A DNA stretch of 38,090 nucleotides, taken from the NCBI GenBank assembly GCA_022800815.1, contig JAAWRC010000033.1, positions 1-38,090 on the forward strand. The letters run 5' to 3'. A program made the translations under genes and the position numbers. The notes under the pieces are model-generated. The model was not told the DNA's origin. It saw only the letters and a program-made list of their open reading frames with translations, and did no database searches. Shown here in pieces: positions 1 through 38,090 of this stretch. Source of the stretch: Lachnospiraceae bacterium (GTDB lineage Bacteria; Bacillota; Clostridia; Lachnospirales; Lachnospiraceae). Position 1 is the stretch's first letter; every line of letters starts with the position of its first letter.

Positions 1-116
1 TCCAGATAATTTTTTTCAGAATTATACTCTGCTCTCAAAAAACCATCTAATTTACTTACACTTTGTTGTACTCTTCTGCTTTTAATATCAATATTTCTAT
101 TCATTCGTTTTGCCAT
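1..116 (-). CDS. Partial small ORF of unknown function, running off the window edge
   Basis: An open frame reads leftward from an ATG at 114-116 and is still open at base 1 (38 codons seen). The visible N-terminus is basic and polar (MAKRMNRNIDIKSRRVQQS), with no signal peptide or membrane segment. Upstream there is only a weak purine stretch as a ribosome binding site. The region is AT-rich, unlike the GC-rich core that starts near 1.7 kb, which fits accessory DNA. I do not recognise the family, and the frame could be chance. Confidence 0.35.
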   Translation of the reverse strand, partial: MAKRMNRNIDIKSRRVQQSVSKLDGFLRAEYNSEKNYL

Positions 117-180
117 TTCTCATTCATCCAATCACGTATAGTAATCTCTTGTAAATATTACCCTTGTCCTTTTACTTCCA

Positions 181-363
181 TTACATAATCTCCCAATATC
201 CATATCGTCTTCCTCCCCTACGTGTAATTTTCCCACTTTCACGAAGATTTTTTATTTCACGCTCAACTGTCCTTTTCGGAATAGTTAATATATCCGATAT
301 TTCAGCAATCGTAACTGCCTTGTCAATATACAAGTATGATCTTATTACGGTCAGGAAGCTGAC
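181..363 (-). pseudogene. C-terminal winged-helix remnant of a 5'-truncated gene
   Basis: The last about 60 codons of an open frame ending at a TAA at 181-183 encode a winged helix-turn-helix. It has the segment TIAEISDILTIPKRTVEREI followed by a wing and a terminal GYWEI. This is the usual C-terminus of divergent-AAA/AlbA_2-type ATP-binding regulators. The rest of that protein is missing: upstream, in the same frame, the sequence becomes IS630 transposase at about 355-366. The reading frame survives across the joint, but no normal protein of either family would be made. Family assignment of the wHTH is from pattern memory. Confidence 0.6.
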
Positions 364-1048
364 ATCCACAAGATACCTGATCTCGTCAGCCCAGTCAATT
401 GCTGTACGATGCGCGCGCACGCTTACATGGCGTATGCCGCCCAGAGGCTCTACGAATGCAAAAATGCTGCAGGTGCCGTTCCGGACATATTCCGAATCGA
501 CTTTCCGGGTATCCCCCGGACGCATGGGCAGAGGCTCCCTGAACTCCCCGAGCAGCTGATATGGTTTTTCACCCAGGCATACCACGGGAACTGCCGGATT
601 ATAAGGCATTTCATAAATATCCAGGATATCCTCCATGCAGGCTATGAATTCCGCATTTTCTTTGGGAGGGATGCACCAGTAGGCATTTTTGTGAGGTCTA
701 AGTTCATTTTTTTAGCGCAAGGCGTATTGCATCCTTTCCGATTGGGACGTCCAGTTCCACACGGGCTTTTTCTTCTAATAGCCGCAGAGTCCAACGGGAA
801 TGTCCCTCCGGCACAGGACCGCAGGCCATCTGGATGATGCGTGCCTCATTGCGCCCGTCCAGTTTGCGCCGTGCGGCACTGGAATTGGGACTGATGTTGT
901 AGCGGACAATATTCGTTATGCCATTCGTGACATACGATTGGACGATATTGGTAATGGTGGCAGGACAAACAGCATAACTATGGGCAATCTGGGCATGGGT
1001 AAGTCCTGTACCATGATTCTCGTCCAGTTCAAGAAGTATAGGAAAAAT
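364..1048 (-). mobile_element. Internal fragment of an IS630-family transposase, inactive
   Basis: Reading leftward from about 1048, one frame encodes the IS630 helix-turn-helix half (ILLELDENHGTGLTHAQIAH, then WTLRLLEEKARVELDVPI...LALKK). After a run of seven A on the coding strand it continues in the -1 frame with the catalytic half (NELRPHKNAYWCIPPKE, then PVVCLGEKPYQLLGE, then RHVSVRAHRTAIDWADEIRY). The first about 35 residues, the second Asp region, the catalytic Glu region and both terminal inverted repeats are absent. At 571-573 the expected first catalytic Asp of CLDEKP is GGT (Gly). The fragment is therefore a dead relic. It abuts an unknown ORF on its right and a winged-helix remnant on its left. 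Confidence 0.8.
707..713 (-). other. A7 slippery run joining the two IS630 frames (-1 frameshift site)
   Basis: On the coding strand the sequence is GCG CTA AAA AAA TGA. The helix-turn-helix frame would stop straight after the A run. Slipping back one base on A AAA AAA gives A-L-K-K-N-E-L-R-P-H-K, which continues the family sequence without loss. Frameshifted two-frame transposases are known in IS630. Here it is either a relic of programmed frameshifting or a simple indel. Confidence 0.55.
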
Positions 1049-1409
1049 TCACCGTCCCACCATAAAATATGTTGTCATCCAACATGATTCCTGCCACTTC
1101 GTCCACTGCGATAAAATTACAATGGGAAAAGTCTGCCGCAATTCCCTCCCGCATGCAGAACAGGCAATCTGTGACCGAATCGATGATGATATCAACCATT
1201 TCGTCTTCTTCCAGGCCATATTTTTTGCGGTATTCCGTCATGGAAAATCCATGAACGCACATTCCGCTAATGTTCAGAGGGGTGCCTGCATGAATCATTT
1301 CATACAGACTGTTAGCCGGCACTATTTCATAATCCCTGTTTTCCCCGTCTGTAAATTCCGGGCATATGTACGATTTGCCATCCTCATTTTTTATTTGTGC
1401 CATTATCAT
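1029..1409 (-). CDS. Hypothetical protein, 126 aa, possibly 3'-truncated by the IS630 joint
   Basis: The frame opens with ATG ATA ATG at 1409, about 13 bases after a good GGAGG (complement at 1423-1427). That spacing is long, so the second ATG is less likely. The product is acidic (KNEDGKSYICPEFTDGENRD...YGLEEDEMVDIIIDSVTDC), soluble, and carries several Cys. I see no known domain. The last residues (about VNFSYTS) overlap the point where IS630 homology starts (about 1037-1048), so the natural C-terminus may have been cut off by the insertion or deletion. Confidence 0.5.
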   Translation of the reverse strand: MIMAQIKNEDGKSYICPEFTDGENRDYEIVPANSLYEMIHAGTPLNISGMCVHGFSMTEYRKKYGLEEDEMVDIIIDSVTDCLFCMREGIAADFSHCNFIAVDEVAGIMLDDNIFYGGTVNFSYTS

Positions 1410-1738
1410 CTAATCTACACATCCTCCGTAGAGTCTTCAACCTTTGGTTTTAGACCGGCTTTCTGCAACAATGGATTACATCTGCTGCATCTGCCTTTTT
1501 CCATGTACAAAGTAAAACCACAGCAACTTATTATCAATTAAGTGTTTCCATATTCTGTATATTTTTTGATGTGAGATATGGAAATTATAACATACTGTCT
1601 GTAGATTTACAAAGGAAATAAAAACACTCCTTCCAGTCAGCTGTCGATAAATATTCTTTTCATATTTTGCCATTTTTACAGACACGAAAAGAGATTTTGT
1701 GGTAAAATGAAAAAACCGACGTTTTCTTCGAACTGGAA
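1410..1738. other. Gene-free AT-rich stretch upstream of the membrane-protein gene
   Basis: No convincing gene is seen. A 69-codon reverse ORF here (1476-1685) has no ribosome binding site and no family features. A possible extended -10 for the next gene (TGG TAAAAT, TAAAAT at 1703-1708) lies 31 bases before the ATG at 1739, but the nearest TTTACA is 22 bases away, too far for a normal -35. Base composition changes from AT-rich to GC-rich across this stretch. Confidence 0.4.
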
Positions 1739-2761
1739 ATGAAGGCCATTGGGAGAACGGAAAAGGCGGAAGGTTTTTTGGAACGGGCGGATGAAGAGAA
1801 AGACATGGTGAAATGGATGGAAAAAAGAAACGGGCGTCCGGAAATTGATTTTGTTCCGGAGGATAATGAATGGATGCCGGATGAAAGTCCGGAGATATGG
1901 GAGGGTGCGGAAGAGGAAGACATGGAACGTACCGTGGTTCTGAAACCGGTGGACGAGGATTTTTACGGGAGGCGTTCGGACGGAGATTTTTATGGGGACG
2001 AGGAAGAACCGGAGGGGAACCGCATGAAAAGAAGTCCCCGGAGGAAACCTGCCGGTCCGGTGAAACCGTCGTATCTGAAATACGGAAGGGACCCTTACGA
2101 TAACCTGGAGGAGGAGCCGGGGACGTGGCCTGCGGAGCCGGACATTTGGGCCGTGGAGTGCGGGAGCCGGGGAAGTGCGGAGAGAACCCCGGGAGCGGAG
2201 CGGTCGGGAAGGGCGGAACGAAGCCGTGGAGTGGATCAAATCAGGGAAACGGGACGAGCCAGGGGAACTGGGCGGACTGCGGGAGCGGCGGCCGGCAGGG
2301 CCTGGTGGCACAGGCCCATCCTGCTGCGGTTAATCTCCCTAGCTCTCATGGTCGTCCTTTTGGCGGGGCTTGGGAAGGCCTTCTGGGCAGAGTTGGAGAC
2401 CATGGGATCCGTCCTTTCGGCGGCGGAAGAGGGAAATTACGGGGGATTGCTCTATCTGCTTCTGGCGGGGAGTACCATGGCCTGGGGCGCAGTCGCCCTT
2501 CTGTGGATGCTCTCCAGGCGGCGCATCTACCGTGACGGGCGGCTAAAGAGGATGGACGTGGGGCGGGGCGTTATCCCCTTCCTTTCCTTCGCATTGCTGG
2601 TCTTTGTGAGCGCAAGGCTGGCGCTTCGCCTGCCGGAGGATTCCTGGTTCTTTGACGGACTGTCGCAGTATTTCCTGGCGGCGGCTTCTGCCGGGCCTCT
2701 CGTATACGTGTGCGGCGGCGTGGGGGTTGTAAGCTGTATCCTGCGGAAGTTTGTCAATTGA
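1739..2761 (+). CDS. Acidic-tailed integral membrane protein, function unknown
   Basis: The 340-residue product has a long N-terminal region (about 1-185) that is low-complexity and probably disordered. It is strongly acidic at first (DESPEIWEGAEEEDMER), then rich in Gly, Arg, Ser and Glu. Next come about four hydrophobic segments near residues 193-212, 232-255, 277-297 and 307-330, separated by a basic loop (SRRRIYRDGRLKRMD). No family is recognised. The start is uncertain: the ATG at 1739 has only a weak ribosome site, and a later in-frame Met would trim part of the acidic tail. It lies just before the antiporter operon on the same strand, but a separate promoter follows it, so a link in function is only possible. 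Confidence 0.6.
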   Translation: MKAIGRTEKAEGFLERADEEKDMVKWMEKRNGRPEIDFVPEDNEWMPDESPEIWEGAEEEDMERTVVLKPVDEDFYGRRSDGDFYGDEEEPEGNRMKRSPRRKPAGPVKPSYLKYGRDPYDNLEEEPGTWPAEPDIWAVECGSRGSAERTPGAERSGRAERSRGVDQIRETGRARGTGRTAGAAAGRAWWHRPILLRLISLALMVVLLAGLGKAFWAELETMGSVLSAAEEGNYGGLLYLLLAGSTMAWGAVALLWMLSRRRIYRDGRLKRMDVGRGVIPFLSFALLVFVSARLALRLPEDSWFFDGLSQYFLAAASAGPLVYVCGGVGVVSCILRKFVN

Positions 2762-2774
2762 CGGAAAAATGCTC

Positions 2775-2803
2775 TTGTATTTTGAAGAAAATGGGTATAT
2801 ACT
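2775..2803 (+). promoter_or_regulatory. Sigma-A-type promoter of the antiporter operon
   Basis: TTGTAT (2775-2780), a 17-base spacer and TATACT (2798-2803) lie 42 bases before the mrpE ATG. A GGAGG at 2833-2837 serves as the ribosome site. This is the only good promoter seen ahead of the ten-gene run, whose members mostly overlap. Confidence 0.6.
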
Positions 2804-2844
2804 CTATGACGGGCGCGGGGAAAGGTGCGCATGGAGGTTGCAGA

Positions 2845-3312
2845 ATGTTTCTTCTGTTTTTGGGTTTTTGGATTTTGTTAAACGGGAAATTCACATGGGA
2901 AATCTTTCTGTTCGGGCTGGCGGTCGCGGCGGCAGTGTACTGGTTTATCTGCCGCTTCATGGATTACAGCCTGCGGAAGGATTTTTTGTTGTTCAAAAAT
3001 GCGGGGCTGTTCCTCCTTTTTATGGGGGTTCTGCTCCGGGAGATCGCCAGGGCGAACCTGGGCGTGCTTAAGCTGATCTTGTCACCAAGGTACGAGCCGG
3101 AGCCGGCTCTGGTCTATTTTAAAACGGATCTAAAGAGCGGAATCTGCAAGGTGCTTCTGGCCAATTCCATCACCCTGACGCCGGGAACCATCACGGTATC
3201 CGTGGAGGGGGATGAGTTCTGCGTCCACTGCCTGGACAAGGAGATGGCCGAGGGAATTGAGGATTCGGAGTTTGTGCATATTTTGAGGAGAATGGAGGCG
3301 GGAAGGAAATGA
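2845..3312 (+). CDS. mrpE: MrpE/MnhE-type antiporter subunit (MbhA-like)
   Basis: This is a 155-residue protein with two or three N-terminal membrane helices (FLLFLGFWILLNG, then EIFLFGLAVAAAVYWFI and a third near FLLFMGVLL). A soluble C-terminal part carries the family-typical SITLTPGTITVSVEGDEFCV. MrpE is a small accessory membrane subunit of Mrp-type Na+/H+ antiporters and equals MbhA of membrane-bound hydrogenase. An upstream-extended frame exists from 2710, but the ATG at 2845 sits 7 bases after GGAGG and removes a non-hydrophobic, non-family leader, so it is preferred. The stop overlaps the next ATG by four bases (ATGA), indicating coupled translation. Known Mrp operons begin with mrpA; here the order starts with E, as in mbh operons. 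Confidence 0.9.
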   Translation: MFLLFLGFWILLNGKFTWEIFLFGLAVAAAVYWFICRFMDYSLRKDFLLFKNAGLFLLFMGVLLREIARANLGVLKLILSPRYEPEPALVYFKTDLKSGICKVLLANSITLTPGTITVSVEGDEFCVHCLDKEMAEGIEDSEFVHILRRMEAGRK

Positions 3313-3629
3313 GTGCGGATATTGTCTATCAGGGGATTTTGATGGGCTGCATGGTGGTTCTGGCCGTCTTGATCCTGGCTTCCATTATCCGCTCCGTGCG
3401 GGGGCCGAAGACGGCGGACCGGATCATTGCGGTCAACATGATCGGCACCATGACCATTGTCATTATCGCCATCCTGTCGGTGTACCGGAAGGAGGATTAT
3501 CTGACGGATGTCTGTCTGATCTATGCCATGGTAAGCTTCCTGGCGGTGGTGGTGCTCACCAAGGTGTACACGGGGGTTTACCGGGAGCGGAAGGAGAAGG
3601 AAAAGAAGGGAGAGGTGAAAGAGAAATGA
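3309..3629 (+). CDS. mrpF: MrpF/MnhF-type antiporter subunit (MbhB-like)
   Basis: The 106-residue product has three membrane helices and the family pattern IIRSVRGPKTADRIIAVNMI with the acidic/Asp-containing DRI segment, followed by YLTDVCLIYAMVSFLAVVVL. MrpF/MnhF is a small core subunit of Mrp antiporters and of Mbh complexes. Its charged tail (RERKEKEKKGEVKEK) is predicted cytoplasmic. It overlaps both neighbours by four bases (ATGA), so translation is likely coupled through E-F-G. A purine-rich site (GGAAGGAA) precedes the ATG. Confidence 0.92.
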   Translation: MSADIVYQGILMGCMVVLAVLILASIIRSVRGPKTADRIIAVNMIGTMTIVIIAILSVYRKEDYLTDVCLIYAMVSFLAVVVLTKVYTGVYRERKEKEKKGEVKEK

Positions 3630-3955
3630 CGGATTGGGTGAGACTTGCCGTGTCGGCGGCCTTTCTTCTGGCAGGGCTTCTGGTCTTTGTGTCGGCGGCC
3701 GTGGGAGTCAATAAGTTTAAGCGGGCGTTGAACCGGATGCATGCGGCGGCCCTGGGGGACACGCTGGGAATTCTGTTTATGATTTTGGGGCTGGCAATCT
3801 GGAGGGGGCTTGGTTTTGCGTCCTTCAAGCTGCTTCTGGTGGTGCTGTTTTTCTGGCTGGCGAGTCCCGTGGCGGGTCACATGATCAGCCGCTTGGAGGT
3901 CATGACGGACGAGGATCTTGGAGAAATCGAGGTGGAACACCGTGAGGATATTTGA
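3626..3955 (+). CDS. mrpG: MrpG/MnhG-type antiporter subunit (MbhC-like)
   Basis: This is a 109-residue, three-helix membrane protein with the MnhG signature: a first hydrophobic helix, the stretch VNKFKRALNRMHAAALGDTL, and a third helix ending SPVAGHMISRLE. It is the third small accessory subunit of Mrp/Mbh complexes. It starts inside the end of mrpF (ATGA overlap), and its last codons overlap the GTG start of the next gene. The acidic C-terminus (DEDLGEIEVEH) is unremarkable. Only the G family fits. Confidence 0.92.
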   Translation: MTDWVRLAVSAAFLLAGLLVFVSAAVGVNKFKRALNRMHAAALGDTLGILFMILGLAIWRGLGFASFKLLLVVLFFWLASPVAGHMISRLEVMTDEDLGEIEVEHREDI

Positions 3956-4307
3956 ACTGTTTCTGCTGGTCGGGCTGATCGTCTGCGCCCTCTCCGTGAG
4001 CTTTACAAAAAAGCTGTTGACGTCCATCATCATCTACATGTCTTACAGCTCCATCATGGCGATCATCTGGGTGATCCTGCAGTCGCCTGACTTGGCGGTG
4101 ACGGAGGCGGCCGTGGGTGCGGGCGTGACCAGCATTCTGTTTTTCGTGACCTTGAAGAAGATCCGGGCCATCGAGGACGGTGGGGCGGAGAATACGGCGG
4201 TGGCGGAGACGGTTCTGGAAGGCGCAGAAACTCTGGAAGGAGCGGCAGGGGAGGACGAAACGCCGGCCGCAGAGGAAGAAAAGGCTGCGGAGGAGGGCGG
4301 AAAATGA
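3942..4307 (+). CDS. MbhD-like (DUF4040) membrane subunit with acidic tail
   Basis: The 121-residue product has about three helices, including SVSFTKKLLTSIIIYMSYSS and ILQSPDLAVTEAAVGAG. These match the MbhD domain, which in classical Mrp antiporters is part of the C-terminal end of MrpA. The conserved PDLAVTEAAVGAG segment is present. A frame also opens at ATG 3918, but GTG at 3942 has an AGGTGG ribosome site at the right distance and gives the normal N-terminus (VRIFELFLLVGLIV), so I choose it. After the membrane part, about 50 residues are Ala/Glu-rich (EGAETLEGAAGEDETPAAEEEKA), an unusual acidic tail. It overlaps mrpG by 14 bases and the next gene by four. Confidence 0.82.
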   Translation: MRIFELFLLVGLIVCALSVSFTKKLLTSIIIYMSYSSIMAIIWVILQSPDLAVTEAAVGAGVTSILFFVTLKKIRAIEDGGAENTAVAETVLEGAETLEGAAGEDETPAAEEEKAAEEGGK

Positions 4308-5272
4308 GCAGGTTGAAAAGGGATTATGAGACCAGCCGGTTTCGCCGGTTTGAAAAATGGGTGGACGGGGAGACGGCGGCGCCTGAGTTTCGCATGGAGA
4401 CGAGGGCGCCCTTAAAACGGATTCCGCCGGAGGAACTTTCGGGCCCCAGGCTCAATGAGGAGAAGATCCGGGCGGAGGTCTATGACGAGCGGCACAACAG
4501 GGAGCTTAAGATCTTCCGGGTGGTCAACAAGTTTGCCTCGGTGGCCCTCTGCGTGACCCTGATCGGCGTGCTTCTCTGGACGGTGATGTATCTGCCGGAG
4601 TTCGGGAACCCGGACAATCCCACCAACAACGAGGTGGCGGCCCGCTATATTGAGAAGGGCGTGGAGGAGACGGGGGCCACCAATTTTGTCACCGGCATGA
4701 TTCTGGATTACCGGGCTTTTGACACCTTCGGGGAATCCTGCGTCCTCTTTATCGCGGCCACCTGCGTGCAGGTTTTGATGCGGCTGGACAACTCCGACGA
4801 CAGGGAGAAGATGAAGAAGAAGCAGGCGGAGGAGAATGACCGGATCTATGAGCCGAAAAATGACCTGATCTTACAGAAGGTTTCCTGCGTGCTGGTTCCC
4901 CTGTTGTTTATTTTCGGGATCTATATCATTTTAAATGGCCATCTGTCGCCGGGGGGAGGTTTCTCCGGCGGAGCCGTCATCGGCTCCGGACTGATCCTGT
5001 ATCTGAATGCCTTTGGGTTCAAAAAGACGGAGCGGTTTTTTACGGAGAAGACTTTCCGGAGGGTTTCGCTGGCGGCGCTCACCTTTTACTGCCTGGCGAA
5101 AAGCTATTCCTTTTTCACGGGGGCCAACCATCTGGAGAGCGGGATTCCCCTGGGGACGCCGGGGGCCATTCTCTCCAGCGGCCTGATTCTGCCCCTCAAT
5201 ATCTGCGTGGGGCTGGTGGTGGCCTGCACCATGTACGCCTTTTATACCTTGTTCCGGAAGGGGGGCATGTGA
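4304..5272 (+). CDS. MbhE-MrpB fusion subunit of the antiporter module
   Basis: The 322-residue product joins two subunits that are separate in Mbh. Residues about 70-160 carry an MbhE-like part: a helix, then YLPEFGNPDNPTNNEVAARY and TNFVTGMILDYRAFDTFGES, normally the extreme C-terminus of MrpA or a free MbhE. Residues about 180-320 are MrpB/MnhB, with GHLSPGGGFSGGAVIGSGLI and four helices. About 65 charged, non-membrane residues precede the first helix. MrpB is a core subunit beside MrpC. Overlap with the gene before is four bases, and with mrpC four bases (GTGA). The fusion fixes a 1:1 ratio of MbhE and MrpB. Confidence 0.88.
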   Translation: MSRLKRDYETSRFRRFEKWVDGETAAPEFRMETRAPLKRIPPEELSGPRLNEEKIRAEVYDERHNRELKIFRVVNKFASVALCVTLIGVLLWTVMYLPEFGNPDNPTNNEVAARYIEKGVEETGATNFVTGMILDYRAFDTFGESCVLFIAATCVQVLMRLDNSDDREKMKKKQAEENDRIYEPKNDLILQKVSCVLVPLLFIFGIYIILNGHLSPGGGFSGGAVIGSGLILYLNAFGFKKTERFFTEKTFRRVSLAALTFYCLAKSYSFFTGANHLESGIPLGTPGAILSSGLILPLNICVGLVVACTMYAFYTLFRKGGM

Positions 5273-5649
5273 GTATGTTTGCACATCTGGCGGTCAATAT
5301 GGAGGAGACAGTGTCCATGATCCTGTTCGGGATCGGCTTTACGACCCTTCTGCTCCACAAAAACCTGATCAAGAAGATCATCGGACTCAACATCATGGAC
5401 ACGGCGGTGTACCTGTTCCTGGCGGCCAAAGGCTATATTTTCGGACGGCAGGTGCCCATCCTTGCTGACGGGGTCATGGACGCCTCCGCCTACACCAATC
5501 CCATTCCCGACGGGCTGGTGCTCACCGGGATCGTGGTGTCGGTGAGCGTGACGGCCCTCATGCTGTCCCTCACGATCCGCCTTTACCGCCGTTATGGTTC
5601 CCTGGACATTGACGAGATCGTCTTCCGGTGGAGAAAGGAGGGGGAGTGA
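5269..5649 (+). CDS. mrpC: MrpC/MnhC-type subunit (NuoK-like, MbhG-like)
   Basis: The 126-residue product has three helices of the NuoK/MnhC type: MILFGIGFTTLLLHKNLIKK, IIGLNIMDTAVYLFL, and a last helix after PIPDGLVLTGIVVSVSVTAL, the family-typical DGLVLTAIVI-like motif. The start is GTG at 5269 after GGAAGGGGGGC; the ATG six bases later is an alternative. MrpC bridges to the MrpD antiporter subunit in known Mrp structures. Its stop shares a base with the ATG of the next gene (TGATG). Confidence 0.92.
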   Translation: MSMFAHLAVNMEETVSMILFGIGFTTLLLHKNLIKKIIGLNIMDTAVYLFLAAKGYIFGRQVPILADGVMDASAYTNPIPDGLVLTGIVVSVSVTALMLSLTIRLYRRYGSLDIDEIVFRWRKEGE

Positions 5650-7142
5650 TGGACGTTATCCGGAATTTCCCGTTTTTTTCGATCATCCTGGCCATGTTCT
5701 GCGGGATCGTCTCCTCGGTGCTAAAGGGGCGGTGGGCGAAGCGGCTCTGCCTTTTCATGGTGACGGTTCAGATTGCATTGTCGGGTTCGGTGCTGTTCTA
5801 TACGGTACGGACCGGGGAAAGCTTTATCTACATGATGGGGCATTTTCCGGCACCCTGGGGCAATGAGATCCGGGCCGGGGTTTTGGAGGCGCTGATGGCG
5901 ACGGGCTTTTCCGTCATCATGCTGCTCTCGCTTCTGGGCGGGCTCGCTCACGTGTTCACGGACGTGGAGGAGACGAAGGCCAACCTGTTTTTCATTCTGG
6001 TGGACCTCCTCATGAGCTCGCTGCTGGCGTTGATTTATACCAACGACCTGTTCACGGCCTACGTGTTCGTGGAGATCAACACCATTGCGGCCTGCGGCCT
6101 GATTATGATCCGACAGAACGGCCACGGGATCGTGGCGGCGATCCGCTACATGGTCATGAGCCTCCTTGGCTCCGGTATGTTCCTGATCAGCCTGACGCTG
6201 CTCTACGACATCACCGGGCACCTTCTGATGGAGCCGGCAAAGGATGCGGTGGAGGCCATCGTGAGGACGGGCAGCTACGGCGTGCCCCTTCTGGTGGTCA
6301 TCGCCCTGATGTCGGTGGGGCTTGCCATCAAGAGCGGACTGTATCCGTTCCACTCCTGGATCCCGGAGACTTACGGCTATGCGACCCCGGCAGCCAGCGC
6401 AATCCTCTCCAGCCTGGTGTCCAAGGGCTACATCTTCCTGTTAATCAAGGTGTTTTACCGGGTGCTTGGCTACGGAACGGTGATCGGCAGCGGGGTCACG
6501 AACCTGCTGTTCGTGTTCGGTCTCTTTGGGATGCTGATCGGCTCCGTTCGGGCCATCCGGGAGACGGATACCAGGCGGATGATCGCCTACTCCTCGGTGG
6601 CGCAGATCGGCTACATCTACATGGGGATCGGCCTGGGGACCCAGGCGGGGATGGTGGCGGCTCTGTTCCACATCCTCACCCATGCGGCCACCAAGTCGCT
6701 GCTGTTCATCAGTGCGGTGGGCCTCTATGAGGTCTCGGACGGCAAGACGGATTACGTGAGCCTCAGGGGTTCCGGTTACCGGAACCGGACGGCGGGGCTG
6801 GCCTTTGCGGTGGGAGCCCTCTCCATGGTGGGCTTTCCCATGCTGTCGGGCTTTATCTCCAAGCTTCTGTTCGCCACGGCGGCGGTCCAGAGTCCCCACA
6901 AGATGGTGCTTACGATTTTGGGGTTGGCCATCAGCACGATCTTAAACGCCATCTATTTCCTGCGGCTGGTCATCAGCATCTATTCCCCATCGGAGCGGGA
7001 TTACGGGGCAGATCAGCCCCACCGGGCGTCGAGGACGCTCAAGGCGGCTTCCTTCCTGTTCGTGGCGGTGAACCTGGTGCTGGGACTCTTCTCCAAGCCC
7101 ATCGTCGACGGGATCAACGCAGGGCTGGGGATGTTCTTATAG
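5649..7142 (+). CDS. mrpD: MrpD-type antiporter subunit 1 (NuoM/N-like, MbhH-like)
   Basis: This is a 497-residue polytopic membrane protein of the Mrp-D/NuoL-M-N family with about 14 helices. The ion-path residues known from complex I and Mrp are present: Glu142 (FVEINTI), Lys228 (VGLAIKSGLYPFHSWIPE), Lys259, His341/His345 with Lys349 (HILTHAATK), and Lys405 (SGFISKLL). The ATG at 5649 lies 7 bases after AGGAGG; the longer frame from 5628 would start within the ribosome site. It directly follows mrpC, as mbhH follows mbhG, so it is the best equivalent of the ordinary MrpD/MbhH. Three more homologues follow. Confidence 0.92.
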   Translation: MDVIRNFPFFSIILAMFCGIVSSVLKGRWAKRLCLFMVTVQIALSGSVLFYTVRTGESFIYMMGHFPAPWGNEIRAGVLEALMATGFSVIMLLSLLGGLAHVFTDVEETKANLFFILVDLLMSSLLALIYTNDLFTAYVFVEINTIAACGLIMIRQNGHGIVAAIRYMVMSLLGSGMFLISLTLLYDITGHLLMEPAKDAVEAIVRTGSYGVPLLVVIALMSVGLAIKSGLYPFHSWIPETYGYATPAASAILSSLVSKGYIFLLIKVFYRVLGYGTVIGSGVTNLLFVFGLFGMLIGSVRAIRETDTRRMIAYSSVAQIGYIYMGIGLGTQAGMVAALFHILTHAATKSLLFISAVGLYEVSDGKTDYVSLRGSGYRNRTAGLAFAVGALSMVGFPMLSGFISKLLFATAAVQSPHKMVLTILGLAISTILNAIYFLRLVISIYSPSERDYGADQPHRASRTLKAASFLFVAVNLVLGLFSKPIVDGINAGLGMFL

Positions 7143-7159
7143 ATTTCAAGGAGGAAGAT

Positions 7160-8641
7160 ATGGAACAGGATTTTCTTTTACTGCTTCCGGTATTTTTTCC
7201 CATGGCGGCCGGTATTTTTGTGGCCGTCCTGTCCGGGACGAAGGCCGGGCGGCGGGGAAGGCGGTTGTTTGTGGCGGCATCCCTGATCCTGGAGATTGTG
7301 TTCACGGCCCTTTGCCTGGCGGGGGAGGGGCGGAGCCTGGTTTTGTGGCGGCTCACGGAGGAACTTCAGATTTATTTCCAGGTGGACGGGATGTCCCGGA
7401 TCTTTGCCTCTTTGTCAGTGTTCATGTGGCTCCTGGCGGGGATCTTCGCCTTCCGCTATATGGATCATGAAGAACGGGAAGACCGGTTTTTCGGCTGTTA
7501 TCTGGCCGTGGAGGGGGCTTTGGCGGGGCTTTCTTTTGCGGGAAACTTGATCAGCTTTTACCTGTTTTTTGAGATGATGACCTTTACATCCCTGTTCCTG
7601 GTGTTCCACGAGGGAGGCCGGGCGGCGATTCTGGCGGGGCTCAAATACCTGTTTTACTCGGTGGCGGGAGCCTTCATGGCTCTGTTCGGGATCTTTTTTC
7701 TGGCCGGTTTCGGCGGGCTGGGATATTTTGCGCCGGGCGGGATCCTGGACGGTGCGTCGCTTTCCGGCCACACAGGGCTCATCCTTGCCTCAGCCTTTCT
7801 CCTGGTCGTCGGCTTCGGCGCCAAGGCGGGCATGTTCCCCCTCCACGGCTGGCTTCCCACGGCTCACCCGGAGGCCCCGGCCCCGGCCAGCGCCGTGCTT
7901 TCCGGCGTGATCACGAAAATGGGCGTCCTGGGGATCATCCGGGCGGTCTATTACGTGGTCGGGGTGGAGCTTCTTAGGGGAACCTGGGTCCAGACGGCCT
8001 GGATCATCCTCGCACTGATCACGATTTTCATGGGCTCCATGCTGGCCTACCGGGAAAAGGGCCTTAAGAAACGGCTGGCTTATTCCACCGTCAGCCAGGT
8101 GTCTTATATTTTGTTTGGCCTGGCTTTGATGGAGCGGACGGCTTTTGTCGGGGCCATGCTCCACGTGGCGGTACATTCCCTGGTGAAAAATTCCCTGTTT
8201 CTGGGGGCGGGCGCCATCATTTTCCAGACGGGGAAGAAGCGGGTTTCGGAGCTTGCCGCCGTCGGGAAGGAGATGCCGGTGACCCTCTGGTGCTTCGCCT
8301 TTGCCTCCCTCGCCCTGATCGGAATTCCGCCCGCCGGCGGCTTCGTGAGCAAATGGTACCTGGCGGAGGGGGCGCTGGCCTCCGGGACAGGGGCTTTTAC
8401 CTGGCTGGGGCCGGTGGTGCTCCTTGTGAGCGCCCTTCTCACGGCGGGCTATCTGCTCCCCATCGTGATCCATGGATTCTTTCCGGGGACGGATTATGAT
8501 TACGGAAGCCTGAAAAAGAGGGAACCCTCCCTGCTTATGACGATTCCCGTGGCGTTTCTGGCGGCGGGAGCCCTGGTTTTGGGGATGTTTCCGGGCGTGG
8601 TCGTAAATGCCGTGACGAGAGCGGCGGGAGGAATCTTTTGA
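7160..8641 (+). CDS. MrpD/NuoL-M-N-type antiporter subunit 2
   Basis: The 493-residue product is a second, clearly different member of the family. Key residues are intact: Glu138 (LFFEMMTF), Lys222 (FGAKAGMFPLHGWLPTAHPE), Lys253, His335/His339/Lys343, and Lys398 (GGFVSKWYL). The motif PEAPAPASAVLSGV is of the NuoL/MrpA type. ATG 7160 follows AGGAGG by 5 bases, and there is a 17-base gap to the gene before. With all charged residues kept, it is predicted to be a working ion-translocating subunit rather than a decayed copy. Confidence 0.9.
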   Translation: MEQDFLLLLPVFFPMAAGIFVAVLSGTKAGRRGRRLFVAASLILEIVFTALCLAGEGRSLVLWRLTEELQIYFQVDGMSRIFASLSVFMWLLAGIFAFRYMDHEEREDRFFGCYLAVEGALAGLSFAGNLISFYLFFEMMTFTSLFLVFHEGGRAAILAGLKYLFYSVAGAFMALFGIFFLAGFGGLGYFAPGGILDGASLSGHTGLILASAFLLVVGFGAKAGMFPLHGWLPTAHPEAPAPASAVLSGVITKMGVLGIIRAVYYVVGVELLRGTWVQTAWIILALITIFMGSMLAYREKGLKKRLAYSTVSQVSYILFGLALMERTAFVGAMLHVAVHSLVKNSLFLGAGAIIFQTGKKRVSELAAVGKEMPVTLWCFAFASLALIGIPPAGGFVSKWYLAEGALASGTGAFTWLGPVVLLVSALLTAGYLLPIVIHGFFPGTDYDYGSLKKREPSLLMTIPVAFLAAGALVLGMFPGVVVNAVTRAAGGIF

Positions 8642-8680
8642 CGGGGCCGTTTCGGGGACGGCGGAAAGGAGCGTAGGAGA

Positions 8681-10189
8681 ATGCAGGTGTTGTTGATGAC
8701 GGTTCCGGTGCTTCTCCCCCTGGCAGGAGGCTTTTTCATGCTGGTGATGGGGACGGGCCGGGAAGGGGCCGGAAAAAAACAGGAGAGAAACCGGCTGCTT
8801 TTCATGGAGGCGGTGGTTCTGGCGGCAAGTTTCTCCGTGTGGGCGCTGATCCTTGCGGGCCGGGAAGGAGGCCGGGAGGCGGTGCTTTTTTACCTGGCGG
8901 GAAAGGATCTGAAGGTGTTTTTCCGGCTGGACGGTGCGGGCTGCGTGTTTGCGGGCCTGGTGTCCTTTCTGTGGCCCTTCGCCACCCTCTATGCCTCGGA
9001 ATACATGGAGGGGGAGGAGCGGCAGAACAGCTTTTTCGCCTTTTACACCATGGCTTACGGCGTGACCCTGGGCATTGCCTTTGCCGGGAACCTGGTGACT
9101 CTCTATCTGTTCTATGAGCTTTTGACGCTGGTGACGTTTCCGCTGGTGCTTCATTACCGGAACCGGGAGTCCAGGGCGGCCAGCCGGAAATACCTGTATT
9201 ATTCCATCGGCGGGGCGGCCTTCGCCTTTATGGGGCTGGTGTTCATCCTGATCTACGGGAACACGGCGGATTTTATTTTGGGCGGCGTGCTCAACCGGGG
9301 CGTTCCGGGGTTCCGTGTCAATACGATTCTGTTTATGTACGTGCTGGCGTTCTTCGGCTTTGGCGTGAAGGCGGCCCTGTTCCCGGTTCACGGGTGGCTT
9401 CCGAAGGCTTCCGTGGCGCCGACTCCGGTGACGGCCCTGCTCCATGCGGTGGCCGTGGTGAAGTCGGGGGCTTTTGCCATTCTCCGCCTGACTTATTACA
9501 GCTACGGGGCGGACTTTATCCGGGGGACCTGGGCCCATTACGTGGTGCTGGCGGCGGTGCTTGTCACCATCGTGTACGGCTCCACCATGGCCGTGCGGGA
9601 GGCCCACCTGAAACGGCGGCTGGCCTATTCCACCATCAGCAATCTCTCCTATGTGCTCTTCGGCGTGGTGATGATGAATCCTCTCGGCATGGCGGCGGCG
9701 CTCGTCCACATGGTGTTCCACGCCCTGATGAAGATCTGCGCCTTTTTCTGCGCCGGGGCCATCATGCACAAGACGGAGAAAAATTTTGTCTATGAGCTCG
9801 GGGGAATGGGGCGGCAGATGCCGGTGACCTTCGCCTGCTTCACCGTGGCCGGGCTCTCCCTCATGGGGCTTCCCCTTTTTGCCGGGTTCATCAGCAAATG
9901 GAATCTGGCCCGGTCGGCGGTGGCGGCCGGCGGGGCCCTCGGGGTGACGGCCGTCGGGGTGCTGCTCTACTCGGCGCTCATGACGGGGATTTACATGCTG
10001 ACGGTGACGGTGCGCGCCCTGTTTCCCAATGAAGGAGAAAAGACGGCCGCCCTGGTGGGGAGAACGGAACCGGGGTGGCGGATGCTGGCTCCCACGGTGC
10101 TGTTTGCCGTACTGCTGGTGGTGTTTGGGGTATATTCCGGGCCGCTTGTCCGTTTTATCATGGAAGTGGCGGAAGGAGTGATGGTATGA
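8681..10189 (+). CDS. MrpD/NuoL-M-N-type antiporter subunit 3
   Basis: This is a 502-residue family member with Glu146 (LFYELLTL), Lys230 (FGVKAALFPVHGWLPKA), Lys261, His343/His347/Lys351 and Lys406 (AGFISKWNLA). In place of the usual APAPASALLS after the TM7 lysine it has SVAPTPVTALLHAVAVVKSG, the pattern of NuoM/HyfF-like branches, so this copy is not a recent duplicate of its neighbours. ATG 8681 has an AGGAGA site 4 bases away. The 39-base spacer before it shows no hairpin. It overlaps the next gene by four bases (ATGA). Confidence 0.9.
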   Translation: MQVLLMTVPVLLPLAGGFFMLVMGTGREGAGKKQERNRLLFMEAVVLAASFSVWALILAGREGGREAVLFYLAGKDLKVFFRLDGAGCVFAGLVSFLWPFATLYASEYMEGEERQNSFFAFYTMAYGVTLGIAFAGNLVTLYLFYELLTLVTFPLVLHYRNRESRAASRKYLYYSIGGAAFAFMGLVFILIYGNTADFILGGVLNRGVPGFRVNTILFMYVLAFFGFGVKAALFPVHGWLPKASVAPTPVTALLHAVAVVKSGAFAILRLTYYSYGADFIRGTWAHYVVLAAVLVTIVYGSTMAVREAHLKRRLAYSTISNLSYVLFGVVMMNPLGMAAALVHMVFHALMKICAFFCAGAIMHKTEKNFVYELGGMGRQMPVTFACFTVAGLSLMGLPLFAGFISKWNLARSAVAAGGALGVTAVGVLLYSALMTGIYMLTVTVRALFPNEGEKTAALVGRTEPGWRMLAPTVLFAVLLVVFGVYSGPLVRFIMEVAEGVMV

Positions 10190-12309
10190 GCGGGAATGGG
10201 ATGCTTTTGTTTCTGGCGGCCTGGCCCATGACGGCGGCTTTGCTCTCTTATATTATAGGTAGATTTTCAAAAAAAAGCCGTGACTTTTTTGCCGACGGCG
10301 CGGTGCTTCTGGAGTTTGCGGTGCTTCTGGGGCTTTTGCTCGCCGGCGTACTTGCCTGGGGAGGGGAATCCGGTGCGGCGTCCGGCTTTGTGGTTTCGGA
10401 ATTTTGCTGGGAGGGGTTCTGCGGCCTGGGGCTCCATCTGGAGCTTGACGGGTTCCGGGCGCTCTACGGCCTGATTGCGGCCTTCATGTGGCTCATGACG
10501 ACTGTCTTTTCCAGAGAATATCTGGCCCGTTACCGGAACCGGAACCGCTATTACCTGTTTGTGCTCCTGACCCTCGGGGCCACCATGGGGGTGTTTTTGG
10601 CGGCGGATCTTTACACGGCGTTTATTTTCTTTGAGATCATGTCCTTCACCTCCTATGCGTGGGTGGCCCACGACGAGAAGGAGGCGGCCATGAGGGCGGC
10701 GGGCACCTATCTCGGCGTGGCGGTGATTGGCGGCATGGTGACGCTCATGGGGCTGTTTTTGTTCTACCATGTGGCGGGGACCCTGGAGTTTTCGGAGCTT
10801 CTTCCCGCCTGCCGGGCGCTGTGGGAGGAGAAGCAGGGTACGCTTTACCTGGCGGGAGGGCTCACGGCTTTCGGCTTTGCGGCTAAGGCGGGCGTCTTTC
10901 CCCTCCACATCTGGCTTCCCAAGGCCCATCCGGTGGCTCCGGCCCCGGCCAGTGCCCTGCTCTCGGGAATCCTGACCAAGACGGGGATTTTCGGTCTGCT
11001 GGCCGTGAGCTGCAATGTCTTCCGGCATGATCCTTTCTGGGGCATGGCCGTGTTTGCCTTCGGGATGCTCACCATGTTCGGCGGGGCGCTTCTCGCCGTG
11101 TTCTCCGTGGATCTGAAGCGGACGCTGGCCTGCTCCTCCATGTCCCAGATCGGATTTATCCTGGTGGGGATCGGCATGCAGGGCCTTCTGGGGGAGGAGA
11201 ACGCCCTGGCGGTGCGGGGAACTTTCCTCCATATGGTGAATCATTCCCTGATCAAGCTGGTGCTCTTCCTGGCGGCCGGGGTGGTCTACATGAACCTGCA
11301 CCAGCTGAACTTGAACGAGATCCGGGGCTTCGGGCGGAAGAAGCCGCTCCTCGCCTTCTGCTTCCTCATGGGGGCTTTGGGGATCGGCGGGATCCCCCTC
11401 TGGAACGGGTACGTCAGCAAGACCCTGCTCCACGAGAGCATTGTGGAGTACGGCGCCTTGGCGGCGGAGGGTCTGTCTGTCTATGGGACGGCGGCCTTCT
11501 GGAAGGGGGCGGAATGGATTTTCCTGGTCTGTGGCGGCATGACGGTGGCCTATATGACGAAGCTGTTCGTGGCCCTTTTCGTGGAGAGGAGCCCGGAAAG
11601 ACAGGAGGAATTCGATACAAAATACGGGCGGTACTGGAGCCTGGAGAGCAAACTTGCGGTGGCGGTCCCCGCCCTGCTCCTTCCGCTCATGGGGATGCTT
11701 CCCGGTCTGGTCATGGACCCGGCGGCGGAGCTCGGGGCGGGCTTTTTCGGCGGCGGCGCATCGGCTCGCCCGGTTCGGTATTTTTCCCTGGAAAATCTTT
11801 CCGGTGGCCTTGTTTCCATCGCCATCGGTGCGCTGATCTATTTCGGCGTGATCCGCACCGCGCTCATGAGGAAGCGTGCGGACGGCGTCCGGGTTTACGT
11901 GGACCGGTGGCCGGCCTGGCTGGATCTTGAGAATCTGATGCGGGGCGTGGGCAGGGGACTTCTTGCGGTGTCGGCGGTCCTTTGCCGGGCGCTGGACCGC
12001 ATCCTGGACGGAAGCGTCGTGTTTGCCCGAAAGACCACCCACCGACAGCTTAAGGAGGATAAGATCCAGGTGTCGAGGAACCGATTGGCTTACTGGACGG
12101 GCTGTTTTCTGGAATGGAATTCGGACCTCCTGAATAAAACGGTCCGGCGGAAGCGTCCTGTGGAGAAGGCCTATGTGCGGAGGCTCATGGAGTTTGAGGA
12201 GAAGACGGTGCGGACCAACCGGATCATCAATGAGAGCCTTTCTTTTGCGTTGCTTCTGGTCTGTATCGGCCTGATCGTGGTGCTCCTTTACCTTCTGTGG
12301 ATCCGGTGA
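10186..12309 (+). CDS. Long NuoL-type antiporter subunit 4 with C-terminal extension
   Basis: The product is 707 residues. The antiporter core (about 1-530) has Glu150 (FIFFEIMSF), Lys234 (FAAKAGVFPLHIWLPKAHPV), Lys265, His349/His353/Lys357 and Lys412 (NGYVSKTLL). The remaining about 180 residues hold another helix (LVSIAIGALIYFGVI), a basic amphipathic stretch, and a final membrane anchor (SFALLLVCIGLIVVLLYLLW). That recalls the long C-terminal arm of NuoL/HyfB-like subunits. A longer frame from 10075 overlaps the upstream gene wholly, so the ATG at 10186, in ATGA overlap with it, is the likely start. It is the last gene of the run. Its arm could brace the four antiporter units, as the NuoL lateral helix does; this is inference. 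Confidence 0.9.
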   Translation: MSGNGMLLFLAAWPMTAALLSYIIGRFSKKSRDFFADGAVLLEFAVLLGLLLAGVLAWGGESGAASGFVVSEFCWEGFCGLGLHLELDGFRALYGLIAAFMWLMTTVFSREYLARYRNRNRYYLFVLLTLGATMGVFLAADLYTAFIFFEIMSFTSYAWVAHDEKEAAMRAAGTYLGVAVIGGMVTLMGLFLFYHVAGTLEFSELLPACRALWEEKQGTLYLAGGLTAFGFAAKAGVFPLHIWLPKAHPVAPAPASALLSGILTKTGIFGLLAVSCNVFRHDPFWGMAVFAFGMLTMFGGALLAVFSVDLKRTLACSSMSQIGFILVGIGMQGLLGEENALAVRGTFLHMVNHSLIKLVLFLAAGVVYMNLHQLNLNEIRGFGRKKPLLAFCFLMGALGIGGIPLWNGYVSKTLLHESIVEYGALAAEGLSVYGTAAFWKGAEWIFLVCGGMTVAYMTKLFVALFVERSPERQEEFDTKYGRYWSLESKLAVAVPALLLPLMGMLPGLVMDPAAELGAGFFGGGASARPVRYFSLENLSGGLVSIAIGALIYFGVIRTALMRKRADGVRVYVDRWPAWLDLENLMRGVGRGLLAVSAVLCRALDRILDGSVVFARKTTHRQLKEDKIQVSRNRLAYWTGCFLEWNSDLLNKTVRRKRPVEKAYVRRLMEFEEKTVRTNRIINESLSFALLLVCIGLIVVLLYLLWIR

Positions 12310-12358
12310 GAGACCGGGTCATGCGGCGGAGGAAAAATAAAAAAGACATGCAGAGACT

Positions 12359-12402
12359 GAGCAGGGGAATTTCCCCTGCTCGTCGTGTTTCAGTTTTTTT
12401 TT
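12359..12402. terminator. Bidirectional terminator between convergent genes
   Basis: GAGCAGGGG and CCCCTGCTC pair around AATTT (12359-12381). An A-rich run on the left (12336-12350) serves the reverse gene, and T-rich sequence with eight or more T on the right (12394-12402) serves the forward operon. The T run lies in the last codons of the reverse gene. Confidence 0.7.
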
Positions 12403-15107
12403 CGGGCAGCGAACCATGCGGCCCGAAGGAGTTTCGGCGTTTTTTTGACACTTGACCGGTCAATGCCGGTAAAGAACTCTTTGTTTGACTCTGCGAATCT
12501 GGAGAAGGCCGAAGAGCCTGTGCGGTAGAGGGCTTCCCCGTGCAGGGCGTCGTAGCGTCTGTCAAGCTCATCGAAGGCGCAGATACAACTGTGCAGGCGT
12601 CCGATATAGAGCTGATGCCCGGGGCTTCCGGCTTCCATGTATGCGATTGTCTCTTGGGTGTTGGCAGTGCACCAGCCTCTTGCTATCATCCATCTGACCC
12701 ACCTTGCATGTTCGTAGAGCATCAGATTTTTTTCGTTCTCTCCGATATGAAAACTCTTTTCAAAGGCTGACGCCATGGCATCTGCCGAGCCGGACTCGGA
12801 ATGGTTCGTGTATGCGTTTTCATCCGGAATATTCCAGCCTTTGGGGATGATGTGATCGCTGTCGTCCGTATAAGTCTGGAACAGGCGGTAGGGCAGGCTT
12901 AAGGCCGCCGCCATGGAGGAGTCTCGGTTGTAGCACTTGGCGTAATAGCTCTTCAGGGCTTCCTCTCTTTTTTCCGTAAAATCCGATTCGTCTACGCCGC
13001 AATGCTGCAGGTGGACCGACTGTGCCACTCGTCCATAATAGCCACCGTCCAGTTCCTCCCACGTGTAGCGTTCACGCAGCGCACCGAAGGGGATCAGGAG
13101 GTAGTTGTTGTACCAGCTGTCGCCGAACTTTTCCATCTGCACCACCATGCTTTCGGAAAGGCGGGCAATATTGGAATCCTCGCAGTGGCACGCAATGAGC
13201 GGAAGTTCCGTTTTGTTGATCCTGCTTCCGCTTTTGACCAGGTTGCGGATGCTCCATTCCCGGACCTTTATCCCCAGGTTCAGGCTGGAAAGGTCGTCTT
13301 TGGCGTTGATGACGAAATAGAATAACGAATTTGTCTCCCCCAGGCCGTCCAGCTCGTCCGTGAGTTTTGAGGAATATAGGGATCCGCTGCGGATGTTTTT
13401 AAAGGATAGGGCGATGCCGGAAATCCGGTCCGCATCCGGCAGCCGGGAATCTGCGTCCGACGGCATTCCCTCCAGGATGTCCGACATGCCGGGGCAGTCA
13501 AATTTCAGCCGGTCTTTGATCTGCTCTGCGGCGGGCGACAGGACCGTGATGGAAAAAGTGACGCCGTGATACCAGAAACACCCGAGCCAGAAGGCTTCCC
13601 GGATCAGCCACCTGGTCAGGCCGTCATTGTCCTGGGCGATGACCACGTAGTTTAAGGCGAAGCGTTTGTTCGCCAGGGCGTATTTTGTGTGGGAACGAAT
13701 CGGATAAAAAAGCGGATAGCGGCTGAGCAGCCGGTGAACCGGCCATTTGTCGTCGTCGATCACGTGGACGGGAATCCGGTACCGGTCCATGTGGCCGAGG
13801 GCCGTGTCCAGCAGGGCGGAGGAGGACTCTTCCTCCATCCGGATGTAAATGGAGATGTCCCATAGGTCGGTGGAGCTTCGTCTTTTATGCGGATCGGCGC
13901 CCCACGACTTGATTTTATCCAGTATGGAAAGCATGTCCTGAAAATTTTTCCCCAGGTCGTCATCAAAAAGCAGGTAGCGGATTTTTTTGGCGGGAACGGC
14001 CTGCCCGGCAAGCTCTTCGGCGGCGGAGGCGAGGATGACGTAGTCGCCGAAATGTTTTTCCATATGTTCGGGAATCGTCTTCAAAAACAGGGCGGTTCTT
14101 TTGTTCTCGCAGTTCAGCACGACGACGGCGTCGTCGGCTTCCGGCCGGCTTGGCTTATACAGAAGCGTGTCCAACCGGAAGGTTTTCCACTCTTCCCTGG
14201 CCTCGTGGCATCCGTAGGAAATCGCCCTGCGTATAAACTTCCCCCTGTCATAACCTTTGAATTTACAGCCTAACTCGCAGCATTTGACAAGCAGGTAAAA
14301 CGCCTTTCCGAGAACGGCGTCGTCGGCAAGCCGCTGGTCGGTGATCTCGAGACATAGTTCTCTGCATTCCGCATATTCTCCGGCAGAATATCGTTCCTCC
14401 GCTTCCGCAAGTTTCTCCCTGGCCTCTTTTTTTTCCCGCTCCCGGATTTTCCGGATCTCTTCATTCTGGTCAGAAACCCCGCCGCTTTTTTTCGGCCGGA
14501 AGGGAAACACGATGCCGGGCAGACCCTTTGTCATGGCCTTGCCTTTCCTGCCGTCCGAACCTTCTGCGGCCGCTCTCCAGAAATACCAGGTGGCGGCGAT
14601 CATCGCAAGGCAGGCAAGCCTGGAGGAAAAATCCTGCAGGTCGTGCTCGAATATCTCTTTCATGTCCCAGGAGCGGAAACACCGGTATAATGCGGTTTCT
14701 TCGGAAGCGGCGCCGTCCGCTCCGCTCCCCTTCAGACAATCAATCACGGCGTTTATCTGCTCCTCGTATCTCTCCCTGTCGGCTGCGGAAAGCTCCGCCA
14801 ACATGGATTCCAGATTTGTTTTCAGGTCCTGTACCGGTCTGGCATCCTCAAAGGAACAGTCTTCGCCGGAAGCGTGGCGGATGATGTTGGAGCGGACGTT
14901 CTCATATTTCATGCGGGAATGTTCGTTTGCATTCCAGAATCTGGAGAGGGCCGTCTTGTTTGCCTTAGCCAGATCCTCTCCGCCTTCCAGGATCCGGTAT
15001 TCTGGCGGAAACAGCTGAAGAATGTCCCGCTGGCCTTTTTTTAAGAGGTTGCGGGGGAATATGGTTTCCCATGTGATCTCATAATCCTTCCTAAAGTCCG
15101 TGCCCAT
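12390..15107 (-). CDS. RyR-domain protein with Rossmann-like (TrkA-N-type) middle region, 905 aa
   Basis: The C-terminal part (about residues 792-855) matches the RyR domain seen in bacterial conflict and signalling proteins: an Glu-His-x-Arg-Trp-type core (EHARWVRWMIARGWC, 799-813), then LHSCICAFDELD (838-849). The middle has two Rossmann-like segments: DAVVVLNCENKRTALFLKTI from about 326 and FALNYVVIAQDNDGLTRWLI from about 483. These resemble the NAD-binding/TrkA-N units known to precede RyR domains. Before them lie a helical N-terminus, one possible membrane helix (about 164-178, LACLAMIAATWYFW), a charged coiled coil (217-240) and a TPR/Sel1-like stretch (240-300). It is transcribed alone, leftward. 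RyR domains are predicted by others to bind nucleotide-derived ligands; ligand and effect here are unknown. A TIR gene lies 2.5 kb away on the other strand. Confidence 0.75.
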   Translation of the reverse strand: MGTDFRKDYEITWETIFPRNLLKKGQRDILQLFPPEYRILEGGEDLAKANKTALSRFWNANEHSRMKYENVRSNIIRHASGEDCSFEDARPVQDLKTNLESMLAELSAADRERYEEQINAVIDCLKGSGADGAASEETALYRCFRSWDMKEIFEHDLQDFSSRLACLAMIAATWYFWRAAAEGSDGRKGKAMTKGLPGIVFPFRPKKSGGVSDQNEEIRKIREREKKEAREKLAEAEERYSAGEYAECRELCLEITDQRLADDAVLGKAFYLLVKCCELGCKFKGYDRGKFIRRAISYGCHEAREEWKTFRLDTLLYKPSRPEADDAVVVLNCENKRTALFLKTIPEHMEKHFGDYVILASAAEELAGQAVPAKKIRYLLFDDDLGKNFQDMLSILDKIKSWGADPHKRRSSTDLWDISIYIRMEEESSSALLDTALGHMDRYRIPVHVIDDDKWPVHRLLSRYPLFYPIRSHTKYALANKRFALNYVVIAQDNDGLTRWLIREAFWLGCFWYHGVTFSITVLSPAAEQIKDRLKFDCPGMSDILEGMPSDADSRLPDADRISGIALSFKNIRSGSLYSSKLTDELDGLGETNSLFYFVINAKDDLSSLNLGIKVREWSIRNLVKSGSRINKTELPLIACHCEDSNIARLSESMVVQMEKFGDSWYNNYLLIPFGALRERYTWEELDGGYYGRVAQSVHLQHCGVDESDFTEKREEALKSYYAKCYNRDSSMAAALSLPYRLFQTYTDDSDHIIPKGWNIPDENAYTNHSESGSADAMASAFEKSFHIGENEKNLMLYEHARWVRWMIARGWCTANTQETIAYMEAGSPGHQLYIGRLHSCICAFDELDRRYDALHGEALYRTGSSAFSRFAESNKEFFTGIDRSSVKKTPKLLRAAWFAARKKN

Positions 15108-15168
15108 CGCCTATACCCTTTCTCTCCTGTTTGAATTTTGCAATTGCCTGGGAAACTATCTTATGCCC

Positions 15169-15197
15169 ATTGTAACATGGGCAAAAAACGAGCGCAA
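15169..15197 (-). promoter_or_regulatory. Promoter of the RyR-domain gene
   Basis: On the reverse strand TTGCGC (15192-15197), a 17-base spacer and TACAAT (15169-15174) lie about 60 bases ahead of the ATG at 15107. AAAGGG precedes that ATG as a ribosome site. Confidence 0.5.
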
Positions 15198-15261
15198 CGG
15201 AAAAAGCGGCCGCAGTTTCATAAAATCGATCAGATTTCATGGAAAAGTTTCATTCCACGGC

Positions 15262-15295
15262 AATAATTTCCCCGATGACACCGGGAAATTATTAT
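15262..15295 (+). promoter_or_regulatory. Inverted repeat overlapping the likely promoter of the M23-like gene
   Basis: AATAATTTCCC (15262-15272) and GGGAAATTATT (15283-15293) form a perfect 11-base inverted repeat with a 10-base centre. A weak promoter fits into it: TTTCCC (15267-15272), 17 bases, TATTAT (15290-15295). A dimeric repressor site or an RNA hairpin are both possible. Three TTTCAT repeats lie just upstream (about 15214-15254). Confidence 0.4.
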
Positions 15296-15346
15296 ATCAT
15301 GGTATTACAACAGATAACAAAATATTTTTTAAGAAAGGGGAAAAGT

Positions 15347-16852
15347 ATGAAAAGAAGAAAACTCTTAGCACTGCTTCTCGCAGTTGCGACGATCCTCGGC
15401 TCTGCCCTGTGCAGTCCGAACACCGCTCTGGCGGCCTCCATCAACACGAAATATCCCAGGACGAAGATCACGGGATACATCCTGTCAACCTCAAACAAGT
15501 CGGTAGTCGCCTATTCGTACATCGGCGGCGGTTCCGTGGGCCATATTTACGCCAGCGACGACTGCACGATCCAGGAGGTTTACACCAACGGATGGGTAAA
15601 GGTGACGGTGCCCTGGAGCGGCTACACCTACGGCAGGGTCGTGTACACCCAGCTTTCCAATTTCCTGAACACGTCCTATACGCCCCAGATGCGAAGGGTC
15701 ACGGTAAAGACGGCGGCCTACAACCGCTCCAATCTCAGTAAAAGCCTGGGGCACGTCTATGTGGGCGACAACTGTTACGTGGTGGGCGAGTCCGGAAACT
15801 ACTACCAGGTCCTCTGCCCCTGGTCCGGCGGCGGATACCGGATCTGCTGGGTCAACAAATCGGCCTTCGGGCACGTCCATTCCTACCGGACGGAATACGA
15901 GGCGGCCCACCCCCACAGGGTGTACAAGAAATGCTCCTGCGGCGACTGGTATTACACCGGCGCCACCCAGAAGGTGTCGAGCTGCGGGCCCTGCAATCCG
16001 CATGTCCATTCCTATCGGACGGAATACGAGGCGGCGCATCCACACAGAGTGTATAAGAAGTGCTCCTGCGGCGAATGGTACTATACCGGTGCCACCCAGA
16101 ATGTATCAAGCTGTACCACCTGCAATCCGGCTGCGACATACACCGGCTATGTGAACACCGCTTCTCAGCCGTTGATATTGAGACAGTCTGCCTCCACCAG
16201 TTCGGCAGCCCTTGCGAGCATGCCGAGGGGCAGCGCCCTGACGGTCCTTGACAATAAGGCAATCTACAATGGATTCTATCATGTGAGGTACGGATCGACC
16301 ACGGGATATGCCAGTCTCAGCTATATTTCCTTCACGAAGCCCCAGTCGGTTGGCCTTGCCTGGCCGGCTTCTGCGAAATATGTCACCTGCATGTATTATT
16401 ACAAAAACGGGTCAAAGCACAGCACCCGCTATGGATATCAGAATGCAATGGACATTGCCGGCGGCGGCAACATTTATGCGGCGGCGGCGGGGACCGTGGA
16501 GACGGCCACCTATCAGTCCGGAGGCTTTGGAAACTACATCGTGATTTTGCATAACGACGGCACGAGGACTCTGTATGGCCACCTGAGCAGCCGCTCGGTC
16601 TCGGCAGGACAGTATGTGAGCCAGGGGCAGAAGATCGGCGTGATGGGCTCGACCGGCAATTCCTCCGGGACACACCTCCATTTCGAGTGGTCCGGCGGGG
16701 ATCCCTGGAGGAACTACTTCAAATCCGACAGCAGCCTGATCTATGAGGCGAACGTCCGGACCAACAACGCAAATTATAATTCCGACAAAGCGATCGTCCG
16801 GTTTCTTGATTCCAATTACCGCTACAGCGGCGGATACTATTACAGAAAGTAA
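15347..16852 (+). CDS. Secreted SH3-like/M23-like cell-wall protein with substituted zinc ligand
   Basis: This 501-residue protein has a signal peptide (1-30: basic MKRRK, hydrophobic core, cut after ALA-A). Two SH3b-like regions follow (about 36-110 and 112-172). Next are two 43-residue Cys/His repeats (176-261) and a third SH3b-like region (about 265-328). The C-terminus is an M23/lysostaphin-type domain (about 345-462). The M23 parts seen are AMDIAGGGNIYAAAAGTV, TLYGHLS (His412) and THLHFEW (His443, His445). The usual His-x-x-x-Asp zinc motif reads Gln365-N-A-M-Asp369, so one metal ligand is missing; the enzyme may be inactive and act by binding. ATG 15347 follows AAAGGGG. A longer frame from 15239 would bury the signal peptide. 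Confidence 0.85.
   Translation: MKRRKLLALLLAVATILGSALCSPNTALAASINTKYPRTKITGYILSTSNKSVVAYSYIGGGSVGHIYASDDCTIQEVYTNGWVKVTVPWSGYTYGRVVYTQLSNFLNTSYTPQMRRVTVKTAAYNRSNLSKSLGHVYVGDNCYVVGESGNYYQVLCPWSGGGYRICWVNKSAFGHVHSYRTEYEAAHPHRVYKKCSCGDWYYTGATQKVSSCGPCNPHVHSYRTEYEAAHPHRVYKKCSCGEWYYTGATQNVSSCTTCNPAATYTGYVNTASQPLILRQSASTSSAALASMPRGSALTVLDNKAIYNGFYHVRYGSTTGYASLSYISFTKPQSVGLAWPASAKYVTCMYYYKNGSKHSTRYGYQNAMDIAGGGNIYAAAAGTVETATYQSGGFGNYIVILHNDGTRTLYGHLSSRSVSAGQYVSQGQKIGVMGSTGNSSGTHLHFEWSGGDPWRNYFKSDSSLIYEANVRTNNANYNSDKAIVRFLDSNYRYSGGYYYRK
15872..16129 (+). repeat. Two tandem 129-base coding repeats (43-residue Cys/His units)
   Basis: Units 15872-16000 and 16001-16129 encode near-identical 43-residue modules that start HVHSYRTEYEAAHPHRVYKK, then CSCG, WYYTGATQ and SSC..C. 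Each has three or more His and four Cys, fitting a small zinc-binding fold. Most DNA differences are at third codon positions, so the protein repeat has been kept by selection since duplication. Confidence 0.85.
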
Positions 16853-16889
16853 CGGCATCAGCATGCAAAGAAAGCGGTGATTTTCCAAA

Positions 16890-16931
16890 ATCCGGCGCAC
16901 GAAGAGGTTCCGATCCCTTCGTGCGCCGGAT
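16890..16931 (+). terminator. Strong hairpin after the M23-like gene
   Basis: ATCCGGCGCACGAAG (16890-16904) pairs perfectly over 15 bases with 16917-16931, leaving a 12-base loop. A T-containing tail (aactttgttgatttt) follows. It separates the M23-like gene from the next promoter. Confidence 0.7.
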
Positions 16932-16938
16932 AACTTTG

Positions 16939-16967
16939 TTGATTTTCTGCAACGGGGAGGGTATAAT
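16939..16967 (+). promoter_or_regulatory. Promoter of the small-protein/TIR pair
   Basis: TTGATT (16939-16944), exactly 17 bases, then a perfect TATAAT (16962-16967). It lies 30 bases before the ATG at 16997 and directly after the terminator hairpin, so the two downstream genes form their own unit. Confidence 0.7.
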
Positions 16968-16996
16968 AAAGTATTGTTTAAAGGCGGGTTGTCCAT

Positions 16997-17539
16997 ATGA
17001 TGCAGATCAGAAAAAAAGAAGGAACGATTGTCAAGGCGTATTGTCTGGAAGAAAACAGTCCGATGATACACAAGTTTATGGAGGAAGGGAAATTATGTTC
17101 CATTGATGAGAACCACTGGAGGATTTTTTCTCGGGAATCCAAAGAGGGAGAGCTGGCTCAGTCCGGGGATTATGTGAAAATGGACTCCGGGGGAAACCTT
17201 TATCCAAATAACAGGAGCTTTTTTTTAAGAAACCATCGATTTTTGGGTGAGGATACCTATGAGCAGATTTCCCGGCCGCTCAGGGCCTGGTGCGCAGGGG
17301 ACGACATGTGCCCGGAAGTTCAGTTTTTGATGGAACACAAAGATCTGAGAATCCATGCGGATGACGAACATGCCTATTTCAGCGCATCTTTATGGGGGGA
17401 TCTGTTACGGGCGGCTAAGGATGCGGTCATCGTATTCTATGACATCGAGTATGATGCCGAAAGGACGGTCATAGATGCGGATTTTAACTTTGTGTCACGT
17501 GATGAATTTGAGGCGCAGTATGACATAGTAAGCTCATGA
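16997..17539 (+). CDS. Small soluble protein with PGDYI-like N-terminal domain, function unknown
   Basis: The product is 180 residues. The N-terminal part starts with IRKKEGTIVKAYCL and has SGDYVKMDSGGNLYPNNRSF. It resembles the small family, common in phage and accessory DNA, that begins M-x-x-RKKP-x-x-x-A and contains PGDYIIKG...YP. The second half (about 100-180) has a Cys pair (WCAGDDMCPEVQF) and an acidic end, and I do not recognise it. No signal peptide or membrane helix is present. ATG 16997 is next to a second ATG and lacks a strong ribosome site. The gene is 55 bases upstream of the TIR gene under one promoter, so the two products may act together. Confidence 0.6.
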   Translation: MMQIRKKEGTIVKAYCLEENSPMIHKFMEEGKLCSIDENHWRIFSRESKEGELAQSGDYVKMDSGGNLYPNNRSFFLRNHRFLGEDTYEQISRPLRAWCAGDDMCPEVQFLMEHKDLRIHADDEHAYFSASLWGDLLRAAKDAVIVFYDIEYDAERTVIDADFNFVSRDEFEAQYDIVSS

Positions 17540-17594
17540 TTTCGGGAGAGGTCAATGTCCGCAGGGGATACCGGGATGTCAGAAAGGAAAAGCG

Positions 17595-18155
17595 ATGCCG
17601 GAAAAAGCAATATTTATCAGTCATTCGAGCAAGGATTATGAAATTGCAAAAAGAATCTGTGATGTTTTTGAAGAGAACGGCCTGGGATGCTGGATTGCGC
17701 CCAGGGATATTCCTTATGGTGCGGAATGGGCGGAGACGATCGTCAGGGGAATCCGCACTTCCAGCATCATGCTGGTATTGATCACGGAACATTCTGTCGC
17801 TTCCAAGCATGTGATCAGAGAAATCCATTCCGCCGTCCGGAATGACGTCCGGGTTTTGTACGTGAGGCTGGATTCCGCCCCTTTGAGCGACGGATTGGCC
17901 TATTATCTGGACGTTTTACAGGAGATCGACATTGATCTGGCTTCTGACCGATGTGACGAGGAGCTTTTGCGGTTGACCGCCTACGTAAAAACGTGCCTGT
18001 CGGGATTTCCCGAAGGCGGAACGGCGGGGCGATCAAGACCTCGCCTGTCTTCAGGACAGGTGGAGATTTCAGGTGTGCGGGTCTCCCGGGAGCCGGCGGC
18101 GGGGGAGGACGCCTTTTCCGACATGATGAGAGGGCTGCTCAGGAAGCTGAGATGA
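17595..18155 (+). CDS. TIR-domain protein (probable NAD+-cleaving enzyme)
   Basis: The 186-residue product is a TIR domain (about 3-135) with a short polar tail. The classic parts are the start strand and loop KAIFISHSSKDYEIAKRI, the BB-loop-like GCWIAPRDIPYGAEWAETIV, a core strand IMLVLITEHS, and SKHVIREIHSAV. Glu76 of the last part is where NADase TIRs (SARM1, bacterial TIRs) have the catalytic Glu. Many bacterial TIRs cut NAD+ or make cyclic ADP-ribose-type signals; activity here is inferred. It is unusual in standing nearly alone: no sensor, STAND, Ago or SLOG domain is fused to it. ATG 17595 follows AAAGGA. It is co-transcribed with the small protein upstream. Confidence 0.88.
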   Translation: MPEKAIFISHSSKDYEIAKRICDVFEENGLGCWIAPRDIPYGAEWAETIVRGIRTSSIMLVLITEHSVASKHVIREIHSAVRNDVRVLYVRLDSAPLSDGLAYYLDVLQEIDIDLASDRCDEELLRLTAYVKTCLSGFPEGGTAGRSRPRLSSGQVEISGVRVSREPAAGEDAFSDMMRGLLRKLR

Positions 18156-18162
18156 GAAGAAA

Positions 18163-18261
18163 TTGAACAAAAAGGTTGAACTTTTTTGCGGCTCGTGTTA
18201 TACTACACGAAGAGTTGAACTTCAAAAACAAAATTGAACAAAAATGCGGATGAAATTGAAC
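18163..18261 (+). repeat. Five TTGAAC direct repeats before the XRE-aminotransferase gene
   Basis: TTGAAC occurs at 18163, 18176, 18215, 18234 and 18256, always with A or G before it. The second copy is the -35 element of a promoter. They could be operator half-sites for the XRE protein encoded next. Confidence 0.5.
18176..18204 (+). promoter_or_regulatory. Promoter of the XRE-aminotransferase gene
   Basis: TTGAAC (18176-18181), exactly 17 bases, TATACT (18199-18204). Transcription would start near 18211, about 65 bases before the preferred ATG at 18277. Confidence 0.7.
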
Positions 18262-18276
18262 TTGCGGGAGAACGGC

Positions 18277-19845
18277 ATGTCACGGGAGACCTTTGCGGAC
18301 AGATTGAAGCTTGCGATGGAAAAACAGAATATGAAACAGGCAGACCTGATCCGCGCAGCAAATGAGCGGGGGGTCAAGCTGGGAAAAAGCCATGTGAGCC
18401 AGTATGTGGGGGGCAAGACCGTTCCGCGGGAGGGGATCCTCCGTTTTTTGGCAGAAGCCCTTCAGGTGGAGGCGGACTGGCTGAGGGGAGGGGCCGCCGG
18501 GATTTTGCGGACGGACGACGTTTCAGGGCCGGCGGGTCCCGGGGAAGGGCGCCCGGAGGAGACTCGGAAAACGAGCCGGAGGTCTGGCGGCGGAGGGAGT
18601 AAAAGAAAGGAAGAGCTGGGAGGCAGGAACATGCGGGAGTTTAAAAAATCGTCGAAACTGGATAACGTGCTGTATGATGTGAGAGGCCCGGTGGTGGAAG
18701 AGGCGGCCCGAATGGAGGAGGCGGGGATGCAGATTTTGAAATTGAACATCGGGAATCCCGCTCCCTTCGGCTTCCGAACGCCGGACGAGGTCATTCTGGA
18801 TATGCGCAGACAGCTCACGGAGTGCGAGGGCTACTCTCAGGCCAACGGGCTGTTTTCCGCTAGAAAGGCGATCATGCAGTATGCACAGATCAAACGGATT
18901 CCCAATGTCTCCATGGACGACATTTATACGGGAAACGGGGTCAGCGAGTTAATCAACCTGTGCATGTCGGCCCTGCTCGATGACGGAGACGAGATTCTGA
19001 TCCCTTCTCCGGACTATCCCCTGTGGACCGCCAGCGCCACCCTGGCCGGGGGCACGCCGGTTCATTATATCTGCGACGAACAGGCGGAATGGTATCCGGA
19101 CATGGAGGATATCAAAAAGAAGATCACGGACAGGACCAAGGCCATCGTGATCATCAACCCCAACAACCCCACCGGGGCGCTGTATCCGAGGGAGGTCCTG
19201 CAGCAGATCGTCGACATTGCCAGGGAGCACCAGTTGATGATCTTTTCCGACGAGATCTACGACCGGCTGGTCATGGACGGGGAGAAGCACGTGTCCATTG
19301 CGTCGCTGGCGCCGGATTTATTTTGTACCACCTTCAGCGGCCTGTCCAAGTCCCACATGATTGCGGGCTTCCGCATCGGGTGGATGGTCTTAAGCGGCAA
19401 CAAGGCCATTGCGAAGGACTACATGGAAGGAATCAAGATGCTCTCCAACATGCGGCTCTGCTCCAACGTGCCGGCCCAGTCGGTGGTACAGACGGCCCTC
19501 TGGGGTCATCAGAGCGTCGAGGGCTACGTGGTGCCGGGAGGACGGATCTACGACCAGAGGGAATGCGTGTACAATGCCTTGGTGGATATTCCGGGAATCA
19601 GCGTCGTGAAACCCAAGGGCGCTTTCTACATGTTCCCGAAGATCGACGTGAAAAAGTTCAATATTACGGATGATGAAAAATTTGTGCTGGATCTTCTGCG
19701 GGACAAAAAGGTTCTGCTGATCCACGGCGGCGGCTTCAACTGGAAGGAGCCGGACCACTTCCGGGTGGTGTACCTGCCGAGGGTGGGGGTCCTGAAAGAA
19801 TTTACGGAGAAACTTGCGGATTTCCTGAGTTATTATCACCAGTAA
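18277..19845 (+). CDS. XRE-type HTH fused to an AlaA/AlaT-type PLP aminotransferase
   Basis: The product is 522 residues. Residues 1-70 are a lambda-repressor/XRE helix-turn-helix (MKQADLIRAANERGVKLGKS, then HVSQYVGGKTVPREGILRFL). Residues 73-118 are a Gly/Ser/Arg/Lys-rich linker. Residues 119-522 are a complete fold-type-I aminotransferase like alanine transaminase: KLNIGNPAPFGF, INPNNPTG, FSDEIYD and SGLSKSHMIAGFRIGWM with Schiff-base Lys358. It probably makes alanine and 2-oxoglutarate from pyruvate and glutamate, or the reverse. An ATG at 18244 is in frame but has no ribosome site; 18277 follows GGGAG by 8 bases. An internal ATG at 18631, after a strong GGGAGG, could give the enzyme alone. 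The layout recalls MocR proteins, but with XRE in place of GntR. Confidence 0.85.
   Translation: MSRETFADRLKLAMEKQNMKQADLIRAANERGVKLGKSHVSQYVGGKTVPREGILRFLAEALQVEADWLRGGAAGILRTDDVSGPAGPGEGRPEETRKTSRRSGGGGSKRKEELGGRNMREFKKSSKLDNVLYDVRGPVVEEAARMEEAGMQILKLNIGNPAPFGFRTPDEVILDMRRQLTECEGYSQANGLFSARKAIMQYAQIKRIPNVSMDDIYTGNGVSELINLCMSALLDDGDEILIPSPDYPLWTASATLAGGTPVHYICDEQAEWYPDMEDIKKKITDRTKAIVIINPNNPTGALYPREVLQQIVDIAREHQLMIFSDEIYDRLVMDGEKHVSIASLAPDLFCTTFSGLSKSHMIAGFRIGWMVLSGNKAIAKDYMEGIKMLSNMRLCSNVPAQSVVQTALWGHQSVEGYVVPGGRIYDQRECVYNALVDIPGISVVKPKGAFYMFPKIDVKKFNITDDEKFVLDLLRDKKVLLIHGGGFNWKEPDHFRVVYLPRVGVLKEFTEKLADFLSYYHQ
18618..18633 (+). promoter_or_regulatory. Internal ribosome site and ATG for a stand-alone aminotransferase
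   Basis: GGGAGG (18618-18623), 7 bases, ATG (18631-18633), in frame, at codon 119 of the fusion. The protein from here (MREFKKSSKLDN..., 404 residues) has the length and N-terminus normal for AlaA/AlaT. A strong site in this exact place inside a gene suggests two products. Confidence 0.6.
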
Positions 19846-19860
19846 AAGAAAGGGACGGGG

Positions 19861-20061
19861 ATGATCGACAAAGACATGCTTATCAGCGAACTTCTGGAGA
19901 CCCACGAGGCGGCTGGCGCACTTCTCGCCGAGGCGGGGATGGCCTGCGTCGGCTGCGCCGCCGCTGCCGGAGAAACCCTGGAACAGGCGGCGCTGGAGCA
20001 CGGGCTGGACCCGGTGCTCCTGGTGCGCAAGCTGAACCTGCATCTGTTCCACAAGGTCTGA
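19861..20061 (+). CDS. DUF1858-family small protein
   Basis: This is a 66-residue protein fitting DUF1858: DKDMLISELLETHEAAGALL, then AGMACVGCAAAAGETLEQAA with the conserved Cys-x-x-Cys, then HGLDPVLLVRKLN. The family also forms the N-terminal part of ScdA/YtfE-type iron-sulfur repair proteins and sits beside hybrid-cluster and redox proteins. Here it stands alone, 15 bases after the aminotransferase stop, probably on the same transcript, with GGGACGGGG before the ATG. Metal or redox role is inferred only from the family. Confidence 0.85.
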   Translation: MIDKDMLISELLETHEAAGALLAEAGMACVGCAAAAGETLEQAALEHGLDPVLLVRKLNLHLFHKV

Positions 20062-20075
20062 GCGGAAGAAGAAAA

Positions 20076-20141
20076 GGCCCCTCGGCCATGTCCCTCCGGC
20101 AGACCTTGCCATCGTCTGCGGGAGGGGGATGGCCTGGGGCC
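20076..20141. terminator. Long imperfect hairpin between convergent genes
   Basis: GGCCCC...GGCCATGTCCCTCC.GCAGAC on the left pairs with GTCTGCGGGAGGG..ATGGCC..GGGGCC on the right, ending at 20141. On the reverse strand it is followed by TTTTCTTCTT, so it suits the cupin-like gene best, while also lying after the DUF1858 gene. Confidence 0.6.
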
Positions 20142-20151
20142 GGAATACTCA

Positions 20152-20604
20152 TTATTCCCCGCAAACCATCTCCGCAAGGTCCATTCTGGGGGCCGCCTGG
20201 ACGGGGGAGACGACGACGGCCTTGAAGGTGCATCCCTCCGCCACGGCGACAAAATGGCCTTTGCCTGCGGCGATGTCGAGCTGGGTGCCAGCGGGAATGC
20301 GGACGATCTGGGCCGTATCCATGGCGGGCTTTCCGTCCACGATGTCGATGAACAGCATCAGGGCCGTCCCCTCCGTGAAGAAGAACTGCTCTGCGTCCTC
20401 ATGGTACTCGATCACGCTGAAATTGGGCGTGTGGTGCCAGCCCTGGAGCACGCCGGACATGATCTTGTCCGTCTTAAACTGGGTGACGACGGGGAATGCG
20501 GTCCACTCGAAGAAATCCTCCTTGTAGGTTTCACAGATTTCCGTGAACGCCACGTTGACGCCCTTGATGGCCACGTCTTTTAAATCCTGGATCTTTACCT
20601 TCAT
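20152..20604 (-). CDS. Cupin-like protein (ureidoglycolate-lyase-type fold), substrate unknown
   Basis: The 150-residue product is soluble and beta-rich. It has features of single-domain cupins: SVIEYHEDAEQFFFTEGTAL (His and Glu of a metal site), then VRIPAGTQLDIAAGKGHFVAV. The pattern is close to AllA-like ureidoglycolate lyases, but the reaction cannot be told from sequence alone. A frame opens five codons earlier, but that ATG (20619) is part of the GGAGGG ribosome site, which serves the ATG at 20604. It is a single gene facing the DUF1858 gene, with a shared hairpin between. Confidence 0.65.
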   Translation of the reverse strand: MKVKIQDLKDVAIKGVNVAFTEICETYKEDFFEWTAFPVVTQFKTDKIMSGVLQGWHHTPNFSVIEYHEDAEQFFFTEGTALMLFIDIVDGKPAMDTAQIVRIPAGTQLDIAAGKGHFVAVAEGCTFKAVVVSPVQAAPRMDLAEMVCGE

Positions 20605-20713
20605 AATCTTACCCTCCATCAGTTTTGCGGCAGACGCCGCACCGGTATTTGTTTCAGTATATCACCGAGCGATCCAAAAGGGAAGCGGGAAAATCCCGGA
20701 TTAAAAAAGTCTA

Positions 20714-20742
20714 TGTACTTTCCGGAAAAAAAGGTATATAAT
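20714..20742 (+). promoter_or_regulatory. Probable argS promoter
   Basis: A perfect TATAAT (20737-20742) lies 67 bases before the argS ATG, with a weak TGTACT (20714-20719) 17 bases upstream. The leader after it is only about 60 bases, too short for a T-box. Confidence 0.5.
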
Positions 20743-20808
20743 AGGCGGATAGTGAAAGTGTGGACAGACCTAACCGCACAGGTGCAAAGATTTTCGACGG
20801 AGGAATTT

Positions 20809-22578
20809 ATGAAAAAGCTGATCGACATGATTACGGAAATTGTGGAGCGAGGATTTGCGGACTGCGGGTACGAGGGGAGCCTTGGGAAGGTGACCCTCTC
20901 CAACCGGCCGGACCTCTGCGAATACCAGTGCAACGGTGCCATGGCCGGGGCGAAGCTCTATAAGAAGGCGCCCATCCGGATCGCGAACGACGTGGTGGGG
21001 AAGCTTTCGGGGAACGAGGTGTTTGAGGAGGTCACTGCAGTGAATCCCGGCTTTATCAATATGAAGCTTTCCGGGGCATTCCTGGCGGATTACCTGGAGC
21101 GGATGAGGAGCGGGGAAAGGCTCGGGATCAGCCCGGCCGAAAAACCGGAGACCATCGTCATCGATTACGGCGGCCCCAACGTGGCCAAGCCCCTTCACGT
21201 GGGGCATCTGCGGTCGGCGATCATCGGGGAGAGCATGAAGCGGCTGTTCCGGTTCCTCGGGCACAAGGTGATCGGGGACGTCCACCTGGGCGACTGGGGC
21301 CTGCAGATGGGACTGATCATTGAGGAACTCAGGGAGCGGCAGCCGGAGCTTCCTTATTTCAAGGAGGACTACGAGGGGGAATATCCGGAGGAGGCACCCT
21401 TCACCATCGGGGAGCTGGAGGAGATCTATCCGGCGGCCAGTGCGAAGTCCAAGAAGGATGCGGGCTTTGCGGAGAAGGCCCATGACGCCACCTTTAAACT
21501 GCAGAACGGGAACCGGGGCTATTTAGCCCTCTGGAACCACATCCTGAACGTATCCGTCTCCGACCTGAAGAAAAATTATGAAAAGCTGGGCGTGACCTTT
21601 GACATCTGGAAAAAGGAGAGCGATGTCCAGGGATATATTCCGGACATGGTGGAGCGGATGAAGGCGGAGGGCTTCGCCCATGAAAGCCAGGGGGCCCTGG
21701 TGGTGGACGTGGCCGAGGAGACGGATTCCAAGGAGGTGCCGCCCTGCATCCTCTTAAAGTCCGACGGGGCGACCCTCTACTCCACCACGGATCTGGCGAC
21801 CCTGGTGGAGAGGGAGAAGCTTTTTGCCCCCGACCGGATTCTTTACGTGGTGGACAAGCGGCAGTCCCTCCATTTTACCCAGGTGTTCCGCTGTGCCAAG
21901 AAGACCGGCATCGTGCGGCCGGAGGTGAAGTTATGCTTCCTGGGCTTCGGCACCATGAACGGCAAGGACGGAAAACCCTTCAAGACCAGAGACGGCGGGA
22001 TTATGCGGCTGGAATACCTCATCCGGGAGATCAGCGAAGCCGTTTACGGGAAGATCATGGAAAATAAGTCCATGGAGGAGGCCGATGCGAAGGAGACGGC
22101 CAAGATGATCGGGCTGGCGGCCCTCAAATACGGGGACCTCTCCAATCAGGCGGCCAAGGATTACGTCTTTGACGTGGAGCGGTTCATTTCCTTCGAGGGG
22201 GACACGGGGCCCTACATCCTTTACACCATCGTGCGGATCAAGTCGATCCAGGCCAAATACGAGACTCTTACTGACCGGCATGCGGGGGAGGGAAGGATTC
22301 TTCCTGCGGCTTCCGAGAGTGAGAAGGCCCTTCAGCTTTTAGTGAGCCGGGTTCAGGATGCCCTGCTTTCGGCTTTTTGCGAGCAGGCGCCCCACAAGCT
22401 CTGCCAGTACGTCTATGCGCTGTCCAACGCCTTTAACCGCTTTTATCATGAGACGAAGATCATGGCCGAGGAGGATAAGGAGCGGCAGGCGGCCTATATC
22501 CGTCTGCTCGGCTTGGTGAGGCAGGTGCTGGAGACCTGCATCGACATTCTGGGATTTGAGGCGCCGGATCGGATGTAG
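20809..22578 (+). CDS. argS: Arginyl-tRNA synthetase
   Basis: This 589-residue class I synthetase joins arginine to tRNA-Arg. The N-terminal additional domain (1-110) includes CNGAMAGAKLYKKAPIRIA. Then comes the nucleotide site YGGPNVAKPLHVGHLRSAII, with HVGH at 130-133 as the HIGH motif. The KMSKS-equivalent region is FGTMNGKDGKPFKTRDGG, lacking the canonical Lys as is common in ArgS. The C-terminal anticodon-binding part holds LSNAFNRFYHETKIM. ATG 20809 follows GGAGG by 5 bases; a frame from 20713 has no ribosome site and crosses the promoter. It is probably followed on the same transcript by the SNF2 gene, 11 bases on. Confidence 0.96.
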   Translation: MKKLIDMITEIVERGFADCGYEGSLGKVTLSNRPDLCEYQCNGAMAGAKLYKKAPIRIANDVVGKLSGNEVFEEVTAVNPGFINMKLSGAFLADYLERMRSGERLGISPAEKPETIVIDYGGPNVAKPLHVGHLRSAIIGESMKRLFRFLGHKVIGDVHLGDWGLQMGLIIEELRERQPELPYFKEDYEGEYPEEAPFTIGELEEIYPAASAKSKKDAGFAEKAHDATFKLQNGNRGYLALWNHILNVSVSDLKKNYEKLGVTFDIWKKESDVQGYIPDMVERMKAEGFAHESQGALVVDVAEETDSKEVPPCILLKSDGATLYSTTDLATLVEREKLFAPDRILYVVDKRQSLHFTQVFRCAKKTGIVRPEVKLCFLGFGTMNGKDGKPFKTRDGGIMRLEYLIREISEAVYGKIMENKSMEEADAKETAKMIGLAALKYGDLSNQAAKDYVFDVERFISFEGDTGPYILYTIVRIKSIQAKYETLTDRHAGEGRILPAASESEKALQLLVSRVQDALLSAFCEQAPHKLCQYVYALSNAFNRFYHETKIMAEEDKERQAAYIRLLGLVRQVLETCIDILGFEAPDRM

Positions 22579-22589
22579 GAGAAAAGAGA

Positions 22590-25500
22590 ATGACGCATTC
22601 TGAGGAAATGCTGCGAAAAAAGTCCAGAAGCCCCCAGGAATATGAGCGGGGCGAGGAACTGTTTGAGCAGGGAAAGGTGAAGCTCCTCTCCAGGGAGAGT
22701 TTCTGGAAGGGGGAGGAAAAGATCCGAGCGCTGGTGGAGGACGGGGAGAAGAGCTTCAGAGTCTCCGCCCTGATGAAGAAGGGCTACCTGTATCAGGCCG
22801 TCTGCCAGTGCCCGGTCCACAGGGAATACAAAGGGCTGTGCCGCCATGTGACGGCTGCAGTCCTTTCTGTGATGGAAGTGGGGATGGAGGAGAGTGCGCC
22901 CCGGGTGTCCACGCCCATCCGGGTGCGACGGATGCTCAAGAGCTACACGGAGCGGGAGATGCGGGAAGCCGTGATCGCAGGGATGGAGGAGAAGGTTCGG
23001 CTGGAGCCGACGCTTAAGGCTTCGGAGGGAAAGCTGTTTTTGTCGCTCAAGGTGGGAAACGTGCGGATGTACCAGGTGAGGGACCTGACTTCCTTTGTCG
23101 CCGCCCTGGAGAATGAGGATTACGTGGAGTACGGGAAACAGCTGGCATTTTATCACAGCCTGGACGCCTTTGAGCCGGCCTCGGCCAGGCTGGCCGAGGA
23201 GGTGGTCCGGCTGGTCGGAGATTATCTTTCCGTGTATCAGAAGTTCATGAGTTATCGGAATTCACAAAAGCCCACCATCCGGGAGTTTGAACTGACTCCC
23301 GGCGCCTGCGATGCGGTCATGAGGGTGCTTGCCGGCTGGACGGTGGATTTCTCCGGGGCGGAGCCCGGAACCAGGAAGATTCAGGTCCGCAAGGAGAATC
23401 CCCGCCTGATGGGGACCGTGCGGACGCTGGGGCGGGACGGCTTCCGGATTTCCCTGATGGACCATGTGGAGGCCTTTTACGGGAAGCGGAAACTTTATCT
23501 GCTCAGAAAGGACGTGCTCTACTGTTGCGACCGGAGCTGCAGCCAGGTCCTCCGGGAGTTCGTCCGATCCATGGAGGAGGGGGAGAGGGGGCTCTCGGCG
23601 GAGATTGCGGGGAAGGACCTTCCATCCTTCTGCGATTACGTGCTCCCCAAAATTGGCGGGTACGTGACCGTGGAGCCTCTGGGGATTGATCTGGAGCAGT
23701 ATCACGCCGACCCCCTCAAGGTGAAATTTTATTTTGACAGCCCGTCTCCCTCCGAGGTGACTCTCCGTGCGGAATTCTGGTATGGGGACAGGCGGTACAC
23801 GCCCTTTGCACCCGTGCTGCGGACGGAGACGTTCCGGGACCAGGCGGGGGAGCTGATGGCGGGGACATTGATCCGGAAATATTTTACGGGCAGGTATGCG
23901 GGGGAGGACTGTTTTGCAATCCGGAACGACGAGGATGCCATGTTTCGTCTGCTGGAGCGGGGCCTTGCGGAGTTTGAAACTCGCGGCCAGGTCTATTTAA
24001 GCGAGTCCATGCGGGGAAGGCGCATCTTGTCCGGGCGGAGGCTTTCTTTCGGTGTCAGCCTGAAAGGCGGCTGGCTGGACCTTGCGGTGGATGCGGGGGA
24101 GCTCCCCGAGGGGGAGATCGGCCGCATCCTTTCGGCCTATCGGGCGAAAAAGAGATTTTATCAGATGCGGTCCGGGGACTTCATTCGTCTGGAGGACTCC
24201 GGCTTTGAGGTGCTTTCGGAGCTTTCCAAGGGATTGGCCCTGGAGGAGAAGCGGTCCTTCCAGGCGCCGATCCGCCTCCCCGGTTACCGGAGCCTGTTTG
24301 TGGATAAGCTTCTGGGAGACGGAAGTCATATGGAGGTCCGGAGAGATCAGGCCTTCCAGTCGGTGGTCCGGGCCATGAGTTCCTGGGAGGAGGGGGCTTT
24401 CGACGTCCCGGAATCTCTGCTGGAGGTGCTCCGGGATTACCAGAAAAAAGGCTTTTTCTGGCTGAAGACCCTGGATTCTCTGAATTTCGGCGGGATCCTG
24501 GCCGATGACATGGGCCTTGGGAAGACCATTCAGGTCATCGCCCTTCTGCTGTCGGAGGCGGAGGAGCATTCGGACATGGAGGTGTTAATCGTCTGTCCGG
24601 CGTCCCTGATCTACAACTGGGAAAGCGAGATCCAGCGGTTTGGAAAAGGTCTTTCCGTCATGGTGGTGGCGGGAACCGTGCCGGACCGCAGGGAGATGCT
24701 TTGGGGACAGAAGGGGAAGGCCCAGGTCATGATCACCTCCTATGAGCTTTTGAGAAGGGATATTGAGCTCTATGGCAAGAAGGAGTTTCGGTTTCTGGTT
24801 CTGGATGAAGCCCAGTATATCAAAAATCACACCACGAAGAATGCGGAGGCCGTGAAACAGGTGCGGGCGGGAACCCGGTTTGCCCTGACGGGGACGCCCA
24901 TCGAGAACCGGCTCAGCGATCTGTGGAGTATCTTTGATTTTCTGATGCCGGGCTTTCTCTATGGCTATGCCCGTTTTAAAAAGGAATTTGAGATCCCTAT
25001 TGCGAAGGGGGAGGGGAAAAAGGAATTAAAACGGCTGAACCGGCTGATTGCGCCGTTCCTCCTGAGACGGTGTAAGAAGGACGTGCTCACGGAGCTGCCG
25101 GATAAACTGGAACATATTGTCTATTCCAAACTGGAGGGGGAGCAGCGGAAGCTTTACACCGCCCAGGCGTTCCTCTTAAAGCAGAGGCTGGAGGAGGCCG
25201 GGGAGGAGGAGTACCGGAGGGAGCAGATGCAGATCCTGGCGGAGCTTCTGCGGCTCAGGCAGCTCTGCTGCGATCCGTCCCTGTGTTATGAGGGCTACGA
25301 GGGCGGCTCGGCCAAGCTGGAGACCTGCATGGAGCTGGTGGCGGGGGCCGTGTCGGGCGGACACAAGGTCCTTTTGTTTTCCCAGTTTACCTCCATGTTG
25401 GAAATTTTAGAAAAACGGCTTCGGGACGAGGGGATCGCATATCATAAACTGACGGGACGCACGGGGAAGGAAGATCGTCTGACTCTGGTGAACGCCTTTA

Positions 25501-25832
25501 ACCAGGACGAGGTTCCGGTATTTTTGATTTCTTTAAAGGCGGGCGGAACCGGGCTCAACCTGACGGCGGCCGACATGGTGATCCACTATGATCCCTGGTG
25601 GAATCTGGCGGCGGAGAACCAGGCCACGGACCGGGCCCACCGGATCGGGCAGAAGAAGGTGGTGTCGGTGTTCCGGCTGATTGCGAAGGATACCATCGAG
25701 GAGGGAGTGCTGAAGCTTCAGGACAGGAAGCGGGAGCTCTCGGAGCAGGTGACTTCCGGAGCGTCGTCCTTCGCTTCCATGGGGAGGACAGAACTGATCC
25801 GGCTTTTGGAGGAGGAGCATGAAGTATATTGA
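22590..25832 (+). CDS. SWIM-domain SNF2/Rad54-type DNA-dependent ATPase
   Basis: The product is 1080 residues. A SWIM zinc finger is near the N-terminus (Cys72-x-Cys74...Cys84-x-His86). A middle domain of about 500 residues is typical of bacterial SNF2 proteins. The helicase parts are LADDMGLGKT (638-646, Walker A), LDEAQYIKN (DEAQ 739-742), and LTGTPIENRLSDLWSIFDFL. The C-terminal lobe has LLFSQFTSM, LISLKAGGTGLNLTAADMVI and the ending motif TDRAHRIGQ. These enzymes move along or remodel protein-DNA complexes; the cellular role is not known. ATG 22590 has AGGAGAAAAG upstream. It overlaps the dipeptidase gene by 14 bases. Full-length and apparently intact. Confidence 0.93.
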   Translation: MTHSEEMLRKKSRSPQEYERGEELFEQGKVKLLSRESFWKGEEKIRALVEDGEKSFRVSALMKKGYLYQAVCQCPVHREYKGLCRHVTAAVLSVMEVGMEESAPRVSTPIRVRRMLKSYTEREMREAVIAGMEEKVRLEPTLKASEGKLFLSLKVGNVRMYQVRDLTSFVAALENEDYVEYGKQLAFYHSLDAFEPASARLAEEVVRLVGDYLSVYQKFMSYRNSQKPTIREFELTPGACDAVMRVLAGWTVDFSGAEPGTRKIQVRKENPRLMGTVRTLGRDGFRISLMDHVEAFYGKRKLYLLRKDVLYCCDRSCSQVLREFVRSMEEGERGLSAEIAGKDLPSFCDYVLPKIGGYVTVEPLGIDLEQYHADPLKVKFYFDSPSPSEVTLRAEFWYGDRRYTPFAPVLRTETFRDQAGELMAGTLIRKYFTGRYAGEDCFAIRNDEDAMFRLLERGLAEFETRGQVYLSESMRGRRILSGRRLSFGVSLKGGWLDLAVDAGELPEGEIGRILSAYRAKKRFYQMRSGDFIRLEDSGFEVLSELSKGLALEEKRSFQAPIRLPGYRSLFVDKLLGDGSHMEVRRDQAFQSVVRAMSSWEEGAFDVPESLLEVLRDYQKKGFFWLKTLDSLNFGGILADDMGLGKTIQVIALLLSEAEEHSDMEVLIVCPASLIYNWESEIQRFGKGLSVMVVAGTVPDRREMLWGQKGKAQVMITSYELLRRDIELYGKKEFRFLVLDEAQYIKNHTTKNAEAVKQVRAGTRFALTGTPIENRLSDLWSIFDFLMPGFLYGYARFKKEFEIPIAKGEGKKELKRLNRLIAPFLLRRCKKDVLTELPDKLEHIVYSKLEGEQRKLYTAQAFLLKQRLEEAGEEEYRREQMQILAELLRLRQLCCDPSLCYEGYEGGSAKLETCMELVAGAVSGGHKVLLFSQFTSMLEILEKRLRDEGIAYHKLTGRTGKEDRLTLVNAFNQDEVPVFLISLKAGGTGLNLTAADMVIHYDPWWNLAAENQATDRAHRIGQKKVVSVFRLIAKDTIEEGVLKLQDRKRELSEQVTSGASSFASMGRTELIRLLEEEHEVY

Positions 25833-26871
25833 TCTGCACTGTGACACATTGATGATGTTTGCGGGGGAGGGCGGGAACCTCTATGAAAACACCATGGCCG
25901 TCGACATCAAAAGGTTAGAGAAGGGGGACTGCCTGGCGCAGTTTTTTGCCGTCTGGATGCCGGACGCCCAGGGGCTCTCGGAGTTTCGGGAGACGGGACT
26001 GTGCGATGCCCTCTCGGGGGAGCTTTCTCCCGAGGAATGGGACGACGCCTATATCGGACGGCTGGCTTCCTGCCTGACGGCGGCCTGCAGAGAGCACGGC
26101 GATGAGATCTCCATGGCATTTTGCCGGGAGGATCTGGAAAAGAATGAGCGGGCCGGGAGGATGTCCGCTTTTCTGACTCTGGAGGACGGCCGGGCGGTCC
26201 GGGGGAGCCTTGAGCGGCTGAAAGGATTTTATGACCTGGGTGTCCGTCTCATCACCCTCACCTGGAACGGGGACAACTGCTTTGGCAGGGCCAATTACCA
26301 GGCGGCTTCCTTTGGGGGCAGGGGGAGCGGCCTTGCGGATTTTGGAAAAGAGGCGGTCCGTTACATGAACGAGCTGGGGATGATCGTGGACGTTTCCCAC
26401 CTGTCCGACGAGGGTTTTTATGATGTGGCGGCCGTCTCGGAAAAGCCTTTTATCGCCTCCCACTCCAACGCCAGGGCGCTCACGTACTGCTCCAGAAATT
26501 TGAGCGACGACATGCTCCGGATCCTGGGGGAGAGGGGCGGAGTGACGGGCCTAAACTTTGCCTGCGAATTTCTGGAAGAGCATCCCGGCAGCAGGGAGAG
26601 CACCGTGAGCCGTATGGCGGCCCATGCCAGATACATCGTGAACTGCGGCGGCGAGGAGGTGCTGGCCCTGGGCTCCGACCTGGACGGTGTCGGCGGCAGG
26701 CTGGAGATCCCTTCGCCGGACCGGATGGGCCTTCTCTGGGAGGGACTGAAAAAGGCCGGCCTTACGGAGCGGCAGATCGAGCTGGCGGCCAGGAAAAATG
26801 CGGAGCGGGTGATCGGAGAGATTACGGGGACTGGTCAAAGAGCACCAATTGGGGCCAATAGAGCATGCTGA
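25819..26871 (+). CDS. Membrane-dipeptidase-type metallopeptidase (M19 family)
   Basis: This is a 350-residue amidohydrolase-fold protein without a signal peptide. The zinc ligands of renal-dipeptidase-like enzymes are visible: His7 and Asp9 (DLHCDT), Glu122 (LTLEDG), His194 (DVSHLS), His215 (ASHSN) and Asp287 (GSDLDG). It likely cuts small dipeptides in the cytoplasm. ATG 25819 follows GGAGGAGG inside the end of the SNF2 gene. The last about 20 residues (GTGQRAPIGANRAC) are not family-like: the frame runs about 50 bases into the 3' end of a convergent gene, so the natural end may have been lost. Confidence 0.9.
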   Translation: MKYIDLHCDTLMMFAGEGGNLYENTMAVDIKRLEKGDCLAQFFAVWMPDAQGLSEFRETGLCDALSGELSPEEWDDAYIGRLASCLTAACREHGDEISMAFCREDLEKNERAGRMSAFLTLEDGRAVRGSLERLKGFYDLGVRLITLTWNGDNCFGRANYQAASFGGRGSGLADFGKEAVRYMNELGMIVDVSHLSDEGFYDVAAVSEKPFIASHSNARALTYCSRNLSDDMLRILGERGGVTGLNFACEFLEEHPGSRESTVSRMAAHARYIVNCGGEEVLALGSDLDGVGGRLEIPSPDRMGLLWEGLKKAGLTERQIELAARKNAERVIGEITGTGQRAPIGANRAC

Positions 26872-27346
26872 CCACCAGGAAAAGCAGGAAGGAAAAGAGG
26901 TATAACAGGATGGTCCCCGGGGTGGGCGATACCTCGGCCCACCAAAATAACAGCATGCCCATGAAGGCGAACAGCCCGATCATCAGCCCCGTGACTGCGC
27001 CGGGGATCAGGCTCCCCCTCCAGTTCTGTTTCCAGGAACGTCTGTAATTCTTCCAGATATTGTTCGGGTCATCCCTGAGTCCCCGGAGGATGGCGTCGTA
27101 TAAGCCCGCCAGGAACGGGCCGGCGATCATCCCGCCGAGGATGGACGCGGGCAGCAGGATGAGGGTGCTGGAGGAGAGCAGGGCGTAGAGCACGCCGAAG
27201 GCCAGGGGCATGAAGCCGGCGACGGTGATCAGATGGATCTTCCACCAGCTTCCGAAGTGCAGGGACAGAAGCTGTTTGTAACGCCTGAAGCCCGTCTGGC
27301 GGACATTCATGTCATAACTGCGGTCTTCTGAAATAAAAAGTCCCAT
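26822..27346 (-). CDS. YesL/DUF624-type membrane protein, probably C-terminally truncated
   Basis: The 174-residue product has four or five helices (HLITVAGFMPLAFGVLYALL; LLPASILGGMIAGPFLAGLY; LIPGAVTGLMIGLFAFMGML; ILLYLFSFLLFLVVSML). Motifs of YesL/DUF624-like proteins often found near sugar ABC genes are present (AGLYDAILRGLRDDP...WKNYRRSWKQNW). Relatives usually continue for another helix or more; this one stops right after QLVLFDQSP, where it overlaps the dipeptidase frame. The ATG at 27346 has a GGGAGTAAGAT-like upstream site. It is the last of a leftward string after the LacI-type gene. Confidence 0.7.
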   Translation of the reverse strand: MGLFISEDRSYDMNVRQTGFRRYKQLLSLHFGSWWKIHLITVAGFMPLAFGVLYALLSSSTLILLPASILGGMIAGPFLAGLYDAILRGLRDDPNNIWKNYRRSWKQNWRGSLIPGAVTGLMIGLFAFMGMLLFWWAEVSPTPGTILLYLFSFLLFLVVSMLYWPQLVLFDQSP

Positions 27347-27363
27347 CGTATCTTACTCCCTTC

Positions 27364-27960
27364 TTATGCGCTGTAATGGCAGTGTTCGAGAAAATCCGAC
27401 AGATAGTCGAGGGGTTCTCCCTCAAAACCGTCCTGACAGGAAAATTCTGCGCCGATGGCGTAATTGCCGTAGATGCCGAAGGCGGAGGCCCCACGGGCGT
27501 AGGGGCCGGAGGTGAGCCGGTAGGTGATCACCGTAAATTCCTGGCCGTTATAGGAGACGGTCTCTTCGGAGTCGATCTGGTACTGTTCGCCGGCCAGAGA
27601 GAGCCATTCCTCCCTGGCTTCCTCTGCCTTTTCCACGGAGGAGGAGCCGCCGAGCAGGAGGAAGAGCTGGGCATCGTAGACGGTGATCTCCTGTTCTTTG
27701 TCCTCCGTCTTATCTAGATAGGAAGCTTCTTCGCCGATGGACCAGGTGGCGTAATACATGCCGTTTCCGGACAGGGCGTCCTTCTTATCCCGGAAGGTCA
27801 GCTCTTTCGGTGTGTCGACGCCCAGAATGTCGCCGATGGTGATCCAGCCCTCGTCCCAGTCCTTTCCGTCCGCCGCCTTCTCCGGCAGGGGAGCTTCCCC
27901 GCAGGCGGCGAGAAGCAGGCAGGCTGCCAGCATAAAGAGAAAAATGATCCGTTTTTTCAT
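27364..27960 (-). CDS. Lipoprotein of unknown function
   Basis: The product is 198 residues, starting MKKRIIFLFMLAACLLLAAC, a lipoprotein signal with lipobox LAAC. It is thus predicted to be anchored outside the membrane. The rest is acidic (DGKDWDEGWITIGDILGV...). No enzyme motif is seen. The ATG at 27960 has AAGGAG at 8 bases; a frame opening 10 codons earlier has no such site and would spoil the signal. It overlaps the upstream gene by four bases (ATGA) and is probably made together with it and the LacI-type gene. Confidence 0.8.
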   Translation of the reverse strand: MKKRIIFLFMLAACLLLAACGEAPLPEKAADGKDWDEGWITIGDILGVDTPKELTFRDKKDALSGNGMYYATWSIGEEASYLDKTEDKEQEITVYDAQLFLLLGGSSSVEKAEEAREEWLSLAGEQYQIDSEETVSYNGQEFTVITYRLTSGPYARGASAFGIYGNYAIGAEFSCQDGFEGEPLDYLSDFLEHCHYSA

Positions 27961-28673
27961 GAAACCGCTCCTTCCGTCAATCGCTCCCACAAGGCTTCAC
28001 AGCCTTCGGGATATTCTGTGGTCTTCTCTGTCCAAAATCCCCGTCTTCCCAAAAACAGCGGCTCCACCAGGGTTTTATTGTCGCCGCTCACGGTCTCGCC
28101 GAGCAGACTGTAAGAATAGGCACCCAGATCCTGGCCGGCCAGCGCCGGACACCGGCTCCAGGCGAGGCATATCCCGTCTGCAGAATTGTCATTTTCTGCG
28201 GGAAGGGAGCCGTCCAGCCGACACAGGGAATGATATTCCGTCTGGAAACGCTCCGGGTCCTCCAACAGAAAGAAATAGCTCTCGCATTCCAGTAGATCGG
28301 CTGTCAGGGACACGCCGGCCGAGTAGGCGGCCTCGGCGTCTCCCCCGCCGGCATACTGGGTCAGATGTACCGAAACCTTCCCGTCGCCGTTTATGTCGTC
28401 GCCCAGAGAGGAGAAGGCCCGCTCAACGGCCAGGACCGTGTCCTCCGGGAGCGGGTCAGTCCCCACGTAGGCGATCTGATAGTCCGGCAATGTTTCGCCA
28501 AGGCCTGACGCGTGCCAGGCGATGTCTGCGAGGGCGGCCAGAAGGACGGCTCCCAGGAGAACCTGCCATCTGTGATAATGCCACCAGTTCTTTCGTTTTT
28601 CGGCGGGTGTCATGGTGACGGGCTTCTCCGGCTTTACGTCCCGGTATTTCCATTTTAAGTATTCGCTTGCCAT
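27957..28673 (-). CDS. Single-pass membrane protein of unknown function
   Basis: The product is 238 residues: a basic cytoplasmic start (EYLKWKYRDVKPEKP...EKRKNWWHYHRW), one helix (QVLLGAVLLAALADIAWHA), then an outside domain. That domain has DDINGDGKVSVHL, which looks like an EF-hand/dockerin-type calcium loop, and several Cys. No family is recognised. The start codon adjoins the stop of the LacI-type gene with no gap, so they are probably one transcript. Overlap with the lipoprotein gene suggests the two extracytoplasmic proteins are partners. Confidence 0.75.
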   Translation of the reverse strand: MASEYLKWKYRDVKPEKPVTMTPAEKRKNWWHYHRWQVLLGAVLLAALADIAWHASGLGETLPDYQIAYVGTDPLPEDTVLAVERAFSSLGDDINGDGKVSVHLTQYAGGGDAEAAYSAGVSLTADLLECESYFFLLEDPERFQTEYHSLCRLDGSLPAENDNSADGICLAWSRCPALAGQDLGAYSYSLLGETVSGDNKTLVEPLFLGRRGFWTEKTTEYPEGCEALWERLTEGAVS

Positions 28674-29660
28674 TCAGAACTCCTCCTGTGTGGTGCCGCC
28701 GGGGGCGTAGCTGCCGGGAAGGCAGACCAGGGAAGGGATGTTGGAACGGTCCGGAGCCAGCAAGAGATCCACGCAGGTTTCCGCCAGCTTTTCGACCGGC
28801 TGGATGATGGTGGAACAGTAGAGGCTGTTTGTGCCCAGCTGCCGGATCCCGTCAAAACCGATGATCTGCACGTCCTCCGGGATCCGGATCCCGGATTCCG
28901 CCAGGATTTTTCGAATCCGTTCGGCAAGCAGGTCGGTGGAGCAGAAGATGCCGTCGATCTCCGGCTTCCCGTTTTTCGTGTGGGAGCGGAAGAATGCCCG
29001 GAATGCATCCGCATCCCCGTCGCCGTTCTGCCGGAAGACTTCGCAGGGGATATTCCTGGTCCGGCAGACCATCTCAAAGCCGTCCCCCCGCTTGTCTGTC
29101 TCGCCGGGCTGCATGGATCCGGTCCTGAGGAAGGCCAGATGGCGGCAGCCGAGCTCCAGAAGCTTTTCCGCAGCGATGCGTCCGCCCCCGTAGTTGTCTG
29201 TGGCCACGCAGGGGATATCCGGCCCGAGGCTTCTGTCGATGCTGACAAAGGGAAGCTCTCCGTCAATGGACAGGGGATTGTAGGTCAGGGCAATGATGCC
29301 GTCCACCTTGTTCTGGCGCACCATGTTGATGCAATCCTGTTCCCGGTCGGGATTGCGGTCTGTCAGGTATAGGAGCATCCGGTAATCCCGCCTGGCCAGG
29401 GCGGTATAGATGTGTTGGGACAGGGCACCGAAATAGGGGTGGTCCACTGCCGGGAGGATCAGGGCGGCGGTGTAGGTCTTGCCGGCCCTGAGGCCCCTGG
29501 CGTACTGGTTGACCTGATAGCCCAGCTTTTTGGCGGCAGCCTCCACTTTGGCCTGGTAGCTGGCACCCACCGGGAGCCCGTTGAACACTTTCGAGACGGT
29601 CCCCAGGGCGACTCCCGCTTCCCTGGCGACATCTTTCATGGTCGGTGTACTGCTTTTCAT
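28674..29660 (-). CDS. LacI-family transcriptional regulator
   Basis: The product is 328 residues. The N-terminal helix-turn-helix is TMKDVAREAGVALGTVSKVF, followed by the hinge (YARGLRAGKTYTAALILPAV) and a periplasmic-binding-like sugar domain that includes GFDGIRQLGTNSLYCSTIIQ. The ATG at 29660 follows AGGAGA; a frame that opens at 29816 crosses the promoter and is rejected. It probably controls the divergent ABC-GH32 operon, its own gene and the distant ABC ATPase through GAAACGTTAT sites. The inducer is likely a fructose-containing sugar, inferred from GH32. Confidence 0.93.
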   Translation of the reverse strand: MKSSTPTMKDVAREAGVALGTVSKVFNGLPVGASYQAKVEAAAKKLGYQVNQYARGLRAGKTYTAALILPAVDHPYFGALSQHIYTALARRDYRMLLYLTDRNPDREQDCINMVRQNKVDGIIALTYNPLSIDGELPFVSIDRSLGPDIPCVATDNYGGGRIAAEKLLELGCRHLAFLRTGSMQPGETDKRGDGFEMVCRTRNIPCEVFRQNGDGDADAFRAFFRSHTKNGKPEIDGIFCSTDLLAERIRKILAESGIRIPEDVQIIGFDGIRQLGTNSLYCSTIIQPVEKLAETCVDLLLAPDRSNIPSLVCLPGSYAPGGTTQEEF

Positions 29661-29697
29661 GAACGATTCTCCTGTATGCTGAATGATTTCTGTCCTT

Positions 29698-29726
29698 ATC
29701 ATAGCAGATAAATCCATGGTTGTAAA
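29698..29726 (-). promoter_or_regulatory. Promoter of the LacI-type gene
   Basis: On the reverse strand TTTACA (29721-29726), 17 bases, TATGAT (29698-29703), about 38 bases before the ATG at 29660. Confidence 0.65.
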
Positions 29727-29758
29727 GTGCGATTTCACGATTTTCACGATAATTTCAT

Positions 29759-29768
29759 GAAACGTTAT
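29759..29768. promoter_or_regulatory. LacI-type operator, site 1 (GAAACGTTAT)
   Basis: The decamer GAAACGTTAT around an AACGTT palindrome lies 33 bases upstream of the lacI-type -35, near -67 to -76. The upstream site at the ATPase gene is at almost the same distance. Confidence 0.7.
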
Positions 29769-29862
29769 ACGCCGAGAAAAAGAAAATGAGATCAAAGGAA
29801 GAGGGGGAAAATGCAATAATTAATCCAAATAAACATGAAAAAAATAAAAGAATTAGCTAAAA

Positions 29863-29890
29863 TTGACAAAAGCTTCTTGGCAATTATTAT
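29863..29890 (+). promoter_or_regulatory. Promoter of the sugar ABC-GH32 operon
   Basis: TTGACA (29863-29868), 16 bases, TATTAT (29885-29890). It leaves a leader of about 200 bases before the first permease gene, which carries two operator sites but no clear gene. Confidence 0.6.
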
Positions 29891-29931
29891 ATGGTTATGT
29901 ATGATTTTTGTAGCATGCGGATTACTTGCAA

Positions 29932-29955
29932 ATAACGTTTCACAAATAACGTTTC
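29932..29955. promoter_or_regulatory. LacI-type operators, sites 2 and 3, in tandem
   Basis: ATAACGTTTC at 29932-29941 and again at 29946-29955, 14 bases apart, about 35-58 bases after the predicted transcription start. Binding there would block elongation. Confidence 0.75.
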
Positions 29956-30099
29956 GCGCAGGGAACCGAAGGGGCAGAAGGGAGAAGCATGCGGGAGGTG
30001 ATCGGCAGGGAAAAGCTTTGCCCGGGCAATGCACGGGCACAAATGAGGTTTTGGAAATGAATATTCAGGAAAGTATTTATCAAAGGAGGAGTGAGTCGT

Positions 30100-31038
30100 A
30101 TGAAAGCAAGTGAACAAGCAAAGAGCGGGAAGCCGGTTGTCCGGGGAAAGCCCCTGGGCAGAAGGCTCCGTGACAACTGGCAGCTTTACGCGCTGCTTTT
30201 GATCCCGGTGGTGTTGACCCTGGTTTATAAGTACATACCCATGTACGGCATTCAGATCGCCTTCCGTGATTTCAAGGCGAGCCGGGGCTATGCGGGCAGT
30301 GAATGGGTGGGCCTTTATTGGTTCAAGCGGTTCTTCAGCGCCCCCAACTGTCTGAGGATGATCAAGAACACGGTCCTTTTAAGCCTCTACACGCTGCTTT
30401 GGACCTTCCCGATCCCGATCATTCTGTCTCTGATCATCAATCAGCTTCGTTTCGGGAAGTTCAAGCGGGTGGTGCAGACCGTGTTATATGCGCCCCATTT
30501 TATTTCCATCATGGTCATCTGCGGTATGATCCGCATCTTCTTAAGCCCCTCGGGCGGCCTGATCAACCTGCTCATGGGGAGCAGCATTGATTTCCTGACG
30601 GAGGCTTCCGCCTTCCGTACCATTTACATTGCCTCCGCCGTCTGGCAGGATGCGGGCTGGGGCTGTATCATTTACCTGGCGACCCTAGCGAACGTGGATC
30701 CCGGCCTTTACGAGGCGGCCAAGGTGGACGGCGCTTCCATATTCCAGCGGATCCGCAACATCGACATCCCGGAGCTTCTGCCCATGGCCATCCTGAACCT
30801 GATCATGGCGGCCGGCGGCCTGATGAACGTGGGCTTCGAGAAGGTGTGGCTTCTGCAGATGGACCTCAACAAGGCGGCCAGCGACGTCATCGCCGTCTAT
30901 GTGTACCAGCAGGGTATTGAGAGCGCCAAGTACAGTTATTCCACGGCGGTGGGGCTCTTTAACACGGTGGTCAACATTGTCCTGTTACTGATCGTCAATA
31001 AGATTGCGTCCAAGGCCTCGGACGTGGAATTTGTGTAA
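30100..31038 (+). CDS. Sugar ABC transporter permease, LplB/UgpA type
   Basis: The 312-residue inner-membrane protein has six helices and belongs to the LplB branch (YALLLIPVVLTLVYKYIPMY, then GIQIAFRDFKA). The permease EAA loop is YEAAKVDGASIFQRIRNIDI. It forms a channel with the second permease gene and is powered by an MsmK-type ATPase encoded elsewhere, since none is in this operon. The start is ATG 30100, 9 bases after AAAGGAGG; a GTG at 30091 touches the ribosome site and is rejected. It is first of four co-directional genes. Confidence 0.93.
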   Translation: MKASEQAKSGKPVVRGKPLGRRLRDNWQLYALLLIPVVLTLVYKYIPMYGIQIAFRDFKASRGYAGSEWVGLYWFKRFFSAPNCLRMIKNTVLLSLYTLLWTFPIPIILSLIINQLRFGKFKRVVQTVLYAPHFISIMVICGMIRIFLSPSGGLINLLMGSSIDFLTEASAFRTIYIASAVWQDAGWGCIIYLATLANVDPGLYEAAKVDGASIFQRIRNIDIPELLPMAILNLIMAAGGLMNVGFEKVWLLQMDLNKAASDVIAVYVYQQGIESAKYSYSTAVGLFNTVVNIVLLLIVNKIASKASDVEFV

Positions 31039-31054
31039 AGGAGGGGAGAAGAAC

Positions 31055-31957
31055 ATGGCAAGTACTGCAAAAAAGAAAGCTTCGGGTATGTCCGACAAGA
31101 CCAGCGACATCATCCTGGTGGCCATCTGCGAGGTGGTCCTTCTGATCGTGGCTTACCCTCTGTATTATGTGTTGATCGCGTCTTTCTCCGACCCTTATCA
31201 GGTGTACGCCGGAAAGACCTTCCTTCTGCCAAGCGGGTTTACCCTGGACGGCTACAAGGCGGTGTTCGCTGAGAAATCCATTGTCTCCGCCTTTTTCAAC
31301 TCGGTGAAGTACACGGTCATCGGGACGGTGTTCTCCGTGGTGATGCTCTACATCACCGCCTATCCCCTGGCACAGAAGGGGCTGCCGGGGCGGAAGTTCC
31401 TCAGCATTTTCTTCCTGTTCACCATGTATTTCGGCGGCGGCCTGGTTCCCACCTACCTGGTGGTGAAGCAGACCGGCCTTGTGGGAAGCATGTGGGCGCT
31501 GTTCCTTCCCGGCGGCGTGGGCGTGGGCAACATGATCATCGTCCGCAATTATTTCCAGAACAGCATTCCCAGGGATCTTCTGGAGGCATCCTCCATCGAC
31601 GGGTGCTCCAAGCTGCGGACCTTCCTCAGCGTGGTCATCCCCCTCTCCATGCCGATCCTGGCCGTTATGGTGGTGTTTTCCATGGTGGCCTACTGGAACG
31701 ACTGGTTTACGGCCCTGATCTACCTGGGCGGCAAAGGCTCTCCCCTGCCCCTGGTGATGAGGAATATCCTGATCAAGAGTTCGGCTTCCGCTTCCCAGGC
31801 GGCGACCATCTCCGGCGGCTACGCAGAGCTGAACAAATTGACGGAGCTTCTTAAATTCTGTTCCATGATCGTGGCGGCGCTCCCCATGCTGATCATCTAT
31901 CCTTTCGTTCAGAAGCACTTTGAGAAGGGATTCATGGCCGGCGCCGTGAAGGGATAA
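31055..31957 (+). CDS. Sugar ABC transporter permease, YtcP/UgpE type
   Basis: The 300-residue product has six helices. Family parts are YPLYYVLIASFSDPYQVYAG, GLVPTYLVVKQTGLVGSMWA, and the EAA loop LLEASSIDGCSKLRTFLSVV. The ending QKHFEKGFMAGAVKG is the hallmark of the YtcP/CUT1 second permease. ATG 31055 follows AAGGAGGGG; a longer frame from 31004 overlaps the first permease gene and has no ribosome site. It is the obligate partner of the first permease. Confidence 0.94.
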   Translation: MASTAKKKASGMSDKTSDIILVAICEVVLLIVAYPLYYVLIASFSDPYQVYAGKTFLLPSGFTLDGYKAVFAEKSIVSAFFNSVKYTVIGTVFSVVMLYITAYPLAQKGLPGRKFLSIFFLFTMYFGGGLVPTYLVVKQTGLVGSMWALFLPGGVGVGNMIIVRNYFQNSIPRDLLEASSIDGCSKLRTFLSVVIPLSMPILAVMVVFSMVAYWNDWFTALIYLGGKGSPLPLVMRNILIKSSASASQAATISGGYAELNKLTELLKFCSMIVAALPMLIIYPFVQKHFEKGFMAGAVKG

Positions 31958-31974
31958 AAAGGAGGAGTACGGGA

Positions 31975-33660
31975 ATGAAAAAGAATTTGAAACGAGTATG
32001 TGCGGCGGCTTTGGCGGGCGCCATGGTCCTGCTCCTGCCCGGCTGCAGCGGGGGTCTGGCAAACGACGTCAATGACGGCACGGTAAATGAAAATACGGAA
32101 CAGACCGATTTCTATATTATGGGCGGCCAGTCGGCCTTGTCGGCGGGCTATGATGAGATGGAGGTTCTAAATGCGCTGCAGGAGAATGTAGGGATCCATA
32201 TCGACTGGGAGACCATGAGCGATTCCCTGGGAGAGCAGGTGAACATCCGCATCACCGGCGGTCAGCTTCCCGACGCCTTCCAGGGCGTGGGCTTCTCCAA
32301 CTATGACCTGGCCCGCTACGGCGACGACGGCACGTTCCTGGACCTGAGTCCTTACCTGACGCCGGACATCATGCCTAATCTGTGTGCGGTTCTGGAAGAG
32401 CATCCGGAAATCCGGGCGGCCGTCACCATGGAGGACGGCGGGATCTACGGTCTTCCCTCCGGGGAGCAGATGACCACGGCGGGAATCGGTGTGGATATGG
32501 AAGACGCTTTCTCCATCTACTCCGTGCCTCAGTACAGCATGATCAACAAGGCGTGGCTGGACGACCTGGGCCTTCCGGTCCCCACGTCCCTAGACGAGCT
32601 CCATGACGCCCTGAAGGCGTTTAAGGAAAACGACATGTCGTCGAAATATTATGGGAATGCGGCCGGCTCCACCATTCCCATGACCACCGGCTTTGACGAG
32701 TGGTGCTGGGGCCAGAACATTTTTTATTCCGGCTTCGGCTTCACCAACTGGCCCAACGATGTCTGCAACGACCTTCATCTGAAGGAGGACGGAACTGTGG
32801 AATTTGTCTGCGTCACCGACGCTTACCGGGACTGCCTGACCTATTTCCACGACTGGTATGCGGAAGGGCTCATGGACGTGGAGATGTTCAGCCAGAGCGA
32901 CAGCCAGCTCATCGCCAAATGTCAGCAGGGCTATGTGGGCGTGTCCACCTGGTGGTACATTGAGGAACTGATGGGCGAGTATGCTAAGGATTATGTGTTC
33001 CTGCCGCCCCTCACGGGACCTGCGGGAACGGAGTACGAGGATACCTGCGGCGTCACCATCCGCCCCGGAAGCCCCATAAGCTCCGGCCAGCTCTGCATCA
33101 CCAACAAGTGCAAGAGCCCCGTCAATCTGCTGAAATTTTACGATCAGTGGTATGACGGCGAGACGGTCATGCAGCTCCAGTACGGCCCCAAGGGCGTGTT
33201 CTTCACCGGACAGGAGGAGGGCACCGGCATGTGGCTCTCTATCACCGAGGAGGAATCCCAGGCCAAGTTCGGAAAAAGCAGCGGTGAGCTTAAGAATCTA
33301 TATGAAGTTTGGGGGCCGAAACTGATCCTGGCCGAGTATTACAACAGCGTCTTCTACATGGAGGACCGGGCCATTGAGCGTCTGACGGATCTGGATACCT
33401 TCTGGATGCTCTATGTGAAGGACACCACCTTCTACCCGGTGGACTGCGTCTTCACGGGCATGGAGATGGAGACCATTGACTGGCACAAAACGGATTTTGA
33501 GACCACGGTCAAGGAGCAGGAGGGCCTTTGGATCAAGGAGGGCGGCCCCACCGACGAGGAGTGGGAGGCTTATAAGGAGCGCCTGTCTGAGAAGTGCGGC
33601 ATGGACGACCTGCTTGAGGTCTACCAGGATGCCTATGAGAGGTATTCCGCTGCGGAATGA
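31975..33660 (+). CDS. Sugar-binding lipoprotein of the ABC transporter (LipO/YtcQ type)
   Basis: The product is 561 residues with a lipoprotein signal MKKNLKRVCAAALAGAMVLL and LPGC (lipid-bound Cys24). The large extracellular solute-binding domain is of the size usual for LipO/YtcQ proteins that serve LplB/YtcP permeases (QLPDAFQGVGFSNYDLARYG; YSVPQYSMINKAWLDDLGLP). It captures the oligosaccharide outside the cell. ATG 31975 has AAAGGAGGAG upstream, and gaps to its neighbours are under 20 bases. Substrate is inferred from GH32: fructans or sucrose-like sugars. Confidence 0.93.
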   Translation: MKKNLKRVCAAALAGAMVLLLPGCSGGLANDVNDGTVNENTEQTDFYIMGGQSALSAGYDEMEVLNALQENVGIHIDWETMSDSLGEQVNIRITGGQLPDAFQGVGFSNYDLARYGDDGTFLDLSPYLTPDIMPNLCAVLEEHPEIRAAVTMEDGGIYGLPSGEQMTTAGIGVDMEDAFSIYSVPQYSMINKAWLDDLGLPVPTSLDELHDALKAFKENDMSSKYYGNAAGSTIPMTTGFDEWCWGQNIFYSGFGFTNWPNDVCNDLHLKEDGTVEFVCVTDAYRDCLTYFHDWYAEGLMDVEMFSQSDSQLIAKCQQGYVGVSTWWYIEELMGEYAKDYVFLPPLTGPAGTEYEDTCGVTIRPGSPISSGQLCITNKCKSPVNLLKFYDQWYDGETVMQLQYGPKGVFFTGQEEGTGMWLSITEEESQAKFGKSSGELKNLYEVWGPKLILAEYYNSVFYMEDRAIERLTDLDTFWMLYVKDTTFYPVDCVFTGMEMETIDWHKTDFETTVKEQEGLWIKEGGPTDEEWEAYKERLSEKCGMDDLLEVYQDAYERYSAAE

Positions 33661-33679
33661 GTGAGGAGGATATTGATTT

Positions 33680-35176
33680 ATGATCAGCGAAACCCTTCAA
33701 AAGGCCAGAGACTTTGAAGAGCAGTATGGCCCCCATATCCCGGCCGGGGAACGTCCGGCTTTCCACGTCACTCCCATTATCGGCTGGATGAACGATCCCA
33801 ACGGCTTTTCCTTTTATAAAGGGGAGTATCATCTGTTCTACCAGTACCATCCTTATTCCAACGAGTGGGGGCCGATGCACTGGGGCCATGTGAAGACGAA
33901 GGACTTTATCCGCTGGGAACGGCTCCCGGCGGCTCTGGCCCCGGATACGGGATACGACAGCGCCGGCTGTTTTTCCGGCGGGGCCACGGAGCTTCCGGAC
34001 GGACGGCAGCTTCTCATGTACACCGGCGTCCGCAGGGAGCATGACGAGGACGGGTATCTCCGGGATATCCAGACCCAGTGCGTGGCCATTGGGGATGGCG
34101 TGGATTATGAAAAATATGAGGCCAATCCGGTCCTGACGGGAAAAGACCTTCCGGAGGGCGGCAGCATCGTGGATTTCAGAGATCCGAAGGTCTGGCGGGG
34201 AGAGGACGGGACGTATTATGCGGTCCTTGGGAACCGGGCGGCGGACAACAGCGGCATGATCCTGCTCTACCGGAGCGGGGACGCCCTTCACTGGGAGTTT
34301 GTCCGGATCCTGGATGCCAGCGGGAACCAGTACGGAAAAATGTGGGAATGCCCGGATTTCTTTGAGCTTTCCGGAGAACAGGTGCTGATCACCAGCCCTC
34401 AGGAGATGATTCCCGTGGGGCTGGAGTTCCACGCCGGGTATGGGGCGATCGCCCTGATCGGGGAGTACGATCCTGCCGGAGAAGGGTTTGTCCGAAAACG
34501 GGTGCAGTCCATTGACTACGGCTTGGATTTCTATGCGCCCCAGACCCTGCTTGCCCCCGACGGGAGGAGGATCATGATCGCCTGGATGCAGAACTGGAGC
34601 ACGGCGGGCGCAAAGCCTGACCGCTGCCGCTGGTTTGGACAGACGATCGTTCCGAGGGAGCTTTCTGTCAAAAACGGGCGGCTGTATCAGGTGCCCGTGC
34701 GGGAACTGGAGCATTACAGGGGGCAGGCGGTGGTCCACCGGAATATTCCGGTCAGCGGGGAAGTCAACCTGCCGGGCGTGAACGGCCGACTGGTGGATAT
34801 GACGGTCACAATCCGCCGGGCAGGCTATGATTCCTGCCGGTGGTTCCGCATTCATGTGGCCAAAGACGGGGAGCACGATACGGTGATCCGTTACCGGCCG
34901 GACCAGGGAACCTTGAAGATCGACCGCACCCGCAGCGGCCTGCCCTACGACGTCGTCCATACCAGAAGCTTCCTGGTGCGGCCTCTGGACAACGGGGAGT
35001 TAAAGCTTCGGATCCTTCTGGACCGGTTCAGCGTGGAGGTCTTCGTCAATGACGGCGAGCAGGCGGCCAGCACGGTGATCTACACCCGGAAAGAGGCCGA
35101 CGCCATCAGCTTCGAGGCCGGTGGGGCCGCCCTGATGGATGTGGAAAAGTACGAGTTGGTTTTTGACCGGGATTAA
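33680..35176 (+). CDS. GH32 beta-fructofuranosidase (sucrose/fructan hydrolase), intracellular
   Basis: This is a 498-residue GH32 enzyme. Active-site triad: Asp39 (GWMNDPNG, nucleophile), Asp168 (FRDP, transition-state stabiliser) and Glu223 (WECPDF, acid/base). A five-bladed propeller part is followed by a C-terminal beta-sandwich (about 350-498, with LRILLDRFSVEVFVNDGEQA). No signal peptide, so it acts on imported sugar. It is not next to a phosphotransferase gene, so the substrate is probably unphosphorylated. ATG 33680 is preceded by GAGGAGG. It is the last gene of the operon, and a terminator follows. Confidence 0.93.
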   Translation: MISETLQKARDFEEQYGPHIPAGERPAFHVTPIIGWMNDPNGFSFYKGEYHLFYQYHPYSNEWGPMHWGHVKTKDFIRWERLPAALAPDTGYDSAGCFSGGATELPDGRQLLMYTGVRREHDEDGYLRDIQTQCVAIGDGVDYEKYEANPVLTGKDLPEGGSIVDFRDPKVWRGEDGTYYAVLGNRAADNSGMILLYRSGDALHWEFVRILDASGNQYGKMWECPDFFELSGEQVLITSPQEMIPVGLEFHAGYGAIALIGEYDPAGEGFVRKRVQSIDYGLDFYAPQTLLAPDGRRIMIAWMQNWSTAGAKPDRCRWFGQTIVPRELSVKNGRLYQVPVRELEHYRGQAVVHRNIPVSGEVNLPGVNGRLVDMTVTIRRAGYDSCRWFRIHVAKDGEHDTVIRYRPDQGTLKIDRTRSGLPYDVVHTRSFLVRPLDNGELKLRILLDRFSVEVFVNDGEQAASTVIYTRKEADAISFEAGGAALMDVEKYELVFDRD

Positions 35177-35182
35177 AACGAA

Positions 35183-35226
35183 AAACAGACCGGTGGCCCG
35201 GAAAGATCGGGAAGCCGGTCTGTTTT
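35183..35226 (+). terminator. Terminator of the ABC-GH32 operon
   Basis: AAACAGACCGG (35183-35193) pairs with CCGGTCTGTTT (35215-35225), with an inner CCCG/CGGG pair, and ends in TTTT. It starts 7 bases after the GH32 stop. Confidence 0.8.
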
Positions 35227-35227
35227 G

Positions 35228-35403
35228 CTGCGGTGCGCCTCCGGGGGGTCGCACTGCGGCGGAATGGGATCGTGTCGCCAGAACGGTCTTCGCTTCGCTT
35301 CGGTCGGTGCTAAACGTGTGCCACTGGCACACAGCACCCGCCGCAGGCGGAGAATCCTGTGCGGCAGGATTCTTTTTTAAAGGGTAAAGTCCCACGGGTG
35401 TGG
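35228..35403. repeat. Structured GC-rich intergenic element with a second terminator
   Basis: No gene is seen. Three hairpins lie in a row: GCGGTGCG/CGCACTGC near 35230-35262; GTGCT..GTGTGCC ACT GGCACAC AGCAC at 35307-35337; and GAATCCTG/CAGGATTC at 35352-35372 followed by six T (35373-35378). TTCGCTTCGCTTCGG is a short tandem repeat at 35289-35303. This looks like a dispersed intergenic repeat rather than a gene; copies elsewhere cannot be checked here. Confidence 0.45.
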
Positions 35404-35949
35404 TTACAGGCTGCGTCCTAACTGACAGGCATCCTTTAGCTTTTCATTGCCCTCAATGTCTCCTGCATGAAATACGCCCCCGCATAAGACTTTTCCGCAG
35501 TCTTTCCAGCCCAGATGGTTCATAAGGCGTTCATACCAATAAATGGATTCCTCAAAGCCGTTGCCTTCTGCCGCCATGAGCAGAACGGCATTCTTAATCG
35601 GGTTGGCAAGGTCGGGGCTGCATTCCGCTACGGCGAAAAGACAGTCAAAGGCGCATTTTAGCTGGCTGCTGATTGTCCAGTAGTATAAGGGGGACGCAAG
35701 GACGACAATGTCCGCCTCTTTGTATGCCGGATAGATTTTGAGCATATCGTCTTTCTGGACACAGGGACTTTCCGGATTTTTGCCGCCGCCGCAGCAGCCG
35801 AGGCAGGGGCGGATATCCATTTTCTGCAGGTCAAATCGGGTGACGCTATGTCCGGCGGCCTCTGCGCCTTCTGTGAAGGAACGGATCAGTGCTGCCGTGT
35901 TGCCCTTTGGACGGGGGCTGCCGTTTAGGATTATGATCTTTTTGCCCAT
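35404..35949 (-). CDS. NAD(P)H-dependent FMN reductase/flavodoxin-like oxidoreductase
   Basis: This 181-residue flavoprotein of the FMN-reductase family begins KKIIILNGSPRPKGNTAALI (FMN phosphate loop SPRPKGNT). It carries MDIRPCLGCCGGG with several Cys and ASPLYYWTISSQLKCAFDCL. Such proteins reduce flavins, quinones or nitro compounds in the cytoplasm. It is divergent from an HxlR-type regulator with overlapping promoters, a common redox or electrophile-sensing pair. The start at 35949 is the only one giving the full flavin loop. No complete four-Cys iron-sulfur motif is present, so it is not a classical ISF protein. Confidence 0.88.
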   Translation of the reverse strand: MGKKIIILNGSPRPKGNTAALIRSFTEGAEAAGHSVTRFDLQKMDIRPCLGCCGGGKNPESPCVQKDDMLKIYPAYKEADIVVLASPLYYWTISSQLKCAFDCLFAVAECSPDLANPIKNAVLLMAAEGNGFEESIYWYERLMNHLGWKDCGKVLCGGVFHAGDIEGNEKLKDACQLGRSL

Positions 35950-35982
35950 ATGTTATAGATACCTCGCTTTTCTTTTGCCGGA

Positions 35983-36062
35983 TTGACACCGGGATTGGTT
36001 TATACTAAAATTATAGGAAAACAGTATGGAAAAGACAAGTACTGTTATAAATGATAGGTACT
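35983..36062. promoter_or_regulatory. Divergent overlapping promoters with candidate HxlR operator
   Basis: Forward: TTGACA (35983-35988), 17 bases, TAAAAT (36006-36011). Reverse: TTGTCT (36033-36038), 17 bases, TATAAT (36010-36015). The two -10 elements overlap. AGTACT (36038-36043) and GGTACT (36057-36062) bracket the interval next to the reverse -35 and just after the forward start, fitting an HxlR dimer site that would affect both genes. Confidence 0.6.
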
Positions 36063-36084
36063 ATCTTATAGGAAAGCGAAAACT

Positions 36085-36417
36085 ATGATTAAGAATTATA
36101 TTGAGAATGCAAACTTTGAGGATACGGGGTTCAGTTATACCTTATCCTTGATCAATGGGAAGCACAAAATGGTGATATTGTATTGCCTGATGGAGTTTGA
36201 AACCGTGCGCTTTAATGAGATGAAACGCTATCTGAAACATGTGACAGACAGGACTTTGAGCACAAATTTGAAGGAACTGGAAGCGGATGCCTTGATCATC
36301 AGGAAAGAATATCCGCAGATACCGCCGAAGGTGGAATACTCTTTGTCAGAACGGGGGCGGTCTTTGATGGCGGTTTTGGACCGGCTGTGTGAATGGGGGG
36401 AAAAGAACAGGATATAG
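36085..36417 (+). CDS. HxlR-family winged-helix regulator
   Basis: The 110-residue product is a full HxlR-type (MarR-like) winged helix: YTLSLINGKHKMVILYCLME, FNEMKRYLKHVTDRTLSTNL (recognition helix), then KELEADALIIRKEYPQIPPK and VEYSLSERGRSL. These regulators often sense reactive electrophiles or oxidants through Cys; here the only Cys are in the first helix region and near the end. ATG 36085 follows AGGAAAG. It probably represses or activates the divergent flavoprotein gene and itself. Confidence 0.88.
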   Translation: MIKNYIENANFEDTGFSYTLSLINGKHKMVILYCLMEFETVRFNEMKRYLKHVTDRTLSTNLKELEADALIIRKEYPQIPPKVEYSLSERGRSLMAVLDRLCEWGEKNRI

Positions 36418-36431
36418 CGGTAAAAAAGACG

Positions 36432-36473
36432 GACAGACAGCGGCTTTTATGATTTAGCCGCTGTCTGTCTTTT
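36432..36473. terminator. Bidirectional terminator between the HxlR and ATPase genes
   Basis: GACAGACAGCGGCT (36432-36445) pairs perfectly over 14 bases with 36456-36469 around a 10-base loop. TTTT lies to the right and an A run (36422-36427) to the left, so it serves both convergent genes. Confidence 0.85.
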
Positions 36474-36477
36474 AAAG

Positions 36478-37632
36478 TCAGAAAGGATACTCTTTGCACA
36501 CGGGTGAGCAGGCGTCTGCAGATGTCTGGTCATACCAGATCAGGTTGTTGCCCGTCTCCTGGTCAAAGAGCTGGATCAGCTCCGGGTTTGCGGTGAAGGA
36601 AACGGTGTCTCCCATTTTGAGATCGTGCTTCAAGTCGGTCGTCGGTACGATCATGACCACCTCGTCGGTGCCGCTCACGGCGTGGATGTTGAGCTCCGTG
36701 CCGAGCATCTCGACCACATTGATTTTAGCGGAAAGATCTCCCTCGCCCACGGTCACGTGGCTGGGACGGATGCCGCAGGTGATCTCGCAGGGCTTCTGTC
36801 CGTTCTGCTTCAGGGCTTTCTGCTGGAAATCTCCCAGGCGGAAGCGGGCGCCGCGGATTTCGGCATAGTAGACGTCCTTTTCCAGAAGCAGTTTGCAGTT
36901 TCCGAAGAAGTTCATGACCGGCATGCCGATGAAGCCCGCCACAAAGAGGTTGACCGGTTTGTGGAATACCTCGTTTGGGGTGCCGATCTGGTTGACGAAG
37001 CCGTCCTTCATGATGACAATCCGGTCGCCCAGGGTCATGGCCTCCGTCTGGTCGTGGGTCACGTAGATGAAGGTGGTGTTGATCCGCTGACGGAGCTTGA
37101 TGATCTCGGCCCGCATCTGGTTTCTGAGCTTGGCGTCCAGGTTGGAGAGAGGCTCATCCATCAGAAACACCTTGGGGTCACGGACCATGGCGCGGCCGAT
37201 GGCCACACGCTGGCGCTGGCCGCCGGAGAGGGCCTTGGGCTTGCGCTCCAGATACTGGGTGATGTCCAGAATCTCCGCAACCTCCCGCACCTTGCGGTCG
37301 ATCTCGTCCTTGGGCACCTTTCTCAGCTTCAGGGCAAAAGCCATATTCTGGTAAACCGTCATGTGGGGATAAAGGGCATAGCTCTGGAACACCATGGCGA
37401 TGTCCCGGTCCTTGGGCTCCACGTCGTTGACCAGTTTGCCGTCGATGTAGAGCTCGCCGCCGGAGATGTCCTCCAGGCCGGCCACCATGCGGAGCGTGGT
37501 GGATTTTCCGCATCCGGACGGGCCGACCAGAACGATGAATTCTTTATCGTCGATGGCCAGGTTCACGTCGTGGACGGCAGTCACCTTGTTGTCGTAGACT
37601 TTCTTGATTCCCTTCAGTAAAACTTCGGACAT
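36478..37632 (-). CDS. msmK: ABC transporter ATPase for sugar uptake (MsmK/UgpC type)
   Basis: The 384-residue product has Walker [10 protein letters not shown] (37-45), the signature LSGGQ (134-138), Walker [14 protein letters not shown]-loop VTHDQ (His192), and a C-terminal OB/MOI-type domain (about 240-370, with [14 protein letters not shown]). This class energises several CUT1 sugar transporters. No permease is next to it, so it is the likely motor for the ABC operon 5-7 kb away, and shares operator sites with it. The start is taken as the ATG at 37632 from the family N-terminus ([20 protein letters not shown]). It has only a weak ribosome site: GGAGG lies about 30 bases upstream. Confidence 0.93.
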
Positions 37633-37839
37633 AAATACATGGCTCTGATGATCCGGACTCCTCCAAAGACCACCTCCCGGCCGCAAAATGCGCACCAGAT
37701 TACAGCAGGTCTCCACACTGCTGCACCGCAAGCCCGGCGGAATGTAATCCCTCCTTTTTTCTTGTACGGCAGTCATGGCGAGTGGAGTGAACTGCCGCCA
37801 GTGGTTTGTGTGCGTCCAAGGATGGTCCTTATTGGAGGT

Positions 37840-37849
37840 GAAACGTTAT
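37840..37849. promoter_or_regulatory. LacI-type operator, site 4, at the start of the ATPase transcript
   Basis: GAAACGTTAT at about +3 to +12 of the reverse promoter, a classic repression position. Confidence 0.75.
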
Positions 37850-37858
37850 TTCATATAA

Positions 37859-37887
37859 ATAATAACTAAAAACAAGAATATTGTCAA
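37859..37887 (-). promoter_or_regulatory. Promoter of the ABC ATPase gene
   Basis: On the reverse strand TTGACA (37882-37887), 17 bases, TATTAT (37859-37864). It gives a leader of about 220 bases before the ATG at 37632 and is flanked on both sides by operator decamers. Confidence 0.75.
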
Positions 37888-37917
37888 TATTATATTGTAA
37901 AAAATACATATTTTTGT

Positions 37918-37927
37918 GAAACGTTAT
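37918..37927. promoter_or_regulatory. LacI-type operator, site 5, upstream of the ATPase promoter
   Basis: GAAACGTTAT 78 bases from site 4, centre to centre, on the other side of the promoter and near -66 to -75. The pair could support a DNA loop. Confidence 0.7.
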
Positions 37928-37944
37928 TTCTGATGCGAAGAAAA

Positions 37945-37970
37945 GGACCAGACCGTGTGCGGTCTGGTCC
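37945..37970 (-). terminator. Terminator of the leftward gene entering from the right edge
   Basis: GGACCAGACCG pairs with CGGTCTGGTCC around a four-base loop (perfect 11-base stem). On the reverse strand TTTTCTTC follows. Confidence 0.75.
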
Positions 37971-38027
37971 CGGTATGAATTTTAATCTCAATACTATAAA
38001 TGAGCAAATTCAAAAAAATGCACAAAC

Positions 38028-38090
38028 CTATGCTACCAACGCCAATACATCCGCAAGTGGAATCTGTTTTTTGCCGCACTGATATACATA
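38028..38090 (-). CDS. C-terminal end of an unknown leftward gene (partial)
   Basis: A reverse frame is open from the window edge to a TAG at 38028-38030 and ends YVYQCGKKQIPLADVLALVA. Only 20 residues are seen and none identifies a family. The support is the terminator hairpin 58 bases after the stop. Confidence 0.4.
   Translation of the reverse strand, partial: YVYQCGKKQIPLADVLALVA

Follow-up and report, generated by a model that had tools for sequence, protein, structure and literature searches.

Whether a TIR enzyme and an RyR-domain protein encoded in the same bacterial genomic island can act as maker and receiver of a nucleotide signal is the question raised by a locus of Lachnospiraceae bacterium (assembly GCA_022800815.1, contig JAAWRC010000033.1). 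From NAD+, TIR-family proteins can produce alarm molecules, and RyR-like pockets are able to bind these. Immune messengers of this origin are made by TIR enzymes in bacteria and plants, their receivers are still being discovered, and the link between cADPR and the ryanodine receptor is debated in animals. In a 2015 survey, Burroughs and colleagues reportedly proposed that TIR and RyR domains take part in nucleotide-signal conflict systems. The window analysed here is the whole stretch from position 1 to 38,090 of the contig.

The original prediction described an island of four genes, all of which are present at the expected place in the order Rossmann-RyR protein (minus strand), M23 hydrolase, 180-aa protein and 186-aa TIR protein (all three on the plus strand). 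In a blastn comparison of the window with L036, synteny ends at 12375 and restarts at 18175, which delimits an island at 12376..18174, to neither strand assigned, that has no counterpart in G005, another species of the genus. In G005 the site is occupied by a gene of the SLFN_AlbA_2 (Schlafen-AlbA) type, and in G010 by a different gene again. The sister species G004 conserves all four genes in the same order and under purifying selection (dN/dS < 0.31 for each, window versus G004); their retention in this order with ratios well below 1 speaks against chance frames. Scattering of the TIR and RyR genes over unrelated sites in close relatives would have spoken against a pair, and this did not occur, the genes being syntenic in G004. 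Among the 11 genomes of the genus, clear copies of both are confined to the window genome and G004, and in G001 the RyR protein has a single weak match (E 6.7e-4). A recognisable integrative element was rejected, as there is no tRNA gene and Pfam found no integrase in the 14 window proteins scanned, which are a part of the window's genes.

The proposed receiver is a 905-aa protein (12390..15107, minus strand; dN/dS ~0.15 versus G004) that escapes routine annotation: it has no PF02026 match in Pfam at E up to 1, the window's own genome has none at E 1e-3, and Pfam, PADLOC, NCBIfam and PHROGs give it no RyR label. Profile-profile comparison nevertheless upheld the predicted combination of an RyR domain with Rossmann-like units on the strand opposite to TIR. 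A C-terminal profile of three relatives matched a profile of 46 RyR-domain sequences, themselves PF02026 matches, with probability 95.9 and E 5.7e-9, and the Rossmann units together with the RyR part matched 38 Rossmann–RyR proteins over 476 columns (hhalign probability 98.6, E 7e-16). The two Rossmann-like units (aa ~326-705; 12993..14132, minus strand) are akin in hhalign comparison to the RCK/TrkA_N-type units of other RyR proteins, among them L134, in which TrkA_N and RyR both pass the Pfam cut-off. The RyR-like domain itself (aa ~795-862; 12522..12725, minus strand) can be compared with RyDEP, a phage protein with the R12 domain of PF02026 that binds or cuts 2'/3'cADPR and holds its ligand with the residues H, W, H and D (PMC13232231); this directly supports, for the phage protein, the earlier suggestion that RyR domains bind nucleotide-derived ligands. 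In the window protein H800, W803 and H839 occupy the matching motif positions, and D853 is aligned by spacing only, 14 residues past the second His versus 17 in RyDEP; all four residues are invariant across the window, G004 and G314. An order-wide search with a three-row profile of the protein retrieved 6 of 295 genomes, its own and five others in which the match was weak (E 7e-8 to 5e-6 for the best in each genome). The tblastn search gave no match in plasmids or in 50,697 phage records, and none was confirmed in viral contigs scanned with the RyR and small-protein profiles. The structure prediction, made from a two-row alignment, was too poor for use (mean pLDDT 37), and a PDB sequence search with the RyR profile gave no match at E up to 1.

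The proposed signal maker (17595..18155, plus strand) is a TIR protein as predicted, matching Pfam TIR_2 with E 3.8e-21 and 76.2 bits against a cut-off of 28. Its domain is nearly complete, covering positions 1-108 of the 122 in the profile, and residue 76, in the sequence VIREIHSA (codon 17820..17822, plus strand), is the predicted catalytic-type glutamate; it is kept in the aligned G004 protein, and we take its position to be that of the catalytic glutamate of TIR NADases. The first ~137 residues are 74% identical to the G004 TIR (dN/dS 0.16-0.30 over residues 1-134). The G004 frame runs to 518 aa, and the part beyond these residues is unmatched in the window, so that the long tail present in the sister protein is missing from the window TIR. 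Matches in PADLOC were to models holding TIR or to unnamed candidates, and the PDB sequence search returned nothing at E up to 0.001.

The 180-aa protein (16997..17539, plus strand) has no family match in Pfam, PADLOC or NCBIfam (best PHROGs E 0.29); the label "PGDYI-like" given to it earlier finds no support in these four collections and has to be dropped, the resemblance being a GDYV/GDWI...YPN motif. Its gene ends 55 bp before the TIR gene on the same strand, and from this layout co-transcription of the two is plausible; a promoter-like site (16939..16967, plus strand) precedes the pair in a consensus scan, in a region with 10 such sites versus 4.3 expected. Its structure prediction suffered from the same two-row depth (mean pLDDT 43, too poor), two weak PDB matches of its profile (best E 0.049) were taken as chance, and in tblastn searches the window protein was unmatched in phages and its G314 relative in plasmids. 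Relatives occur in G004, G314, G426 and G433, and in G314 and G426 the protein again accompanies RyR proteins. RyR-motif proteins of these two genomes, with the same small protein, either carry a fused Card1-like nuclease or have one encoded two genes away; in the fused form, from G314, the Card1-like nuclease makes up an end of the protein. G314 also encodes a close window-type RyR protein, with nuclease-type neighbours instead of TIR and with its TIR genes 14 and 18 kb off; G426 has no TIR_2 match anywhere in the genome, and in G433 the TIR and small-protein genes are on different contigs. All three more distant genomes thus hold the small protein or a window-type RyR protein without an adjoining TIR gene.

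The proposal that TIR and RyR genes co-occur beyond chance was put to the test in 299 genomes of the family, with a positive result. The search yielded 50 RyR matches at a cut-off of E up to 1e-3, of which nine fall below the Pfam cut-off and four have a domain not covered by any single open frame. A TIR domain lies within 1.2 kb in 15 of the 50, always downstream and on the same strand (15/15), against 0.084 expected TIR neighbours in any orientation. The TIR profile consisted of 13 TIR domains from these same loci together with those of the window and G004, at least nine of the 15 nearest TIR domains being among the matches listed as its source, and the 15 linkages are not all independent because some look by eye like related operons (L082/L084, L114/L115). 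In two further cases the RyR match is preceded on the same strand by a gene with a TIR domain, at distances of 36 and 125 bp, and for 29 the fetched stretch contains no TIR, several stretches stopping at contig ends. At genome level, TIR is found in 34 of the 44 RyR-positive genomes versus 106 of the 255 others (p 1.3e-5). Beyond the family, the linkage recurs in G738 and G711, and G823 has RyR and no TIR match. The architecture of the RyR partners varies: among the 15 linked proteins the N-terminus is hydrophobic in eight, and one (L086) is an RyR protein with a K+-channel pore standing before TIR; stand-alone RyR genes of 82-102 aa precede TIR in L071, L072, L074 and L076, and TIR-like DUF4062 genes adjoin RyR in L073, L075 and L083. 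The window pair is not of this recurrent type, since its genes are on opposite strands, ~2.5 kb apart, with the M23 and small-protein genes between, its RyR protein is without a membrane pore, and its TIR is short compared with that of G004.

As TIR and RyR genes adjoin far above chance, they may be alarm-maker and receiver. For the window we regard as having a nearly even chance of being right the reading that they form a two-component system, in which TIR makes an ADP-ribose-type signal and the RyR protein reads it, because of the RyR homology and ligand residues, the TIR glutamate, the linkage, the synteny in G004 and the low dN/dS. The NADase activity, signal identity, binding, effector action and phage defence that this reading supposes would be connected as follows. 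Upon a trigger, most likely phage infection, TIR would cleave NAD+ to a messenger of the ADP-ribose type, for instance 2'cADPR or 3'cADPR, which would be held in the RyR pocket by H800, W803, H839 and possibly D853. The Rossmann units would relay binding so as to switch the N-terminal helical part, which may carry or recruit the output, and the 180-aa protein would pair with the RyR protein, maybe as adaptor, inhibitor or target. Many related operons place the same kind of Rossmann-RyR protein, with a hydrophobic (once channel-type) front, ahead of the TIR gene. The producer and receiver pairing of the original prediction, which took Thoeris as its model, thus stands as far as linkage, synteny and the RyDEP precedent go, and is weakened by the opposite strands, the short TIR and the arrangements in G314, G426 and G433. 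Also counting against it are the 29 RyR matches without TIR and G823, the M23 gene between the two, the distance of the G314 TIR genes, the missing tail of the window TIR and the failure of Pfam to call the RyR domain.

Three other explanations were weighed. That TIR and RyR proteins work independently of each other in defence or regulation and share a variable chromosomal site is unlikely; it accords with the different occupants of the site in G005 and G010, with the opposite strands, with the nuclease-bearing RyR rather than TIR companions of the small protein in G314 and G426, and with a genome-level enrichment that, computed for TIR alone, may reflect defence-rich genomes. General clustering, however, does not predict that 15 of 15 TIR genes are downstream on the same strand, or that the linkage recurs in other families. 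It is quite unlikely, too, that the RyR protein is a brake that destroys or sequesters the signal made by TIR in the manner of RyDEP, preventing self-poisoning or ending the alarm, with the effector being TIR itself, through NAD+ loss, or another protein. Such a role has precedent in RyDEP, which cleaves 2'/3'cADPR via a His/Asp pair, and in six of eight tested homologues that bind signals, those other than RyDEP without cleavage (PMC13232231), and the stand-alone genes before TIR are of RyDEP size. The hydrophobic N-termini, the channel pore and the Card1-like nuclease end point the other way, and therefore a receiver fits better than a scavenger. Finally, a decaying window copy, in which TIR lost a regulatory tail and is a working partner no more, is very unlikely: although the alignment with the G004 frame stops after the first ~137 residues, the domain is nearly complete with its glutamate kept and constrained, a TIR can work without being long, ThsB of Thoeris being an example, and the tail could instead be a gain in G004.

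Classical Thoeris, CBASS and type III CRISPR were all rejected for the island with Pfam and PADLOC. Thoeris is an anti-phage system of the TIR protein ThsB and the receiver ThsA. The window resembles it in that a TIR gene, passing the Pfam ThsB_TIR cut-off (24.9 versus 21.2 bits), has close by a gene whose multi-domain product contains Rossmann-type units and is a putative receiver of an ADP-ribose-type signal. It differs in strand arrangement, in a proposed receiver that ends in RyR and in the absence of SIR2/SLOG ThsA; no ThsA or other known receiver was found by Pfam in the island proteins or the product of the adjacent gene, or among the four proteins by PADLOC. As to CBASS, three of the four proteins have no PADLOC match, and no CD-NTase was found in the operon. 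Card1/Can2-like CARF nucleases, which are type III CRISPR accessories, are resembled by the nucleases with RyR-motif proteins in G314 and G426, but no nuclease domain was found in the window RyR protein by Pfam, PADLOC or NCBIfam. In the ligand pocket, RyDEP and the window protein have the H-x-x-W and the second His in common; the former, however, is a phage anti-defence protein, whereas here the RyR domain ends a 905-aa protein on a bacterial contig, unmatched in the phage records and viral contigs above, has a loop between the two His that is 14 residues longer, and scores outside the Pfam cut-off. The TIR-like DUF4062 NADases of Swarozyc are another NADase-type defence, and DUF4062 adjoins RyR in the three loci named above; in the published description (PMC13174449), Swarozyc acts through NAD+ depletion. 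The window TIR is canonical, in contrast, and the window genome has no DUF4062 match.

A wider proposal, possible if rather doubtful, is that the window belongs, as its soluble branch, to a class of bacterial alarm systems not yet described, in which TIR or DUF4062 would make a cyclic ADP-ribose-type messenger and an RyR receptor would control channel-type membrane proteins, nucleases or other outputs via RCK-like units, as a bacterial precursor of the link between cADPR and the ryanodine receptor. If this were true, a bacterial RyR receiver, borne in a relative on a K+-channel-type pore beside a TIR gene, would make the old question of whether cyclic ADP-ribose acts via RyR domains approachable in a simple bench system, and would hint at why RyR-domain proteins able to bind or cut such messengers are found in phages.

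The gene between the RyR and small-protein genes (15239..16852, plus strand) encodes an M23 peptidase with SH3_3, its earlier "M23-like" label being confirmed by Pfam (M23 E 1.1e-25). The gene is a putative member of the signalling system only; it has an orthologue in G004 (dN/dS ~0.11), and from its sequence the true start is probably at 15347, ahead of a signal peptide.

The 905-aa product of the minus-strand gene at 12390-15107 gave no RyR match with Pfam, PADLOC, NCBIfam or PHROGs, so the RyR label attached to it in the original prediction needed testing. Profile-profile comparison confirmed both the RyR domain and the Rossmann-like units: a C-terminal profile of three rows (the window, the sister species G004 and G314) matched 46 RyR domains with PF02026 matches (probability 95.9, E 5.7e-9), and the full proteins matched 38 Rossmann-RyR proteins (probability 98.6, E 7e-16), the 476 aligned columns covering the Rossmann units, the common linker and the RyR domain. 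The Rossmann units can fairly be called RCK-like, because a relative outside the family (locus L134) has TrkA_N and RyR domains that both exceed Pfam cut-offs. The phage RyR-domain protein RyDEP holds its ligand with H75, W78, H100 and D117 (PMC13232231). Residues H800, W803 and H839 of the window protein occupy the matching motif positions, while D853, invariant among the three relatives, fits the RyDEP Asp only roughly by spacing. The H-x-x-W motif is conserved in 49 of the 51 domains examined and the second His, by a loose pattern, in 43 of 51. No clear transmembrane helix was found in the window protein (best 19-residue hydropathy 1.26); its N-terminal part is helical, with fair model confidence at about residues 221-280 only.

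PF02026 and TIR_2 searches of 299 genomes from the family identified RyR at 50 places in 44 genomes and TIR_2 matches in 140 genomes. When the DNA around all 50 RyR places was scanned, a TIR domain was found within 1.2 kb at 15 of them, always downstream on the same strand (15/15) and in 13 cases within 650 bp, against a chance expectation, in any orientation, of 0.084 within 1.2 kb and 0.35 within 5 kb. Within 4.4 kb the count is 21 of 50, including two loci (L087 and L109) where a gene carrying TIR precedes the RyR gene on its strand, ending 36 and 125 bp before it; the other 29 have no TIR in the fetched stretch. TIR is also present in 34 of 44 RyR-positive genomes and in 106 of the 255 without RyR (Fisher p 1.3e-5), an enrichment that, taken alone, could reflect defence-rich genomes. 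The co-occurrence of the two domains, proposed earlier as a check, exceeds chance in both comparisons. RyR as detected by the PF02026 model is mostly a trait of the family: a sample of 254 genomes across the phylum contained 5 with RyR, two of them from the family. Outside it, three consecutive genes of G738 comprise RyR, TIR and another RyR, G711 has a TIR less than 2 kb from RyR, and G823 has RyR and no TIR match in the genome.

Of the 15 RyR proteins with a linked TIR, eight start with a stretch that is hydrophobic by hydropathy, four (L071, L072, L074 and L076) are stand-alone RyR proteins of 82-102 aa, two (L111 and L078) are long and lack such a stretch, and one (L102) has a broken frame. 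At L086:7949-12126 (G084:C15), a K+-channel-type pore (Ion_trans_2, 2.7e-13, with TTVGYGD in the sequence) is joined to an RyR end, and a TIR gene with beta-propeller matches below cut-offs lies 5 bp downstream; this locus would probably test the TIR-RyR idea better than the window. Elsewhere, RyR (below cut-off) is followed by TIR-WD40 (WD40 above cut-off; L115), RyR by a STAND-like TIR-TPR gene with an AAA_16 match just under cut-off (L103), and a Rossmann-RyR-motif protein without Pfam match by a TIR-LRR gene (L035 in G262, located by a weak match to the window's own profile, E 2.1e-6). At L132:4035-11326 (G433:C159), an RyR protein matched in its RyR part by the window-type profile, a Castor/Pollux-like protein (E 5.4e-4, below cut-off) and a TIR gene lie in a row on one strand. 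Genes of DUF4062, reported as a TIR-like NADase family (PMC13174449), directly adjoin RyR genes in three loci (L073, L075 and L083) and occur in 14 of 50 genomes searched.

To judge from these sequences, the most likely reading, held tentatively, is that the TIR protein would make a signal and the Rossmann-RyR protein would receive it. A TIR-made signal with a receiver is a known kind of system, to which the TIR-RyR pairing would belong, and a 2015 survey of nucleotide-centric conflict systems reportedly named RyR and TIR domains. No description of bacterial TIR-RyR operons was found in the literature searched, an earlier mention of the association being possible: term searches found neither "RyR" nor "ryanodine" in PMC9503650 and PMC7159879, and the RyDEP preprint, the one paper on RyR domains of bacteria or phages that turned up, concerns phage proteins and, in the parts covered, contains no bacterial TIR-RyR operons (PMC13232231).

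The island (12376-18174) lies on contig C30 of a 3.4-Mb host genome in 75 contigs, between an antiporter operon (MnhB, Proton_antipo_M) and an HTH-aminotransferase gene. Its RyR gene is on the minus strand, opposite to the TIR gene (186 aa, 17595-18155), which shares the plus strand with an M23/SH3 hydrolase gene (15239-16852) and a gene for a 180-aa protein (16997-17539). Within the genus the site is variable (loci L036 and L037): in G005 the alignment to the window stops at 12375 and restarts at 18175, the site being occupied by an SLFN_AlbA_2 gene, and in G010 it is taken by a gene related to the one at 1739-2761 of the window. When 11 genomes of the genus were searched, the window genome and G004 alone had clear copies of the RyR protein and of the TIR; for the RyR protein, G001 gave a single weak match (E 6.7e-4). 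G004 has all four genes in identical order and orientation, so the outcome that the original prediction had named as refuting it, the two genes in unrelated places in close relatives, was not observed. It is rather unlikely that TIR and RyR are independent units in one variable site. Channel- and nuclease-linked RyR relatives make a receiver more plausible than a brake on the TIR signal; a role of the RyR protein as such a brake is unlikely, but keeps some weight because RyDEP shows that the same pocket is able to cleave or sequester the signal (PMC13232231). Decay of the window copy is very unlikely. The window TIR has 186 aa versus a 518-aa frame in G004, whose long extension closes with a weak match to Sel1 (E 0.0051) and has no counterpart in the window. 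Window-G004 values for the RyR protein (dN 0.15, dS 1.0), the small protein (dN 0.20-0.22, dS 1.2-1.9), TIR residues 1-134 (dN 0.14-0.16, dS 0.5-0.8) and M23 (dN 0.05, dS 0.43) are such that none of the four genes looks dead in both lineages.

The 180-aa protein was found in 4 of 344 genomes of the order (the window's, G314, G426 and G433), G004 being a further carrier. In G314 (L034:1-19501, G314:C3) it is flanked by an AAA gene and by an RyR-motif protein whose end resembles Card1 (the Card1 model scores just under the Pfam cut-off; PADLOC CARF_PDDEXK E 3.2e-13), and the window-type RyR protein comes next; ThiF and AAA genes stand beside the RyR-motif/Card1-like genes of this locus. In G426 (L123:237-4243, G426:C61) its frame is broken and comes after the genes for a Rossmann protein with the RyR motif and for a Card1-like nuclease. 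No RyR was found near it within the 18 kb read in G433, where the RyR-TIR row lies on another contig. Its neighbours in the window, G004, G314 and G426 make the RyR protein its most frequent companion, TIR and nuclease being alternative neighbours, and the neighbourhoods fit a sensor module with exchangeable partners. The same pattern speaks against the small protein and TIR being the core.

Three further features were observed in the window. Inside the M23 gene, two tandem 129-nt copies (15871-16128), 84% identical, each encode a His/Cys-rich repeat. The aminotransferase with N-terminal HTH_3 at 18244-19845 is a single reading frame that G004 and G005 also have, and represents either an uncommon fusion or a pair of genes read together. 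On the minus strand at 181-636, a frame resembles, by eye, part of a transposase that continues into an HTH tail.
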